This document shows positions 1 to 64,000 of a stretch of DNA of 64,000 nucleotides, piece by piece (positions within the stretch are counted from its first letter, which is position 1; every line of letters starts with the position of its first letter). Under the pieces are notes generated by a model, which was not told where the DNA came from, made no database searches, and saw nothing but the letters and a program-made list of their open reading frames with translations. Source of the stretch: Methylophilaceae bacterium LSUCC0401 (GTDB taxonomy: Bacteria; Pseudomonadota; Gammaproteobacteria; Burkholderiales; Methylophilaceae); the NCBI GenBank assembly GCA_024919035.1, contig CP103442.1, forward strand, positions 1,178,001 through 1,242,000, in the 5' to 3' direction. A program made the translations under genes and the position numbers.

Positions 1-2
1 TC

Positions 3-143
3 CAATATTGCCTGCGTCACCTGCGCCGAGATCTTCACACCCTTATCAATACATTGCATGCTCTGGATAAATGGTCATTAAAAACAAAACGTCCAATTAC
101 AATAAATCTTCTTAAGGAAATCTTAGATAAAAAAATTATTTAA
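3..143 (+). CDS. hda: Hda, DnaA-related regulatory inactivator (C-terminal fragment)
   Basis: This is the last 46 codons of a gene that begins before the window. The reading frame ends at the TAA at 141-143, four bases inside the convergent ahpF gene. The fragment carries an RRDL.TL...L.ALD.WSL..KRPITI.LLKEIL pattern, which matches the C-terminal lid helices of Hda/DnaA-family AAA+ proteins. Hda works with the beta clamp to stimulate ATP hydrolysis by DnaA and so limits re-initiation of replication. The extreme C-terminus lacks the DNA-binding helix-turn-helix that DnaA has at its end, so Hda fits better than DnaA. The family call rests on a short fragment. Confidence 0.7.
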   Translation, partial: QYCLRHLRRDLHTLINTLHALDKWSLKTKRPITINLLKEILDKKII

Positions 144-1696
144 TTACGAATTAAATAATCAAATGCACCTAAAGCTGCTTTTGATCCCTCACCCATGGCA
201 ATAATAATCTGCTTATAGGGAACAGTCGTCACGTCCCCTGCCGCAAAAATTCCTGGAACCGATGTTTCACCGTGATCATTGACTTCAATTTCTCCATACT
301 TGCTTAGCTTTAGATCATCTTTAAGCCAATCGGTATTTGGAATTAATCCGATCTGAATAAAAACTCCTTCCAGTGCAAGTTCATGAGTTTCTTGAGTGTC
401 TCTGTTCATAAATTTGATGGCTTTAACTTGACTATCTCCAATAATTTCTTTGGTCTCTGTGTTTAAAATAACATCGACATTCTTCAATGAAAATAAGCGA
501 TCTTGTAATACTTTGTCAGCTTTTAAATTAGGCATAAACTCAAATAAGGTCACGTGCCCTACTATACCAGCCAGATCGATAGCTGCTTCAACTCCGGAGT
601 TACCTCCCCCAATCACGGCAACATGCTTACCTTTGAAAAGTGGGCCATCACAATGGGGGCAGTATGCAACCCCTTTCCCTTTAAATTCTAACTCCCCCGG
701 TATTCCCAATTCTTTCCATCTGGCTCCGGTGGACAAAATTAATGTTCTTGATTTTAATTTTGCACCGTTATCAAGCTCTAATTCAAATTTGTCTTTTTTA
801 TCCTTCGGAATATGAATTTTTTTTGCGCGCTGAAGGTTCATGATATCAACATCATATTCCGTAACATGCTCTTCTAGTGCTTTGACAAGCTTGGGTCCCT
901 CTGTTGCTTTAACTGAAACAAAGTTCTCAATACCTAGTGTATCCATAACCTGTCCACCAAAGCGTTCAGCAACAATTCCAGTTTTTATTCCTTTTCGTGC
1001 CGCATAAATCGCTGAAGATGCACCTGCAGGTCCTCCACCAACAATAAGCACATCAAAGTCTTCTTTTTTTGACATTTTTTCAGCAGCAATATCCTGAGAC
1101 CGGCTGTCAATCTTAGCAACAATCTCCTCAAGCTCCATTCGTCCTTGGCCAAACTCTTTTCCATTTAAAAAGATGGTAGGTACGGACATAATTTTTTTAT
1201 CTCTTACTTCATCCTGATAAACATCACCATCGATCATGGTATGTTTAATTCCAGGATTTAATAAAGACATGACATTTAGTCCCTGAACCACATCAGGGCA
1301 ATTATGACAACTTAATGAAATGTATGTCTCAAATTCATAAGAACCTTTAATGGATTTAATTTGATCTATTAATTCTTTTTCAATTTTTAATGGATATCCT
1401 CCAACTTGGAGAATCGCAAGAATAAAAGACGTAAACTCGTGACCCATAGGCACACCCGCAAATACAATACCTGTTTCTTGATCAGGGTGGTTTACTTGAA
1501 ATGAGGGACTTCTGTGTGCTGGATCATTCCCTAATTGAAGGTCAATTTTATCTGTCATCTGATGAACTTCTTTGAGAAGCTCAACCATTTCATTTGACTT
1601 AGGTGATTGGTTTTCAAAATATTTAATTTGAATTGGATTTTCAATTTTTGCCATGTAGGCAGATAACTGATTTTTTATATTTTGTTCTAATGCCAT
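140..1696 (-). CDS. ahpF: Alkyl hydroperoxide reductase flavoprotein subunit AhpF
   Basis: A 518-residue NADH:peroxiredoxin oxidoreductase, about the length of E. coli AhpF. Residues 1-200 form the tandem thioredoxin-like N-terminal domain with the CHNC redox centre (C130, C133). Residues 213-518 are a thioredoxin-reductase-like FAD/NADH module with GGGPAG (about 220-225) and the second redox centre CPHC (C346, C349). Electrons flow from NADH to FAD, to the C-terminal disulfide, to the N-terminal disulfide, and then to AhpC. The gene lies 61 bases downstream of ahpC on the same strand, with a hairpin between them, so it is probably expressed at a lower level from the same promoter. It is intact, with every catalytic cysteine present. 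Confidence 0.96.
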   Translation of the reverse strand: MALEQNIKNQLSAYMAKIENPIQIKYFENQSPKSNEMVELLKEVHQMTDKIDLQLGNDPAHRSPSFQVNHPDQETGIVFAGVPMGHEFTSFILAILQVGGYPLKIEKELIDQIKSIKGSYEFETYISLSCHNCPDVVQGLNVMSLLNPGIKHTMIDGDVYQDEVRDKKIMSVPTIFLNGKEFGQGRMELEEIVAKIDSRSQDIAAEKMSKKEDFDVLIVGGGPAGASSAIYAARKGIKTGIVAERFGGQVMDTLGIENFVSVKATEGPKLVKALEEHVTEYDVDIMNLQRAKKIHIPKDKKDKFELELDNGAKLKSRTLILSTGARWKELGIPGELEFKGKGVAYCPHCDGPLFKGKHVAVIGGGNSGVEAAIDLAGIVGHVTLFEFMPNLKADKVLQDRLFSLKNVDVILNTETKEIIGDSQVKAIKFMNRDTQETHELALEGVFIQIGLIPNTDWLKDDLKLSKYGEIEVNDHGETSVPGIFAAGDVTTVPYKQIIIAMGEGSKAALGAFDYLIRN

Positions 1697-1721
1697 TTTT
1701 ATCCTATATTAAAAATTGAAA

Positions 1722-1750
1722 AAGGGACTTGGTTTTTGACCAAATCCCTT
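1722..1750 (-). terminator. Hairpin between ahpC and ahpF, likely partial terminator
   Basis: Read on the minus strand, an 11-12 bp stem (AAGGGATTTGGT against ACCAAGTCCCTT, one mismatch) closes a short A-rich loop and is followed by T-rich sequence. It lies just after ahpC and before ahpF, so it could attenuate readthrough and set an AhpC excess over AhpF. The attenuation role is inference. Confidence 0.7.
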
Positions 1751-1757
1751 CAATAAA

Positions 1758-2324
1758 TTAAATCTTTCCAACAAGATCAAGGGATGGTTCGAGGGTTTCT
1801 GCCCCCGGTTTCCATGAAGCTGGACATACCTGACCTGGATTGGCAGCAATGTGCTGAGCAGCCTGAACTTTTCTTACAAGATCAGCAGCAGAACGGCCGA
1901 TTCCTAAATCATTGATTTCAGCAGTTTTGATCATGCCATCTGGATCAATTATGAAGGTTCCTCTTAATGCCAAGCCTTCTTCTTCAATCATGACATCAAA
2001 GTTTCTAGAGATCGTTCCCGTTGGGTCGCCTAGCATCGGGTACTTAATTTTTTTGATTGTTTCTGATGCATCATGCCATGCTTTGTGTGTGAAGTGAGTA
2101 TCTGTGGATACGCTATATACTTCAACGCCCATTTTTTGTAATTCTTCATAATGATCCGCAACATCGCCAAGCTCAGTTGGGCAAACAAATGTAAAATCAG
2201 CAGGGTAAAAGACAAATACATTCCATTTCCCTTTTAATTTTTCTTCTGTAACTTCAACAAACTTTCCGTTATGAAAAGCTTGAGTTTTAAACGGCTTTAC
2301 TTGAGTGTTTATTAGTGAAGACAT
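1758..2324 (-). CDS. ahpC: Peroxiredoxin AhpC
   Basis: A 188-residue typical 2-Cys peroxiredoxin that reduces H2O2, organic peroxides and peroxynitrite in the cytosol. The peroxidatic cysteine is C48 in FVCPTELGD. The resolving cysteine is C167 in GQVCPASW. The length and the DP.G.ISRNFDV segment are those of the AhpC subgroup paired with AhpF. The start is supported by an AAGGAGAG Shine-Dalgarno sequence a few bases upstream. The gene heads an ahpC-ahpF unit. A clear TATAAT lies about 35 bases upstream, but I saw no convincing OxyR repeat set. Confidence 0.97.
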
Positions 2325-2357
2325 TCTATCTCTCCTTAAAATTTAAATTGAGATAGC

Positions 2358-2363
2358 ATTATA
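2358..2363 (-). promoter_or_regulatory. Probable -10 element of ahpC
   Basis: A perfect TATAAT on the minus strand lies 34 bases before the ahpC start codon, predicting a leader of roughly 25 bases. No good -35 hexamer lies 16-18 bases further upstream, which would fit activator dependence, but that is inference. Confidence 0.5.
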
Positions 2364-2435
2364 GGTATTGAAAAATAATTTGTATAATTAATTGTTATTA
2401 TATGTTTGATAAGTAAAGTAAATCATATAGTTAAT

Positions 2436-3860
2436 TTATTGTTTTCTTCCCTCTTGGATTAGCAGTTGTTCATTTTGTAACTGTTTTAACCTTGCTTCGA
2501 CCCTTGATTGTGCATAAAAATCATTGCTCTTCACTTTTTTAGCTAGACCAAATTGAATTATTGCTTCTTTCAAGTTGAATTGATAATAAAAGTATTCACC
2601 CATATTTTCATGATATTCCAAATCCCTACCGAGACCCTTGTATGCTTTTGCCATTAATTTGTATAAATTTGGGTCTGATCGATATTTAAAAATATAATTT
2701 TGAATATTCTCCTGGGCCTCTTTAAAATTTCCCAATATTAAATTTACTTCTGCTAATCGATAGACAAAAGCTCTATAGAACGGATGTTTAATCATTAATT
2801 TTTCGAGCTCCGCTTTTGCCTCCCCTATTTTTTTATTCTCAATCAATAAGCTGACGTGTAAATTATCAATTAATGGATTATGTTCATTTTTTAATAATTG
2901 ATAAATTTTCTCTGCTTCAATAAATTGATTTTCTTTTAAATATGCCAATGCCAGCGCATATTGTTCTCCTTGGAGGTTCACATACGTTTTATTTTCTATA
3001 TTTTTTTTAAAGACTTTTATCGAACTGCTGTCTGAATATAAGGCTCTAATTTTTCCTCTAATAAAGTGAAAATAATTATTGTTGTTAATATATCGATAGG
3101 GGTAATCTTTTAAACGATTAGATATATCTGAAATTCGATCTGATGTGATTGGGTGTGTCCTTAAATAAGAAGGAGCGGAATAGGCAAACCGACTTCCCTT
3201 TTGCAGGGTATTAAAAAAATCTATTGCAGAGCCAACGTTATAACCCGCTTTATATAAAATCTCTATTCCAATCCGATCCGCTTCTTGTTCATGCTCACGG
3301 GTGTAATCTAAAAAATTTTGGACATTCATCGCCTGTGAGGCCATGATTGCTCCACTGGCTGCTTGAGGATTGGATCTTGCTGCAAGCAAACCCAAAGCTA
3401 AAAGAAAAATACTTTTATATTTGTCTCGATCTTGTTTTGCTAAAACTCTTTGTAAATGTTTTTGTGTCACGTGCGCAATTTCATGGCCAAGTACACTAGC
3501 CACTTCAGATTCATTTGTCGCACTCATAAACAGTCCGGTATGCACTCCGATTAAACCGCCTAGCATTGCAAAAGCATTGATCGAGTCATCTTTAAGAACA
3601 AAAAAAGTAAAATCTTTTTGAGGATTATCACTGTGTGAGGCAAGCTTATCCCCTAAAAAATTAAGGTAATCGTTTACTTCCTCGTCTTGAATGACATCAG
3701 GGCTTGAATGAACTTGATATAATATTTCGCGAGCAATCATTTTTTCTTGATAGGGAGATATAAATTGATCGCTATATTCACCTAAATCAGGAATATTTAT
3801 TGCCCATGAAACATGGCTTATTACTAAAAAAAGAATTATGATTTTTTTTAAGATGCTCAT
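2436..3860 (-). CDS. Periplasmic M48 metalloprotease with TPR domain, BepA/YfgC-like
   Basis: A 474-residue exported zinc protease. Residues 1-20 are a signal peptide ending ...SHVSWA. The zinc site is HEIAH (H126, E127, H130), and the third ligand lies in EHEQEAD near residue 190. The C-terminal part, roughly 290-460, is helical and consistent with TPR repeats. E. coli BepA has this architecture and length; it acts as chaperone and protease for the outer-membrane LptD/BamA machinery. That role suits a genome carrying the lpt genes nearby, although the gene is transcribed alone, divergently from moaC with a 29-base gap. The family assignment is firm; the exact BepA function is inferred. Confidence 0.85.
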   Translation of the reverse strand: MSILKKIIILFLVISHVSWAINIPDLGEYSDQFISPYQEKMIAREILYQVHSSPDVIQDEEVNDYLNFLGDKLASHSDNPQKDFTFFVLKDDSINAFAMLGGLIGVHTGLFMSATNESEVASVLGHEIAHVTQKHLQRVLAKQDRDKYKSIFLLALGLLAARSNPQAASGAIMASQAMNVQNFLDYTREHEQEADRIGIEILYKAGYNVGSAIDFFNTLQKGSRFAYSAPSYLRTHPITSDRISDISNRLKDYPYRYINNNNYFHFIRGKIRALYSDSSSIKVFKKNIENKTYVNLQGEQYALALAYLKENQFIEAEKIYQLLKNEHNPLIDNLHVSLLIENKKIGEAKAELEKLMIKHPFYRAFVYRLAEVNLILGNFKEAQENIQNYIFKYRSDPNLYKLMAKAYKGLGRDLEYHENMGEYFYYQFNLKEAIIQFGLAKKVKSNDFYAQSRVEARLKQLQNEQLLIQEGRKQ

Positions 3861-3889
3861 TTATGCATTAAATTACAGAGGCTTTTAAA

Positions 3890-4369
3890 ATGCTAACTCA
3901 TTTAGATAAAAATGGAAACGCAATTATGGTAGACGTCGCCGATAAATCCCTATCAGCTCGAGAGGCAGAGGCTGAAGGTGAAATTAGCATTACCTCAAAA
4001 ATTTTGGAGGCCATTAAACAACAGACCTTGAAAAAAGGGGATCTGTTTACCGTTGCAAAGATTGCTGCAATCAATGCAGCAAAACAAACCAGCACATTTA
4101 TTCCTCTGTGCCATCAAATACCTTTAGATTTTATTGATGTTAAATTTAATGTCGATGAAAAACAATTAAAAATAAAAATAACCACTCAAGTCAAGACGTC
4201 ATATAAGACAGGAGTTGAAATGGAGGCTTTAATGGCAGTAAATATAGGCCTGATAACTATTTATGATATGTGTAAAGCTTTATCAAAAGAGATGGTCATT
4301 AGTAACATTCGCCTATCAAGAAAGACTGGAGGAAAGTCTGGCGATTACAAGTTAATCAGAAAAGATTAA
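3890..4369 (+). CDS. moaC: Cyclic pyranopterin monophosphate synthase MoaC
   Basis: A 159-residue enzyme that, after MoaA, converts 3',8-cH2GTP to cyclic pyranopterin monophosphate in molybdenum cofactor biosynthesis. The PLCHQIPL motif (about 69-76) and the KTGVEMEAL..V..GL.TIYDMCKA block (about 105-130) are hallmark active-site stretches. The length is normal. The last 14 bases overlap the convergent oxidoreductase gene. moaA and the other moa genes are not in the window; moeB at 57 kb is the only other possible pathway member. Confidence 0.95.
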   Translation: MLTHLDKNGNAIMVDVADKSLSAREAEAEGEISITSKILEAIKQQTLKKGDLFTVAKIAAINAAKQTSTFIPLCHQIPLDFIDVKFNVDEKQLKIKITTQVKTSYKTGVEMEALMAVNIGLITIYDMCKALSKEMVISNIRLSRKTGGKSGDYKLIRKD

Positions 4370-5333
4370 CTAATTTCTTAGTCGTTGCCGGCGCCATCGA
4401 AATGCCGTATCGAAAATGACCGACATTATAAAAAGTATTAAGATTATCTGAATCTTGCATAATGATCGGGATATTGTCCTTAGACCCAGGTCTGAATCCA
4501 TACCAATGATTTAAAATTTTATGCTTCTTCAGTTCCGGTAATATATTTTCAGCTTTTTTTCGTAACATCATTAAATCATCAGGTGATAGATCCTCATTAA
4601 ATCCTACATTCTCAAGCGTACTCCCAGCAATTAATGATCCATTTTGTCTTTGTAATAAATAAAACTTATCTTTATAAATGATATGTTCCAAATTTAATTG
4701 TGATGTATTTTCAAACTCGATTAACTGTCCTTTAATAGGGTAAATTTTTCCTGTTAAATGACTGTTCAATGAGGAAGTCCATGCGCCCGCTGTTAAAACG
4801 AATTTATCTCCGTCAATCACATTATTTGAATCATCGGTAAATTGTTTTTTTGTATTCAACTGAATATGCTGATTTTCATATACATGAATCCCAAGATATT
4901 TCATGTACTTAACCAAACCTAAAATTAATTTTTTTGGATTGATCTGGTACACATCACTAATAAAAATGCCCGTCAAACCCTTATAATCTTTGAGATTATA
5001 TTCAATTTTTTTCTTTATAAGCCAGTCCTCAAGAGGCTTTAAGTCCTCAATGTTTACCAACATACCTGACTTAAAATATTCAATATCAATATCAAAAAGT
5101 TCAGAGATGGTTTTATTTAAAAAAGAATAATACGTTTTTGAGTCCTGGATAAAATCATACACTTTTGCATCGTATAAATGAGGTAACAGTGGATACATAA
5201 TCCCCGCACCAGAATTAGTTGATCCGGATCCAATATTATTTTTTTCATAAATGGCTACATCAAATCCGAGCCTTTTAAATTCTATTGCTTGAATACAGCC
5301 GACAACTCCTCCGCCAATTATATTAATTTTCAT
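4356..5333 (-). CDS. FAD-dependent oxidoreductase, glycine oxidase ThiO / DadA-like
   Basis: A 325-residue D-amino-acid-oxidase-family flavoprotein. The N-terminal GGGVVG (residues 7-12) is the FAD Rossmann motif, followed by the acidic end of beta2 (YEKN) and GSGSTNSGAG. The C-terminus has HWYGFRPGSKDNIP and NVGHFRYGISMAP, typical of ThiO, where glycine is oxidised to the imine used for the thiamine thiazole ring. No other thi gene is nearby, so the substrate is inferred; a D-amino-acid dehydrogenase is the main alternative. The start codon overlaps the stop of the upstream antiporter by one base, so the two are probably translationally coupled. Confidence 0.72.
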   Translation of the reverse strand: MKINIIGGGVVGCIQAIEFKRLGFDVAIYEKNNIGSGSTNSGAGIMYPLLPHLYDAKVYDFIQDSKTYYSFLNKTISELFDIDIEYFKSGMLVNIEDLKPLEDWLIKKKIEYNLKDYKGLTGIFISDVYQINPKKLILGLVKYMKYLGIHVYENQHIQLNTKKQFTDDSNNVIDGDKFVLTAGAWTSSLNSHLTGKIYPIKGQLIEFENTSQLNLEHIIYKDKFYLLQRQNGSLIAGSTLENVGFNEDLSPDDLMMLRKKAENILPELKKHKILNHWYGFRPGSKDNIPIIMQDSDNLNTFYNVGHFRYGISMAPATTKKLVNLF

Positions 5334-7303
5334 TATTTGCCATTTGCAGAATAATTCTCAAATAATCTTATTTCATCAAAATGTCCAAGTAAGACAATGA
5401 CATCCCCTGAGGATAATATTAGATCATTTCGAGGCTCAATATCCTCGAGCATATTTGGTCTGCGTAAGTGATGAATAGAAACACCAAATTCATCCAGGGG
5501 TAATTCTGCTAAAGCCTTACCATTAATAAAGCTTTTATTTTTAATCTCTATTGAGTGAAGCTGATGCTGATTCATTAAGTCTTCTTTTTCATCGGAGACT
5601 CCTTTGAAGTAGCCTTTAAAAATCTTATATTTTGATTCTCTAAATTCTCTTATTCTTTTGATCACACGGGATAAAGGGACGTCAAACATTACCAGTGCAT
5701 GTGAGGCAAGCATCAAACTGCCCTCTAATACCTCAGGGACAACTTCATCTGCTCCAGATGAGCGGAGTTTTTCAATTCCACTTTCATCCATGGTTCTCAC
5801 AATAATTGGGATTGTTTTATTATGACTTCGAGTGACCCTTAAAACTTTTTCAGATGCTCGATCATCAGCATAGGTTACAATTAAACCTCGAGCCTCAGCA
5901 AGTCCAGCTGCTTTAAGCACCTCAAATCTACTGGCATCTCCATAAACTACACTTTCACCGGCAATTGCAGCATCATTAACTCGACTCATATCAATGTCGA
6001 TAGCGATATATTTAATTTTCTCTTCTTGGAGAAATCTTGCGAGATACTGACCGCTTCGTCCAAACCCACATAAGATGACATGATCTTTAAATTGCTTACC
6101 TAACTCTTCAATCTTGTGGACATTATTTTTGCTATTAACTAAATACGATTTAGATAATTTTCTTGCAATTTTTCCATTCATTTGAATAATAAATGGTGCA
6201 ATCAGCATTGATAATAAGGCTACAGACAGGACAATCTGTGTAAGGGATGTGTCTAATAATTGCTCTTGTTGCACGAGGGCTAAAATCACAAAGCTAAATT
6301 CACCAGCATGAGCAAGAATCACTCCAGTTCTTATTCCAACACCAGGCTCATAACCAAATATTTTTATTAAAAAAGCAATTAAAATAGATTTAAATAAAAT
6401 CAGACCAATTAATAGAGATATGATGAGAACAATATTGTCATACAATATTTGTGTATTTAACATCATGCCAACAGTGATAAAAAATAAACCAAGTAAAATA
6501 TCCCTAAAGGGTGCAATATCTGATTCAACTTGGTAGCGATAATGAGTTTCTGAAATAATCATTCCTGCAATAAATGCGCCTAACGCATAAGATAAACCTG
6601 ATAAGTGGGTTATGTAAGAAAATAGCAAAGTGATCATTAATACATTTAAGACAAATAATTCGCTTGATTTTTGTCTTGCAATTAAGTCGAACCATGCATT
6701 CATTATGGGTCTACCGATCCAAAATACGATTGAAAAAAGAATAGCTGCTTTAAAAATCACAATCATAAATGACTGAAACATATTTAAAGATGAATTGGAT
6801 AAGGTAGCAATCAGGATTAATACTGGAATAACCGCCAAATCTTGAAATAATAAAATACCGATAGATAGTTTCCCATGGCGAGAATTAAGATCTAATCTTT
6901 CCATCAGAATTTTTGATACAACCGCGGTTGATGACATGGTAATTGCTGCTCCCACAACAAACCCATCAATAAAACTTAAACCGATAAACATTGCGATCAT
7001 TGTTGACAAGACAAGTGTAATTCCTACTTGTGCAAGACCCACTCCAAATAATATTTTTCTCATTGAGTTGAGTGTTGGAAGGCTAAATTCAAGACCAATG
7101 GTAAACATTAAAAAGACGATACCAAATTCGACCAGATGTCGATTTGACTCTGAGTCAATTAAAACAGAAAAGCCACTTGGGCCGAGAATAAGGCCTACCA
7201 AAAAATAAGCTATCATTGGTGGCAGTTTGGCATTTCTAAGTAATGCAACTAACCCAACAGAGCAAACTAAAAGAAGTATGATTAATTCTAATGAGGTATA
7301 CAT
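5333..7303 (-). CDS. Kef-type K+/H+ antiporter with TrkA-N and TrkA-C domains
   Basis: A 656-residue inner-membrane CPA2 transporter. Residues 1 to about 375 hold about 12-13 hydrophobic helices with the VGLILGPSG and GAFIAGMI.SE segments of the family. Residues about 400-530 are a TrkA-N (RCK) nucleotide-binding domain beginning HVILCGFGRSGQ. Residues about 570-650 are a TrkA-C domain. This is the KefB/KefC/YbaL architecture, which exchanges K+ or Na+ for protons under ligand control of the RCK domain. It lies divergently 48 bases from kdsD, as in many betaproteobacteria, and forms a short unit with the downstream oxidoreductase. Ion specificity cannot be read from sequence. Confidence 0.88.
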   Translation of the reverse strand: MYTSLELIILLLVCSVGLVALLRNAKLPPMIAYFLVGLILGPSGFSVLIDSESNRHLVEFGIVFLMFTIGLEFSLPTLNSMRKILFGVGLAQVGITLVLSTMIAMFIGLSFIDGFVVGAAITMSSTAVVSKILMERLDLNSRHGKLSIGILLFQDLAVIPVLILIATLSNSSLNMFQSFMIVIFKAAILFSIVFWIGRPIMNAWFDLIARQKSSELFVLNVLMITLLFSYITHLSGLSYALGAFIAGMIISETHYRYQVESDIAPFRDILLGLFFITVGMMLNTQILYDNIVLIISLLIGLILFKSILIAFLIKIFGYEPGVGIRTGVILAHAGEFSFVILALVQQEQLLDTSLTQIVLSVALLSMLIAPFIIQMNGKIARKLSKSYLVNSKNNVHKIEELGKQFKDHVILCGFGRSGQYLARFLQEEKIKYIAIDIDMSRVNDAAIAGESVVYGDASRFEVLKAAGLAEARGLIVTYADDRASEKVLRVTRSHNKTIPIIVRTMDESGIEKLRSSGADEVVPEVLEGSLMLASHALVMFDVPLSRVIKRIREFRESKYKIFKGYFKGVSDEKEDLMNQHQLHSIEIKNKSFINGKALAELPLDEFGVSIHHLRRPNMLEDIEPRNDLILSSGDVIVLLGHFDEIRLFENYSANGK

Positions 7304-7335
7304 ACAATAAATTTATGATTTCAAATTTAATTAAC

Positions 7336-7341
7336 TATAAT
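7336..7341 (+). promoter_or_regulatory. Probable -10 element of the kdsD-lpt-rpoN unit
   Basis: A perfect TATAAT ends 10 bases before the kdsD ATG, so the expected transcription start falls only about 4 bases upstream of the start codon. No Shine-Dalgarno sequence precedes the ATG. A leaderless or near-leaderless transcript is suggested; the promoter identity itself is inferred from one hexamer. Confidence 0.5.
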
Positions 7342-7351
7342 AGTATTAATT

Positions 7352-8323
7352 ATGAATGATAATAAAAAATTAATCATAGAATTGGCAAAAAAAGTCTTGG
7401 AGATTGAGTCTCGAGAAATTCTAAATGCTGAAAAAAATATTGATGAGCATTTTGCAGAATCTGTTTTAAAAGTTCATGAATGTAAAGGCCGTACTATTTT
7501 AAGCGGCATGGGAAAATCTGGACATATAGCAAGAAAAATTGCATCCACCCTATCCAGTACCGGTACCCCATCTTTTTTTATGCACCCTGGAGAAGCAAGT
7601 CACGGTGATCTTGGAATGATTACAAAAGATGATGTTGTTATTTTCTTATCGAATTCTGGAGAAAGTGATGAAATTTATAACCTTATTCCTGCCATCAAAA
7701 GAATTAAAGCAACTATTATTGCGATTACTGGGAATGATAAGTCTGAAATTGCTAAATATGCAGACTTTCATATTTCATCCAAAGTTACCTCTGAAGCATG
7801 CCCCTTAGGGCTTGCCCCGACTGCAAGCTCAGCACTTATGCTTGCTATTGGCGATGCTCTCGCCATTTCGCTTTTTCAATTAAAAGGTTTTACTACAGAG
7901 GACTTTTTAAAAACTCATCCCGGGGGATCTCTCGGTAAAAATAAGCTCTTTAAAACTAAAGATATTATGCGACAGGAATCATCTTTTCCTAATGTTCAGG
8001 CAAATACTGTTCTTGCAGATGTAATACAGTTTATTAGTGATAAAAAGGTTGGTTTTGCAGTTGTTTCTAAAAATGAAAAACCTATCGGAATGTTTACAGA
8101 TGGAGACCTAAGAAGAGCCTTATTAAAAAATGCATCCCTTAAAGATCCAATCAAACTTTGGATGTCATCAGATCCGTTATTTATCAATGAAAATTCATTG
8201 GCTATAAATGCCGCTGAAATTATGGAAAAAAATAAAGTATCGAGTCTTATTGTCGTAGATGAAAATTTATTTTTAAGAGGAGTTGTTAATTTTCAAGATT
8301 TATTAATTCATAAAGTAATTTAA
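7352..8323 (+). CDS. kdsD: Arabinose-5-phosphate isomerase KdsD
   Basis: A 323-residue enzyme interconverting ribulose 5-phosphate and arabinose 5-phosphate, the first step to Kdo of the LPS core. The SIS sugar-isomerase domain (about 40-175) contains SGMGKSG, HPGEASHGDLG and SNSGESDE, followed by KTHPGGSLG. Two CBS domains fill about 205-323. It begins the lpt export operon, four bases before lptC. The Kdo-8-phosphate phosphatase gene kdsC, which commonly sits between these two genes, is absent here. No Shine-Dalgarno sequence precedes the ATG. Confidence 0.95.
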   Translation: MNDNKKLIIELAKKVLEIESREILNAEKNIDEHFAESVLKVHECKGRTILSGMGKSGHIARKIASTLSSTGTPSFFMHPGEASHGDLGMITKDDVVIFLSNSGESDEIYNLIPAIKRIKATIIAITGNDKSEIAKYADFHISSKVTSEACPLGLAPTASSALMLAIGDALAISLFQLKGFTTEDFLKTHPGGSLGKNKLFKTKDIMRQESSFPNVQANTVLADVIQFISDKKVGFAVVSKNEKPIGMFTDGDLRRALLKNASLKDPIKLWMSSDPLFINENSLAINAAEIMEKNKVSSLIVVDENLFLRGVVNFQDLLIHKVI

Positions 8324-8327
8324 TGTA

Positions 8328-8894
8328 ATGAGCAAATACTCTATTTTTTTTTCCAGCATGACTCTTTTGATCGTTTTTTTTGTGTCTTATTGGCTGAACA
8401 ATCAAGTCAAAAAAGAGTTAGAGGTCAGTCAAAAAAAAATAACCAATAACCCTGATTATTTTTTAAAAAATTTTACCTCCAGACAAACCAATGAAAAAGG
8501 TGAAGTGAATTTTAGTTTAGAGGCAGAATTAATGAATTTTTATTCCTATAATGATGAATCGACGTTAAAAAAACCCAAGTTTGTTAAATATGAAAATGAA
8601 AAAAAAGTGTTTGATATGATCTCTAATAGCGGGATTATCTATGATAAAGGTGAAAAAATAAAAATGCTGGGTGGGGTCGAAATGTTAAAACACGAAACAA
8701 AAGATAAAAAAATAATGAAGCTGCTTAGTGAGGAAATTATCCTGCTGCCAAATAAGGATGTTTTACTTACAGATAAAAAGGTTAAAATCATTCAAGAACC
8801 TAATATTGAAGTCGATGGAATAGGTCTCAATTATAATAAAAAACAAGGCATTATTAAAATAATGAAAGATGTGAAAGTGCAATATGTTAAATAA
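8328..8894 (+). CDS. lptC: LPS export protein LptC
   Basis: A 188-residue bitopic inner-membrane protein. One hydrophobic N-terminal helix (about 4-24) anchors a periplasmic beta-jellyroll. The pattern DYFLKNFTSRQTN.KGEVNF.L.AE.M fits the LptC family. It hands lipopolysaccharide from LptB2FG to LptA. The gene lies between kdsD and lptA and overlaps lptA by 11 bases. Sequence conservation of this family is low, so the call leans on operon position as well as on the topology. Confidence 0.88.
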   Translation: MSKYSIFFSSMTLLIVFFVSYWLNNQVKKELEVSQKKITNNPDYFLKNFTSRQTNEKGEVNFSLEAELMNFYSYNDESTLKKPKFVKYENEKKVFDMISNSGIIYDKGEKIKMLGGVEMLKHETKDKKIMKLLSEEIILLPNKDVLLTDKKVKIIQEPNIEVDGIGLNYNKKQGIIKIMKDVKVQYVK

Positions 8895-9393
8895 AATCAT
8901 ATTTTTACTTTTATTTCTTTCATTAAACTGTTATTCGGAAAAAGCCGATAAAGATCAACCCATTATTATTGATTCAGATGAATTACTCATTGATGATTCA
9001 AAAAATACCAGCACTTACAGTGGTGATGTCATCCTTCAACAAGGAACCTTAATTATTCGAGGAGATAAGCTAACCATCAGAGAGGATAAACAAGGATTTC
9101 AACATTCAACATCGATTGGTAAGCCAACGACTTTTAAACAAAAAATGGAAAATAGTGAAGATTATATTGAAGGCCAAGCTCTAACCATTGAATATGATGG
9201 AAATATGGATAAGATTCATTTATACAGTAAAGCGAGGGTAAAAAAAGGGAATGACTTAGTTATTGGTGATTACATTATGTATGATGCGAACTCAGAATTT
9301 GCTCAAGCGCTTTCAGGAAATACAACCACCAAAGATGGAAATGAAGTCAAAAAAGGTAGGACAAGAGCAATTATTAGACCAGATAAAAAATAA
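8884..9393 (+). CDS. lptA: LPS transport periplasmic protein LptA
   Basis: A 169-residue exported protein with a signal peptide over residues 1 to about 18. The mature part shows the OstA/LptA fold pattern: [35 protein letters not shown], then a second half ending near [12 protein letters not shown]. It polymerises into the periplasmic bridge that carries LPS from LptC to LptD. It follows lptC with an 11-base overlap and precedes lptB by 2 bases. Confidence 0.93.
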
Positions 9394-9395
9394 AG

Positions 9396-10118
9396 ATGAC
9401 AACACTTCGAATACAAAATATAAAGAAGAGTTATAAAAATAAAGATGTTGTTAAGGATATATCTTTGGAAATCTCTAGCGGTGAAATTATTGGTCTTTTG
9501 GGGCCAAATGGTGCTGGAAAAACAACATCTTTTTACATGATCGTTGGTTTAATTCAACCTGAACATGGTTCAATCTATGTTGATACCCTCGATATTACAA
9601 AAAAACCCATTCATACAAGATCACAATTAGGCTTAGCTTATCTTCCTCAGGAGCCCTCCATTTTTAGAAAAATGACTGTTGAAGAGAATATTATTTCTAT
9701 TCTAGAGCTGCGAAAACTATCAAATGAGGACATCAAAACAAAATTGAATCTTCTTCTCAAAGAACTCGGTATTGAACATATAAGAAAAAACACAGCGATA
9801 TCTTTATCTGGGGGTGAAAGAAGAAGAGTTGAGATTGCCAGGTGTCTAGCGACTAATCCAAAGTTTATTCTTTTAGACGAACCATTTGCTGGAATTGATC
9901 CACTAGCAGTAATTGATATTCAAAAAATTATAAAATTTTTATCCTCCAGAGGTATTGGAATTTTAATTACTGACCATAGTGTGAGAGAAACTTTAGGAAT
10001 ATGTGATAGAGCATACATTGTTAATCAGGGCACCATCTTTACATCAGGCTCACCCAATGAAATTGTTGAAAATCAAAATGTTAAAAATATCTATTTAGGA
10101 CAAGATTTTTCTTTGTAA
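9396..10118 (+). CDS. lptB: LPS export ABC transporter ATP-binding protein LptB
   Basis: A 240-residue ABC ATPase that powers LPS extraction from the inner membrane with LptF and LptG, which are not in the window. It has Walker A GPNGAGKT (about 36-43), the Q-loop segment [11 protein letters not shown], signature LSGGERRR, Walker [14 protein letters not shown] and switch histidine ITDHSVRET. The [18 protein letters not shown] block is characteristic of LptB rather than of generic ABC proteins. It is followed three bases later by rpoN, the conserved proteobacterial order. Confidence 0.97.
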
Positions 10119-10121
10119 TTA

Positions 10122-11387
10122 ATGCCACTAAGTATTCAATTAAAGCTTAAAAACTCTCTTAAATTATCACCCAATATCGAGCAATCGGTAAATCTACTCA
10201 AAGCCAACGAATTAGAAATTGAATATTTAATTAGTGAGTTTTTATCTAAGAATCCATACTTAGATCTTGATGATTCTGATCGGGTTAAAATAAATACATT
10301 AGCCTATTCAATAGATAGCTCTCAGGATAGTGAACATGAGCTTTCAATATATGGATATGGACTTAAAGATTATTTAGAAAATAACCTTTTTGATTTAGGC
10401 TTAGATTACGATGAGAAAATCATTGCCCATCTTCTTATCGATTATATTGATGATAATGGATACTTAACTGAGGACTATAGATTTTTTATCAATGAATTAT
10501 TACCTGAAATTAAAATTGATGAAAATAATTTAAAAACAATTATATTAAAACTTAACCAGATTTCATCTCCAGGAATTGGTGCTCGTAATTTATCAGAATG
10601 TCTTATATTTCAACTTGATCAATTTAAAGCTACTGCAATATCAATTAATTCAAAAAAAATAGCTGAGCGCTATCTTAATGAGTTAGGAAATAAGAATTTT
10701 GAAAAAATCTCAAAAGAACTTAATATTTCTGTTGACGAAGTTTTAGAATGTCACGAACTTATTGTTTCACTCAACCCCAAGCCTGGATTAGCTTATGGAA
10801 ATCATAAAGATTCAGAGTTTATTTTTCCAGATATAAAGGTTAGCAAGGAACATCAAGGTTTTAAAATCTCTATTTCAAATAATTATGAATCATTGAAATT
10901 AATTGAGATTTCCAAAAAAGATATTTTAGATTCCGAGGCTTACAATCAAGCTAAATGGTTCTTAAAAAATATCAATTATCGTAAAATTAATATCATCAGA
11001 GTCGCTCAATACATATTTCAGTACCATAAAAATTTTTTGCATAATAAAAATTTAGAATATCCATTCACTATAAAAATGGTCGCTAATGAACTCGAAATTC
11101 ATGAATCAACGGTGAGTAGAATGATTAACAGTAAATATATTGAAACTCCTTTTGGTATTTTTCAAATGAAATATTTTTTTACACATGAAGTCAATAATTT
11201 TTCTGACAATCTTATAAAAGAAAGGATTAAGGAAATTATTGATTCTGAAAATAAATTAACTCCCCTATCTGACTCCAAAATAAATTTAACTCTTCATAAA
11301 GAAAAGATTACAATTAGTAGAAGAACTATCGCAAAGTATAGGGATCAATTGGGTATTTTACCCGCATCAAAAAGAAAGGTTTGTTAA
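10122..11387 (+). CDS. rpoN: RNA polymerase sigma-54 factor RpoN
   Basis: A 421-residue sigma factor, shorter than the 477 residues of E. coli. Region I (about 1-50) keeps the activator-interacting pattern LKLKNSL.LSPNIEQSVNLL...ELE. The following acidic linker is short. The core-binding domain spans about 70-250. The C-terminal DNA-binding domain has the helix-turn-helix MVANELEIHESTVSRMI and the RpoN box SRRTIAKYRD. It directs transcription from -24/-12 promoters and needs an AAA+ activator. The NtrX homologue at 17.7 kb, the only candidate activator of that architecture here, lacks a recognisable ATPase domain. Confidence 0.95.
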   Translation: MPLSIQLKLKNSLKLSPNIEQSVNLLKANELEIEYLISEFLSKNPYLDLDDSDRVKINTLAYSIDSSQDSEHELSIYGYGLKDYLENNLFDLGLDYDEKIIAHLLIDYIDDNGYLTEDYRFFINELLPEIKIDENNLKTIILKLNQISSPGIGARNLSECLIFQLDQFKATAISINSKKIAERYLNELGNKNFEKISKELNISVDEVLECHELIVSLNPKPGLAYGNHKDSEFIFPDIKVSKEHQGFKISISNNYESLKLIEISKKDILDSEAYNQAKWFLKNINYRKINIIRVAQYIFQYHKNFLHNKNLEYPFTIKMVANELEIHESTVSRMINSKYIETPFGIFQMKYFFTHEVNNFSDNLIKERIKEIIDSENKLTPLSDSKINLTLHKEKITISRRTIAKYRDQLGILPASKRKVC

Positions 11388-11389
11388 CA

Positions 11390-11713
11390 ATGGATATTGT
11401 CATTACTGGTCATAATATTGAAATTACTGAAGCTCTTGAAAATTTAATACACGAAAAATTTAAAAAAATTGCTCGACACTTTGAAAATATTACGAATGTG
11501 ACTTTTTTACTAAAAACAGATAAAAAAGATCATATTGCCGAATGTAAACTTCATTTAATGCATAATGAAATATTTAGTGAGGCTTCTGGATCTGATATGT
11601 ATGCTGTTATAGATGATTTAATGCATAAAGTGGATCGACAGGTTATCAAGATAAAAGAAAAAACCAAAGACCATCATCAGTCAGAAGGGGTTGAAAGAAA
11701 ACATAATTTTTAA
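11390..11713 (+). CDS. hpf: Ribosome hibernation promoting factor HPF / sigma-54 modulation protein
   Basis: A 107-residue protein of the short-to-mid HPF class: a single beta-alpha-beta-beta-beta-alpha domain (about 1-100) with I.ITGHNIEIT.AL...I.EKF.KI.RHF and a basic C-terminal tail. It binds the 30S A/P region and promotes dormant ribosomes. I chose the ATG at 11390. An in-frame TTG nine bases earlier overlaps the rpoN stop and would add only three residues. The usual betaproteobacterial order continues with ptsN and hprK; here rapZ follows directly after 2 bases. Confidence 0.92.
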   Translation: MDIVITGHNIEITEALENLIHEKFKKIARHFENITNVTFLLKTDKKDHIAECKLHLMHNEIFSEASGSDMYAVIDDLMHKVDRQVIKIKEKTKDHHQSEGVERKHNF

Positions 11714-11715
11714 CT

Positions 11716-12555
11716 GTGAACTTATTTATCATTACAGGACTATCAGGAGCGGGCAAGACAAATGCTCTGAGGACTTTTGAAGATAATAATTTTTATTGTA
11801 TCGACAATCTTCCTGCAACATTGCTAACAAATGCAATATCAGAATTAGATTCAAATAAAATAAAATCAGTTGCCATAAGTGTAGATAGCCGAAGTTTAAA
11901 CATAACCCTACTTCCAAAAATTCTTAATGATTTAAATCAATCATCAATTCCATATCACTTAATATTTCTGTCTGCATCTCGAGATCAAATTATAAAAAGA
12001 TTTAATGAATCTCGCCGCAAACATCCATTAATAAAAAATTCTCAAAGTCTTGATGAAGCAATTTTTGAGGACGCAGAAATTTTAAGCTTATTATCTGACG
12101 ACGCGATTCATATTGATACATCCAATCTCAATCTTAATGAGCTCAGTGAAAAAATAAATATTCATATTAAAAATCAAGTAAATTTTCATCTTCATTTAAT
12201 TTCATTTGCTTATAAAAAAGGTATTCCACTAGATGTTGATTTTATTTTTGATATCCGAGAACTACCCAATCCGTTTTATCAAGAACATTTAAAGAATTTG
12301 TCTGGTCTCGATTCAGCCTTATCTGATTATTTAATAAATCAACCTAATACAAAACAACTTCTTGATGAATTAAATCATTTTATTCAAAATAGAATTATTA
12401 ATTTAAAAAATATAAGTAGAAAATATTTATCTATTGCTTTTGGTTGTACTGGAGGCAGACACCGATCCGTTTTTGTTGCAGAAGAAATGAGCAAGCTCAT
12501 AAATAAAAATTTTCAAATTGATATTTCAATTTTTCACAGAGATCTCAATGTTTAA
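11716..12555 (+). CDS. rapZ: RNase adapter protein RapZ (YvcJ family)
   Basis: A 279-residue P-loop protein. Walker A is GLSGAGKT (residues 8-15), followed by ALR.FED..FYCIDNLP and the C-terminal GCTGGRHRSVF.AE signature. In E. coli RapZ guides RNase E to the GlmZ RNA, linking glucosamine-6-phosphate level to GlmS synthesis. The start is GTG. The gene sits between hpf and the PTS genes and overlaps the EIIA gene by 8 bases. Whether a GlmZ-type partner RNA exists here cannot be seen. Confidence 0.93.
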   Translation: MNLFIITGLSGAGKTNALRTFEDNNFYCIDNLPATLLTNAISELDSNKIKSVAISVDSRSLNITLLPKILNDLNQSSIPYHLIFLSASRDQIIKRFNESRRKHPLIKNSQSLDEAIFEDAEILSLLSDDAIHIDTSNLNLNELSEKINIHIKNQVNFHLHLISFAYKKGIPLDVDFIFDIRELPNPFYQEHLKNLSGLDSALSDYLINQPNTKQLLDELNHFIQNRIINLKNISRKYLSIAFGCTGGRHRSVFVAEEMSKLINKNFQIDISIFHRDLNV

Positions 12556-12925
12556 GTATTTAATCATTACCCATGGGAGTATTGGTGAATCGCTACTCGA
12601 GTGTGTCGAAAAAAATTTACAAAAAAGTGTGAACAGCATTGACATAATTTCATTAAATCCAACGGATATTAATCAGAGTATCTCTAATTTGAAAGAATAC
12701 ATTTCTAAACATTCTGATCATGACTTGATCATTATGACTGATTTATATGGAGCTTCATCGAGTAATATCGTAAAGCCCTATACAAAAAATAAAAATATTT
12801 ATGCAATCTCCGGGCTCAACTTACCAATGCTGATGAAAGCTGTTACATTTAAAACAGATGACGTACAAATAATGATTGATGAAATTATCAAATGTGGAAA
12901 CAAATCAATAATTAATTTTTTATGA
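12548..12925 (+). CDS. PTS EIIA component, mannose/fructose family
   Basis: A 125-residue cytosolic phosphocarrier with the EIIA-Man fold. The phosphorylation site is His9 in IITHGSIGESL, and an MTDLYGASSSN stretch follows in the middle. I chose the ATG at 12548, overlapping the rapZ end, because it puts the first beta strand at the N-terminus; an earlier in-frame start at 12518 would add ten residues inside rapZ. No EIIB, EIIC or EIID gene accompanies it, so with HPr and EI it probably forms a regulatory phosphorelay rather than a sugar transporter. Confidence 0.88.
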   Translation: MFKYLIITHGSIGESLLECVEKNLQKSVNSIDIISLNPTDINQSISNLKEYISKHSDHDLIIMTDLYGASSSNIVKPYTKNKNIYAISGLNLPMLMKAVTFKTDDVQIMIDEIIKCGNKSIINFL

Positions 12926-13191
12926 TAAAGAAAGATCTAATAATAAAAAACCAGTTAGGGCTGCATGCTCGAGCATCGAACAAACTGGCGACCCTTTCCT
13001 CAAAATTCAAATCAAATGTCGAAATTATCTATAATGATGAAAAAGTTGATGCAAAAAATATGATGGATATCCTTCTACTATCTATTGGTCTTCATGATAC
13101 TTTTACCCTAAAGATAGAGGGATCAGATGAAAAAAAAGCTTTCGAGTCAATTGCTAAACTTGTGGACAACTTCTTTGGTGAAGGAAAATAA
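12922..13191 (+). CDS. Phosphocarrier protein HPr with Asn at position 46
   Basis: An 89-residue HPr. The EI-dependent phosphorylation site His15 is present in GLHARASNK. In HPr proteins regulated by HPr kinase the residue at 46 is serine; here the segment reads VDAKNMMDILL and residue 46 is asparagine. This agrees with the absence of an hprK gene between hpf and rapZ, its usual betaproteobacterial site. The gene overlaps the EIIA gene by 4 bases and ptsI by 1 base. It should still pass phosphate from EI to EIIA through His15. Confidence 0.93.
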   Translation: MIKKDLIIKNQLGLHARASNKLATLSSKFKSNVEIIYNDEKVDAKNMMDILLLSIGLHDTFTLKIEGSDEKKAFESIAKLVDNFFGEGK

Positions 13192-14903
13192 TGTTTATAT
13201 TATCTGGAATACCAGTGAGTCCAGGTATTGCAATTGGACATGCTTATATTCTTGCCCATGCATTAGGTGAAATTGAGCCTTACTCAATTCCAAAAAATAA
13301 AGTTACTCATGAAATTAAAAGATTTAATAATTCTGTGAGAAATCTTCATCTTGAGTTAGTACATTTAAAAAATGAATTGAAGAAAAATAAAATGATTGAA
13401 TATGGTTCCTTTATTGATATTCAATTATCGATACTCAAGGATCCAAAGATTTCAGAGGATCCAAAAAAAATTATTAAGGACACCTTAACCAATGCAGAAT
13501 GGGCCCTAAAAATTCAAATGGATGAAATTATTAGTAAATTTAATAAGATCAATAACACATACATAAAAGAAAGGAAAAATGACGTATATCAGGTATGTGA
13601 AAATCTAATTAAATACTTAATCGGGCATCAATCGCATAAAGTTTCAAATGACAGAAATCAAATTATAGTTGCTCATGATATATCTCCATCAGATGCACTA
13701 AAATTTAAAAATTCAAACAATCTTGCTTTTATAACAGATATTGGTGGAACTACATCGCATACAGCTATTCTTGCAAAAAGTATAAATATTCCATCCGTTG
13801 TTGGCACACAAAACGCAAAACAATTAATTAATCACGATGATCTTCTCATTGTGGATGGAGGTCATGGGTGCATTTTAGTAAATCCTCCAAATAATGTTAT
13901 TGAAGAATATAAAATCAAGCAAAATTTGTATGAAATTGAAAGTAAAAAACTACTCTCTCTTCAAAATATTCCATCCAGGACAATTGATAAAACCGCTATA
14001 AATCTTTTTGTCAATATCGAGGATACAAATAACCTATCACCTGTTATTGAGAATAATACAGAAGGAGTTGGTTTATTTAGAACTGAATTCATATTCATGG
14101 ATCAGCATAAAATGCTCGATGAAAATGAACAATTTGTAATTTATAAAAATCTTACAAAATCTTTACCCAATAAAACTTTAATTATAAGAACCTTAGATTC
14201 AGGTGGAGATAAAATCATTGAACATATGCCACATACTAATCAAAACCCTGCTTTGGGTTTACGAGCAATTCGCTTCTGTTTAGCTGAACCAGACGTTTTT
14301 ATTACCCAAATCAAAGCCTTATTAAGAGCTGCTTATTATGGAAATATACAAATCTTAATTCCCATGTTAAGTTCAACAAACGAGTTAAGACAAGTTAAAT
14401 TACTTATACAGCGGGCTAAAGATATTCTTTCATCAGAAAGAAAAAAATATAACCCCAAAACCTTAATTGGTGGGATGATCGAAGTACCTGCGGCTGCAAT
14501 AGATATTGATAGCTTTGCAAATGAATTAGATTTTTTATCCATTGGTACTAATGATTTGATTCAGTACACTCTTGCAGTTGATAGAACTGATGATGCCGTT
14601 TCACATTTATATGACTCCTCACATCCTGCTTTACTGAAATTAATTAAAGGAGTTATTGACTCAGGAACTAAAGCTGGAATCGAAGTGTCTCTTTGTGGTG
14701 AGATGGCGGGAGACCCAAGACTAACAAAACTTCTAATTGGATTAGGTCTAAGAAATTTTTCAATGCATCCATCGAGTCTATTAAAAGTCAAAAAAATGAT
14801 ATTAGAGTCAAATGCATCTAAACTAAAATATAAAGCAAATAAAATTTTACGCTCTCATCAAAAACTAGAAATTGATAACTTAATTAATAACTTAAATGAC
14901 TAA
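13191..14903 (+). CDS. ptsI: Phosphoenolpyruvate-protein phosphotransferase (PTS enzyme I)
   Basis: A 570-residue EI of normal length. The swivelling phosphohistidine domain contains GGTTSHTAILAKS with His190 as acceptor. The PEP-binding TIM-barrel half carries EGVGLFRTEFIFM, IIRTLDSGGDK, GLRAIR, GTNDLIQYTLAVDR and the catalytic cysteine in SLCGEMAGDP near residue 502. It autophosphorylates with PEP and charges HPr. The start ATG overlaps the HPr stop as TAATG. With HPr and EIIA it completes a soluble phosphotransfer chain that lacks membrane components in this window. Confidence 0.96.
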   Translation: MFILSGIPVSPGIAIGHAYILAHALGEIEPYSIPKNKVTHEIKRFNNSVRNLHLELVHLKNELKKNKMIEYGSFIDIQLSILKDPKISEDPKKIIKDTLTNAEWALKIQMDEIISKFNKINNTYIKERKNDVYQVCENLIKYLIGHQSHKVSNDRNQIIVAHDISPSDALKFKNSNNLAFITDIGGTTSHTAILAKSINIPSVVGTQNAKQLINHDDLLIVDGGHGCILVNPPNNVIEEYKIKQNLYEIESKKLLSLQNIPSRTIDKTAINLFVNIEDTNNLSPVIENNTEGVGLFRTEFIFMDQHKMLDENEQFVIYKNLTKSLPNKTLIIRTLDSGGDKIIEHMPHTNQNPALGLRAIRFCLAEPDVFITQIKALLRAAYYGNIQILIPMLSSTNELRQVKLLIQRAKDILSSERKKYNPKTLIGGMIEVPAAAIDIDSFANELDFLSIGTNDLIQYTLAVDRTDDAVSHLYDSSHPALLKLIKGVIDSGTKAGIEVSLCGEMAGDPRLTKLLIGLGLRNFSMHPSSLLKVKKMILESNASKLKYKANKILRSHQKLEIDNLINNLND

Positions 14904-16926
14904 AATGAACAATCCAATACTTGAACAAATTACAATTCCACTGTTTGATAAAATAAAATCTCATCATTTAGTACCGGCTATTCAAAACATTATTATTAAT
15001 AATGAAGCTTCCATTAAAAATATTGAAAATATCCAAGATTCAGAGATTTCTTATGAATTCGTTAAATTACTGAGTAAAATCGACTACAGATTAAGTAATG
15101 CTTGGTCTCAGATTGGTCATTTAAATTCAGTTTGTAATTCTGAGGAGTTTCGGATTGAGTACAATAAATGTAGAGATCTCATCACCGACTACTATTCAAA
15201 TGTTTCACAAAATGTAAAAATTTTTAACTTATATATTAAGTTAAAAGAATCTCCATTATTTGAAGAATTAACCGCAATTCAACAAAAAGTTATCGATAAT
15301 GAAATTAGAGATTTTAAATTAGGAGGAGTTAACCTTGCGTCAGAAGAAAAGGCAAAATATAAAAAAATACAGTCAAAACTTTCAAAATTAGCATCAACAT
15401 TTGAAGAAAATGTACTTGATGAAACCAACCAATATTTTTTACATATCGAAGATCCTGATAGCGTGAAAGGTATACCAGACGATGTGCTTCAACAAGCCTC
15501 GCTTTTAGCCAAGGAAGACAAAAAATCAGGCTATTACTTTACACTTCACTTTCCATCATACATCCCTGTCCTTCAATATGCTCATAATCGAGATTTAAGG
15601 CAACGGCTTTATGATGCTTATGCGAAAAAAGCGTCTGAACTTTCAAATCCAAAGTATGATAATTCGAAAATTATTCAAGATATTTTAATTTTAAGATCTC
15701 AATTAGCTCATTTACTGGGCTTTCATAATTTTGCCGAATTAAGCCTTGATACAAAAATGGCAAATTCGCCTAAAGAAGTTTGTGATTTTTTAAAAAATTT
15801 AGCATCAAAGGCAAAGCCATTTGCTAAACAAGATTATGAAGATCTTAAAAAATATGCTCTGCAAGATGGCATAAAGCATTTAGAGGCATGGGACGTTGCT
15901 TATTATTCAGAAATAATTAAACAAGAGAAATATCTAATTAGTGACCAAGAAATTAAACAATACTTTCCTGAGCACAAAGTGATTAACGGACTTTTTGATC
16001 TTGTAAATAAATTATATGGAATTGAAATCTTAGAATCTGAAGCGCCATCATGGCATCCCAGTGTAACGTATTATGAAATACAGCAGAATAATAAAGTCAT
16101 TGGTTCTTTTTACTTTGATCTTTATGCTCGAAAAAATAAACGGGGTGGGGCTTGGATGGATGAATGTATCTCAAAAAGTCAATTTAATGACCATATTGAT
16201 TACCCGGTTGCCTATTTAACTTGCAACTTTTCATCACCGGTAGGAAGAAATGCTGCTTTATTTACGCATGATGAAGTAATTACACTTTTTCATGAATTTG
16301 GGCATGGATTACACCATCTTTTAACACAAGTAGATGAATATAATGTTTCAGGTATTAAGGGAGTCGAGTGGGATGCGGTCGAATTACCCAGTCAATTTAT
16401 GGAAAATTTTTGTTGGAATTGGGAAGTAATTCAAAATATGACAGAGCATATTGAAAGCAAAGAAACAATGCCCAAAAATATGTTTGATAAATTAATTCAA
16501 AGTAAAAATTTTCAATCTGGAATGCAGACAATAAGACAGGTTGAATTTGCATTATTCGATATGCTGATTCATATGAATGATGATCCCATCAATCTCAATG
16601 TATTAGAAACACTTGAAAAGGTTAGAGATGAGGTTGCGGTTGTCAGACCTCCAAAATGGAATCGCTTTCCTCACTCCTTTAGTCATATTTTTGCTGGAGG
16701 TTATGCTGCAGGATATTATAGTTATAAGTGGGCTGAAGTGTTATCGGCAGATATTTTTGATGAATTCTTGAACAATGGCGTTCTCAATAAAGATATTGGA
16801 ACAAGATTTAGAAAAGAGGTATTAAGTGTCGGCGGCTCAAGGGGTGCTAATGAATCTTTTGTAAAATTTAAAGGGAGAGAGCCAACGATTGATGCTCTTC
16901 TGAAGCATAATGGTCTTGCTGCATGA
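14896..16926 (+). CDS. prlC: Oligopeptidase A (M3 family)
   Basis: A 676-residue cytosolic zinc oligopeptidase, close to E. coli PrlC (680). The zinc site is HEFGH (H466, E467, H470) in FHEFGHGLHHLL, with the third ligand expected about 25 residues on in GVEWDAVELPSQFMENF. It degrades short peptides released by ATP-dependent proteases. The ATG at 14896 overlaps ptsI by 8 bases; a second in-frame ATG at 14905 is equally plausible. It overlaps xth by 4 bases and is likely co-transcribed with it. Confidence 0.95.
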   Translation: MTKMNNPILEQITIPLFDKIKSHHLVPAIQNIIINNEASIKNIENIQDSEISYEFVKLLSKIDYRLSNAWSQIGHLNSVCNSEEFRIEYNKCRDLITDYYSNVSQNVKIFNLYIKLKESPLFEELTAIQQKVIDNEIRDFKLGGVNLASEEKAKYKKIQSKLSKLASTFEENVLDETNQYFLHIEDPDSVKGIPDDVLQQASLLAKEDKKSGYYFTLHFPSYIPVLQYAHNRDLRQRLYDAYAKKASELSNPKYDNSKIIQDILILRSQLAHLLGFHNFAELSLDTKMANSPKEVCDFLKNLASKAKPFAKQDYEDLKKYALQDGIKHLEAWDVAYYSEIIKQEKYLISDQEIKQYFPEHKVINGLFDLVNKLYGIEILESEAPSWHPSVTYYEIQQNNKVIGSFYFDLYARKNKRGGAWMDECISKSQFNDHIDYPVAYLTCNFSSPVGRNAALFTHDEVITLFHEFGHGLHHLLTQVDEYNVSGIKGVEWDAVELPSQFMENFCWNWEVIQNMTEHIESKETMPKNMFDKLIQSKNFQSGMQTIRQVEFALFDMLIHMNDDPINLNVLETLEKVRDEVAVVRPPKWNRFPHSFSHIFAGGYAAGYYSYKWAEVLSADIFDEFLNNGVLNKDIGTRFRKEVLSVGGSRGANESFVKFKGREPTIDALLKHNGLAA

Positions 16927-17693
16927 AGGTATTATCTTGGAACGTCAATTCATTAAAAATAAGATATGAGCAACTAGGCCAAATTATCACTGAGCATGGT
17001 CCAGATGTTATTTCACTGCAAGAGACTAAAACTCAAGATGATAATTTTCCTGAAAGATTACTCAAAGATCAGGGCTATGATTCTATTTTTATGGGTCAAA
17101 AAACCTTTAATGGAGTCGCTATATTAACTCGACTTTCTTTTGAAAATATTATCTACAATATTCCCAACTTTGAGGATGCGCAAAAAAGATTTCTTAGTTT
17201 AGATATTCATTATCAAAATAAAAAAATAAAAATAATGAATGGGTACTTTCCAAATGGTCAATCTTTAGATAGTGATAAGTTTGTTTATAAAAAAAAATGG
17301 ATTTCAGCTTTAATCAGCTATATACAGGACAATCGAAGTGATGCTTTATTAATGGGTGACTTTAATATCGCTCCAAATGATATTGATTGCCACGAGCCAG
17401 AAAAATGGATAAATACAGTTTTAACCAGTAATGAGGAAAGGGACTTATTTAATAAAATTATTAAATTAAATTACGTTGACACATATCGAAAATTAAATCC
17501 AAATGAACCTGGATATACATGGTGGGATTATAGAATGGCTGCTTTTAGAAGAAATCTTGGTTTAAGGATAGATCATATTTTAGCTTCACATACCCTTATG
17601 CCATATGTAAAAAAATTTGATGTTTTAAAAGAGTATAGAAAAATCGAACGTCCTTCGGATCATGCGCCCATTTTATTAACTATGAGTTTTTAA
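16923..17693 (+). CDS. xth: Exodeoxyribonuclease III
   Basis: A 256-residue AP endonuclease and 3'-5' exonuclease of the ExoIII/APE1 family for base-excision repair. Visible blocks are SWNVNSLK at the N-terminus, SLQETKTQD with the metal-binding Glu, MNGYFPNG, MGDFNIAP with the catalytic Asp and Asn, YTWWDYR, LRIDHIL and ERPSDHAPI with the terminal Asp-His. It overlaps the 3' end of the convergent ntrX-like gene by 14 bases. Confidence 0.96.
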   Translation: MKVLSWNVNSLKIRYEQLGQIITEHGPDVISLQETKTQDDNFPERLLKDQGYDSIFMGQKTFNGVAILTRLSFENIIYNIPNFEDAQKRFLSLDIHYQNKKIKIMNGYFPNGQSLDSDKFVYKKKWISALISYIQDNRSDALLMGDFNIAPNDIDCHEPEKWINTVLTSNEERDLFNKIIKLNYVDTYRKLNPNEPGYTWWDYRMAAFRRNLGLRIDHILASHTLMPYVKKFDVLKEYRKIERPSDHAPILLTMSF

Positions 17694-18918
17694 TCCCCAA
17701 CTGTTTTAATTTACGATACAAATGAGTTCTTTCAATACCAGAAATTTCTGATAATTTTTTCATTGATAATTTATTTTTTATATGATGCTGAAAATAAATT
17801 TTTTCGAACTCGTCTCTTGCTTTCTTTAGATCTTGTCCATAAAGATGCTCAAATGGATTTTGATTTATTACCTCTTTCTTATAGCTAATATTTAATTTAA
17901 TTGCTTCCTCATAGTCAGAGTCTGTAATGATTTCACTCTGTGAAAATTGCAAACTATTTCTAATAATTTGATCCAAATAGAATAAATCATAGCAAAATAC
18001 ATCAGATCTTATTTTGTTCAAAAAAGTAATATCAAATTCTTTATAAATTTTATTTGAAACCGAGTCTAGATAATAATTTAATATTTGTTTAGCGTATTTG
18101 ATCAATTGATCTTCATCATTTTTTGTAAAAATTTCAAAATCAATCAATTCATAATTATCTAAATTTATTTCAAAATTTTTATCTGATAAGTCTGTATTTT
18201 CTACAATCACCCCCTTGATATTATATTTTGTTAGCTTTGATTCAATAATTTTAAAGATGGAAATTGTGTTGGAATTAAAATCAAGAATATTCTCAAAAAC
18301 CAAAGTTGAGTTCTTTTTTTCTTCTAAAAATATATCGGCGTCATCAATTTTTCTAAGCTGATTTTGATCGATATTATAAATATTAGATTTATACAATTCA
18401 AACAACATTGAATACACAGCATCGGTATAAATTGTTTTTAAAATAAGTTTATTTTTTTTCTTAATGAATTGGTTATATATACTAATAATTTTTTGATTAT
18501 CTTGTTTTTTAAGAAAATCTATTGTCATAGCTGGAAGTTCAAGCGATTCATTGATTGCCTGATTGATTACTTTTAATACTTTATGGAGAGAAATTGGTTT
18601 TTCAATAAAATCATAGGCGCCATTTTTTGTAGCATCAATAGCAGTATCAATGGTTCCATGACCAGACATCATGATAATTGGTTGAGAAATATGATTGATC
18701 ATTTTTAATTCTTTAAGAAGAGTGATTCCATCAATATCAGGCATCCATATATCCAAAAGAATTAAATCAAATGAATGACCATCACTAATTATTTTTTTTG
18801 CAGCTTTGGCATTATCGGCCAGTAAGGTCTCATACCCTTCATCAATAAGTATTTCTGATAATGAATTTCTTATTCCCTGCTCATCATCAATAATTAATAT
18901 TTTTATTTTTTTACTCAT
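17680..18918 (-). CDS. NtrX-like response regulator with degenerate central AAA+ domain
   Basis: A 412-residue protein downstream of ntrY. Residues 1-120 are a complete receiver domain with D11/D12, phospho-acceptor D56 and the conserved Lys in FIEKP. The last about 40 residues form a Fis-type helix-turn-helix (MKKLSEISGIERTHLYRKLKQLGI), the normal NtrX terminus. The middle, about 140-340, should be a sigma-54-interacting AAA+ ATPase but has no Walker A glycine-rich loop and no GAFTGA. A segment STLVFENILDF followed by KIIESK resembles a worn Walker B region. It is unlikely to hydrolyse ATP or activate sigma-54 directly; it may act as a repressor or a sigma-70 regulator. The degeneration appears to be by substitution, since the frame is open. 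Confidence 0.85.
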   Translation of the reverse strand: MSKKIKILIIDDEQGIRNSLSEILIDEGYETLLADNAKAAKKIISDGHSFDLILLDIWMPDIDGITLLKELKMINHISQPIIMMSGHGTIDTAIDATKNGAYDFIEKPISLHKVLKVINQAINESLELPAMTIDFLKKQDNQKIISIYNQFIKKKNKLILKTIYTDAVYSMLFELYKSNIYNIDQNQLRKIDDADIFLEEKKNSTLVFENILDFNSNTISIFKIIESKLTKYNIKGVIVENTDLSDKNFEINLDNYELIDFEIFTKNDEDQLIKYAKQILNYYLDSVSNKIYKEFDITFLNKIRSDVFCYDLFYLDQIIRNSLQFSQSEIITDSDYEEAIKLNISYKKEVINQNPFEHLYGQDLKKARDEFEKIYFQHHIKNKLSMKKLSEISGIERTHLYRKLKQLGIKNS

Positions 18919-18921
18919 TGT

Positions 18922-21015
18922 TTATTTCTTAAATATAATTTCTACTTTAACACCACTGACTTTGTTATTTTCAATGGTGATTATACCGTTATGTTCTTCT
19001 ATGATCTTTTTAACTACCGCTAAACCTAAACCTGTCCCTGTATTTTTTGTGGTTACATAGGGTTGAAAAATATCAATGTCATCTTGAAGGCCCATACCGT
19101 TATCAATAAATTGAATGGCTATGATTTGTTTAGTATTTTTTAACTTTACTTCTATTTCACAATGCTGTTCAGGTCTTTTTGCCTCATAAGCATTCTGTAT
19201 CAGATTCACAAAAACCTGCCTTATTTTTGTAGCATCACATTGAATATCCAATTTTTTAATTTTATATTGTTTTATAATCCTTAAATCATCTTTTTCATAT
19301 AGATTAGAAATATCATTTAAAAGATTAACGATATTAATTTCTTCTTTATTTAAAATCGGCGACCTCGAATACTCAGTGAACTCATTGACCATATTTTTAA
19401 TTGCATCCACCTGATTCACGATCGTTGTGGTAATTTCTCCTAATAGTTTTTTATCTTTTTTTTCTAATTTTTGAGAAAACTTATGTTCAATTCTTTCAGC
19501 GGATAACTGAATGGGTGTTAGTGGATTTTTTATCTCGTGGGCAAGCCTTCTAGCAACTTCAGACCATGCCTCATTTCTTTGAGCAGCAGTTATTTCAGAA
19601 ATATCATCAATTAACAAAATACTATTCGCATTTTTTTTGTTACTTTCTTTTGTTAGCTGCAAAGATAAAATTCTTTTTTTTATTTTGATGGTTAGATTTC
19701 TATTTGAATCAAAATTATTATTTGATTTATTTATAAAAGTTACAATTTCGTCTAATTCAGGATTTGTCTCCAAAATTTGACTAAATCGTTGGCCGTTGAG
19801 TAATTCAAAATTTATTCCTAACAATTTTGTTGCTAATTGATTAGTCAATCTGATATTTTTAAGATAATCGATCACCACAATTCCAGAGGACATATTATTA
19901 ATAACATTCTCTAAGAAATTTCTTGATGTTTCTATTCTTTGTTTATTTAGCTCGAGAGTCTTTGTAGCATTGTCTAATTTTGATGTCATAGAATTAAATG
20001 AGCGTATTAGCATGCCTAATTCATCTTTACCCTGATCTGGGATCTTTTTCTTAAAATTCCCTTGAGCAATTTCTTGTGTAGCATCGGACAAGATTGATAA
20101 TGGCATTGTAAATCTTCTACTAAAATATAATGCTAATGAAATTGATAAAATAATAGCTAAAAATAAAATGATACTTAAAGTAATTTGATAGATAACCTTT
20201 AACGAATTTCTACTGTATGTTAATGCCTGGTAATCTTCAAAAACTGACTCAACCGATAGTGCAGCCTGAGAAATACCATCTGGAACTTTCTGAACAATAT
20301 TAAGATAATATTTTTGTTTTAATTTATTACCAGCTGTAAAAAAAGGTAAATAAGTTTTTAAATAGATATCATTTTTATCATTGATATCAATTTTTCCATG
20401 AAATCCCGTGTTAGCAAGAATCAATTCTTCTCGCTCAGGGATTATTTGTTCTATATCGGTATATTCTTTTGAAGATAATGCAATAATTTGATTATCTTCA
20501 TTAAGCACCATTGCTTCATAGATATCAAACTTTTCCCTCAAGTCAGACAATACTGGATTAAATTTTTCTTCAGAAATATTTGATAACGAATAACCGATAC
20601 TTCTTGATTTAAGCTCAATATCTTTACGCATTAAGTCTAAGGTTTTTTGACCAATATTGAGACCGCCTTCTAAAGCTGACTCAACCCTAACGTTAAACCA
20701 TGATTCAATCGATTTTGTAAGAAAACTAACTGAGACAAAATATAGAACCATTAAGGGAATGATAATCATGATGCTATATGAAATTACGAGCCTTAAAGTT
20801 AGACGGCTACCTGTAATTTCTTTTTTTACTTCAATAAAAAGCCGAAAAATCTGATAGGCAATAAATCCAAATAAGATAACAACAAAAAATAAGTTTATTC
20901 TCAATAATAATTGGAAGGTATTACCTGAAATAAAATCGGAATTCGAAAGAGACCGAATTAAAATAATTAATAAAGCCAGGCTGATAACAGATATCGATGT
21001 GATTAAATACTTCAT
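18922..21015 (-). CDS. ntrY: NtrY-like membrane sensor histidine kinase
   Basis: A 697-residue sensor kinase. The N-terminal part has several hydrophobic helices (about 1-22, 28-50, 80-105, and about 280-305) around a periplasmic segment. A HAMP domain follows with the pattern LSDATQEIAQGNF (about 320-360), then a PAS region (about 380-480). The HisKA domain carries LAHEIKNPLTPIQLSAERI with the phospho-acceptor His. The HATPase domain has NLIQNAYEA, DNGMGL and TGTGLGLAVVKKI. It probably phosphorylates the regulator 3 bases downstream and responds to nitrogen or redox state, as in other NtrY proteins. It overlaps the upstream DUF4390 gene by 4 bases. Confidence 0.92.
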   Translation of the reverse strand: MKYLITSISVISLALLIILIRSLSNSDFISGNTFQLLLRINLFFVVILFGFIAYQIFRLFIEVKKEITGSRLTLRLVISYSIMIIIPLMVLYFVSVSFLTKSIESWFNVRVESALEGGLNIGQKTLDLMRKDIELKSRSIGYSLSNISEEKFNPVLSDLREKFDIYEAMVLNEDNQIIALSSKEYTDIEQIIPEREELILANTGFHGKIDINDKNDIYLKTYLPFFTAGNKLKQKYYLNIVQKVPDGISQAALSVESVFEDYQALTYSRNSLKVIYQITLSIILFLAIILSISLALYFSRRFTMPLSILSDATQEIAQGNFKKKIPDQGKDELGMLIRSFNSMTSKLDNATKTLELNKQRIETSRNFLENVINNMSSGIVVIDYLKNIRLTNQLATKLLGINFELLNGQRFSQILETNPELDEIVTFINKSNNNFDSNRNLTIKIKKRILSLQLTKESNKKNANSILLIDDISEITAAQRNEAWSEVARRLAHEIKNPLTPIQLSAERIEHKFSQKLEKKDKKLLGEITTTIVNQVDAIKNMVNEFTEYSRSPILNKEEINIVNLLNDISNLYEKDDLRIIKQYKIKKLDIQCDATKIRQVFVNLIQNAYEAKRPEQHCEIEVKLKNTKQIIAIQFIDNGMGLQDDIDIFQPYVTTKNTGTGLGLAVVKKIIEEHNGIITIENNKVSGVKVEIIFKK

Positions 21016-21536
21016 AAGGAATATGTTAATGTTTTTAATACCAACCAGTCAGGTTTTTTTAAATTTAATTGTAGGCTCTTTGGAAGACTGTTTTGCTCAA
21101 TCCTCCAATCAATAATCAATAAATTATTGTTTATATCTTTTTTATTAATCTTAAGCTGTAATTGCTTTTTTTTATTGATATCTATTATTAATTCATTTAA
21201 AGATAAATATGATTTTCTCTCACCTCTATCATGCAAATAATACTTATTTATTAATGGATGATACTCAATTTTTTTATAGTTTTTTTGGGAATAAATTTCT
21301 TTATCAAAAAAATAATCTCTTTCTTTGATAATCTTAATTTCTTCAAGAACTTTAATAGAGATTCCTTTCTCTATAATTTTTTCAAACTCTTTATGCATTT
21401 GATAATTTAGCTCATATTCAATCTCTATTTTATTATCGTCAATATTATTAACAATAATTTCTCCCATAGAACTTGATGAACAAAAAATTATTAAAAAACT
21501 AATTTTTTTTAAGAAGTTGGAAAAAAAGGCCGTCAT
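21012..21536 (-). CDS. DUF4390 family exported protein
   Basis: A 174-residue protein with a hydrophobic export signal (about 5-25) and a mature beta-rich part, I.IEYELNYQMHKEFEKIIEKGISI. DUF4390 genes are regularly found between rsmB and ntrY in betaproteobacteria, which is exactly the position here. The biochemical function is unknown to me. I chose the ATG at 21536 so that the signal peptide is at the N-terminus; an upstream in-frame start at 21566 adds ten residues. Either way it overlaps the end of rsmB. Confidence 0.78.
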   Translation of the reverse strand: MTAFFSNFLKKISFLIIFCSSSSMGEIIVNNIDDNKIEIEYELNYQMHKEFEKIIEKGISIKVLEEIKIIKERDYFFDKEIYSQKNYKKIEYHPLINKYYLHDRGERKSYLSLNELIIDINKKKQLQLKINKKDINNNLLIIDWRIEQNSLPKSLQLNLKKPDWLVLKTLTYSL

Positions 21537-22737
21537 GATTTGAATTGGGTATAAGTTGTGAGTCAATAAAAGAAAAGTCTTTTGGAATATGAGTTTTTTC
21601 TAATGTAACATCAGTGTGTTTTTTAAGAAATAATCTTATTACATCCTCATTTTCATCATTAAAAATTGAGCAAGTTATATATAGCAATTTACCATTCTTT
21701 TTAAGATGGCTCCATCCTTGTTCTAACAATTGCATTTGCTGATTTTGAAATTTTTTTATATCTTCCTCTCTCCTCATTATTTTAATATCAATATTACGCC
21801 TTACAACCCCCGAACCTGAACATGGAGCATCAATTAAAATACGATCATATTGTTGACTTGTTTTTAAGTAACTGAGAATATTTGCCTCCAAGCCTAAACG
21901 ATTTAGATTATCTCTTATTAGAGACAATCTTTCCTCATTGATATCATAGCAGTCTAGTAAAACATTAAATCTTTCTAGAATGTGAGTTGCTTTTCCTCCA
22001 GGAGCAGCACACAAATCTAGAATTTTTAAATCATTTTTTAAATCTAAAAAGTTGATTGCCAGCTGTGCAGCAGGATCTTGAATATAAATCAAACCCTCAA
22101 CAAACCCTGGTAAATTTTGTACATTTATGGATTCATTTATTTGAATATAATTTTTATCAAGGATTAATTCATACTTAATATTATTTTTTTCAAGAAGAGT
22201 TATATAATCAACGTGAGTTATTTTTTTCACATTTACTCTTAAAAAAATTGGTGCGCGTGTATTACCAATTTTAAGAATTGCCTCATAGGCTTGAGGATAT
22301 TGATTTTTTAATTTCTCCACCCACCACTCTGGATATGAGTATTTAATCCTTAGGTCAAATGGCTCTTCAAATTCAGGTTTTTTTCTCAAGAAGTTTCTTA
22401 ATACACCGTTTACCAATCCAGAGAATTTATTATTGATTAATTTAGCAGCTTTTACATTTTCATTGACAATCGTAAAACTTTTGATGGATTGATTACTTAG
22501 TTGATAAAAAGCATTTAACAGTAAATATTTTATGTCTAAATTTTTAAGCTCTACTGGAATAAGTTTATTCAGAAAATACTCATTAAGATATATATCACGA
22601 ATACTTCCGTAAACAATATCTTTGACTAAACTGATATTGTGATTCTTACCGATATATTGATTGAATAATTTCTCAATATTTTTTCCATGTACAACTTCTT
22701 GAATAATTTTTGACGCCGCTAAAAGATCATGTTGCAT
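21499..22737 (-). CDS. rsmB: 16S rRNA m5C967 methyltransferase RsmB
   Basis: A 412-residue enzyme. The N-terminal part (about 1-130) is the NusB-like RNA-binding domain. The SAM-binding loop is LDLCAAPGGKATH (about 241-253). The catalytic pair is C306 in DAPCSGSG and C356 in YITCSIF. It methylates C967 of 16S rRNA. It overlaps fmt by 11 bases in the conserved def-fmt-rsmB order. Confidence 0.96.
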   Translation of the reverse strand: MQHDLLAASKIIQEVVHGKNIEKLFNQYIGKNHNISLVKDIVYGSIRDIYLNEYFLNKLIPVELKNLDIKYLLLNAFYQLSNQSIKSFTIVNENVKAAKLINNKFSGLVNGVLRNFLRKKPEFEEPFDLRIKYSYPEWWVEKLKNQYPQAYEAILKIGNTRAPIFLRVNVKKITHVDYITLLEKNNIKYELILDKNYIQINESINVQNLPGFVEGLIYIQDPAAQLAINFLDLKNDLKILDLCAAPGGKATHILERFNVLLDCYDINEERLSLIRDNLNRLGLEANILSYLKTSQQYDRILIDAPCSGSGVVRRNIDIKIMRREEDIKKFQNQQMQLLEQGWSHLKKNGKLLYITCSIFNDENEDVIRLFLKKHTDVTLEKTHIPKDFSFIDSQLIPNSNHDGLFFQLLKKN

Positions 22738-23671
22738 GCGTAAATATATCTGTTGGTTTGACTTGGTAACTTTTTATAAATTCTGACCCAGTTAAAATTT
22801 TTCCACCTACTATTTGTATTTCATTAATTTTAATAAATATATCAATTGTTCCAAGATATAACTCATCATTTATTATCAGCACCTGTCCTGGAGTACTCAT
22901 CTTACCTATATTTGATTTTTCTGCATGGTAAATTTTACAATCTTTCCCTCTAAAGCTTGCCCTCACCACAGGAAATGGATTAAAGGCTAAGATTTTATTA
23001 ATAAGTTGATCACTGTTTTCTGCAAAAGTGACCAAAGCTTCTTCTTTAGATATTTTTTTTGCGTAAGTCACTTCTAAATCATTTTGTTTTTCTGAAACCA
23101 GATTGGAATTATTAGCGATTAAATGTAAATGCCGTAACATTAATTCAGCACCATCATCTGCTAAAATTTCAAAGTAGTCTTTTGATGTAAATTTAATGTT
23201 TCTCAATTCTTTTTTTAATGCATAGACATTCCCCGCATCCAGTTTTTTGACAACTTCCATAATCGATACACCGATCTCTTTATCCCCATTTAAAATTGCC
23301 CTTTGAATAGGGGCCGCCCCTCTCCATTTAGGGAGGATGGACCCATGGATGTTAAAAGCTTTTAGTGGAAAAATATTGATAAATTCAACTGGAAGAATGA
23401 TTCCATATGCAGCCACAACCAAAATATCAGGTTTTAACTCTTTTATTTTCTGTATAAAATCTAACTCGATTTTTATAGGCTGATAACAGGTTAATTTTTT
23501 TTCAGTTGCAAATTGTTTAACCGCACTCTGTTGAAGCTTCAAACCTCTTCCGGCAGGTCTGTCCGGTTGAGTTAGGACAGCTAATAAGTGATGATCAGAA
23601 TCATAAATTTTTTTTAAGCAAGGTAATGCAAACTCTGGGGTTCCCGCATATATAATTCTTAACTTTGTCAT
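22727..23671 (-). CDS. fmt: Methionyl-tRNA formyltransferase
   Basis: A 314-residue enzyme that formylates initiator Met-tRNA using 10-formyl-THF. It shows IYAGTPEFALP at the N-terminus, LTQPDRPAGRG, the catalytic Asn-His-Asp region in FNIHGSILPKWRGAAPIQRAI, and a C-terminal OB domain (about 205-305). It shares one base with def upstream (stop/start overlap) and 11 bases with rsmB. The folate donor is supplied by FolD, encoded at 58.6 kb. Confidence 0.97.
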   Translation of the reverse strand: MTKLRIIYAGTPEFALPCLKKIYDSDHHLLAVLTQPDRPAGRGLKLQQSAVKQFATEKKLTCYQPIKIELDFIQKIKELKPDILVVAAYGIILPVEFINIFPLKAFNIHGSILPKWRGAAPIQRAILNGDKEIGVSIMEVVKKLDAGNVYALKKELRNIKFTSKDYFEILADDGAELMLRHLHLIANNSNLVSEKQNDLEVTYAKKISKEEALVTFAENSDQLINKILAFNPFPVVRASFRGKDCKIYHAEKSNIGKMSTPGQVLIINDELYLGTIDIFIKINEIQIVGGKILTGSEFIKSYQVKPTDIFTHAT

Positions 23672-24171
23672 TAACCTGATCTTAACAGCTTAGAGATTTT
23701 TTTCTTAATTCGTTGCTGTTTTAGCTGAGATAATTTTTCGACAAAAACTTTTCCCACCAAATGATCCATCTCATGCTGAATACAGACTGACAATAATCCA
23801 TCCGCTGTTAAACTTTTAGCCTGTCCATGCTCATCTTGATAATCTATGGAAACTAAATCATAACGTTTCACCGTTTCAAAAAAACCCGGAACAGACAGAC
23901 AGCCCTCATCATATTCCTGAAGGCCTGAATAGTTTTTAAGAGTCGGGTTGACTAATGTAATTAAAGAGTTTTTTTCTTCGCTGATGTCGATCACGATTAT
24001 TCTTTGATGAATATCCACTTGTGTAGCTGCTAGGCCAATTCCTTTAGATTCATACATGGTCTCTGCCATATTTCTTATAAGAGAAGAAAGCTCCTCATTA
24101 AAGCATGTGACAGGTTCAGCAACCTTATGAAGTCTGGGATCTGGGTATTTTAAAATATTTAGTAAAGCCAT
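23671..24171 (-). CDS. def: Peptide deformylase
   Basis: A 166-residue iron/zinc enzyme that removes the N-formyl group from nascent proteins. All three conserved motifs are visible: GIGLAATQV (about 44-52), EGCLSVPG with the metal-ligand Cys (about 88-95), and QHEMDHL with the two His ligands and catalytic Glu. It is first in the minus-strand def-fmt-rsmB-DUF4390-ntrY-ntrX unit, divergent from smg across a 152-base promoter region. Confidence 0.97.
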   Translation of the reverse strand: MALLNILKYPDPRLHKVAEPVTCFNEELSSLIRNMAETMYESKGIGLAATQVDIHQRIIVIDISEEKNSLITLVNPTLKNYSGLQEYDEGCLSVPGFFETVKRYDLVSIDYQDEHGQAKSLTADGLLSVCIQHEMDHLVGKVFVEKLSQLKQQRIKKKISKLLRSG

Positions 24172-24323
24172 TTTTTGCTTGCAATTTATTGCTAATACTG
24201 TAAATTTATTATTAGTGAAACATTATTTATCTTATAAATTTTACTTACAACATTATACTCTCATACAGTTATATTTATTTTCTTCACTTTTATTTCAGCT
24301 AGCACTTTATAAAGGAGATCAAT

Positions 24324-24788
24324 ATGTTTGATTTATTAGTCTATGTATTTGAAAACTACCTCTCATCAAGTCATAATATTTCCGATTTATCAAAAATGAC
24401 TACAGAGCTTGAGGAAGCTGGTTTTGAGTATAAAGAAATAGAATTTGCTATTGATTGGTTTGCAACTTTAAAAGTGTTATCTGAAAAAATCAATGATAAA
24501 AAAATAAACCAATCAGCGCTCAAGTCAAGAATTTACTCGAAAAGAGAGTATGACAAAATCAATAATGAAGGCATAGGCTTTCTTATCTTTTTAGAAAAAG
24601 CCACTATTCTTACACCCTCTGAAAGAGAAATTATTTTGGATCGAGCAATGGCGGTCAATCAAACTGAAGTCAATCTTGATGAACTCAAATGGATTGTGAT
24701 GATGACCCTTTGGCATTTTGGCCGAGAGAGTGAATATTTGTTTGTGGAAGATGCCTTATTCAATCCAAAGAATGGTGTTGTGCACTAA
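24324..24788 (+). CDS. smg: Smg family protein (DUF494)
   Basis: A 154-residue small cytosolic protein of the Smg/DUF494 family. It starts with MFDLLVYVFENY and contains ELEEAGFE..EI..AIDW, R.Y...E, LTP..RE.ILDRAM and LKW.V.M.LW. In many proteobacteria smg lies next to dprA and topA; here it stands alone between def and metF. A good AAAGGAG Shine-Dalgarno sequence precedes the ATG. The precise function is not known. It overlaps the convergent metF stop by 4 bases. Confidence 0.85.
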   Translation: MFDLLVYVFENYLSSSHNISDLSKMTTELEEAGFEYKEIEFAIDWFATLKVLSEKINDKKINQSALKSRIYSKREYDKINNEGIGFLIFLEKATILTPSEREIILDRAMAVNQTEVNLDELKWIVMMTLWHFGRESEYLFVEDALFNPKNGVVH

Positions 24789-25615
24789 CGAGTGATATTT
24801 TTTAAAATTTTAGAAACAATACCAGACTCATTGAGAGTGTAAAAATGAATCGATTCAACGCCAAATTGTTGAAGTGTTTCACATAATTCTGAAATGAAAT
24901 CAATTCCGTAGTCTCGAAGTGAATTAATATCTTCGTCATAAGATTCAAGTTTATAACGGAGCCATCTTGGGATTTCTGCTCCACAAGCTTGGGAAAATCG
25001 AGCCAGTTGCTTGATGTTATAAATTGGCATAATTCCAGGAACTATTGGAATAGTTATATTTAAACGATCACATTCCTCAATAAACTTAAAATAAGAATCG
25101 ACGTTAAAAAAGAATTGGGTAATGGCTGAGTTAGCTCCTGCATCAATTTTAGTTTTGAAATTATTCAGATCGTCTTTAGCACCAATAGATTCTGGATGAT
25201 ATTCAGGGTAAGCAGCTACATCAATATGAAAATAATCACCTGTATTTTCTCGAATAAAGCTGACTAGGTCACTTGCATGAGAAAAGTCACCCTGACCGGC
25301 AATACCAGATGGGTTATCCCCCCGCAATGCTACAAGTCGATTGATACCTTTATTCTGGTAATCCTGAACTAACTTTAATACCTCGTCTTTTGTCGAGGTA
25401 ATGCATGATATGTGAGGAACTGCGATAAATCCGTCATGTTTAATAGTATTAACAGTCTCTATGGTTTTATCTTTAGTAGACCCCCCCGCACCAAAGGTCA
25501 CCGAAAAAAATTCTGGATCAAAAGCTGATAAATTTTTGACGGTCATCTTTAACTTTTCCTGACCCTCGGCTGTCCGAGGGGGGAAAAATTCAAAACTATA
25601 ATTGGTCTTGCTCAT
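24785..25615 (-). CDS. metF: 5,10-Methylenetetrahydrofolate reductase
   Basis: A 276-residue FAD TIM-barrel enzyme reducing methylene-THF to methyl-THF for methionine synthase. Visible signatures are YSFEFFPPRT at the N-terminus, FSVTFGAGGST (about 37-47), PHISC, LRGDNPSG (about 99-106) and ITQFFFN (about 165-171). It overlaps the ahcY stop by one base, so it should be co-expressed under the upstream SAH riboswitch. The length is slightly below E. coli MetF (296). Confidence 0.96.
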   Translation of the reverse strand: MSKTNYSFEFFPPRTAEGQEKLKMTVKNLSAFDPEFFSVTFGAGGSTKDKTIETVNTIKHDGFIAVPHISCITSTKDEVLKLVQDYQNKGINRLVALRGDNPSGIAGQGDFSHASDLVSFIRENTGDYFHIDVAAYPEYHPESIGAKDDLNNFKTKIDAGANSAITQFFFNVDSYFKFIEECDRLNITIPIVPGIMPIYNIKQLARFSQACGAEIPRWLRYKLESYDEDINSLRDYGIDFISELCETLQQFGVESIHFYTLNESGIVSKILKNITR

Positions 25616-27033
25616 TAATATCTATAATGATCTGGTTTAAAGGGTCCGTTTACTGAAACGCCAATATATTTTGCCTGCTCTTCAGTCAACTGAGTCAATT
25701 GTGCGTTCAGGGTTTTCAATTGCAATATTGCAACTTTCTCGTCTAGATGTTTTGGAAGCGTGTAAACACCAATTGGATAATCAGATGGGTTTTTAAATAA
25801 TTCAATTTGAGCAATGGTTTGATTTGCAAATGATGAACTCATCACATAACTTGGGTGTCCAGTTGCGCAACCAAGATTTACTAATCTTCCTTTGGCTAAA
25901 AGAATAATTTTTTTACCATCTGGAAATATTACATGATCAACCTGAGGTTTAATTTCTTCCCATTCGCATTTTTCAAGGCTGGCTACATCAATCTCATTAT
26001 CAAAATGTCCAATATTACACACAATCGCCTCGTCTTTCATTTGGCTCATGTGGTTATAGTTAATCACATTGTAGTTTCCAGTTGCGGTCACAAAAATATC
26101 AGCATGTTGAGCAGCATAGTCCATAGTAACAACGCGGTAACCTTCCATTGCCGCTTGCAGCGCACATATAGGATCAATTTCTGTGACCCACACCTGAGCT
26201 GACAATGCTCTCAATGCTTGAGCTGATCCCTTTCCAACATCCCCGTATCCCGCAACCACAGCAACTTTTCCTGCAATCATCACATCCGTAGCTCTTTTGA
26301 TTGCATCGACGAGCGACTCTCGGCATCCATATAAGTTATCAAATTTTGATTTCGTCACCGAGTCATTGACATTAATGGCCGGGAAAGCCAACTCTCCGTC
26401 TTTAAACATCTGGTATAACCTATGAACACCTGTTGTTGTTTCCTCAGTCACACCTTTCACATGTTTAATTCGGTCGCTGTACCATGCCTTATCTTGTGAT
26501 AATTTATTTTTGATTGCTTTAAATAAAGCAATCTCTTCTTCACTTTTTGGGTTGTCTAATATGGACAGGTCTTTCTCGGCTTTCACACCAAGATGAAGCA
26601 ATAAAGTTGCATCACCGCCATCGTCCAGGATCATATTTGTAAATTCGCCATTAGGCCACTCAAAGATTCGGTGTGTAAAATCCCAGTACTCGACTAAACT
26701 CTCTCCTTTAAAAGCAAATACCGGGGTACCATTTTTTGCAATGGCAGCAGCGGCATGATCTTGGGTTGAATAAATATTACAGGATGCCCATCTCACCTTT
26801 GCTCCAAGTGCTTCAAGAGTTTCTATAAGCACAGCGGTCTGAATGGTCATGTGCAGAGAACCAGTAATTAATGCGCCTTTAAGAGGCTGAGATGATTTAT
26901 ACTCCTCACGAATTGCGATTAATCCCGGCATTTCTTTTTCCGCTATAGAGATTTCTTTGCGACCAAAATCGGCTAAGTTAATATCAGCAATGACATGATC
27001 TAATTGAATGTTTTCGTTTGTCACATTATTCAT
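25615..27033 (-). CDS. ahcY: S-adenosylhomocysteine hydrolase
   Basis: A 472-residue NAD-dependent enzyme splitting SAH to adenosine and homocysteine, which relieves product inhibition of methyltransferases. Visible are [33 protein letters not shown], the NAD-binding [15 protein letters not shown] and the C-terminal YRY end that contributes to NAD binding. I start at the ATG at 27033, preceded by AAAGGATAA. An in-frame ATG at 27084 would place 17 unrelated residues inside the leader RNA. The leader holds an SAH riboswitch; metF follows with a one-base overlap. Confidence 0.97.
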
Positions 27034-27099
27034 AAATTTATCCTTTAAATTTAAAATTAATAAGTGACCAGCTGGCTTCTTCACCTGAAGCCTTGACTG

Positions 27100-27168
27100 G
27101 CAAGGTTAGGTGAACGCAGTTTAGATCGTCGAGCCTGGGAAAGAATCTCGCAGCGTTCCTCGACAGAT
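27100..27168 (-). promoter_or_regulatory. SAH riboswitch in the ahcY leader
   Basis: The minus-strand RNA reads GTCGAGGAACGCTGCGAG, a short spacer, then CCCAGGCTCGAC, the conserved core of the SAH (ahcY) riboswitch. P1 is formed by GTCGAG with CTCGAC. The pseudoknot pairs GAACGC (27154-27159) with GCGTTC (27112-27117). SAH binding is known to turn on ahcY-type genes. A downstream nested hairpin (27080-27114) shares three bases with the pseudoknot strand and is a candidate expression platform. Confidence 0.92.
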
Positions 27169-27208
27169 AGAATTATATATCAAGATAAAAAAAAAGTTAA
27201 GTTGCGAT

Positions 27209-28351
27209 TTATGTTAACTTTTTGTCTGTTTTTTCCCAAGAAAAGGTGTCCTCATCTCGTCCAAAATGTCCATAGGCTGCCGTTTTTTTATAAATTGGGC
27301 GCAAAAGATCAAGCATCTCAACAATGCCTTTGGGACGCAAATCAAAATGTTTTTGGATAATGTCCGTCAATTCCATATTGGATACTGTGCCTGTCCCAAA
27401 GGTGTCCACCATTATGGAGGTTGGTTTGGCTACCCCAATTGCATAAGACAGCTGGACTAAACATCGACTTGCCAATCCATTAGCGACAATATTTTTAGCG
27501 ACATATCTTGCCGCATATGCTGCTGAACGATCCACTTTTGAAGGATCTTTTCCAGAAAATGCTCCGCCTCCATGGGGTGCTGCTCCACCGTAAGTATCAA
27601 CAATGATTTTCCTTCCCGTAAGCCCACAATCACCTTGGGGTCCGCCGATAACAAACTTTCCGGTCGGATTAATTAAAAATTTAGTGTGGTCATGTTTAAT
27701 CTCATCAGGAAGTGTTGGTTTGATAATTTCCTCAACCACAGCTTCATGAATTTCTTTTTGACTAATCTCAGGATCATGTTGAGTTGAAAGGACAATCGTA
27801 TCGATTGCCACAGGCTTGTTATCAACATACTTTAGCGTTACTTGGGATTTAGCATCAGGCCTGAGCCAGGGTAACTTTTTAGATTTTCTGACTTCCGCTT
27901 GCTTTTGAACAAGGCGATGCGCTAACCAAATGGGTAGAGGCATTAAACTGGGTGTCTCATCGCAGGCATAACCAAACATCAGTCCCTGATCCCCAGCACC
28001 TTGATTTAACGGATCATCATTGGCGTGATCCACACCTTGAGCTATATCGGGAGATTGCTCATCATAAGCAACCAGAACAGAGCAGCCATTGTAATCAATC
28101 CCTTTAGCTGGATCATCATATCCAATATCTTTAATCACTCCACGGGCAACTTTAATGTAGTCTACTTTTGCGTTGGTTGTGATTTCTCCCGCCAAAAGAA
28201 CGAGACCTGTATTTGTCACAGTCTCGGCAGCTACCCGAGCCTTTGGATCTTGATCTAAAATGGCATCTAAAATGGCATCCGAAATTTGATCGGCAACCTT
28301 GTCTGGATGGCCTTCTGATACAGATTCAGAGGTAAATAAAAATTCATTCAT
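27209..28351 (-). CDS. metK: S-adenosylmethionine synthetase
   Basis: A 380-residue MAT enzyme producing SAM from methionine and ATP. Diagnostic motifs are [15 protein letters not shown] (about 12-26), [12 protein letters not shown] (about 117-128), and [19 protein letters not shown] (about 257-275). With ahcY and metF it forms a minus-strand methyl-cycle cluster, but ahcY has its own riboswitch leader in the 175-base gap. No SAM riboswitch was recognised in the 62 bases upstream of metK. Confidence 0.97.
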
Positions 28352-28413
28352 AATTTTTTTTATTGTTAAGATTCGCGCTAGAATAACAGATAAGAAGAGA
28401 TAATTAAATACCT

Positions 28414-29238
28414 ATGATCGTCATACTAAAACTGCTATTTTCATTACCCCTTTTGATCATCCACTTACTCGGCTGTTTTTTAGGCATGATGATGTATTTT
28501 TTCGATGCCAAATTTCGAGAAAGGGTCTCTAAAAATATTAAAGAAGCAAAAATTGTAAGTGGAAAAATTGAAACCAAAAATTTAATTGTCAAAAATTCTA
28601 TGCACATCGGTATGGCGCTTATGGAAACTTTTACCATTTGGTTTGCTTCTTCAACAAAAATTAAAAAATTAGTTAAAAAAACCATCAACTGGGATTTAAT
28701 CGAGCAGCAAAAGTCAAAAGGTCGAGGAATTATTTTTTTAACGCCACACATGGGATCATTCGAAATCACCGCCCAATATTATGGTATTGATCATCCGATT
28801 AAGGTCATGTTTAAGCCTAGCAAAAGAGAATGGATTAATAATCTTATGTTTTATGGGAGAAATAAGAATCATGTATCGCCGGTGAATATTGAAATGAGCG
28901 GCATGAAAAAAATTTTAAAATCACTTAAAAATGGAGAGGCCGTTGGGATCCTCCCCGATCAAGTTCCTCCCGAAGGACATGGGGCTTGGTCAAAGTTTTT
29001 TAATCAACGAGTGTATTCAATGACATTAATTGAAAAGTTACATAAACTAACCCAGGCGCCTATTATATTCGCCTTAGGTCGTAGGAAAAAAATAGGGGCG
29101 GGATTCGAAATTGAACTCTTTAGTTATGAAGACGAAGTCACCGTTCAATCAATAGACCAATTTATTGAGAAAATCGTAAGGACCGCTCCTGAACAATATT
29201 TATGGAATTACAGAAGGTATAAGTTACCAAAATCATGA
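28414..29238 (+). CDS. LpxL/HtrB-type lipid A acyltransferase
   Basis: A 274-residue lysophospholipid-acyltransferase-family protein with an N-terminal membrane helix (about 2-25). The catalytic HX4E motif is in TPHMGSFE, and GILPDQVPP and a YLWNYRRYK terminus are typical of bacterial lipid A acyltransferases. It would add a secondary acyl chain to Kdo-lipid A at the inner membrane. Only one copy is present, whereas two tandem copies are common at this place in betaproteobacteria. Which hydroxyl is acylated (LpxL or LpxM type) cannot be told. It overlaps dapF by 4 bases. Confidence 0.87.
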   Translation: MIVILKLLFSLPLLIIHLLGCFLGMMMYFFDAKFRERVSKNIKEAKIVSGKIETKNLIVKNSMHIGMALMETFTIWFASSTKIKKLVKKTINWDLIEQQKSKGRGIIFLTPHMGSFEITAQYYGIDHPIKVMFKPSKREWINNLMFYGRNKNHVSPVNIEMSGMKKILKSLKNGEAVGILPDQVPPEGHGAWSKFFNQRVYSMTLIEKLHKLTQAPIIFALGRRKKIGAGFEIELFSYEDEVTVQSIDQFIEKIVRTAPEQYLWNYRRYKLPKS

Positions 29239-30053
29239 AATTATCATTTACTAAAATGCAGGCGATTGGTAATGACTTTATCATCATTAATCAAATTGAA
29301 ACATCCTATAACCTTAGTGCAGACGTGATTCAAAAACTTGCAGATCGGCATTTTGGGATAGGCTTTGATCAATTGCTGATTATTGAAAATAGTCAATCTA
29401 CAGCCAATGATTTTAAGTATCGTATCTTTAATGCTGATGGATCTGAGGTCGAACATTGTGGCAACGGTGCCCGCTGTTTCTATCAATATATAAAATATAA
29501 ACATCTCTCAAATAAAGAAATTATTCTAGCGGAGACAATGAAAGGCACAATTCGATTATCACAAGAAGATGATCGAGTCACAGTGGATATGGGAAGCTAT
29601 CAGTTATCTCAGACGGAAACAAATCAACTTCCCTCCTTTGATATTTTTTATCAAAATAAAACTATTTTGTCTACAGGAATCATTGTTGAAATTGGAAACC
29701 CTCATATTGTTTTCTTTCTTGAACACATTGATCAGATTGATGCTGTTAAAACTGGAAAAGCCATTCAACAATCTCCGCATTTTCCTAACAGTATTAACGT
29801 TGGCTTTTGTGAAATTATCAGCGACCACCAACTCAAGCTGATTGTCTATGAACGCGGTTCTGGATTAACCCTGGGTTGTGGCTCTGGAGCCTGTGCGGCC
29901 ACAGTGAGTGCTATACATACAAAAAAAATAAAAGATACAAAAATTGAAATAAGCATGCCAGGTGGAATTATTTATAGCCAATTAATCGCAAATGACCATG
30001 TTTTGCTTAAGGGTGATGCTGAAATTGTGTATGAGGGTACTATTATTTTATGA
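29235..30053 (+). CDS. dapF: Diaminopimelate epimerase
   Basis: A 272-residue cofactor-independent racemase making meso-DAP for lysine and peptidoglycan synthesis. The two catalytic cysteines are in VEHCGNGARC (Cys about 75) and GCGSGACAA (Cys about 218). It starts KLSFTKMQAIGNDFI, a standard N-terminus. It overlaps xerC by 4 bases. The DUF484 gene that often separates dapF and xerC in proteobacteria is missing. Confidence 0.97.
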   Translation: MKLSFTKMQAIGNDFIIINQIETSYNLSADVIQKLADRHFGIGFDQLLIIENSQSTANDFKYRIFNADGSEVEHCGNGARCFYQYIKYKHLSNKEIILAETMKGTIRLSQEDDRVTVDMGSYQLSQTETNQLPSFDIFYQNKTILSTGIIVEIGNPHIVFFLEHIDQIDAVKTGKAIQQSPHFPNSINVGFCEIISDHQLKLIVYERGSGLTLGCGSGACAATVSAIHTKKIKDTKIEISMPGGIIYSQLIANDHVLLKGDAEIVYEGTIIL

Positions 30054-30937
30054 ATGAAAACAGCATTGAGCTTTTTTTAAATTTTATTCGCTATGAAAAA
30101 AGATTAAGTAGCTTAACAGTCAAAAATTATCTGAGCGACCTTGAGCGATTACATAAACTAATCACCAAACCTACAATGAGTGCAACGACAGAGGATATTA
30201 GGCTGTCTCTGGCAAAACTTCACGCCTCAGGCCTCAGTGGAAAATCATTATCAAGAATCCTCTCGGCCTGGAGAAGTTATTTTATGTTCTTAATAAAATC
30301 CAATCAGATTAAAAATGACCCAACATCAGGAATAAAAGCACCAAAATCTGCAAAAAAATTACCGCAAACATTATCCATTGATCAGATTTTTAAACTAATT
30401 GAAATTGATGATAAAACTTTTTATGGCCTCCGCGATAAAGCCATCTTAGAAATTTTTTATTCTTCCGGTTTAAGATTAGCTGAACTAAGTCATATCAAAA
30501 TAAATGACATCGACCTTCATGATCAAACACTCAAGGTATTGGGTAAAGGAAATAAGTATCGAATCTTGCCCATTGGCTCAAAAGCAATGGAGGCTATTAA
30601 TTCATGGGTAGATAAGCTTAAAGAGGTTAAAAACATTGATGAACAGGAATATCTTTTTGTTAACTCCAAAGGAAGTAAATTAACTAATCGGGCTATTCAG
30701 TATCGTCTAAAATACTGGGCTAAAAAAAATAATATTCCTGAAAATATCCATCCCCATCTGCTCCGACACAGCTTTGCCAGCCATGTGTTGCAATCGAGCC
30801 AAGATTTAAGGGCTGTCCAAGAGCTATTGGGACATTCGAATATTTCAACCACTCAGATATATACCCATTTAGATTATCAACATTTAGCAAAGATATATGA
30901 CCAGTCACACCCGAGATCAAAAAAAAAGATGGATTGA
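30050..30937 (+). CDS. xerC: Tyrosine recombinase XerC
   Basis: A 295-residue site-specific recombinase that resolves chromosome dimers at dif with XerD. The N-terminal SAM-like domain covers about 1-90. The catalytic set is visible: Arg in SSGLRLAEL, Lys in VLGKGNKYR, HLLRHSFASH, the His of LGHSNISTTQIYTH and the Tyr within it. Its position after dapF is the conserved chromosomal context for xerC, which argues against a phage or integron integrase. Confidence 0.95.
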   Translation: MNENSIELFLNFIRYEKRLSSLTVKNYLSDLERLHKLITKPTMSATTEDIRLSLAKLHASGLSGKSLSRILSAWRSYFMFLIKSNQIKNDPTSGIKAPKSAKKLPQTLSIDQIFKLIEIDDKTFYGLRDKAILEIFYSSGLRLAELSHIKINDIDLHDQTLKVLGKGNKYRILPIGSKAMEAINSWVDKLKEVKNIDEQEYLFVNSKGSKLTNRAIQYRLKYWAKKNNIPENIHPHLLRHSFASHVLQSSQDLRAVQELLGHSNISTTQIYTHLDYQHLAKIYDQSHPRSKKKMD

Positions 30938-30960
30938 TCCCCCAGGGAAATTAACTTATA

Positions 30961-31173
30961 GTGGACATCATGAGACAAGAACTAGACATGATTGAACAGA
31001 AATTAAAAACATTGGTAAATTTATTAGCGGAGCTAAGGATTGAGAATAAACTTTTAAAAGAAAAAACGGCTCAACAAGATCAGTCTATTAAGCAACTCAA
31101 TACAAAGATTCATGAAGCCTCGTTAAAAATAGAAAACCTTCTTGGACAGATTCCCGACGAGGAATTGTTGTGA
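30961..31173 (+). CDS. ZapB-like / TIGR02449-type coiled-coil protein
   Basis: A 70-residue, almost entirely coiled-coil protein with heptads of Leu and Ile (EQKLKTLVNLLAELRIENKL). Small coiled-coil proteins directly before zapA are common in beta- and gammaproteobacteria and are thought to be cell-division factors. The start is a GTG at 30961; an ATG at 30970 is an alternative. It overlaps zapA by 4 bases. The division role is inferred from context and structure, not from a specific motif. Confidence 0.7.
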   Translation: MDIMRQELDMIEQKLKTLVNLLAELRIENKLLKEKTAQQDQSIKQLNTKIHEASLKIENLLGQIPDEELL

Positions 31174-31457
31174 GTAAAATTATCGAAATTAATGTTTTAG
31201 GTCGTGATTTTCAAATCAACTGTCCGGATGGCGAGGAGGAATCCTTGATGCAATCCGTCAATCACCTCAATCAAAAAGTCAATCAATTAAAAGATTCGGG
31301 TGTTGTTGGTTTTGACAGAATCTTATTGATGGCATCGCTCAACATTATTAATGAGTCGAGTAATCAAAACCCTGATAATCTGATTCAATTAAAACTCGTT
31401 CAAGAAAAATTGAACAATTTTGATAAAATTTTAGACCAAGCATTGAGTCAACATTGA
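31170..31457 (+). CDS. zapA: Cell division protein ZapA
   Basis: A 95-residue protein with the ZapA N-terminal pattern I.INVLGRDFQINCPDGEEE.L..SV..LN and a C-terminal coiled coil. ZapA binds FtsZ and stabilises the Z ring. The start is GTG at 31170, coupled to the upstream coiled-coil gene. A 6S RNA gene follows immediately, the classical zapA-ssrS arrangement. Confidence 0.92.
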   Translation: MSKIIEINVLGRDFQINCPDGEEESLMQSVNHLNQKVNQLKDSGVVGFDRILLMASLNIINESSNQNPDNLIQLKLVQEKLNNFDKILDQALSQH

Positions 31458-31465
31458 TTCAAGTT

Positions 31466-31655
31466 TGTTTTACTGTTGCTTAGGCTATATATTCTTTGAA
31501 CTAGTCATTAGCATCGGTTTGAGTTCATCTGATGTGGTGAGATTGTTTTCAATTGGGTTACCTTATAAGGGCTCTTGATGACAAACCTAAAGCATCATAG
31601 ACTTTTACCACCTGAACCTTTGGTTCTAGATGCTAGTCTAGGCAACAGTAAAATG
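31466..31655 (+). ncRNA. ssrS: 6S RNA
   Basis: A region of about 190 bases directly after zapA. Its ends pair perfectly over 12 bp: TTTTACTGTTGC at 31468-31479 with GCAACAGTAAAA at 31642-31653. Further paired blocks continue inward, leaving a large central bubble, the shape that mimics an open promoter. 6S RNA binds sigma-70 RNA polymerase in stationary phase. The strand is taken from the conserved zapA-ssrS synteny, because the structure is nearly symmetric. Exact ends are approximate. Confidence 0.82.
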
Positions 31656-31658
31656 AAT

Positions 31659-32018
31659 TTATCTTAGGCTGTGGTACTCAAGATCAGCAAGGTCTATTAA
31701 ATCAAGACACTTCTCATTGGTTGCCTCTAAAATGACTGGAGGAGCCATGCCTGCATCGGCGGCCTCAAGCCAGCGACTGGCACAAATACACCATCGATCG
31801 CCGGGATTTAATCCTTCAAACTCAAATTCAGGTCGGGGGGTAGTTAGATCATTACCTAATGCTTTAGAAAAAATTAAAAATTCTTCACTTACTTCCGCAC
31901 ACACGGTATGGCTGCCTTGATCACTTTCACAGGTATCACATAATCCGTTTCTATAATAACCTGTTTTTGGATTCAGGCTACACACCTGAAGATTGGTTCC
32001 TTTTACATTTTTTTGCAT
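31659..32018 (-). CDS. DUF2237 family protein
   Basis: A 119-residue soluble protein. It contains N..GT.LQ.CS..P.TG..R.G.C.T...D.GSHTVCA.V...FL.FS...GNDL.TP.PE..F.GL.PGD.WC.CA.RW.EA...G.APPV.L.ATH-like text, which is the DUF2237 pattern. Several cysteines are conserved and could bind metal, but no function is established. It is transcribed alone and its stop lies next to the 6S RNA end. Confidence 0.82.
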   Translation of the reverse strand: MQKNVKGTNLQVCSLNPKTGYYRNGLCDTCESDQGSHTVCAEVSEEFLIFSKALGNDLTTPRPEFEFEGLNPGDRWCICASRWLEAADAGMAPPVILEATNEKCLDLIDLADLEYHSLR

Positions 32019-32057
32019 GATCGTTTAAACTAGTATTTAAATTTAAGGATAGTATAA

Positions 32058-32513
32058 ATGAAATATTGGTTAATGAAATCAGAACCCACTGACTACTCCA
32101 TTGACGATCTTGAACAAGATGGTCACATTGATTGGTATGGCATTCGAAATTATCAAGCAAGAAATTTTATGCGAGATCAAATGTGCATTGATGATCTTGC
32201 CTTTTTTTATCATTCAAATTGTAAAGAACCTGGAATTGTTGGTGTTATGAAAGTCTGCAAGTTAGCTTATCCAGATAAACTCCAATTTGAATCTGGTCAT
32301 AAGTACTACGACCCCAATTCTGATCCAAACAATCCTCGCTGGGTAAACGTTGATATGGCCTTTGTCAAAAAAACTCGGCTTTTAAGTTTAAATGAAATCA
32401 GGACCTATCCAGAATTAGAAACACTCAAAATACTCCAAAGGGGCAATCGATTATCGATCACCCCTTTGACTAAATTTGAATGGGATTTTATCAATAAGAA
32501 ATTGACTACCTAA
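32058..32513 (+). CDS. EVE domain protein
   Basis: A 151-residue protein made of one EVE (PUA-like) domain. It starts with YWLMKSEPTDYSIDDL and contains DWYGIRNYQARNFMRDQM and FFYHSNC..PGI.G, which are hallmark EVE blocks. EVE domains bind modified bases in DNA or RNA. The gene is found near zapA and 6S RNA in many proteobacteria, so this copy looks like housekeeping rather than part of a defence island. It overlaps the convergent propeller gene by 8 bases. Confidence 0.9.
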   Translation: MKYWLMKSEPTDYSIDDLEQDGHIDWYGIRNYQARNFMRDQMCIDDLAFFYHSNCKEPGIVGVMKVCKLAYPDKLQFESGHKYYDPNSDPNNPRWVNVDMAFVKKTRLLSLNEIRTYPELETLKILQRGNRLSITPLTKFEWDFINKKLTT

Positions 32514-33549
32514 CGTCATCCAAACTGCCGATTGCCTTCGGATAAGTCACCACGCCCCAAGGAATGCCTTGAACCGAAATTGATCCGGTCACCTCCAGTT
32601 TGTTGGTATCAATTACCTTCAATTCATCAGATCTTCCACAGGCCATCAGCAACTCATTATTGTCAGGGGTGAAAGAAAAATGCCAACACCTTTTACCATC
32701 CAATGGAATATCCTTAATTTTTGTGAAATTCTCGGTTTCAAAGACTTCAAGTAATTGAGATTTACTGGAAGCGACAAATAATCGATCTCCACTCAAATCA
32801 AAAGATACGCCATAGGGATTGCTTCCAGTAGCAATAGTTTTTTGATGATTAAAGTCTTGATCAAGCACTATGAAATTATCGCTGTGTTCCAAGGTTGATA
32901 CATATAAATTACCTTTGGGTGACATTTTGATTCCCCGGGGTCGATCGCCGAAGGGCTTTAAATCCAATGTTTTTAATAATTCACCAGAATTTAAATCATG
33001 AATGGTGATGGTGTTATCTGCTTCATTGGTCACAATCACTTTTGTCCCATCTTGATTAAATTCAATACCCTCAGTTTCTGGACCGCCTTCAATCTCTCTG
33101 AGTTTTTTTCCTTGTTTAATATCAACCACTGCGATTTGAGCTGGGGTTTTGTCATCATCATCGTCATCATTTTTTCCTTCTTGCTCGTTTTGAGAAGGAG
33201 GTTTACCCGTTGATGCGGGCTCAGTTGAAACAAATACCAAATCTTTAAAGACTCTAATAAATTCTGGATTTTTACCCACCTCGACTTGGCTGACTACTTT
33301 TCCAGATACTCGATCAATAATAGTTAGGTTAGCGTCGTCTTTATTTGCGGTCACCAAATATTTTCCATCACTGGATACACCAATACCGCGAGGGCCTGAA
33401 GACTGAATATCAATTTCATTAATAACTTCTTTGGTAGTAAGATCAATTACAGTTATCCCACCCTTTTGCGAGGTTACGTAAGCCTTAGGTGATTCTGGGG
33501 AGCCACAAGACACCAACGCCAAAAAAATTATTCCAATTAACAGCTTCAT
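32506..33549 (-). CDS. YncE-like beta-propeller lipoprotein (PQQ-catabolism-associated type)
   Basis: A 347-residue predicted lipoprotein. The signal ends in the lipobox LVSC with C15. The rest consists of about seven YVTN/NHL-type repeats of the form VIDL.TG....I..G..P.GI..S.DG..L.V.N. The ending, VQGIPWGVV, resembles beta-propeller proteins annotated next to PQQ-dependent alcohol dehydrogenases. An acidic insert with a run of six Asp lies between two repeats near residues 120-135. No PQQ genes are in the window, so a link to methanol oxidation is inference. Ligand and partner are unknown. Confidence 0.7.
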   Translation of the reverse strand: MKLLIGIIFLALVSCGSPESPKAYVTSQKGGITVIDLTTKEVINEIDIQSSGPRGIGVSSDGKYLVTANKDDANLTIIDRVSGKVVSQVEVGKNPEFIRVFKDLVFVSTEPASTGKPPSQNEQEGKNDDDDDDKTPAQIAVVDIKQGKKLREIEGGPETEGIEFNQDGTKVIVTNEADNTITIHDLNSGELLKTLDLKPFGDRPRGIKMSPKGNLYVSTLEHSDNFIVLDQDFNHQKTIATGSNPYGVSFDLSGDRLFVASSKSQLLEVFETENFTKIKDIPLDGKRCWHFSFTPDNNELLMACGRSDELKVIDTNKLEVTGSISVQGIPWGVVTYPKAIGSLDDVR

Positions 33550-33577
33550 TTAAACTCCTTCAAAATTTTAAATTATT

Positions 33578-35107
33578 TTATTTACTTAAAAATAGTCGAT
33601 AGCCAGGGTTTTCTGTCTCATCCCAATAAGGATACCCTAAGTGACTTAAAAACTTTTTAAAAGTTTTCATTTGTTTTGTCGGAACTTGGATTCCAACAAG
33701 AACGCGTGCAGTATCGGCTCCGTGATTGCGATAATGAAAAAGACTAATATTCCACCCTTTATTTAAACGTTGTAAAAAATTCATCAATGCTCCAGGTTTT
33801 TCAGGAAACTCAAAACGGTACATTAGTTCATTTTTAGCCTGAGGGGCATGCCCGCCAACCAAGTGTCTGAGATGCAGTTTTGCCATTTCATTAGCCGTGA
33901 GATCAATAGCTTTTAAACCAACACTCTCTAATGAGGTGATAATTTTTTTTACCTCTGAGATATCCTCGATACTGATCCCTGTAAAAATTTGTGCTTCAGT
34001 TTCATCAGAAAACCGATAATTAAATTCCGTAATGTTGCGCTTGCCAATCTGCTCACAGAAGCTTTTAAAAGCACCTGGTTTTTCAGGAATGGTGACAGCA
34101 ATAATAGCCTCACGCTGTTCACCGATTTCAGCTCTCTCAGATACAAAACGTAATCGATCAAAATTTAAATTAGCGCCTGAAGCGATCCCGATAATATTTT
34201 CATGTTTGATCTTATTTTTATTTTTTTCAACGTACTGCTTAATACCTGCTACCGCTAAAGCACCAGCAGGCTCTAAAATAATTCTTGAATCTTCAAAAAC
34301 ATCCTTGATGGCCGCACAAATTGAATCATTATCCACGACCAACATCTCATCCACATAATCTTTACAAATCATGTAGTTATGTTCGCCTACTCTTTTAACC
34401 GCAGCCCCTTCGGCAAAGAGTGCCACCTGTTTCAGGGTCACTCTTTTTTTAGACTTTAAAGACTTGGTCATGGCCTCAGAACCCTTGGCCTCAACCCCAA
34501 TAATCTTTATTTCGGGATGCATGGCTTTCACATAGGCAGCCACCCCCGAAACCAGTCCGCCACCACCCACACAACAAAAGATCGCATGAATCGGTTTATT
34601 AAAATTTTCTAGAATTTCCTTTCCAATGGTTCCTTGTCCGATGATGACATCCAGGTCGTCATAAGGATGCACAAAGGTCATTTTTTCTTTTTCAGCAAGT
34701 TCTAGTGCATACTCCATTGATTCAGCAAAATTCTCTCCGTGCAGAACCACTTCTGCCCCGTAATTTTTGACTGCTTTTATTTTGATGAATGGGGTAATTT
34801 CAGGCATAACAATAACGGCTCGACATTTTATTTTTTTGGCACTCAAGGCAACACCCTGAGCATGATTACCGGCTGACGCTGCAATCACTCCATTTTTCAA
34901 TTTACTTGCGGGCAGTCTTGAAAACTTGTTCATCGCTCCTCTAATCTTAAATGAATGGATTGGCTGTAAATCTTCACGCTTAAGATAAATATTATTTTCA
35001 AAGCGAGATGAAAGTTGCTCCTGCCTCTCGAGAGGGGTTTTTTTGACCACGGAGTAATTATTCACCTTATCAATTGACCGCTTAATTTTTTTTATATCAA
35101 TTTTCAT
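33578..35107 (-). CDS. ilvA: Biosynthetic threonine deaminase (threonine ammonia-lyase)
   Basis: A 509-residue PLP enzyme converting threonine to 2-oxobutyrate, the first step to isoleucine. The PLP lysine is in HSFKIRGA, the phosphate-binding loop is GGGGLVSG, and a SAGNHAQGVA block is present. The C-terminal third (about 330-509) contains two ACT-like regulatory halves for Ile/Val control, so this is the biosynthetic rather than the catabolic form. It is divergent from rpiA across a 90-base region containing an inverted repeat. Confidence 0.95.
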   Translation of the reverse strand: MKIDIKKIKRSIDKVNNYSVVKKTPLERQEQLSSRFENNIYLKREDLQPIHSFKIRGAMNKFSRLPASKLKNGVIAASAGNHAQGVALSAKKIKCRAVIVMPEITPFIKIKAVKNYGAEVVLHGENFAESMEYALELAEKEKMTFVHPYDDLDVIIGQGTIGKEILENFNKPIHAIFCCVGGGGLVSGVAAYVKAMHPEIKIIGVEAKGSEAMTKSLKSKKRVTLKQVALFAEGAAVKRVGEHNYMICKDYVDEMLVVDNDSICAAIKDVFEDSRIILEPAGALAVAGIKQYVEKNKNKIKHENIIGIASGANLNFDRLRFVSERAEIGEQREAIIAVTIPEKPGAFKSFCEQIGKRNITEFNYRFSDETEAQIFTGISIEDISEVKKIITSLESVGLKAIDLTANEMAKLHLRHLVGGHAPQAKNELMYRFEFPEKPGALMNFLQRLNKGWNISLFHYRNHGADTARVLVGIQVPTKQMKTFKKFLSHLGYPYWDETENPGYRLFLSK

Positions 35108-35139
35108 ATATTTTCTTAATTTTAATTCATTCTACAGAG

Positions 35140-35184
35140 GTGTATCATTGTAATCAAAATTTTAAATACATTATATTGATACAC
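35140..35184. repeat. Inverted repeat in the ilvA-rpiA divergent promoter region
   Basis: Perfect 8-bp arms GTGTATCA (35140-35147) and TGATACAC (35177-35184) flank a 29-base AT-rich spacer. A further partial match extends the pairing inward. The dyad overlaps a plausible plus-strand promoter (TTGTAA, 18 bases, TATATT) for rpiA. It could be an operator; no regulator is known. Confidence 0.5.
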
Positions 35185-35197
35185 TAAAGGGGAAGTA

Positions 35198-35857
35198 ATG
35201 TCATTCACGCAAGACGAATTAAAACAACAAGTCGCTAAAGCAGCAGTAGCTTATGTTGAATCCGGAATTATTGGGGTAGGAACTGGATCAACAGCGAATT
35301 ACTTTATCGACGAATTGGCTCAAGTTAAACACAAAATAGAAGGTGCCGTCGCCAGCAGTGAGGCAACCGCTCAAAAATTAAAAGCTCACGGGATTCAAGT
35401 TTATGATCTAAACAGCGTTAACGGCATGGAAATTTATGTTGATGGAGCCGACGAAATAACAGCTCACATGCACATGCTCAAGGGTGGTGGGGGTGCCCTC
35501 ACCCGAGAAAAAATAGTAGCGGCCAACGCAAAAGATTTTATTTGCATCTGCGACGAAACCAAATATGTTGACGTATTAGGAAAATTTCCATTGCCCGTAG
35601 AGGTGCTGCCCATGGCCCGAAGCTATGTGGCAAGAGAGCTTACAAAATTAGGTGGCAATCCAGTCTTAAGGGACTTTACCACTGATAACGGCAATGTCAT
35701 TTTAGATGTGCATAATTTAGTCATATCTGACCCAGTTGAAATGGAAGCAAGGATTAATCAAATTGTTGGGGTTGTGACCAATGGTCTTTTTGCTTCTAGG
35801 CCTGCAAATATCCTTCTTCTGGCGACATCCGAAGGTGTAAAAACTATTAAGAAATAG
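35198..35857 (+). CDS. rpiA: Ribose-5-phosphate isomerase A
   Basis: A 219-residue pentose-phosphate enzyme interconverting ribose 5-phosphate and ribulose 5-phosphate. Visible are [16 protein letters not shown] (about 24-39), [16 protein letters not shown] (about 85-91), [14 protein letters not shown] (about 97-110) and the catalytic region after it. An AAAGGGGAAG Shine-Dalgarno sequence precedes the ATG. The product also feeds KdsD through ribulose 5-phosphate. Confidence 0.96.
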
Positions 35858-35921
35858 TTATTTTTCATAAAAATGACATATACTTTAGGTAGATTAATCT
35901 TTTAGGTAAAAACTTTATATT

Positions 35922-36623
35922 ATGGCAACTCATTCTTTTTCTAAATTTGACTCGGAACTCGAATCCTTAAGAAGTAAGGTTCTTGAAATGGGGGGTATTG
36001 TTGAAGAACAAATTAAAAATGCTGTTGACGCCCTGGTTGATGCAGATGCCAAATTAGCAAAAAAGGTAATTGACGCCGATGAGAAGGTTAATGATCTTGA
36101 AAAATTAATTGATGAAAATTGTCTCTTAGTCCTCGTAAAGCGCTCACCAGCCGCAGGAGATTTAAGGTTTGTATCCACCGTACAAAAAACTATCAGTGAC
36201 TTAGAGCGTATTGGCGATGAGTCAACCAAAATTGCCAGAGCGGCTCTAAGAATCTATGAAGACGACCGCATGGGAAAACCCTCGCTTAGTGACATCAAGT
36301 CGATGGCAAAATTAGTCTCAGAAATGCTGCATGAGGCGCTTGACTCTTTTGCGAGACTTGATCCTGAAATTTCACTGGATGTGATAAAAATCGATGAAAG
36401 TGTGGATGATATTTATCAGTCCTGTATGCGGACACAACTAACCTTTATGTTAGAAGATCCAAGAAAAATCTCAGCGTCCATGGAAGTCATTTACATCGCC
36501 AAAGCCCTTGAACGTATTGGGGATCATTCTCAGAATATTACCGAATATGTGGTCTATACCGTTAAGGGTACAGACGTTCGTCATGCCTCAGTAAAAGATA
36601 TTAAAAGAGAACTTAAGGGATAA
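35922..36623 (+). CDS. phoU: Phosphate transport system regulatory protein PhoU
   Basis: A 233-residue all-helical protein made of two PhoU repeats. Each carries the metal-binding E/D-rich pattern: DEKVNDLEKLIDENCL and DESVDDIYQSCM, followed by DLERIGDES and ALERIGDHSQNI. PhoU modulates PstSCAB activity and PhoR signalling. No pst or phoBR genes lie next to it here, so it is a stand-alone copy in this window. Confidence 0.94.
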   Translation: MATHSFSKFDSELESLRSKVLEMGGIVEEQIKNAVDALVDADAKLAKKVIDADEKVNDLEKLIDENCLLVLVKRSPAAGDLRFVSTVQKTISDLERIGDESTKIARAALRIYEDDRMGKPSLSDIKSMAKLVSEMLHEALDSFARLDPEISLDVIKIDESVDDIYQSCMRTQLTFMLEDPRKISASMEVIYIAKALERIGDHSQNITEYVVYTVKGTDVRHASVKDIKRELKG

Positions 36624-36642
36624 TCACCCAGTCCACTGAGCC

Positions 36643-36915
36643 CTACTCTTTTGGAGGAACGTAACCCTCTGCCTGATCTGCTCCAGATCCAAAAAAATAA
36701 TTTTCTGTTTGCTGGGTCAAGTATTTTCTTGCTTCTGGATCGATAAGGCTTAATCGATTCTCGTTGACCAACATGGTTTGGTGTTTGAGCCAGTCAGCCC
36801 AAGCTTGTTTGGACACGTTTTCAAATATTTTTTTTCCTAACTCACCCGGGTATGGCGGAAAATCTAATCCCTCAGCTTCTTTTCCGAGCTTTACGCATTT
36901 AACAAGTCGTGTCAT
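36643..36915 (-). CDS. Probable Fe(2+)-trafficking protein (YggX family)
   Basis: A 90-residue cytosolic protein with the family N-terminus [26 protein letters not shown], whose Cys7 is the conserved oxidation-sensitive residue, and the W..W...QT.L.NE.RL...D..AR.YL pattern. YggX protects iron-sulfur clusters from oxidation and aids iron handling. It is transcribed alone, convergent with phoU and divergent from dgkA. Confidence 0.93.
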
Positions 36916-36967
36916 TTTTTTCTCATAATGTTTATAATGGCATTGATTTTATCAAGGGAGCGGATTA

Positions 36968-37336
36968 ATGGAAAGTCCTTTTAAAGGAAAGACTGGAATA
37001 AAAAGACTAATCAATGCCTTCGGTTACTCACTCTCCGGATTTAAAGTTGCGTTTGCTAAAGAGGATGCCTTCCGTCAAGAAGTTTTTTTATCAATCATCT
37101 TGGTGACTGTGGCGGTTTACATTTCTAATAGCCCAATTGAGCTCGTTTTACTTATCGGAAGTACCCTACTCGTGCCCATTATAGAATTATTGAATTCTGC
37201 CATTGAGGCCACCGTAGATCGAGTGAGTCTTGATAAACATCCACTCGCTAAACGTGCAAAAGATATCGGCAGTGCTGCAGTTTTTTTAAGTCTTGTTAAC
37301 CTTGCTGCGACTTGGCTAATCATCGTTTTTTATTAG
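36968..37336 (+). CDS. dgkA: Diacylglycerol kinase DgkA
   Basis: A 122-residue three-helix inner-membrane enzyme phosphorylating diacylglycerol released during cell-envelope synthesis. The active-site segment ELLNSAIEATVDR (about 68-80) is intact, as is the N-terminal amphipathic ..RA..YS..G.K.AF..E.AFRQE. A TATAAT lies about 30 bases upstream. It overlaps the convergent TonB receptor by 4 bases. Confidence 0.95.
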   Translation: MESPFKGKTGIKRLINAFGYSLSGFKVAFAKEDAFRQEVFLSIILVTVAVYISNSPIELVLLIGSTLLVPIIELLNSAIEATVDRVSLDKHPLAKRAKDIGSAAVFLSLVNLAATWLIIVFY

Positions 37337-39429
37337 AACTCTCCGCGTAACCCAAACAGGACTGATCGCCCCCCCATGGGGATCTTGTCCTTCATTAATG
37401 ACGCATGATCCCTGATTTCTTGATCGAGTAAGTTATACCCCTTCATAAAAAATTCTAAATTATATTCAAGCGGTAATTTATAAGAGGCATAAGCCGTGAT
37501 GTTTGTATAGGCAGGTGTTGATAACTCATTTGATCCAATATCGTTTTGATTAAAAGCTCTCAACACATCCAGACGAGCAAAGAATGCATTTTTTTGATAA
37601 TCAATACTCGTCCCAATTCGTAAGGGTGAAATTCGCGGCAAGTCGTCTCCATTGCTTTGCCTAGCTCGAACATAGTCGCCCCTAAACAACCAGGCTAGTT
37701 GATTGTTGACTTGAAACCTTCCATCAAATTCAATTCCTTTAAACGAGGCTCCCACTTGTTGATATTGATATACATCTAATGCTTCAGCTTGTGACTCCCC
37801 GTCATGTAAATGATAGAGCTCACTGCCTGTATTGAACAATCCAATGAAACGATTAAATCGGGTGTAGTAAGGTCCAATACTAAAATGATGTGACCCAGGA
37901 TTCCACTTCAGTTGGAAATCTATTGAATTAGAGAGCTCAGTTGATAAATTTTCATTGCCTTTTTGCACGGTCTCGGTGGCATGATGAGAGCCATATGGAA
38001 ATAATTCAAAAAAAGCAGGCGCTCTTTCCGAATGGGTTAAGTTCGAAGTAATAGCAAAGGAATCATTGATTTTATAGACCCCTCCCACTGAGGCATTATT
38101 AGTTTGAAAGCTTTTTTCTATGTCACCGAATTCAGGCGCGTCCTCTTCACCAACATTAGGGGAAGCTCCACAACCCACTGCTGTTGAGTATATTGTCGTA
38201 CAACCGCCATCTCCAACAAAAGCACTTCTCCTAACATCATGATTACCCCGACGTAATCCAAATGTGATTTTATGTTCTTCTATGGGTAATTCCTCATAAA
38301 TATAAATCGACTGTGAGTTAGTGTTTGAATTTGGAAGCAGCGCATCGCCAACGGGTTGCTGAAAAAATGTATTCTCAAACTGCAATCCAACAACGCCTGA
38401 TGAACCAGCAATGGCGTGATGGCCGAGCTCAATGGTGCCATCAAGGCCACGATTTTTAAACTCTGTACCCACATCGCCACCCGATTCGATTTCTTGATGC
38501 TGATAATCTGTATGCGCTAATTTCAATTTAAAGTGATTAAAAAATCCATCTAAGTCATGTAGCTCGGAATGAATATCCCATCGATTCATTTTTAAATCAA
38601 AGTACCCACTCGACTGCAATGGGTTGCCAAACTGACTATCATGCATCGCATAAGAAACCCCTATGTATCCTTTTTCAAGAAAAAAACTTGTACCAATCGC
38701 GCCCCCCTCCGTATCTTGGCCCGAATTATTTAACTTATTTTTTCCATATTGCGAACGGCTGATGGATGAATCTGATCGCGCCAGCTTTTTAGATACCGCA
38801 TATCCTGGAATATTTAAATTTCCTGTTGTTTTGGTATACGCGTCAAAATGAATCGCAAATTGATCATTGCCCACATCCATGACCACTGCAGAACTTCGCT
38901 CACTGTTATATCCCCCCGCTCGAGTTTCTGCACGTCCAGTAAATCCAGTCACAGCCTCTTTCGGAATACGGTGGTCAATTGCATTGACAACTCCACCGAC
39001 GGCTCCTCCACCATAGATTAATGTTGCTGGTCCTCGAATCACATCAATTTGTTCAATGATCAGTGGATCAATGGGAACACTATGATCGGCACTAAACGAT
39101 GAAACATCTAAAAAATTAACGCCATTTTGTAAAATTCGAATGCGGTCCCCATCGAGGCCTCGAATCACCGGTCTTGCAACCGTTGGCCCCCAATTGGTAA
39201 AAGTCACCCCTGGTGTCGATGAAAGTGTTTCTCCAATGTTAATACCGCGTTGAATATTTAACTCTTTTCCATTCAATACGGTTATAGGTACCACGAATTC
39301 ATCAGAGCTCACTCCTAATGGGTTGGCTGTGACCGGGGTCATCGGTAAATCTAGATGCTTCTCTTCACCGACAACAAAATTAATAAACAATAAACAATAA
39401 AAACTAAATAAATAAAATATAAATTTCAT
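37333..39429 (-). CDS. TonB-dependent outer-membrane receptor, ZnuD-like (zinc)
   Basis: A 698-residue receptor with a signal peptide (about 1-21). The plug domain (about 45-150) contains GETLSSTPGVTF, ARPVIRGLDGDRIRILQNG, FSADHSVPIDPL..EQIDVIRGPATLIYGGGAVGGVVN. The barrel ends in the aromatic GLRGEF. The SADHSVP and ARPVIRG blocks resemble ZnuD-type zinc receptors. Two cysteines in one extracellular-loop region (CTTIYSTAVGC) may form a loop disulfide. The upstream partner is a His-rich exported protein, supporting zinc or another transition metal. No Zur box was recognised. Its Shine-Dalgarno sequence is buried in a hairpin with the end of that partner gene. Confidence 0.8.
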   Translation of the reverse strand: MKFIFYLFSFYCLLFINFVVGEEKHLDLPMTPVTANPLGVSSDEFVVPITVLNGKELNIQRGINIGETLSSTPGVTFTNWGPTVARPVIRGLDGDRIRILQNGVNFLDVSSFSADHSVPIDPLIIEQIDVIRGPATLIYGGGAVGGVVNAIDHRIPKEAVTGFTGRAETRAGGYNSERSSAVVMDVGNDQFAIHFDAYTKTTGNLNIPGYAVSKKLARSDSSISRSQYGKNKLNNSGQDTEGGAIGTSFFLEKGYIGVSYAMHDSQFGNPLQSSGYFDLKMNRWDIHSELHDLDGFFNHFKLKLAHTDYQHQEIESGGDVGTEFKNRGLDGTIELGHHAIAGSSGVVGLQFENTFFQQPVGDALLPNSNTNSQSIYIYEELPIEEHKITFGLRRGNHDVRRSAFVGDGGCTTIYSTAVGCGASPNVGEEDAPEFGDIEKSFQTNNASVGGVYKINDSFAITSNLTHSERAPAFFELFPYGSHHATETVQKGNENLSTELSNSIDFQLKWNPGSHHFSIGPYYTRFNRFIGLFNTGSELYHLHDGESQAEALDVYQYQQVGASFKGIEFDGRFQVNNQLAWLFRGDYVRARQSNGDDLPRISPLRIGTSIDYQKNAFFARLDVLRAFNQNDIGSNELSTPAYTNITAYASYKLPLEYNLEFFMKGYNLLDQEIRDHASLMKDKIPMGGRSVLFGLRGEF

Positions 39430-39435
39430 GACAAT

Positions 39436-39465
39436 CTCCTTAAAAATTAAAACAATTTTTAGGAG
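39436..39465 (-). promoter_or_regulatory. Hairpin sequestering the receptor ribosome-binding site
   Basis: On the minus-strand RNA, CTCCT plus AAAAATT pairs with AATTTTT plus AGGAG (12 bp, one bulged base). The 3' arm is the Shine-Dalgarno sequence of the TonB receptor. The 5' arm contains the stop codon of the upstream His-rich gene. A ribosome finishing the first gene would open the hairpin, so translational coupling is predicted. Confidence 0.6.
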
Positions 39466-39794
39466 AAAGCTGGTGGACCTCGAATGAGTTTGAGATTTTG
39501 AAAATGAGTATAAGCAAAGAGCTGATAACTCTCAAAAATATCTTTTTTTGGATTGTCTACTTCTAGAGAACTATTAATTTCTAAAAAACCATGGGTTAAT
39601 TGTTTCAATACTGAACAATGGTCACAATGATCTAAATCTTCATGTTCCTGTTGAGATTGGCTGGATTGATTTATAACAGATCCTGCCAAATGATCAAAAT
39701 CATGAGCAATAGCATTCCACTGCAAAAATGCAAAGCAAAACAAAATAACGAATGATAATTTTTTAATAACCACAGATGAATTATAGTCTTTCAT
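39459..39794 (-). CDS. Exported His-rich small protein (DUF2946-like)
   Basis: A 111-residue protein with an N-terminal hydrophobic signal (about 10-30). The mature part holds HDFDHLAGS, a central QEHEDLDHCDHCSVLKQLTHG segment with clustered His/Asp/Cys, and a C-terminal RGPPAF. This layout is seen in DUF2946-type proteins next to metal-linked TonB receptors. It probably binds zinc or copper in the periplasm; that is inference. It is co-transcribed with and translationally coupled to the receptor downstream. The start lies only about 20 bases from the cobalamin riboswitch of the divergent btuB unit. Confidence 0.6.
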   Translation of the reverse strand: MKDYNSSVVIKKLSFVILFCFAFLQWNAIAHDFDHLAGSVINQSSQSQQEHEDLDHCDHCSVLKQLTHGFLEINSSLEVDNPKKDIFESYQLFAYTHFQNLKLIRGPPAFS

Positions 39795-39814
39795 ATGCTA
39801 TAGTCAATTTTAAG

Positions 39815-39966
39815 AATGGTGGCCCTGAGCATAATCGGGAAATTGGTGAAAATCCAATACTGCCCCCGCAACGGTAATAGAGTGTGGATATTACATTAAA
39901 GTCACTGAGATTTTTTTCTTGGGAAGACGTAATATTTTGTCTCTAAAGTCCGGATACCGGCCATTC
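39815..39966 (+). promoter_or_regulatory. Cobalamin riboswitch upstream of btuB
   Basis: The leader contains the conserved AdoCbl-riboswitch blocks in order: GGTGGCCCTGAGC, GGTGAAAATCC, CTGCCCCCGCAACGGTAAT, GTCACTGAG, TGGGAAGACG and AAGTCCGGATACCGGCC. It ends about 75 bases before the btuB start. A 7-bp hairpin (TTAAGCA/TGCTTAA) and the GGGAGG ribosome-binding site follow, so control of translation is likely. Cobalamin binding should repress btuB and the gene after it. Confidence 0.96.
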
Positions 39967-40039
39967 AGCAATTCAATACGGGTGAGTATTAAGCATGTTT
40001 TCTCTGCTTAATCATCATGGTTAATGTCTGGGAGGACGT

Positions 40040-41944
40040 GTGTTAACTTTTATAAAATTTTTATTTATCATTTATTTCTTTTTTATTAGTTTTTCTTATT
40101 CAGAAACCTTAAAAACCAGTGACTTGTTTGTAACAGCAACCAGAAGCAATCAAGAGTCTGATAATTTATTATCGGATATATCAATTATTCATTATGATGA
40201 AATCAATAAATCTGGATCAACATCCATAGTTGATTTGCTGCAACGCCAACCTGGAATAGAGATAAGTAATTCGGGTGGACTCGGAAAACAATCGAGTGTT
40301 TATATGAGAGGTGCTAATGCAAATCAACTCATTGTTTTGGTTGATGGAGTGAGAATGAACTCCATAACAACAGGATTAACTGCTTTTGAGAATTTACCCC
40401 TTTCTCAAATTGAAAAAATTGAAATTTTAAGAGGTCCGTCAGCATCTCTATATGGATCTGATGGTATAGGCGGAGTCATCCAAATTTTTACAAAAAAAAA
40501 TAAAAGTGGATATAACCCCTATGCTAATTTTGGCTATTCTCGCTATGCAACAAAAACTAACACGATCGGTTTCACTGCCGGTGGGGAAAAATTGAGATAT
40601 GGATTTCATCTAAACTCAATTGACTCAAATGGTTTTTCCAGTCTACAAACAAACGAAGCGATAATTAAAGATGATGATGGATTTAATAGTTTAAATATTA
40701 ATGGAAATATTGAATATGATTTTGATAAGGATAATTCGGTGAAGTTATCATTATTAAGCAATCAAGGTCATAATGAATATGATAATCGTTACAGAAGTTA
40801 CTATGGAAATACGGTACCTAATGTAAAAAATAAAATGCTAAATCAAAATATAAATTTATTATTTAAAAATAAATTTTCACATAATTGGGATTCCCTGCTT
40901 CTTTTATCATCTAGCTTGGATAAATATACTGATCAACAAATAATTAATGCTAATTATGATGGACTTGAGCGGTCAAATTTATATTATCAAACCATTCAAA
41001 ATGAGTTTAATTGGACCAATAATATAAAATCTTCACTCGGCAGTTTTACTATTGCAATTGACAGGCTTGAACAAAAGTTGTCTTCAAATAATGCTTATGA
41101 TGAAAACAGAAGAAATAATACTGGGTATGCTTTTAATTACTTTAAAGATTTTGGTCCACACATTATCCATGGAAGTTATCGTGTCGACTTAAATACTCAT
41201 TCAGGAACAAATAATACTAAGAGCATTGGTTATGGTTTTAAATTTAACCATAATTGGAAAGCAAGCCTTCAATATGGAGAAGCCTTTAAAAATCCAACCT
41301 TTAATGACTTATATGCAGCCTACGACCAGTACTATACGCCCAATCCAAATCTTCAGTCTGAGACTTCAAAAAATATTGAAGCAAATATTAATTTTGTTGA
41401 CGAATCAAATAATTTCAAGGCCACTATATTTGAAAACCGTATTAATGATTTGATTACTTTATATACATGCGGCTGGAATACTTGTATTGAAAATTCGAGC
41501 AGTGCAAAAATTACTGGACTTACGGTCACAGGGAATAAATATATTGGTCACACTCAATTTTATTCATCCTTGACCACACAATCTGCAGATACAGAGAATG
41601 ATGGAATTCATTCAAAGCTGGCTCGGCGAGCCTCTTTTTTTGGAACATTTGGTATTACTCATTACTTTGATGACTGGACGGTAGGTGCGGAACTCACTGG
41701 AAGTGGAAGTAAATATAATGATCGTGAAAATAATGCCCCCATCCCAGGTTATATTATTTCAAATCTTTTCATTAATAAGCTATTGGGAAATAATTGGCAA
41801 ATGAATTTTAGAGTAAACAACCTATTGGATAAGGAATATTATTTTGCCTACGAAGGCAATCCAACTATTGGGGCAAGTAATGCATACAGGTATAATAATC
41901 CAGGACGCTCTGCTTTCATTAACCTAATTTATGAGACAAAATAA
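40040..41944 (+). CDS. btuB: TonB-dependent vitamin B12 receptor BtuB
   Basis: A 634-residue outer-membrane receptor starting at a GTG 4-5 bases after GGGAGG. The signal peptide covers about 1-21. The TonB-box-like TSDLFVTATR is near residue 26. The plug (about 35-150) has VDLLQRQPGIEISNSGGLGKQSSVYMRGANANQLIVLVDG and IEILRGPSASLYGSDGIGGVIQIFT, as in BtuB. The barrel ends in a terminal aromatic-rich strand. The cobalamin riboswitch upstream makes the substrate assignment strong. Confidence 0.92.
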   Translation: MLTFIKFLFIIYFFFISFSYSETLKTSDLFVTATRSNQESDNLLSDISIIHYDEINKSGSTSIVDLLQRQPGIEISNSGGLGKQSSVYMRGANANQLIVLVDGVRMNSITTGLTAFENLPLSQIEKIEILRGPSASLYGSDGIGGVIQIFTKKNKSGYNPYANFGYSRYATKTNTIGFTAGGEKLRYGFHLNSIDSNGFSSLQTNEAIIKDDDGFNSLNINGNIEYDFDKDNSVKLSLLSNQGHNEYDNRYRSYYGNTVPNVKNKMLNQNINLLFKNKFSHNWDSLLLLSSSLDKYTDQQIINANYDGLERSNLYYQTIQNEFNWTNNIKSSLGSFTIAIDRLEQKLSSNNAYDENRRNNTGYAFNYFKDFGPHIIHGSYRVDLNTHSGTNNTKSIGYGFKFNHNWKASLQYGEAFKNPTFNDLYAAYDQYYTPNPNLQSETSKNIEANINFVDESNNFKATIFENRINDLITLYTCGWNTCIENSSSAKITGLTVTGNKYIGHTQFYSSLTTQSADTENDGIHSKLARRASFFGTFGITHYFDDWTVGAELTGSGSKYNDRENNAPIPGYIISNLFINKLLGNNWQMNFRVNNLLDKEYYFAYEGNPTIGASNAYRYNNPGRSAFINLIYETK

Positions 41945-41945
41945 T

Positions 41946-42503
41946 ATGATGCTCAATCTAAACAAAAATAAAATATCTTTAGTTTTGTTCCTTACTATAA
42001 TAATGTTTGCTTCCAGAGGTAGTCATTTTTTAACCGAGTTTAGTGTTCCAGATGCATCACTGATAATTTTTTTAACACTTGGAATTTTCTGTCCCTCATT
42101 CATTTTATTTACTTTATTTTTTATATTAGGAACCCTAATTGATTTTGGAACACCTGCTTTTGATTTAACAAAAGCATCCTACCTGACAGATGGTTACTGG
42201 GGCTTGATCCCAGCTTATTATTTAATGTTTGTTTGTGGGCAATTGATAAAATCCAAAAATTTACTAAACAATATTAATTTATTTGTGATGATCTTACTTG
42301 GCTCAACCACCTTAGCATTTATTATTTCAACAAATACTTACTATATGTTTTCTGGACATTTTGGTAATCCAAGTCTTTTAGAATCAATATTACAGGGATG
42401 GAATTATTACCCAGGATACTTAATACCTAATATCATCTATGGTTTAATTTTTTACGGCATTTATAAGCTAAATATCAAAAAATATTTCCTTAAATTGATT
42501 TAA
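41946..42503 (+). CDS. BtuM-like solitary cobalamin transporter (ECF S-component family)
   Basis: A 185-residue integral membrane protein with about six hydrophobic segments. It has R.SHFL...S.PDASLIIF.LLG-like text in helix 1-2, LIDFGTPAFD, WGLIPAYY and a C-terminal basic end. Size, topology and position one base after btuB under a cobalamin riboswitch fit BtuM, the betaproteobacterial B12 transporter that works without an ECF module. BtuM of Thiobacillus uses a cysteine to hold cobalt. Here cysteines occur only in IFCPSF and FVCGQ, and I cannot align them with that residue. The ATG at 41946 was chosen; one at 41931 overlaps btuB. Confidence 0.62.
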   Translation: MMLNLNKNKISLVLFLTIIMFASRGSHFLTEFSVPDASLIIFLTLGIFCPSFILFTLFFILGTLIDFGTPAFDLTKASYLTDGYWGLIPAYYLMFVCGQLIKSKNLLNNINLFVMILLGSTTLAFIISTNTYYMFSGHFGNPSLLESILQGWNYYPGYLIPNIIYGLIFYGIYKLNIKKYFLKLI

Positions 42504-42533
42504 AGTAGTTCGCCTGAAATTATCAATATTTGA

Positions 42534-42539
42534 TATAAT
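42534..42539 (+). promoter_or_regulatory. Probable -10 element of tRNA-Phe
   Basis: A perfect TATAAT ends 15 bases before the tRNA 5' end, suitable for a short 5' leader that RNase P would remove. No convincing -35 hexamer was found. Confidence 0.5.
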
Positions 42540-42554
42540 TCCACGTTCAATTAT

Positions 42555-42630
42555 GGCCAGATAGCTCAGTCGGTAGAGCAGTGGACTGAAAATCCTCGTG
42601 TCGGCAGTTCGATTCTGCCTCTGGCCACCA
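42555..42630 (+). tRNA. tRNA-Phe (GAA)
   Basis: A 76-base tRNA with encoded CCA. The acceptor GGCCAGA/TCTGGCC and T arm GGCAG/CTGCC are perfectly paired. The anticodon loop CTGAAAA gives GAA. The anticodon stem GTGGA/TCCTC contains a U-U mismatch at position 28-42; the other four pairs are intact. It stands alone between the B12 genes and a small membrane-protein gene. Confidence 0.97.
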
Positions 42631-42771
42631 CTTCAGATCCATCGTCAATTTATTCAAAAAGCATCAAACTATTTAATAAATTTTACTTATCGTAAATATT
42701 TTTATAATTAATTATATTTATATTAAATAATCTTCTAAAATGGCTTTATCGAATTCTACAAGGAGAGCACT

Positions 42772-43047
42772 GTGGCAGAGGTCAATGAATCAATGCAAAA
42801 AGTTGTCGCCAAAATTGCCAATCAACATTCTATTGTTTTAGCCGGCATTTACACTATCGGTCATATTGTCATTGCAATGTCATGTAATTATTTTATCACT
42901 GGTACCTCATTAAATATGGCGGCCATGGATGCCATTATTGAGCCAATTATCAATGGATTTTGGTTTTATGTACTACATAAAATTTATCAAGCGAAGATGA
43001 ATAATAATAAACAAGAAATTAGGGAGAAAAAATATGGATTTATCTAA
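42772..43047 (+). CDS. DUF2061-like small membrane protein
   Basis: A 91-residue protein with two hydrophobic segments (about 19-40 and 50-72). The layout ..IYTIGHIVIAMSCNYFITGTSLNMAAMDAIIEPIINGFWFYVLHKIYQ is that of DUF2061 membrane proteins, whose function is not known. The start is GTG, preceded by AAGGAGAG at good spacing. It overlaps dps by 14 bases, so the two are probably one transcript, which hints at a stress-related role. Confidence 0.68.
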   Translation: MAEVNESMQKVVAKIANQHSIVLAGIYTIGHIVIAMSCNYFITGTSLNMAAMDAIIEPIINGFWFYVLHKIYQAKMNNNKQEIREKKYGFI

Positions 43048-43522
43048 AATGAAAATTAATATTGGTATATCAGATGATGATAGGGAAAATATTACCAAGG
43101 CATTATCAAAGTTGTTAGCTGATAGCTATACTTTATATTTAAAAACGCATAACTTTCATTGGAATGTAACCGGACCAATGTTTAACACGCTTCATAACAT
43201 GTTTATGGATCAATATACTGAATTATGGAATGCTCTCGATGTGATTGCAGAAAGAATTCGTGCTTTGGGTCATTTTGCACCTGGTTCCTATAAAGCATTT
43301 GCTGAGCTCAGCTCACTCGAAGATGCACCTGCCATTCCTCCATCTGCCGAAGAAATGATAGCTATATTGGTGAAAGGTCATGAGGCAGTTGCAAGAACAG
43401 CAAGAGAAGCATTTACTGCGGTTGAAAAAGCCAATGATCAACCGTCTGCAGATATCTTAACCCAAAGATTAGATATTCACGAAAAAACAGCGTGGATGTT
43501 AAGAAGTTTATTGGGCAATTAA
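43034..43522 (+). CDS. dps: Dps family DNA-binding ferritin-like protein
   Basis: A 162-residue Dps. The inter-subunit ferroxidase site is visible: KTHNFHWNVTGPMFNTLH (His and Trp) and MDQYTELWNALDVIAERIRALG (Asp/Glu). Dps dodecamers oxidise Fe2+ with H2O2, store iron and protect DNA. The N-terminal tail is short with few lysines, so DNA binding may be weak. A strong terminator follows 18 bases after the stop. It overlaps the small membrane-protein gene upstream. Confidence 0.95.
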   Translation: MDLSKMKINIGISDDDRENITKALSKLLADSYTLYLKTHNFHWNVTGPMFNTLHNMFMDQYTELWNALDVIAERIRALGHFAPGSYKAFAELSSLEDAPAIPPSAEEMIAILVKGHEAVARTAREAFTAVEKANDQPSADILTQRLDIHEKTAWMLRSLLGN

Positions 43523-43539
43523 ATGCTTTTGTGTTTATA

Positions 43540-43571
43540 AAAGGTTGTAAGGTTTTCCTTACAACCTTTTA
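43540..43571 (+). terminator. Rho-independent terminator after dps
   Basis: A perfect 13-bp stem AAAGGTTGTAAGG / CCTTACAACCTTT with a TTTT loop, followed by a short T tract. The following 135 bases up to the convergent Anbu gene hold only a weak GGGA/TCCC hairpin near 43650 and no gene I can support. Confidence 0.85.
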
Positions 43572-43706
43572 ACCCTTGTTATGAATTATTTAGGAGAATA
43601 ACTAACTTTAGGTAAGTTTAATTTTAAATGGTGAAAATGATAAACCTAGGGATTTTGTCCCGATTGTTATTTTAAAAAGGTAATTTACTTGAAGTTTTAA
43701 TTTATT

Positions 43707-44426
43707 TTATGGAAGCTGGTTAAATAAAGATCTAATTCCGTCCGACCAACTTTGCTTGATATTCTCAAAATATTCATCGCCTTCCACAACTCTATATTTA
43801 CCTTTAGAAGAAAATGAATTTTGCTTATAAAAAAATAAATCGATTGGAGTGCCAACAGATATATTACTTTTTATTGTTGAATCAAATGACACAAGCAAAC
43901 ATTTTATTGCTTCCTTTTCTGAGAGATGATTATTCAAAACTCTGTCAATAATTGGTTTACCATACTTCGTTTCTCCAATTTGAAAATATGGGGTTTCTGT
44001 TGTTGCCTCAATAAAATTTCCTGCTGAGTACATGTTAAATAAACGAGGCTCTTCTTTTCCAATTTGACCTCCAACAATTAAACTTAAATTAAAATCGACA
44101 TTATGGTTCTTTAAATGATCTGCGTTATCTTTATATATAGATCTAATTTCTCGACCAACAATGCTAACTGCCTCATGCATATTTTTTGCCATAAAAATAT
44201 TCTTTAATTTATCTTTGCCTTTTGTATTTTGTTTTAATCTTTCAACAACAAGTTGGGACAATGAAAGATTGCCCGCTGAGAGCATAACTATGGTAATTTT
44301 TTTTTGTTTACTTTCTAGAATATGCATTTTTGAAACCGTTGCGACTTGATCAACACCGGCATTAGTTCTTGTGTCTGATCCAAATAAGATCCCATTTTTT
44401 AATTTCATTGCCACACAGTACGTCAT
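43707..44426 (-). CDS. Anbu (ancestral beta subunit) proteasome-type protease
   Basis: A 239-residue Ntn-hydrolase of the bacterial Anbu/BPH family. After removal of Met1 the N-terminus is TYCVAMKLKNGILFGSDTRTNAGVD, giving Thr1, Asp17 and a Lys near 32, the expected catalytic set. It is the last gene of a four-gene unit with a transglutaminase-like protein, an alpha-E protein and a circularly permuted ATP-grasp enzyme, the conserved Anbu context. The set is predicted to make and process peptide tags or small peptides, but substrates are unknown. It starts 14 bases after the upstream gene. Confidence 0.9.
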   Translation of the reverse strand: MTYCVAMKLKNGILFGSDTRTNAGVDQVATVSKMHILESKQKKITIVMLSAGNLSLSQLVVERLKQNTKGKDKLKNIFMAKNMHEAVSIVGREIRSIYKDNADHLKNHNVDFNLSLIVGGQIGKEEPRLFNMYSAGNFIEATTETPYFQIGETKYGKPIIDRVLNNHLSEKEAIKCLLVSFDSTIKSNISVGTPIDLFFYKQNSFSSKGKYRVVEGDEYFENIKQSWSDGIRSLFNQLP

Positions 44427-44440
44427 AACTTATTCATCCC

Positions 44441-45289
44441 TCATTGTTGCGATTGCATTTTTAATGCAGTTTTTTCCAATTTTATTAAATCAATTTTTTG
44501 TTGTTTTGAACGACTTGAAACACTCACCTCCGATGCCATACCCGCATTTCCTCCTCCATGTCTTATGCCCACAATCGGTGATGCCGTTTTATAATCCAAT
44601 CCAATCGCCAAGATTACATAACGCTCATCAGTAACGCACTGATTGGAAATATCATAACTTATCCAATGATTATTCAAAAAAACTTCTATCCAGGCATGAG
44701 TTTGTGTTTCATTATGACTATCTGTATACAAATAACCGCTTATATATCTTGCAGGTAAGCCTAATTCATGACAACAGGCAATCATAATATGCGAATGATC
44801 TTGGCATACACCCTTTTTTATCTTAAAGGCTTCCTCGGCTGAAGTTTGAGATTCAGTACTGCCTTGTTGATATTTCACTTCAGTGAGAATTGCTGCTCCA
44901 AGATCCTTAATAGCTTCTATTCCAGTTGGATTTAATTTCAACTTACGAATAAATTTTTGTATTCCCAAGCTTGGTTTAGTTAATAATGTATTTTTTAGAT
45001 AAATATCAGAGCTGATTGTTTCCTGGCTTTTTCTCGGCAAGCTCTTACCTGTCTCCACATATCCTTCTGCGGTAATGAGCACTTTGTCATGAGAATCATT
45101 GATGGCAAGTAAATGATTGATGTTACCAAAAACATCTATATATCTTGACATCTTTCCAATTGTATTAATATCCCATTCAATAACCTTTTGATACCTTGTA
45201 TTTTTTGGAAATAACCTTAAATTTTGAATGCTGTTTTTAACAGGCTGATCATAAACATAAAGGGTTTGATGTTTAATTTTTAACTTCAT
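44441..45289 (-). CDS. Transglutaminase-like cysteine protease of the Anbu cluster
   Basis: A 282-residue protein. The N-terminal part (about 1-90) is the beta-rich bacterial transglutaminase-associated domain (LKIKHQTLYVYDQPVKNSI). The papain-like core has the catalytic triad C162 in GVCQDHSH, H198 in THAWIEVF and D213 in SYDISN. Such proteins may hydrolyse or form amide bonds. It overlaps the alpha-E gene by 4 bases and precedes Anbu. The substrate is presumably the product of the ATP-grasp ligase; that is inference. Confidence 0.88.
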   Translation of the reverse strand: MKLKIKHQTLYVYDQPVKNSIQNLRLFPKNTRYQKVIEWDINTIGKMSRYIDVFGNINHLLAINDSHDKVLITAEGYVETGKSLPRKSQETISSDIYLKNTLLTKPSLGIQKFIRKLKLNPTGIEAIKDLGAAILTEVKYQQGSTESQTSAEEAFKIKKGVCQDHSHIMIACCHELGLPARYISGYLYTDSHNETQTHAWIEVFLNNHWISYDISNQCVTDERYVILAIGLDYKTASPIVGIRHGGGNAGMASEVSVSSRSKQQKIDLIKLEKTALKMQSQQ

Positions 45290-46233
45290 CGAATTTGATT
45301 GCTCATAAAATCATCATGGATTAAATTACTTAAATGAATATTTTCATCAATAAAATCCGTTAAGAATTCATGCAAACCCTTTTTATAAATTTTACTTATA
45401 TTCATTTGATGTAAATATTTAATTTTCTGATTTATATGGCCCAGGGCTGACTTTTTCTTCCATCGAGTAAGTGATTGCAACAAAGATAAAATATCGTTGT
45501 AACACATCATTAATGAGCGTGGCATGTCAGGATTTAAAATAAGCAGTTCAACAACGCTCCATGGAGTTATTCCTTCTTTATATATTTTTTGATAAGCTTC
45601 AAGCGCTGAAACAGATCTTAAAATTGAATTCCACTCATAATAATCTAATGCCCCTCCTACTTTTTCATGTTTAGGTAAAAGTAAATGATACTTCACATCT
45701 AATAAACGAGCGGTATTATCGGATCTCTCAATAGATGTCCCTAGCCTTAAAAACAAATAAGCATCATCTCGTAATAAAGTACTGAGAACTGAGCCTCTAA
45801 ACAAATGAGATTCATTTTTAATCCACTCACAAAACTCTAGTACAGAAGATTTTAGAACTTGATTGGGTTTAAGATTATTTAATTCGATCCAAAAGTTATT
45901 AATGGTCTGCCAAGTTTCAGTAGATAAGGATGACCTAACTTGCAAGGCATTATCACGAGCCATTTTGATGCTGCTGAAAATACTTGATGGATTTGTTTGA
46001 TCAAAGACCATATAAGCAATAAAGTTAAGATCTTTACTTGTTTTTAAATCATCAGGGTAAGTTTCATGCATTCCTGTAATCTCAAGTGCGGGATACCACA
46101 GCTCTGATGATTGCTTCCGAAGGCTAGGTAATAAATTTAAATTAAAAGTCACATCAATTATCCGTGCTGTATTTTCTGCTCGCTCTACATATCGAGCAAT
46201 CCAAAACAAACTATTAGCAACACGGCTCAGCAT
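45286..46233 (-). CDS. Alpha-E domain protein (COG2307 type)
   Basis: A 315-residue, all-helical protein starting MLSRVANSLFWIARYVERAENTARIIDV, the signature opening of the alpha-E superfamily, with the second conserved helix set in LRLGTSIERSDNTARLLDVKYHLLLP. It has no recognised catalytic motif and is regularly paired with the circularly permuted ATP-grasp protein, three bases upstream here. It is probably a structural or substrate-binding partner of that ligase. Confidence 0.88.
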   Translation of the reverse strand: MLSRVANSLFWIARYVERAENTARIIDVTFNLNLLPSLRKQSSELWYPALEITGMHETYPDDLKTSKDLNFIAYMVFDQTNPSSIFSSIKMARDNALQVRSSLSTETWQTINNFWIELNNLKPNQVLKSSVLEFCEWIKNESHLFRGSVLSTLLRDDAYLFLRLGTSIERSDNTARLLDVKYHLLLPKHEKVGGALDYYEWNSILRSVSALEAYQKIYKEGITPWSVVELLILNPDMPRSLMMCYNDILSLLQSLTRWKKKSALGHINQKIKYLHQMNISKIYKKGLHEFLTDFIDENIHLSNLIHDDFMSNQIR

Positions 46234-46236
46234 CCC

Positions 46237-47601
46237 TTAACTTTCTAAAATCCACGTATCTTTTGTGCCACCACCCTGAGATGAATTAACAACCAAAGAT
46301 CCTTTTTTTAAAGCAACCCGACAAAGTCCGCCAGGTACAATGTGAGTGCGTTTCCCACTAATTACAAATGGACGCAGATCCACATGTCTTGGCTCCACAT
46401 TACCATTAATAAAAGAGGGAGACCGTGAAAGGGATAATGTGGGTTGAGCAATATATTTTGACGGATTTTTTTTAATTTTTTCTTTAAAGTCAGCTAACTC
46501 TTTTTTGCTTGCAGATGGTCCAATTAACATCCCATACCCTCCAGACCCTTCAGCCTCCTTGACAACCAGATCTTTTAAGTTAGTCAACACGTAAGATAAA
46601 TCCTCTTTTTTTGTCAATCGATAGGTCGTTACATTTTTAAGGATCGGCTTCTCATTCAGATAATATTCAATAATTTGAGGCACATACTCATATGTTGCTT
46701 TATCATCCGCAACTCCAGTTCCAGGGGCATTAGCAAGGATAACTCCTCCATTTCGATATACAGACATTAAGCCAGGAACACCCAATAAAGAGTTTGAATT
46801 AAATACTAAAGGATCAATAAAATCATCATCAATACGCCGATAAATGACATCCACTTGACGCGGGCCTTGGGTAGTTTTCATAAATACGTGATTCTTTGAA
46901 ACATAAAGATCGCTTCCTTCTACTAACTCTATTCCCATTTGTTGTGCTAAAAAACTATGCTCATAATAAGCACTATTCAATGAGCCTGGAGTGAGTAACA
47001 CAATCGTTGGATCTTTTTTAGTCGAAGATTCTGTTAAACACTTTAATAAAATCTCAGAATACTGGTCAATTGGAGCAACGTCATATTCCTCGAATAACTC
47101 AGGAAATAATCTCATCATCATTTTTCGATTATCTAACATATAAGAAACACCAGATGGGGTTCTTAAATTATCTTCTAAGACAAAGAAATCATCTTTTCCT
47201 GTTCTGACAATATCAATTCCAGATATGTGTGAATAAACTTTGTTTGGTAAGTCGAGATTAACCATTTCTATTCTAAATTGATTATGTCTAATCAAAGACT
47301 TTGGAACGATATTATCTTTAAAGATTTGTTGATCATGATAAATATCATGGAGAAAAAGGTTTAAAGCCTTAACTCTTTGCAGAACCCCTTTTGAAATTAT
47401 AGTCCACTGTTCTTTTGACAAAATTCGAGGAATGATATCAAAAGGGATTAAGCGCTCAGCTCCACCATCATCTCCATAAACATTAAATGTAATACCTGTC
47501 TTTTTAAATAATAATTCAGCTTCTTTTTTTTTAAGCTCTAGGGTATTTGGATGAATTTTTTCAAGCCAAAAATTATATTTTTGATAAACATGCTTTCCCA
47601 T
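46237..47601 (-). CDS. Circularly permuted ATP-grasp type 2 protein (COG2308)
   Basis: A 454-residue predicted carboxylate-amine ligase. Family text visible includes FKKTGITFNVYGDDGGAERLIPFDIIPRIL, VLEDNLRTPSGVSYMLDNR, VDVIYRRIDDDFIDPL, ANAPGTGVADDKATYEYVP and the C-terminal LCRVAL..GSLVVNSSQGGGTKDTW. Known members are thought to join amino acids or short peptides with ATP. It is the first gene of the minus-strand unit leading to alpha-E, transglutaminase and Anbu, and its promoter would lie in the 295-base gap shared with the regB-like gene. Confidence 0.9.
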   Translation of the reverse strand: MGKHVYQKYNFWLEKIHPNTLELKKKEAELLFKKTGITFNVYGDDGGAERLIPFDIIPRILSKEQWTIISKGVLQRVKALNLFLHDIYHDQQIFKDNIVPKSLIRHNQFRIEMVNLDLPNKVYSHISGIDIVRTGKDDFFVLEDNLRTPSGVSYMLDNRKMMMRLFPELFEEYDVAPIDQYSEILLKCLTESSTKKDPTIVLLTPGSLNSAYYEHSFLAQQMGIELVEGSDLYVSKNHVFMKTTQGPRQVDVIYRRIDDDFIDPLVFNSNSLLGVPGLMSVYRNGGVILANAPGTGVADDKATYEYVPQIIEYYLNEKPILKNVTTYRLTKKEDLSYVLTNLKDLVVKEAEGSGGYGMLIGPSASKKELADFKEKIKKNPSKYIAQPTLSLSRSPSFINGNVEPRHVDLRPFVISGKRTHIVPGGLCRVALKKGSLVVNSSQGGGTKDTWILES

Positions 47602-47711
47602 ATCTCTTATATTTTATGCCCAATAATTAACTGAGTAGCAAATTATGGAATATATTTACGGTAAAAATAAAATATTATCAGCTCAATGATCTTTAATGGT
47701 GCATATGCTCA

Positions 47712-47816
47712 ACAAAGAGGCATTCTTAAAAATACACGGAATTTTTAGCGCTCTTTGTATCTCAATGAGATCATAGTTGGCGGCTCAACTCTGCCTATTG
47801 CCGGCATTCATTGAGA
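47712..47816 (+). other. Tandem structured leader element upstream of regB
   Basis: Two adjacent dyads occupy the gap before the kinase gene. The first pairs ACAAAGAG (47712-47719) with CTCTTTGT (47751-47758) and encloses TAAAAAT/ATTTTTA (47727-47733/47741-47747). The second pairs 47760-47768 with 47808-47816 over 9 bp and encloses two small hairpins, AGTTG/CAACT (47775-47790) and TGCC/GGCA (47792-47806), giving a three-way junction. It could be a leader RNA, an sRNA or operators. I recognise no known family. Confidence 0.45.
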
Positions 47817-47896
47817 CTGCTTCTTATTATTCAATTCAATCCATACTAAAATATAAAGAATTCAGTTTTACCCTATGTCTTTTAAACTATAATTTA

Positions 47897-49108
47897 ATGA
47901 TGTTTAAAGATATTTTAAAACTTGTTTTACTGGGAAGATTTTTTCTTATCTTCTTCTTTATGCTTTTGCTATTTATTCTAAAAATTTATAGCTACCCTGC
48001 CCCGTTTTATAGTTTATTTTTTTTATTATTTATTTCTGGCCTGTTTAATTTCAATTATTTTTTTAGAAAAAAATTCACGAATTACGATAAATATTTTTTT
48101 TTACAACTCAATTTAGATCTCACCTGGATTAGTTTATTTTTTTATTTTTTAGGTGGTTATCACAACCCCTTAATTTTCTTAATGCTGTTACCTCTCGTTT
48201 CTGCTGCATTAATTTTAAATAAACGTTATTTAACAATTTATTTTGTCGAATACATCATTATCTTTATTTTGATTTGTTTTAATTCCAAGCCGTTGTCTCA
48301 TTTGCTGATGAATTACTATGGCGGAATTTCCGGTAACCTTTATTTATGGGGTGTATTAATCTCATTTTTAATTGTTTCTCTTGTAATAGTATTTAATCTT
48401 TTTTGGATTATTAAATTAAACAAGATTAATGAAAAAGAGTTTTCACAAGCTAAAGAAGTGCTTCTTAAAAAAGACAAAAATATTCTGCTTACAACTTTTG
48501 CTGCAACTACCGCACATCAATTAGGTACGCCATTAGCTATCATCGCCATGAAATATGAAGAATTAAAAAAATTTATTAAAGATAAAGATGCTGAAATGGC
48601 TTTAAATGAAATCAAAGCTCAAATTTTTAAATGTAAGGATATTATTAAATCAATCAATAATTTTGAAACTTCAATTAAATATAAAAAATTATCATTAAAC
48701 AATTTTTTAAAATTAATTCAAGATCACTATTTACAGATCCCAATTAGCAAGCAACTTATTTTTAATTCAAATATTAAAACAAAATTTATGATGAAATATG
48801 ACGATATGTTATTTCACTCAATAACTCATATTATTGATAATGCAGTACAAAACTCGTTATCAAAAGTCCACATGTCCGTAATTCTTAATAAAGAACATTT
48901 AATTTTTCAGATAAGCAATGACGGCAAAAAATTAAACCGCAAGATATTAGAATCGAAACCTATTTCAGAAAAAGACTTTGGTATGGGGATGGGAATTTAT
49001 TTGAGTAAAATTATTATTGAGCGATATTATGGCGAAATACAGTTTAATTTCAAAAATAAGCAAAATATAATCAATATTTTAATACCAACAAAAACAATAT
49101 CAATATAA
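47897..49108 (+). CDS. RegB/PrrB-type redox sensor histidine kinase
   Basis: A 403-residue kinase with six hydrophobic helices in about 1-175. The segment FLGGYHNPLIFLMLLP (about 84-99) corresponds to the ubiquinone-binding GGxxNPF loop of RegB. The phospho-acceptor is H207 in TTAHQLGTPLAII. C246 in IFKCKDII lines up with the redox-active cysteine that follows the H-box in RegB. The ATPase domain has HIIDNAVQNS and DFGMGMGIYLSKIIIERY. I chose the ATG at 47897; a longer frame from 47777 would begin inside the structured leader with a non-family N-terminus. The cognate regulator begins at the next base. Confidence 0.85.
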   Translation: MMFKDILKLVLLGRFFLIFFFMLLLFILKIYSYPAPFYSLFFLLFISGLFNFNYFFRKKFTNYDKYFFLQLNLDLTWISLFFYFLGGYHNPLIFLMLLPLVSAALILNKRYLTIYFVEYIIIFILICFNSKPLSHLLMNYYGGISGNLYLWGVLISFLIVSLVIVFNLFWIIKLNKINEKEFSQAKEVLLKKDKNILLTTFAATTAHQLGTPLAIIAMKYEELKKFIKDKDAEMALNEIKAQIFKCKDIIKSINNFETSIKYKKLSLNNFLKLIQDHYLQIPISKQLIFNSNIKTKFMMKYDDMLFHSITHIIDNAVQNSLSKVHMSVILNKEHLIFQISNDGKKLNRKILESKPISEKDFGMGMGIYLSKIIIERYYGEIQFNFKNKQNIINILIPTKTISI

Positions 49109-49633
49109 ATGAAAAGCTTATTACTCCTTGATGACGATGATGTTCTTAGAGAAAGCTTAAAAAATAATTTAATCAAATTTTTTGATTCTATCTATGAGGC
49201 TGCTGATATACAACAAGCACTGGAGAAGATTAAAAGCTATACGATTAATTTTTATTTACTTGATCTTAATTTACCAGATGGCAATGGGTTGCAACTGATA
49301 CAAACTATTTTGGAGCATAATAAAAATAGTCACATCATTGTTTTAACGGCTTACTCAAGCATTGCTACCGCTGTTGAGGCAATGAAACTCGGAGCAACAG
49401 ATTATTTGGTTAAACCTGTGTTTCAAGAGGATATTCTAAACGCTTTTAAATTCATACAAACAAAAGATAAGGATATAACTCTTAAAGCGGTATCGCCAAA
49501 AAGAGTTGAATGGGAACATATCCAAAAAGTTCTTAAGGAAAATAATTACAATATTTCATCAACCGCTAAAGCATTAAATATGCATCGTAGAACATTACAA
49601 AGAAAGCTTCAAAAAAAACCTGTGAACTCATAG
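49109..49633 (+). CDS. RegA/PrrA/ActR-type response regulator
   Basis: A 174-residue regulator. The receiver domain (1-120) has the acidic cluster D8-D11, phospho-acceptor D52 and K102. The C-terminus (about 130-172) is a Fis-type helix-turn-helix ending ALNMHRRTLQRKLQKKPV, nearly the canonical RegA DNA-binding helix. RegB/RegA systems adjust respiration and energy metabolism to redox state. It follows the kinase with no gap. Ten bases after its stop lies a palindrome of the type RegA proteins bind. Confidence 0.9.
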   Translation: MKSLLLLDDDDVLRESLKNNLIKFFDSIYEAADIQQALEKIKSYTINFYLLDLNLPDGNGLQLIQTILEHNKNSHIIVLTAYSSIATAVEAMKLGATDYLVKPVFQEDILNAFKFIQTKDKDITLKAVSPKRVEWEHIQKVLKENNYNISSTAKALNMHRRTLQRKLQKKPVNS

Positions 49634-49642
49634 TCAAATTGC

Positions 49643-49659
49643 TGCGACAATTTGTCGCA
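49643..49659. promoter_or_regulatory. RegA-like operator palindrome
   Basis: TGCGACAATTTGTCGCA has perfect 7-bp arms and a 3-base centre. The half-sites GCGAC and GTCGC match the GCGNC...GNCGC pattern reported for RegA/PrrA family regulators. It lies 22 bases upstream of a TATAAT (49682-49687) and about 70 bases before the TonB receptor start. It overlaps or abuts the -35 position. Confidence 0.7.
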
Positions 49660-49726
49660 CAAATAGCTAATCTAATTACATTATAATTGCCAATCTTAAT
49701 TGATTTATTTTTATTCTGAGCAGTAC

Positions 49727-51910
49727 ATGAAAAAAATATTACCCATCTTCACTCTAATCGCACTTCAAGTGCAAGCCGAACATGATTTAAACCTGAACAA
49801 TGTTGAGGTGTATGGCCAATATCAACCCAGATCTCTACTTCTTGATGGTATGACAGAATCATCAAGCTTACAGAGGCAGACACAATTAGTTGACGACACC
49901 GCATCCTTATTAAATTTTTTTACTGGGGTGGATACCGCAGCTAACGGAGGAGTATCCAGTCTGCCGATTATTCGTGGCTTAGCTGATGATCGTATCACCG
50001 TCAAAGTGGACGGGGTAGATTTGATTTCAGCCTGTGGCAACCACATGGACCCGCCAACCTCATATTTGGACGCATCAAATCTAGAATCCGTTAAGGTATT
50101 TGCAGGCATTACTCCGGTTAGCATGGGTGGGGATAGCATTGGGGGTAGTATTATCTTAAATTCTACTAAGTCAAAATTTGCAACTGGGGATGATATTATC
50201 ACCGCAAGTAAAGTGAATGGGTTTTATCGTAGCAATAATGATGCGCTTGGTGGCAGTTTTATGACCCAATTCGCTACAGGTAATTTTTTCGCTAGATACT
50301 CAGGATCATACTCTGAGGCTAACAACTATTATGCGGGATCTAATTTTAAATCTTCTACTTATGGGGGAGGCAATGATCCTATAAATTTACGAAATGACGA
50401 GGTAGGCTCATCAGGTTACCGACTTGAAAACCATAACCTAAACTTTGCCTATAAATTAGATAATCATATCTTTGATGTAAAACTGGGGTATCAAAAAATT
50501 CCTTTTCAAGGCTTCCCAAATCAAAGAATGGATATGACCGACAATGAACAAACCAAAGTTAACTTATCCTATTTTGGCGATTACGACTGGGGAAATCTAG
50601 AAGCCAGACTCTTTAACCATAATACGCGTCAAAATATGCAGTTTGGGAGTGACAAAGAATATTGGTACAACGGCACGGCTTCGAATAATGTTGCAGGAAT
50701 GCCCATGGAGACCCGATCAGAAACCAATGGCTTAAATGTAAAAGCCAATTTGATTATTTCAGATAAAGATACCCTCAAAACCGGACTAGAGTATCAACAA
50801 TACCGACTAGAAGACTCCTGGCCTCCAGTCGCCAACAGCACGATGATGTCTCCGAGATACATGAAAAATATCAATGACGGTGAACGTGATCGTATGGACG
50901 TATATGCTGAATGGGAGCGAAAATGGAATCCTGATTGGTTTACCCAAGCTGGTTTAAGATATACGCATATCGAAACCGATGCAGGAAATGTTCAAGAATA
51001 TTCAACAACGACCAATTATGGTGAGGATGCATTTAATTCGGCCAACAAAGAAAAAACCTTTAATAATCTAGATTTCACTTCAGTGGCGGTTTATAACATC
51101 GACGATACAAAAACTATTGAAGGGGGTTATGCCATAAAAAATCGTGCGCCAAATCTTTATGAACTGTATGCATGGAATACTGGGGGCATGGAGTCAATTA
51201 TGAATAACTGGGTTGGCGATGGCAATGGCTATGTGGGTAACCTAAATTTAGACAGTGAAACAGCTCACGTATTCAGTGTTTCTAGCAACATTCAAAATGA
51301 AGCCAAGACAACAAACCTTAAAATCACGCCGCATTATTCCTATGTGCTTGATTATATTGATGCCATTGATATTGGGGATGCCGGCTCATGGCAAAAATTG
51401 CAGTTCTCAAATCAGGATGCAAAATTATATGGTCTTGATGTAGATTTATCCCATCAATTAAAGACTTTAAATTATGGAGATTTTTATGCCAAGGCTGCTG
51501 TGAGCTATGTTCGAGGCGAGAACAAGGAAACAGGGGATGATTTATATAGACTCATGCCCCTAAATTTAAAACTCAACTTTGAACAACAAATAGGGTCCTG
51601 GACAAACACTCTTCAGGGGCAACTGGTTGATGAAAAAACTCATGTGAATAAAATCAGAAGGGAAATGAAAACCTCAGGGTATGGCCTCGTGCATTTAAGC
51701 TCATCCTACAAATTTTCTGGGGCTTTAAATAATGCGAGGTTAACTTTTGGCATTCATAATTTATTGGATAAGCATTATGATTTGCCACTCGGTGGCGTTT
51801 ATATGGGCCAAGGTGCTACCATGATGGCAATGAATTTACCATACAACAGCGCGGTTCCGTTGCCTGGGATGGGTCGGTCATTTAACACCGCAATCTCTTA
51901 TGAATTTTAA
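49727..51910 (+). CDS. TonB-dependent receptor, OprC/NosA-like (copper)
   Basis: A 727-residue outer-membrane receptor. The signal peptide is about 1-17 (ending LQVQA). The plug (about 40-150) contains GGVSSLPIIRGLADDRITVKVDG, then SACGNHMDPPTSYLD, where C103 and M107 keep the C-x3-M copper site known from OprC, and GGDSIGGSI. The barrel ends in ..ISYEF. The ATG at 49727 starts the signal peptide; a TTG at 49700 adds nine unlikely residues. Its promoter carries a RegA-like palindrome, suggesting redox control of metal uptake. The copper specificity is inferred from the C-x3-M site. Confidence 0.75.
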   Translation: MKKILPIFTLIALQVQAEHDLNLNNVEVYGQYQPRSLLLDGMTESSSLQRQTQLVDDTASLLNFFTGVDTAANGGVSSLPIIRGLADDRITVKVDGVDLISACGNHMDPPTSYLDASNLESVKVFAGITPVSMGGDSIGGSIILNSTKSKFATGDDIITASKVNGFYRSNNDALGGSFMTQFATGNFFARYSGSYSEANNYYAGSNFKSSTYGGGNDPINLRNDEVGSSGYRLENHNLNFAYKLDNHIFDVKLGYQKIPFQGFPNQRMDMTDNEQTKVNLSYFGDYDWGNLEARLFNHNTRQNMQFGSDKEYWYNGTASNNVAGMPMETRSETNGLNVKANLIISDKDTLKTGLEYQQYRLEDSWPPVANSTMMSPRYMKNINDGERDRMDVYAEWERKWNPDWFTQAGLRYTHIETDAGNVQEYSTTTNYGEDAFNSANKEKTFNNLDFTSVAVYNIDDTKTIEGGYAIKNRAPNLYELYAWNTGGMESIMNNWVGDGNGYVGNLNLDSETAHVFSVSSNIQNEAKTTNLKITPHYSYVLDYIDAIDIGDAGSWQKLQFSNQDAKLYGLDVDLSHQLKTLNYGDFYAKAAVSYVRGENKETGDDLYRLMPLNLKLNFEQQIGSWTNTLQGQLVDEKTHVNKIRREMKTSGYGLVHLSSSYKFSGALNNARLTFGIHNLLDKHYDLPLGGVYMGQGATMMAMNLPYNSAVPLPGMGRSFNTAISYEF

Positions 51911-51975
51911 AGCCGTAATCAATAATTCTTAGATATCTCTTGATTTTTTAAATAATTAAGAGCAAATTATGTAGC

Positions 51976-51996
51976 GTAGTAACCTTTACTACTTTT
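51976..51996 (+). terminator. Short hairpin with T-rich tail after the receptor gene
   Basis: A perfect 7-bp stem GTAGTAA/TTACTAC with a CCT loop is followed by TTTTATTA. It lies 66 bases after the receptor stop and 23 bases before a small reading frame. It may end the receptor transcript, or lie in the leader of the micro-ORF. The stem is AT-rich, so it would be weak. Confidence 0.45.
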
Positions 51997-52014
51997 ATTA
52001 ATTTAGGAGATAAC

Positions 52015-52071
52015 ATGGCTGATAAAAGTCAAAAGAAAAAAGAATCAAAGGGTAAGCCAAAGAAGAAGTAA
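52015..52071 (+). CDS. Lys-rich 18-residue micro-ORF
   Basis: An 18-codon frame with 9 lysines (MADKSQKKKESKGKPKKK). A TTAGGAGA Shine-Dalgarno sequence sits five bases before the ATG, and a very stable 16-bp hairpin begins 25 bases after the stop, so it has the layout of a complete small gene. The product would be highly basic and probably disordered; binding to nucleic acid or ribosomes is a guess. No family is recognised. It occupies the 338-base gap between the copper-type receptor and the ROK gene. Confidence 0.5.
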   Translation: MADKSQKKKESKGKPKKK

Positions 52072-52096
52072 TCTTTTGTAATCCTTAAAAGTCTTT

Positions 52097-52136
52097 AATT
52101 AGGGTGGGCTTCAGTGTTAAGAAGCCCGCTCTAATT
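52097..52136 (+). terminator. Stable 16-bp hairpin after the micro-ORF
   Basis: AATTAGGGTGGGCTTC (52097-52112) pairs with GAAGCCCGCTCTAATT (52121-52136) with two G-U wobbles and an 8-base loop. The tail is TCTCC rather than a clear T tract, so it may stabilise the RNA 3' end or terminate weakly. The next 110 bases up to the ROK gene hold nothing I can support. Confidence 0.6.
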
Positions 52137-52248
52137 TCTCCTAAAACCCCAAAACCTCATATTTAAAAAATTGCTTTTTAAAAGTTATAAATTATTAGAT
52201 CAGTCCTTTTTACTTGACCTCCCCCCATTTTAAAAATATATTTTTTCA

Positions 52249-53127
52249 ATGGCTCTAGAACATAACATTGGTATTGATTTGGGTGGAACAAAAATTGAAT
52301 GTATTGTCCTGGAAAATCAAAAAGAAATTTTTCGTGATCGAATTCTTACTGAATCTGAAAAAGGTTCTGATCATATCCTTAATCAAATCCATCAGATTTA
52401 TCAAAAGGCTATTCTTTTCATAGAAAATCAAAAACATACACTGGGCATTTGTACTCCAGGATCGATCTCGCCTGACACAAATTTACTTAGAAATTCAAAT
52501 ACCACATGCCTGAATGGTCTGCCATTTAAAAAGATACTAGAAGACAAGCTTGCCCATCCACTCTCCATTGAAAACGATGCCAATTGCTTTGCACTCGCAG
52601 AAGCCGTCATGGGTGCAGGACAAGATCATGCGTTTATCTTTGGTGTGATCATGGGAACCGGCTGTGGGGGTGGATTTGTGCATAACAAAAAATTAAGAGT
52701 TGGGCCTAATCTAATCTCAGGTGAGTGGGGACATTCAATTTTGCATACAAATGGTCATGCGTGCTTCTGTCAAAAGCAGGGATGTGTCGAGACTTATATC
52801 TCTGGTGGTGGATTATCAAAGATATTAAATAACCATGGCATTCATTTATCCGTTGAGGCATTTTTTAAAAAAGAAGACAAAAATAATATTGAAAGCAGAA
52901 TTTATCAAAACTTTATGAACGATTTTGCACAAGCCATGGGCAATATTATTAACAGCATCGACCCAGACATTATTATATTAGGCGGCGGTCTATCCAATAT
53001 CGATTCACTCTATACCGATGGCATTAATGCCATCAATCAATATATCTTTTCTGAAACACTAAAAACTCCTATAGTTCGTAATCAATTAGGAGACTCTGCC
53101 GGAGTATTTGGAGCAGCCTTATTGTAA
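52249..53127 (+). CDS. ROK family sugar kinase
   Basis: A 292-residue kinase. The N-terminal ATP-binding block is NIGIDLGGTKIE. The sugar-binding and catalytic stretch is ENDANCFALAEA (about 105-116). The ROK signature GTGCGGGFVHN..L..G....SGEWGHS is followed by the zinc-binding HACFCQKQGCVETYISGGGL. Members phosphorylate glucose, fructose, N-acetylglucosamine or mannose; the substrate cannot be told. No Shine-Dalgarno sequence is visible before the ATG. Confidence 0.88.
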   Translation: MALEHNIGIDLGGTKIECIVLENQKEIFRDRILTESEKGSDHILNQIHQIYQKAILFIENQKHTLGICTPGSISPDTNLLRNSNTTCLNGLPFKKILEDKLAHPLSIENDANCFALAEAVMGAGQDHAFIFGVIMGTGCGGGFVHNKKLRVGPNLISGEWGHSILHTNGHACFCQKQGCVETYISGGGLSKILNNHGIHLSVEAFFKKEDKNNIESRIYQNFMNDFAQAMGNIINSIDPDIIILGGGLSNIDSLYTDGINAINQYIFSETLKTPIVRNQLGDSAGVFGAALL

Positions 53128-53179
53128 TTTGATGCATTAAACAAATATAATAGGTTTTTTTTAAAATATTTTAAACACC

Positions 53180-53572
53180 ATGATCCCTGTTACTGCCTTA
53201 TTTTCATCAATATTATTTTTTTTATATTTTCGACTTGCAAAAAATGTCATTGCCATTCGACACAAATCAAAAATTTCTTTAGGTTTTGGTAAAAGTAAAG
53301 AATTAGAGCAAGCTATCTCCGCCCACTCCAATTTTAATCAATACGTTCCTTTAGCGCTATTGATGATGGCCTGTATGGAGCTCAATAAAATTCACTTTTC
53401 TTTAATTATCTTGATTGGGACCTGTTTTACCTTCGGGCGTATGGTCCACGCAAAATCTTTTTTAAAAAAAACCATGGATATTAAACAAAGGGTCATGGGA
53501 ATGAAATTTACTTTTTATTCCATGATTGCCATGGCAGTCCTCAACATTATCAGTTTCTTAATAAGAATCTAA
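53180..53572 (+). CDS. MAPEG family membrane protein
   Basis: A 130-residue protein with four hydrophobic helices. The pattern VIAIRHKSKISLGFG...ELEQAISAHSNFNQYVPLALLMMACMEL and FGRMVHAKSFL is the MAPEG (membrane-associated eicosanoid/glutathione metabolism) signature; bacterial members resemble YecN. The function in bacteria is unclear, with possible glutathione transferase or peroxidase activity. It stands between the ROK kinase and a ferritin-like gene, 52 bases after the former. Confidence 0.87.
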   Translation: MIPVTALFSSILFFLYFRLAKNVIAIRHKSKISLGFGKSKELEQAISAHSNFNQYVPLALLMMACMELNKIHFSLIILIGTCFTFGRMVHAKSFLKKTMDIKQRVMGMKFTFYSMIAMAVLNIISFLIRI

Positions 53573-53650
53573 ATAACAATCATTCTTGTTTCTGCATTAA
53601 TTTTTAATGTGTGTTTTAATAGGCTCGTTAATTAAATTAGGGGTTTCATT

Positions 53651-54097
53651 ATGGACAATAAAAAAATAATTGCGGCACTCAATAAAGTTCTAGAACTGGA
53701 ACTTGCCGGAGTGGTTCGCTACACGCATTACAGTTTAATGGTTTACGGTTATAGCCGAATACCCATTATTTCATGGCTTCGTGGCCAAGCGACCGAGTCG
53801 CTGGATCATGCAAATAAAGCTGGAGAAATTATTACAAACTTAGGGGGCCATCCTTCTTTAGGTATAGGGCCACTGCTTGAAACAGAAAACCATGACATTG
53901 GGCATATTTTAAGAGAGTCCTTGGAGCATGAAATGGCAGCACTTAATTCTTATAAAGATCTGCTTAAATTAGTGGAAGGTCATTCAGTTATGCTGGAAGA
54001 ATATGCCCGTGAAATGATCTACAATGAAGAACTTCATCTTGGTGAAGTCGATAAAATGTTACGTAACCCAGGAGACATGGAGCCATTCAATAAGTAA
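53651..54097 (+). CDS. Ferritin-like / bacterioferritin-family protein
   Basis: A 148-residue four-helix bundle. Metal-site residues appear in the expected places: E in LELELAGVVRY, E..DH in ATESLDHANKAG, E in LEHEMAALNSY, and E..H in NEELHLGEVDKML. This is the bacterioferritin-like layout and suggests a di-iron ferroxidase centre. A heme-ligand methionine, as in true bacterioferritin, cannot be confirmed. It is followed directly by tusA with no gap, an unusual pairing that may indicate iron-sulfur metabolism. Confidence 0.8.
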   Translation: MDNKKIIAALNKVLELELAGVVRYTHYSLMVYGYSRIPIISWLRGQATESLDHANKAGEIITNLGGHPSLGIGPLLETENHDIGHILRESLEHEMAALNSYKDLLKLVEGHSVMLEEYAREMIYNEELHLGEVDKMLRNPGDMEPFNK

Positions 54098-54334
54098 ATG
54101 AGTTTGTCAGATAATGAAACTGAGTTAGATGCCATTGGACAGAAATGTCCAATGCCTCTGCTTTCTACAAAGAAGGCTCTTAGTAAACTCAAAAAGGGTC
54201 AGGTGTTGAAAATTCTAGCAACCGATAAAAATGCAGTCAAAGATTTGCAAGCATTCTGCGAGTACACGGACCATCTCTTTATAGACGATCAACTCATTAA
54301 TGATATTTTTGTGATAAGAATCTCAAAGGGTTAA
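54098..54334 (+). CDS. TusA/SirA-like sulfurtransferase
   Basis: A 78-residue protein with the TusA signature [19 protein letters not shown], whose Cys (residue 17) carries persulfide sulfur in the CPxP motif, and a second-strand [18 protein letters not shown]. TusA-type carriers deliver sulfur for tRNA thiolation, molybdenum cofactor or other sulfur transfer. It begins immediately after the ferritin-like stop codon and overlaps the convergent valS end by 4 bases. Confidence 0.9.
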
Positions 54335-57138
54335 CTTGCAAGACGAGATAGCTGTTCTTCATATTTACTCAATTCAATCGTAAATGTTTTTAGTCTTTCT
54401 TTCTCCTGAGCTACAACCTCATCGGGTGCTTTTTCAACAAAGGCTTTATTGGATAATTTACCTTCAGCTTTTTTGACTTCCATAATAATGCGGGTAATTT
54501 CTTTTTGTAGTCTTATTTTTTCTGCTTCAACATCAATTTCAATATTCAGCATTAATTTAAAATCACCGACTAAGGCAACTGGAGCATCAATCTTTTCAAA
54601 GCTATTGACGATCTCAATCGAGTCCAGTTTCGCCAGAGGTAATAAATAACTTTTGAATTCGATTATTTTTTCTTCGTTACCAATCATAATCAAGGGTACC
54701 TTTTCAGCAGGTGAAATATTCATTTCACCCCGTAACTTTCTACACTCCTCAACCATTGTTTTTAATGTGGTCATCCATTCAATGGAGTCATTATCAATTT
54801 TTTCATGTCGCGCCACAGGATATTTTTGCAACATAATGGTGTCGCCTTGAATACCAATTTTCTTTGCAATAATTTGCCATATCTCTTCAGAAATAAAGGG
54901 CATAATCGGATGAATCATGCGGAGCATTGACTCAAGAATTCCCAGCAATGTTCTTTTTGTACCTCTGCGCATTGCATGCTCATTACTTTCATTTAACTGA
55001 ACCTTTGCAACCTCTAGATACCAATCGCAGTACTCATCCCAAATGAACTGATACATTTCTTGTGTGGCCAAGTCAAACCGATAACTTTCAAAATGCGTTG
55101 CAATGTTACTCAGAGTCTTCTGGAAAATCGAAACAATCCATCGATCCGCTTGTGAAAAGCTCATATAACCATCTTTACAGACTTCGAATCCATTATCCTC
55201 ATCAGGACAATTCATCAAAACGAAACGTGAGGCATTCCATATCTTATTACAAAAATTTCGATACCCCTCACAGCGACTGAGATCAAACTTGATATCTCTT
55301 CCTGGTGACGCCAAGCTTGCAAAAGTAAATCTTAGGGCATCGGTGCCGTAAGGCATAATTCCTTCAGGAAATTCTTTTTTAGTTTTTTTGGCAATCGATT
55401 CAGCTTGTTTAGGATTCATCAATCCATAAGTTCGTTTGGTAATCAGATCTTCTAAAGAAATCCCATCAATTAGATCAATCGGGTCAAGCACATTCCCTTT
55501 TGACTTGCTCATTTTTTGACCTTCAGCATCTCTTATTAAGCCATGAACATACACATGGTTAAATGGGATTTTACCGGTGACATATTTTGTCATAATCACC
55601 ATACGCGCCACCCAAAAGAAAATAATGTCAAAACCCGTGACCAAAACTGAGGAGGGGAGATATCGATCCAATACTGGATTGGATTGATTTGGATAGTCGG
55701 GTGTCCAGTCTAAAGTCGAAAAAGGCCATAGGGCTGAGGAGAACCAAGTATCCAAAACATCCTCATCCTGCCTTAATTGTGAGCCATCTATATTTTTCTC
55801 TGCGGCTATCTTTTCCGCCTCAGTTTTATTTTTTGCCACAATAATTTCATCATTGGGCCCATACCATGCGGGTATCTGATGTCCCCACCACAATTGTCTT
55901 GAAATGCACCAATCCTGAATATTCTCTAACCACTGATTGTAGGTATTCACCCAGTTCTCCGGGAAAAATTTAACTTCGCCAGATTTCACCACACGCAAAG
56001 CTTCTTCCGATATGCTGAGTTCTCCGCCCACAGGTTTACTCATGGCCACAAACCATTGATCTGTTAGTAACGGCTCTATGACTACATTTGTTCGATCACC
56101 GCGTGGTATTTTTAATCGGTAATCTTCAGTTTTTACGAGCAGTTCTTGCTCCTTAAGCTTTGCAACCATCTGTTTCCTGGCCTCAAATCTTTCCAGCCCT
56201 GCAAACTCTCCTCCAAATTCATTAATAAACCCATCGAGCGTCATGATGGTGATCATCTCTAACCTATGTCTCTTGCCAACCTCATAATCATTAAAATCAT
56301 GGGCTGGGGTCACCTTAACCACACCGGTACCAAACTCCATATCCACATAATCATCTGCAATGATTGGAATCTCTCGGTTAACTAATGGGAGCCTGACTTT
56401 TTGACCGATAAGTTTTTTATAGCGTTTATCATCAGGATGAACCATGACGGCAACGTCACCTAATATGGTCTCAGGTCGGGTAGTCGCAACAATTAATTTT
56501 TCTAGTGGATTAGTTGCTAAGGGATATGCAATATGCCAGAGGTACCCATTTTCTTCTTCTTGGATAACCTCCAAATCAGAAACAGCCGTTTGTAATTTGA
56601 CGTCCCAATTAACAAGTCGCTTACCTCGGTAAATTAAACCATCTTGATAAAGCTTAACAAAAACTTCATTGACTGTTTCTGATAGACCTTGGTCCATAGT
56701 AAACCGTTCTCTATTCCAATCAGGTGATGTGCCTAAGCGCCTCATTTGTTTTGTTATATTTCCGCCTGACTCCTCTTTCCATTCCCAAACCTTATCTATA
56801 AACTTCTCTCTTCCAAGGTCGTAACGAGAGATATTATTTTGCTCTAATTGCCTTTCAACGACAATTTGTGTTGCGATGCCGGCATGATCTGTGCCTGGTT
56901 GCCATAAAGTATTGACCCCTCTCATGCGATGATATCGTGTCAGGCTGTCCATGAGCGTTTGATTGAAACCATGTCCCATATGAAGGGTGCCGGTCACGTT
57001 AGGAGGGGGGAGTAATATTGAAAAGTTTTCCTGAATATTGTCATCTATTCCACATTGATAATATCCCTGATCTTCCCAAAAGGCATACCATTTTGATTCA
57101 ATTGATGAGGGGTTAAAGGCTTTATCTAGTTCTTTCAT
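54331..57138 (-). CDS. valS: Valyl-tRNA synthetase
   Basis: A 935-residue class I synthetase. The HIGH-type motif is HMGHGFNQ after PPPNVTGTL (about 40-58), and KMSKSKGN lies near residue 540. The editing CP1 domain includes [10 protein letters not shown], and a C-terminal coiled-coil arm (about 870-930) is rich in Lys/Glu as expected. It charges tRNA-Val and edits Thr. It is 20 bases after moeB on the same strand and probably belongs to the transcript that starts with the tRNA cluster. Confidence 0.97.
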
Positions 57139-57157
57139 AGGGCTTTATTTTATCATG

Positions 57158-57925
57158 TTAGCTTGATGAGTTTTTTGCGTTAGCGCAGATTTTACATTCT
57201 TTATCTTGCTTAAAATGGATTGTTTTCCACTCATTTACCATGCCATCAAATATTAATAATTTGCTGTTTAATGGACTCAGATTTAAGATTAATTTAATAG
57301 CCTCTAACGATTGCATCGTTCCTATAATGCCAACAACAGGAGCCAAAATTCCATGGTCCGCACAACGTAATTCATTTTCTGTATTGTTGTCGGGAAAGAC
57401 ACACTCGTAACAGGGACTGTCTTGATCTTTGAAGTCAAAAACCATAAGCTGGCCTTCAAATTTAATGGCCGAACCACTCACTAAAGAAACTTTATTTTGA
57501 TTGCACGCCCTGTTAATCGCATACCTGGTTTTAAAGTTATCTGAACAATCTAAAACAACATCTACTTTTTGTTGTTGCAAGTATTGTGAAAGCTCATCTT
57601 CAGTAAGCTTTTGATCAATGACCTGAAAATCAATTTCAGCATTAATTTCTGATAGTGTCTTCTTTGCTGAGTGTGCTTTATTAGTGCTTAGACTATGTTC
57701 ACGATGAACAATTTGCCGTTGTAGATTTGATAATTCAACTTGATCAAAGTCACAGAGGGTAAGCTTACCAATTCCGGACGATGCTAAATAGATTGAAGCA
57801 GGCGAGCCTAGCCCACCCAAACCAATAATCATGACATGAGCATTCATTAATATTTTCTGCCCTTCATAATCAATCTGAGGCAAAAGAATATGTCTGCCGT
57901 ATCTTTCTAATTCTTTTTCATTCAT
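57158..57925 (-). CDS. moeB: MoeB/ThiF-type adenylyltransferase
   Basis: A 255-residue E1-like enzyme that adenylates the C-terminal Gly-Gly of MoaD or ThiS. It shows RYGRHILLPQIDYEGQ at the N-terminus, the nucleotide-binding GLGGLGSPASIYLASSGIG (about 35-53), DFDQVELSNLQRQI, DCSDNFKTRYAIN, and a zinc site with C-x2-C motifs (CYEC about 178-181; CKIC about 244-247). Whether it serves molybdenum cofactor (with moaC) or thiamine cannot be settled by sequence. It overlaps the small lipoprotein gene by 8 bases. Confidence 0.9.
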   Translation of the reverse strand: MNEKELERYGRHILLPQIDYEGQKILMNAHVMIIGLGGLGSPASIYLASSGIGKLTLCDFDQVELSNLQRQIVHREHSLSTNKAHSAKKTLSEINAEIDFQVIDQKLTEDELSQYLQQQKVDVVLDCSDNFKTRYAINRACNQNKVSLVSGSAIKFEGQLMVFDFKDQDSPCYECVFPDNNTENELRCADHGILAPVVGIIGTMQSLEAIKLILNLSPLNSKLLIFDGMVNEWKTIHFKQDKECKICANAKNSSS

Positions 57926-58157
57926 CGCGGGTAAATTTATATCTATGTGTCATGAATGGATTTCTTGACATGTCTGAACAAGAAGCTGGGCGATAACTTT
58001 CAATATTTTCAAGAACATCGAAATTCATTTGATTTTCTTTAAATGAAATTTCTCTTTCAAAATTAATTTTATTTTTTAGTTGATATTGACTGTAACTACA
58101 AGCATTTATCATGATAGAAATAATAAAAATCAAATTAATTTTTTTTATATTAGACAT
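57918..58157 (-). CDS. Small putative lipoprotein, function unknown
   Basis: A 79-residue protein. Residues 1-20 are a signal peptide ending in the lipobox INAC with C20. The short mature part has SCSDMSRNPFMTHRYKF near the end and no domain I recognise. It lies 22 bases after tRNA-His and overlaps moeB by 8 bases, so it is probably in the same transcript. It could be a member of a lineage-specific outer-membrane lipoprotein family. Confidence 0.55.
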   Translation of the reverse strand: MSNIKKINLIFIISIMINACSYSQYQLKNKINFEREISFKENQMNFDVLENIESYRPASCSDMSRNPFMTHRYKFTRDE

Positions 58158-58179
58158 TGCTTGATTATAAACTAGAATT

Positions 58180-58256
58180 TGGGGTGGCTGATGGGGCTCG
58201 AACCCACGACAACAGGAATCACAATCCTGGACTCTACCAACTGAGCTACAGCCACC
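58180..58256 (-). tRNA. tRNA-His (GTG)
   Basis: A 77-base tRNA with encoded CCA and the extra G-1:C73 pair that marks tRNA-His. The anticodon loop TTGTGAT gives GTG. The acceptor GGTGGCTG/CAGCCACC, anticodon stem CAGGA/TCCTG and T arm are well paired. It is the last of three tRNAs transcribed from a shared promoter. Confidence 0.98.
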
Positions 58257-58264
58257 AATGAAAT

Positions 58265-58341
58265 TGGCCTGCCCGACAGGAATCGAACCTGTAACCTACG
58301 GCTTAGAAGGCCGTTGCTCTATCCAGTTGAGCTACGGGCAG
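58265..58341 (-). tRNA. tRNA-Arg (TCT)
   Basis: A 77-base tRNA with encoded CCA. The acceptor is CTGCCCG/CGGGCAG with discriminator G; the anticodon loop CTTCTAA gives TCT, reading AGA/AGG codons. All stems pair fully. It is the middle gene of the Pro-Arg-His cluster. Confidence 0.98.
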
Positions 58342-58395
58342 CTTAACCTAACAATAAAGCTCGCTACAAGTATACTCTAAATTATCGAGTAAAAA

Positions 58396-58472
58396 TGGTC
58401 GGGGTGGAGAGATTCGAACTCCCGACATCCTGCTCCCAAAGCAGGCGCGCTACCAGGCTACGCTACACCCCG
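58396..58472 (-). tRNA. tRNA-Pro (TGG)
   Basis: A 77-base tRNA with encoded CCA. The acceptor CGGGGTG/CACCCCG and anticodon stem CCTGC/GCAGG are perfect; the anticodon loop TTTGGGA gives TGG. It is the first gene of the Pro-Arg-His cluster, 8 bases downstream of a consensus-like -10. Confidence 0.98.
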
Positions 58473-58480
58473 AACGCGAG

Positions 58481-58509
58481 AATATATCGTATATTGCTCA
58501 TTTGGTCAA
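58481..58509 (-). promoter_or_regulatory. Sigma-70 promoter of the tRNA-Pro-Arg-His cluster
   Basis: On the minus strand, TTGACC (58504-58509) and TATATT (58481-58486) are separated by exactly 17 bases, and the discriminator that follows is GC-rich (CTCGCG), typical of stringently controlled stable-RNA promoters. The tRNA-Pro 5' end is 8 bases after the -10, so the leader is almost absent. Confidence 0.8.
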
Positions 58510-58576
58510 ATGGAAAATCCCCAAATGGAAAAATGATTACTATTTATATATAATCAATAAATTTGACGGGAAATTT

Positions 58577-59425
58577 ATGACAGCTCAATTAATCAATGGC
58601 AAAGACATTGCCAATAATCTTCTTGAAGAATTAAAGGAAGAAATAGCTCAAAGACTCCAAACAGGAATAAGAAATCCAGCTCTTGCTGTTATTCTTGTCG
58701 GCGAAGATCCTGCGTCAACCGTTTATGTGAACAATAAAAGAAAAGCTTGTGAAAAAGTTGGCATTAAATCCTTATTTTATGACCTTCCGGCTTCAACTTC
58801 ACAGATAGAATTAGAAAGATTAATTAATGATTTAAACCATGATACAAATGTTGATGGCATCCTCGTTCAATCACCATTACCCGAACCATTAGATGAGGAT
58901 CGAATTCTTGATCTTATTTCACCAAATAAGGATGTCGACGGATTTCATCCGATTAACTTAGGATTACTGGCCATGCGTCAACCAAAATTTCGATCTTGCA
59001 CACCATATGGTGTCATTAAAATGCTTAAAGCCATGAATATAGAAGTATCAGGTAAAGATGCTGTGGTAGTTGGAGCATCAAATCATGTTGGTCGACCAAT
59101 GGCTTTTGAGCTTCTGCTCGCTGGTGCAACAGTGACACAGTGCCACAGTAAAACTCAAAATATTCAGGATAAAGTAAACAATGCGGATATTGTCGTTGCC
59201 GCAGTTGGAAGGCCAGAAATGGTGAAGGGTTCTTGGATTAAAAAGGGTGCTGTTGTTATTGATATTGGCATTAATCGAGTAGGTGACAAACTTATTGGAG
59301 ATGTTGAATTTGAGGAAGCTAAAAATAATGCTTCGTTCATAACACCTGTTCCAGGTGGAGTTGGCCCAATGACCGTTGCCACTTTAATGAGTAACACTCT
59401 TGATGCTCAAAAGTTGTATTTATAA
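58577..59425 (+). CDS. folD: Bifunctional methylene-THF dehydrogenase/cyclohydrolase FolD
   Basis: A 282-residue enzyme interconverting methylene-, methenyl- and 10-formyl-THF with NADP. Visible are [25 protein letters not shown] (catalytic Lys in KRK), [28 protein letters not shown], and the Rossmann segment [14 protein letters not shown], ending [16 protein letters not shown] start at the ATG 58577; an in-frame ATG at 58502 would add 25 unrelated residues overlapping the tRNA promoter. It supplies formyl-THF to Fmt and C1 units in a probable methylotroph. Confidence 0.96.
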
Positions 59426-59484
59426 CTGTTTTTTTTATACAAAATAGAGTAAACTTCTGCGGTTCACAATTTAAGGAATTTCAC

Positions 59485-60243
59485 ATGGCGGAAAAAAAAT
59501 CAATTTTTGCAAAAGCAGTAGAAGCCGCTAAAAGTGTAGTAGCTAAACCTGCTGCAAAAAAAGTGGTAGCTAAACCTGTTGCAAAGAAACCTGTTGCAAA
59601 GAAACCTGTTGCAAAGAAACCTGTTGCAAAGAAACCTGTTGCAAAAAAAGTGGTAGCTAAACCTGTTGCAAAGAAACCTGTTGCAAAGAAACCTGCTGCA
59701 AAAAAAGTAGTAGCTAAACCTGTTGCAAAGAAACCTGTTGCAAAGAAACCTGCTGCAAAAAAAGTAGTAGCTAAACCTGTTGCAAAGAAACCTGTTGCAA
59801 AAAAAGTGGTAGCTAAATCACAAGGCTCATCAACGAATAAAACCTTCAAAAAATATGATGCAAAAGCTAATGAGAGCTACATGAGCAAAAATCAAATGAA
59901 ACACTTTAAAGATATTTTAGCCGAATGGAAAAATGAACTGAGTCATGACATTGATAAAACCGTTTCTCATATGCAAGACGAATTAACCTCTTATGCAGAC
60001 CCTAATGATCGAGCTAGCCAAGAATCTGATATGGCTTTAGAGTTAAGAAACCGAGATAGGGAAAGAAAACTGATAAAAAAAATTGAGCAAACGATCAGAA
60101 ATATTGATAATGATGAATATGGTTATTGTGAGCAATGTGGTGAAGAAATTGGTCTCAATAGACTTCAAGCAAGACCGACAGCTACACTCTGTATTGATTG
60201 TAAAACGCTCGATGAAATTAGAGAAAAACAAATGGCCAAGTAA
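59485..60243 (+). CDS. dksA: DksA with long histone-H1-like Lys/Ala/Pro repeat N-terminal tail
   Basis: A 252-residue protein in which a complete DksA follows a repetitive basic tail. Residues about 18-112 are built from P[V/A]AKK and VVAK units, like bacterial histone-H1-type tails. Residues about 130-252 are DksA: a coiled coil with tip motif ADPNDRASQE (D175 and A177 match the residues in E. coli that act at the polymerase active site), LELRNRDRERKLIKKIE, and the zinc finger C215-C218/C236-C239. DksA with ppGpp retunes RNA polymerase; the usual length is about 150. The tail should bind DNA or RNA. AAGGAA precedes the ATG, and a strong terminator follows. Confidence 0.9.
   Translation: MAEKKSIFAKAVEAAKSVVAKPAAKKVVAKPVAKKPVAKKPVAKKPVAKKPVAKKVVAKPVAKKPVAKKPAAKKVVAKPVAKKPVAKKPAAKKVVAKPVAKKPVAKKVVAKSQGSSTNKTFKKYDAKANESYMSKNQMKHFKDILAEWKNELSHDIDKTVSHMQDELTSYADPNDRASQESDMALELRNRDRERKLIKKIEQTIRNIDNDEYGYCEQCGEEIGLNRLQARPTATLCIDCKTLDEIREKQMAK
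59536..59820 (+). repeat. Tandem 15-base repeats coding the DksA tail
   Basis: Near-identical 15-base units (CCTGTTGCAAAGAAA and variants with GCTGCAAAAAAAG) repeat in tandem, interrupted regularly by a 12-base GTGGTAGCTAAA unit. Higher-order blocks of about 57 bases also recur with few changes. Near-identity at the DNA level, including synonymous sites, indicates recent expansion by slippage or recombination, so length polymorphism between strains is likely. Confidence 0.95.
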
Positions 60244-60254
60244 TATTGAGTTAT

Positions 60255-60282
60255 AAAAAAAAGGGGCTTATGCCCCTTTTTT
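60255..60282. terminator. Bidirectional terminator between dksA and pnp
   Basis: A perfect 11-bp stem AAAAAAGGGGC/GCCCCTTTTTT with a TTAT loop. A T tract follows on both strands, so it can end dksA and pnp, whose stop codons lie within 12 and 1 bases of it. Confidence 0.93.
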
Positions 60283-62425
60283 ATTCATCTTCTGGTTCGT
60301 CAACCTCTTTTTTTTCTTCAGCGGGCTTCTCAATTAAAGCTTTCGCACTTACCCTAACTTTTCCTTTTTGATCAACCTCGATGACCTTCACTTTCACTTC
60401 ATCGCCTTCAGATAGATGGTCTTTAACCGCTTTCACACGCTCATGAGCAATCTGAGAAATATGAAGTAAGCCATCTTTTCCAGGTATTAATTGAACAATC
60501 GCACCGAAATCAAGTATTTTGATAACTTTGCCATCATAAATTTGATCGACTTCGACATCAGCTGTAATTTCTTTAATACGATCAATTGCTCTTTGACCTT
60601 CTTCACCCGAAGTACAAGCAACCTTTACTAAACCATCATCCGTAATATCAATGGTAGTATTCGTTTCTTCCGTTAATGCCTTAATCACAGCCCCGCCCTT
60701 ACCAATCACATCGCGAATTTTATCAGGGTGAATTTTTAATGTCATAATGCGAGGAGCATATTGTGATAACTCGGTTCTACTTGATTTTAGAGCTTTTTTC
60801 ATCAAGCCTAAAATATGTTCACGGCCCTCTTTCGCTTGCTTCAGTGCAACTTGCATAATTTCAGTAGTGATACCGTCTATTTTAATGTCCATCTGTAAAG
60901 CCGTAATACCATTATCCGTTCCAGCAACTTTAAAATCCATATCACCCAGGTGATCTTCATCTCCAAGAATATCTGTTAAAACAGCCACACGGTTATCTTC
61001 TTTAATTAACCCCATGGCAATACCTGCAACGTGAGATTTTAAGGGAACACCCGCATCAAGCAGGGCCATGCAACCTCCGCATACAGATGCCATAGAGCTT
61101 GAACCATTGGACTCCATGATTTCAGAAACTAAACGAATCGTATAATCAAATTCTTCTTGATCAGGTAAGACTGCTAACAAAGCTCTTTTTGCTAATCGAC
61201 CATGTCCAATTTCACGTCTCTTTGGAGATCCAACTCGCCCTGTTTCGCCTGTAGAGAATGGTGGAAAATTATAATGCAACATAAAACGATCGTTGTACTC
61301 TCCTTGTAATGCATCAATAATTTGTGCATCTCTTGGTGTACCTAAAGTAGCTACTGCTAATGCTTGGGTTTCCCCTCTAGTAAACAAAGCAGATCCATGG
61401 GTACGGGGAAGAACTCCTGTACTAATTTCAATAGGCCTTACTGTTCTGGTATCTCTTCCATCAATTCTTGGTTCGCCATCAAGAATTTTAGAGCGAACAA
61501 TTTTTGCTTCTAAATTAAAAAATTCTTTATTCACCTCATTGATTTGAAGTGTTCCCATATCATCGGTAATTAATTTTGCACAGACTTTATCTTTGATTTC
61601 ACTGATTTTTTGTGAGCGCTCTGATTTAGATTTTATTTCAAAGGCTTTATTAAGATCTTTTTCAGCCAATTTAGCAATTTCAGCAATTAATGTTTTATTA
61701 GGCTCTGGTGCTGACCAATCCCATGGGTCTTTTGCTGCCTCTTTTGCAAAATCGTTGATGAGTTTAATTACATTTTTAGCTGCTTTATGCCCTTCTAAAA
61801 CGGCATCTAACATCACTTTCTCACTCAGCTCTTTTGCTTCAGACTCAACCATAAGCACTGCATCTTTGGTTCCAGCTACCACTAAATCTAGTTCTGATTC
61901 TGCAAGTTGAGTTTTTGAAGGGTTAATAATGTACTCTCCATCAACATAACCCACTTTAGCTGCACCGATCGGACCATAAAATGGTATACCTGAGATTGAC
62001 AAAGCTGCTGATGCTCCAATGATGGCTGGGACATCTGAATCAATTTCTGAGTCTGAGGATAAGACAGTTGCAACAATTTGCACGTCATTGTAAAAGTTTT
62101 TTGGAAATAGTGGTCGAAGTGGTCGATCTATTAATCGGCAAACTAAAATTTCACTCTCACTAGGTCGGCCTTCTCTTTTAAAAAATCCTCCAGGAATTTT
62201 CCCCGCAGCATATGTTTTTTCTTGATAATCGACAGTTAGTGGGAAAAAATCTTGCCCTTCTTTTACTGACTGATTACCCACTACAGTCACTAAAACAACA
62301 GTATCTCCATAAGACACCATTACCGCACCATCAGCCTGGCGAGCAATTTCACCAGTCTCAATTTTTAATTCATGAGCGCCAAGCTTCATGCTTTTTGTTA
62401 CTTTATTAAACATACTTTTTGTCAT
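60281..62425 (-). CDS. pnp: Polynucleotide phosphorylase
   Basis: A 714-residue 3'-5' phosphorolytic exoribonuclease and degradosome component. Two RNase PH domains (about 10-230 and 315-545) flank an alpha-helical linker. The second carries [48 protein letters not shown] with the phosphate and catalytic residues. A KH domain ([19 protein letters not shown], near 560-620) and an S1 domain (near 625-695) follow. A transcription stop-type hairpin precedes it after rpsO, as in other proteobacteria. Confidence 0.97.
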
Positions 62426-62456
62426 TATTTTTACTCTCTTCCCAGTAAAAAATTAT

Positions 62457-62495
62457 AAAAAAAGCCGACTAAGCATAAATGCTTAAAATCGGCTT
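62457..62495 (-). terminator. Terminator between rpsO and pnp
   Basis: On the minus strand a nested hairpin pairs AAGCCGA with TCGGCTT around AAGCAT/ATGCTT, followed by a TTTTTTT tract. It resembles the partial rpsO terminator of E. coli, which lets some transcription continue into pnp. Confidence 0.85.
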
Positions 62496-62519
62496 ATTAA
62501 TAATTTGATTAATTGAATT

Positions 62520-62789
62520 TTACTTTCTTAAACCTAAACGCTTAATTAAATCTTGATATCGAGTTAAATCCTTACGTTTTAGATAATCTAGTAGACGTCT
62601 TCTCTGGCTCACAAGAGCGAGCAGACCACGACGTGAGTGGTTATCTTTGGCATTAGTTTTAAAATGCCCGGTCAAATAGTTAATACGATTTGTAAGCAAT
62701 GCCACCTGAACCTCTGGTGAACCAGTATCGTTAGTTCCCTGACCATATTCTTTAACAATTTTTGCTTTTTCTATAGCTGTAAACGCCAT
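62520..62789 (-). CDS. rpsO: 30S ribosomal protein S15
   Basis: An 89-residue ribosomal protein of normal length that binds the 16S three-way junction and organises the platform. Signatures are [40 protein letters not shown] and Y..LI.RLGLRK. It follows truB by 72 bases on the minus strand. Confidence 0.98.
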
Positions 62790-62861
62790 TTATTTTTTCC
62801 TTCACTTTAGAACGTTGTATTTTATATAAAAAAACTCCAATTAACAATGCTTTATATCAAT

Positions 62862-63752
62862 TTATTTCATTTTTATTAATCGAATAGGCTTTACAAAGTT
62901 TCCATCAGATTGGCCAATTCCTAAGAATTTTTTTTTGTTCATCAGCGCATATTCACCAGGTATTGAAGTTAACTCTATTAGCTGACCATTTAGAATCTGC
63001 TGCATTTGATTACTATCTAATTCCAATAAAGAGATTTGAAGCATTTTTTCAATTGAAGTTAATAGTTTGACACGCTTATCAAAATCAATTGTTTCAATAT
63101 CTTCAATAGCGTAAGCATCCTCTTTTGATGTTTTTCCTATTCTGGTTCTTTGTAACTCAGTCAAATAGCCCTTTGTTCCCAGTCTTTTTGCAATATCCTC
63201 GCCCAAAGTTCTGATATATGTTCCTTTCGTACAAGATACATCAAAAATTAATGTATTTTTTGAAAAAGAAACTAAATTTATATTATTTATTATTATTTGA
63301 CGTTTTTTAATGGGTACGGATTTACCTTCTCGAGCATATTGATAATAAGGTTTCCCTTTATATTTCAATGCTGAATAGATGGGTGGGGTCTGAGATTGAG
63401 GACCTTCAAATTCTTGAATAATCTCAGATATATTATCTGGCAATTGCTCATATACAAAATCATTATCTTTGGTGATTTCCCCCTCTGTATCACCGGTTGA
63501 ACTCTCAAAACCTAACTTTAACTCGGCTTGGTATTCTTTATCACTATCCAAGAATCTACCTGAAAACTTGGTTGCTTCACCAAAAAAAACAGGCACTATT
63601 CCTGTTGCAAATGGATCCAATGTTCCACCATGGCCTGCTTTTTTTGTTTTAAATAGCCACTTTAATTTTGAAAGTAACTGGTTAGACGACCAGCCTTTGG
63701 GTTTGAGAACTGCAATAAAACCTGATACAGAATTTAGAGGATCATATTTCAT
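62862..63752 (-). CDS. truB: tRNA pseudouridine-55 synthase TruB
   Basis: A 296-residue enzyme making pseudouridine 55 in tRNA T arms. The catalytic Asp is in GHGGTLDPFATGIVPV (about 41-56). Other conserved blocks are KPKGWSSN, GFESSTGDTEGEI, QTPPIYSALKYKGKPYYQYAREG and CTKGTYIRTLGEDIAKRLG. The C-terminal part (about 245-296) is PUA-like. It lies 9 bases after rbfA in the conserved rbfA-truB-rpsO-pnp order. Confidence 0.96.
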   Translation of the reverse strand: MKYDPLNSVSGFIAVLKPKGWSSNQLLSKLKWLFKTKKAGHGGTLDPFATGIVPVFFGEATKFSGRFLDSDKEYQAELKLGFESSTGDTEGEITKDNDFVYEQLPDNISEIIQEFEGPQSQTPPIYSALKYKGKPYYQYAREGKSVPIKKRQIIINNINLVSFSKNTLIFDVSCTKGTYIRTLGEDIAKRLGTKGYLTELQRTRIGKTSKEDAYAIEDIETIDFDKRVKLLTSIEKMLQISLLELDSNQMQQILNGQLIELTSIPGEYALMNKKKFLGIGQSDGNFVKPIRLIKMK

Positions 63753-63761
63753 TGATCTACA

Positions 63762-64000
63762 TTATTTTTTTAAAGCAGCATTGAGAAGCTCAGTGATTCG
63801 ATCATTATGGTCAATGCCTGCATCATAAATGAACTCAAGGTTTGGGATTCCTCTTGTGGTCATTTTTTTTGCTAAGGATTGTCTAATAAAGCTCATGGAT
63901 CTTTGTAGGGCTTTTAATAACTCAAATTTATCCTCTTTAGATATAAAGTATATTTTTGCATGGCGAAGATCTTTAGATAGCTCAATATCAGTGACGGTGA
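63762..64000 (-). CDS. rbfA: Ribosome-binding factor A (5'-truncated by window end)
   Basis: The C-terminal 78 codons of a minus-strand gene that begins beyond the window. The text VTDIELSKDLRHAKIYFISKED, then LLKALQRSMSFIRQSLAKKMTTRGIPNLEFIYDAGIDHNDRI.ELL, matches the KH-like fold of RbfA, which matures the 16S 5' end and aids cold-shock growth. It is only partial here because the sequence stops, not because of a mutation. Confidence 0.93.
   Translation of the reverse strand, partial: TVTDIELSKDLRHAKIYFISKEDKFELLKALQRSMSFIRQSLAKKMTTRGIPNLEFIYDAGIDHNDRITELLNAALKK

Follow-up and report, generated by a model that had tools for sequence, protein, structure and literature searches.

We found that an open reading frame at 59485..60243 on the plus strand of the window (the whole 64,000-nucleotide stretch that was analysed, from the marine methylotroph Methylophilaceae bacterium LSUCC0401) encodes, from an ATG start to a TAA stop, a 252-aa protein in which an intact core (aa 132-252) of DksA, a transcription factor of the stress response, lies behind a repeat tail of ~95 aa made up of Lys, Ala, Pro and Val. 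The original prediction of a tail of the P[VA]AKK/VVAK type ahead of a complete DksA was thus borne out, the tail spanning aa ~18-112. On balance, and with modest confidence, we favour the reading that core and tail act as one protein in which a disordered, polycationic tail would tether DksA to nucleic acids; the architecture is read from the sequence and the tether is argued by analogy with other basic tails. The single-contig genome of 1,307,234 bases gave one dksA match, and its product is the only DksA detected in this 1.31-Mb Methylophilaceae genome.

A DksA core behind a lysine-rich tail

The core (59878..60240, plus strand) comprises a coiled coil with a D175/A177 tip, a four-cysteine zinc finger (C215/C218/C236/C239) and a C-terminal helix. 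It scored 169.3 bits against the TIGR02420 dksA equivalog model (cut-off 115.5) and matched Pfam DksA_N and zf-dskA_traR. The Escherichia coli protein (1TJL_A; NP_414687.1) aligned without gaps to aa 122-251 (E 4e-52), and 14/14 E. coli residues checked were identical (D71, D74, A76, N88, R91, L95, K98, R125, R129, K139 and Cys 114/117/135/138), D74 and A76 of the tip corresponding to D175 and A177. The expectation that all functional residues would be present in the core therefore held for the 14 that were checked. We take these residues to be functionally important, R91, K98, K139 and others being related to ppGpp. The one model to dissent was NF008045 (PRK10778; 151 positions, E. coli-type full length), which gave 192.4 bits against a cut-off of 289 and aligned at model positions 21-150 only; by all other sequence features tested, the window protein is a DksA. 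In E. coli DksA, by contrast, ~30 residues precede the coiled coil, and a Lys-rich tail is absent.

The region ahead of the core begins with a conserved N-terminal header, MAEKKSIFAKAVEAAKSVVA (codons 1-20, 59485..59544, plus strand), which is alike at M1, K4 and K10 in 19/19 complete sequences of the genus. The repeat tail itself (aa 18-112, 59536..59820, plus strand) was recognized by its composition, by TRF and by a Pfam HC2 match, and a linker (aa 113-131, 59821..59877, plus strand) lies between tail and core. The 95 residues of the tail include 34 K, 23 A, 23 V and 14 P and no acidic residue, giving a net charge of +34, and are built from the units PVAKK, PAAKK and VVAKP, with TRF arrays of periods 15, 42, 57, 72 and 87 between 59545 and 59817. 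The core carries a net charge of -5 (pI 5.3), and the whole protein has a pI of 10. The HC2 match reached 45.6 bits (gathering score 40) as a low-complexity, compositional match, while NCBIfam H1-like models, including hist_H1_lk_Burk, gave 36.2 bits against a cut-off of 80 and 34.6 bits against one of 135; by the NCBIfam cut-offs the window protein is not an H1 protein, though it is H1-like in composition. By charge and hydropathy, residues 1-112 lie beyond the usual boundary, in the disordered region, a weak indication, since the core also lies there. On the minus strand, 59481-59849 holds a 122-aa open frame of FFATG repeats, a mechanical by-product of the tail by which gene callers could be misled. 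The possibility of a sequencing or assembly artefact was rejected, as 31 complete genes of different genomes have the same architecture.

The genome contains 30 copies of the nucleotide pattern AAR-CCN-GYN-GCN-AAR-AAR, on one strand only, 14 of them in dksA and 16 in one other small open reading frame; the reversed pattern, used as a control, occurs 0 times. This second locus (L002, G000:C1:966010-966312, plus strand) is a free-standing 101-aa open reading frame that reads MLDKLVNALMGKESKE and then (PAAKK)n, its 16 pattern matches spaced at 15 bp. Some match to it was present in 24/31 genomes of the genus, part of them to dksA tails; many matches begin at residue 1 and some contain stops, and the frame appears to encode a small, H1-like protein that has been retained. 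The dksA tail as a recent copy of this (PAAKK)n gene was rejected, its repeat codons differing from those of dksA and its header differing by eye. A further locus (L003, G000:C1:1101195-1101515, minus strand) encodes a protein that resembles, by eye, ribosomal protein L17 (rplQ, beside rpoA) and bears a repeat tail, (AAEKKAAKP)n, at its C-terminus.

Upstream of dksA on the same strand lies folD (58502..59425, plus strand) and downstream, convergent with it, pnp, for polynucleotide phosphorylase (60281..62425, minus strand), gene names that we assume from the look of the sequences. An intrinsic-terminator-like hairpin (60257..60282, plus strand) between the convergent dksA and pnp is weak, with 1 found against 1.8 expected in shuffles, and a promoter scan was little better than chance (7 found, shuffle mean 5.5). 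A RelA/SpoT-type gene was matched in 30/31 genomes of the genus, the window's own genome containing a 734-aa frame, and because of these matches a ppGpp role for the window DksA is possible.

Distribution and origin of the tail

Searches of 31 genomes of the genus returned a dksA match in 28, above the cut-off in 26. The 5' end was complete at 19 of these 26 loci (window included), and in each of the 19 the N-region is 58-132 aa long and contains 28-34% Lys; the Lys-rich segment is at least 40 aa long in 16/19 genes and 29-36 aa in L016, L028 and L029. Seven loci were not assessable, five being cut by contig ends (L010, L013, L022, L024, L026), one N-masked in the tail (L005) and one (L015, from a 50%-complete MAG) having the letters of the tail with no start ahead of it. 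The closest named record, Methylophilaceae bacterium LSUCC0717 (CP103436.1), has a core 95% identical and is also tailed. A second small-genome genus, g15, was tailed in 12/12 complete genes (2/14 loci were cut), with other repeats and no header. In the family's other genera the tail was found in 0/48 distinct loci read (36, plus 11 new of a further 13, plus L103; L329/L330 repeat the genomes of L044/L055), and a search of 187 family genomes gave, among the matches listed, no other-genus frame longer than 186 aa. The survey of DksA lengths and tails in related genomes that the original prediction had called for thus yielded tails in 19/19, 12/12 and 0/48 genes or loci of the genus, g15 and the other genera, and absence of the tail from all close relatives, which it had named as evidence against itself, was not seen. 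The window's genus is probably the OM43 clade, and we infer that g15 is Ca. Methylopumilus. Genomes of OM43 are reported at 1.31 Mb and 35% GC and those of Ca. Methylopumilus at 1.28-1.31 Mb (PMC10872708), values which fit the window's genome in size and GC and g15 in size. A term check of the main text of three Methylophilaceae papers (PMC6794327, PMC5120137, PMC10872708) found no mention of DksA.

The tail of the two genera is best fitted by one gain within the family. In an unrooted tree of FolD, DksA core and Pnp (64 rows, 849 columns) the tailed genera formed one side of a branch (SH-aLRT 99.9), and in a rooted tree of 849 columns (49 rows), with 10 order rows holding FolD, DksA core and Pnp as outgroup, they formed one clade inside the tail-less genera (support 99.9, one change), with the caveat that two long small-genome branches could attract each other; set against this caveat, marine OM43 and freshwater Ca. 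Methylopumilus are reported to be sister clades (PMC10872708). With 41 order rows, mostly gappy, in a tree of 105 rows, 2 changes were required to account for the tail in these genera. The gene folD lies upstream of dksA at 21/26 genus loci, 12/14 g15 loci and 36/36 loci of other genera, pnp downstream at 26/26, 14/14 and 19/36, and both at 21/26, 12/14 and 19/36; the tailed-genera loci without folD are those cut by contig ends, and at the 17/36 tail-less loci without pnp in the DNA examined the downstream neighbour may differ. Horizontal replacement of dksA was rejected, as folD and pnp flank the gene in both tailed genera as far as the contigs extend and the rooted tree nests these genera in the family.

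Beyond the family, we sampled 143 gammaproteobacterial genomes, one per family; 128 were above the cut-off, including the window's, and the other 127 were all read. To count as a tail, a Lys-rich N-segment had to reach 40 aa and 20% Lys, thresholds that we set ourselves, with a scoring that disfavours acidic residues by construction. By this rule 47/127 other families were tailed (44-239 aa, median 111 aa, median 35% Lys), 8/127 had a shorter Lys-rich segment (15-39 aa) and 72/127 had none, long basic N-regions with <20% Lys being counted as none (for example, L219, L249, L259 and L261). For G482 the second above-cut-off copy was used, the best copy being partial, and second copies L260 and L265 (untailed) and the sub-cut-off copy L264 (tailed) were left out. 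As a control, 0/888 non-DksA stop-to-stop frames of at least 150 aa from the loci surveyed satisfied the rule, loci picked by the tail motif being excluded; among those picked loci 16 non-DksA frames did so, several of them DksA/TraR-type proteins below the parser threshold. Presence of a tail was independent of GC in the class sample (Mann-Whitney p 0.91), and an artefact of AT-richness was rejected on this ground. The tailed forms keep the core, with D74 in 45/47, A76 and R91 each in 47/47 and K98 almost always. On a class core tree (171 rows, 121 columns, mostly unresolved) the tail label required 33 changes, compared with a mean of 49.9 after shuffling, and supported branches forced at least 6 of the 33. 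As judged from these sequences, the tail is wide but patchy in its occurrence in Gammaproteobacteria, and clustered, but gained and/or lost many times; it comes and goes on the class tree, and many lineages therefore do without it. Named tailed examples include Pseudomonadales bacterium BS301-5m-G64, with a 4-Cys core, and an uncultured Coxiella sp.

Divergent cores also occur with tails, as in Rhodanobacter, Dyella and Thermomonas. Among the Lysobacterales, tailed forms (L135, L137, L139, L142, L145) lack most zinc cysteines (YGYCEETDEEIG...ATLSLDAQ or similar) and keep the coiled-coil region, and in this divergence of the core they are unlike the window protein. Distant DksA/TraR-type proteins of Bacteroidetes (L144, L155, L163, L165), Spartobacteria (L168) and one other bacterium (L159) have long Lys/Ala-rich N-tails as well, apparently a separate instance of this design.

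An order sample of 300 genomes gave, among the matches listed, 41 loci outside the family that were read, with tails in 0/41. A search of 150 genomes with a divergent order DksA added 43 loci (the 30 best and 13 picked because their frames were long, L339 and L368 being loci already covered), of which 6 (L366, L372, L373, L374, L377, L381) had Lys/Ala-rich N-tails and several more were just under the threshold; the cores of the divergent DksA scored ~102-113 bits with the HMM of this analysis, compared with at least 200 for most canonical ones. These 6/43 rule out an order-wide absence of tails outside the family. Long frames in the order were rejected as tails, 0/20 loci (13 with frames >200 aa) being Lys-rich. 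The statement that a normal DksA has no such domain is thus right for E. coli and for the 41 order loci read first, but not for 47/127 families or for the 6/43 divergent order loci; on these sequences the tail-less textbook DksA is one of two common forms, tails being present in over a third of the families sampled.

Possible roles of the tail

In the reading that we favour, the core would act with ppGpp at RNA polymerase as an ordinary DksA, and control by ppGpp would stay in the core. The tail would be disordered and would bind DNA, and perhaps nascent RNA, by charge and with no sequence preference. Acidic in its core (pI 5.3), the protein would become basic as a whole (pI 10) through the tail and would dwell near the nucleoid. 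Such a tether would lift the local concentration of DksA at polymerase, so that fewer molecules would be needed for the same secondary-channel occupancy, and the repeat number, being quick to change, would tune its strength. We infer an electrostatic DNA tether because the KPAA/PAKK tails of PhaF, AlgP and HupB are the best precedents. In Pseudomonas, PhaF and AlgP likewise have short K/P/A tandem repeats, reported to be disordered and fused to a functional domain (PMC3574117, PMC9239181), and the KPAA domain of PhaF is described as unfolded alone, binding DNA non-specifically and positioning granules (PMC3574117); unlike the dksA tail, these repeats are C-terminal, and the domain that carries them is a phasin or helical one and no part of a polymerase factor. 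The H1-like basic PAKK/KAAK tail of mycobacterial HupB is reported to be indispensable for nucleoid association (PMC5676037), but is C-terminal and on a DNA-binding HU domain. The original prediction went on to couple stringent control with chromatin-like compaction, which is beyond the evidence; three HU/IHF-family genes and the free H1-like open reading frame are present in the window's genome, and compaction made by DksA is therefore not needed.

The strongest competitor, which we regard as unlikely yet worth weighing, is that the tail is a nearly neutral slippage by-product of a short Lys-rich N-terminus, tolerated because that end lies apart from the working parts of DksA. The repeats are indeed fresh (the 57-bp unit has 97% matches by TRF), the N-region varies from 58 to 132 aa within the genus, tails flip often on the class tree, and a basic start (at least 3 K in the first 13 residues, with the start roughly chosen) is present in 18/68 assessable untailed forms. 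Close pairs of tails also accumulate amino-acid changes, with 6 against 0 synonymous changes in L009/L011 and 4 against 1 in L074/L075. Neutral slippage fits less well with a Lys-rich tail in 31/31 complete genes from two genera whose genomes measure 1.3 Mb, with the absence of acidic residues from aa 18-112 of the window protein, or with the 47/127 families tailed at any GC. The header and the diverged tails moreover have pN/pS below 1: in diverged tails of equal length, pN/pS was 0.13/0.38 (L020/L027) and 0.18/0.42 (L063/L074, with L063/L075 alike), the core being more constrained than the tail (pN 0.02-0.04 in the same pairs). Lys composition is kept while the repeats turn over, the K fraction of the N-region being 0.28-0.34 in the 19 genus genes and 0.36-0.39 in the 12 of g15.

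We think it rather improbable that the tail works inside the transcription complex instead, on polymerase, downstream DNA or nascent RNA, tightening binding or changing output and not serving as a bulk-nucleoid tether. The position of the tail directly ahead of the core would suit such a role, as would the acidity of the core (net -5), which makes the tail a new interaction surface, and two solved SigA chains weakly match the Lys/Ala-rich stretch (E 0.004). Against this, we found no conserved motif within the repeats beyond composition, the repeats differ between the two genera, and a sequence search of solved structures found no tailed DksA.

Binding of polyphosphate, or the driving of starvation condensates, is a very improbable function for the tail. 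Of four Lys-rich Pseudomonas aeruginosa proteins tested, two are reported to bind polyphosphate (PMC12077175), and AlgP is reported to associate with polyphosphate granules (PMC9239181); however, the window's genome had no match to PPK1 (PF02503) or PPK2 (PF03976), in searches that were positive in 7 and 8 of 14 control genomes, and polyphosphate is therefore not expected as a partner here. Polyphosphate binding could still hold in other tailed families.

The tail is most likely translated from the upstream ATG, as judged from sequence signals at the start. A Shine-Dalgarno-like AAGGAA (59473..59478, plus strand) lies 6 nt 5' of this ATG, and one of the five motifs used (AGGA, GGAG, AGGG, GGGA, AAGG) precedes the equivalent start in 31/31 complete genes of the two tailed genera, window included; in the same genes the test was positive at 43/279 internal start-like codons and 596/6675 internal codons. 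The first 18 codons of the header had a mean pairwise pS of 0.64 and pN of 0.20 among 19 genus members. That translation begins after the repeats and the tail is not made, which the original prediction had named as evidence against itself, is scarcely credible: in-frame ATG (133, 138) and GTG (27, 56, 108) codons exist, but none is accompanied by any of the five motifs, whereas 31/31 genes have one at the upstream start, and the header and the diverged tails are under coding-type constraint. A long translated N-region has a parallel in Xanthomonas euvesicatoria, where mass spectrometry and start-codon mutants are reported to have detected a DksA of 256 aa compared with the annotated 147 aa, a processed form also being seen (PMC5559785). 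A long DksA N-region can therefore, on that report, be translated; the likeness that we draw to the window protein is one of length.

Implications for stringent control

Most of what is known of the mechanism of DksA comes from E. coli, whose protein has no tail. In the open-access literature we found no description of Lys-rich DksA tails as a class, the corrected length in Xanthomonas aside. We suggest only tentatively, and with more doubt than for the window protein itself, that many Gammaproteobacteria have repeatedly, and independently of GC, made their DksA nucleoid-tethered by means of an H1-like disordered tail. If tails of ~110 aa are present in 47/127 families, models of ppGpp and DksA may miss a layer of localization or affinity, and, if the tethering reading is true, stringent control of transcription would depend on the position of DksA on the chromosome, which could not be learned from the E. 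coli protein. Strikingly, lineages with small genomes, which shed DNA, acquired a repeat tail on this single factor and have retained it.
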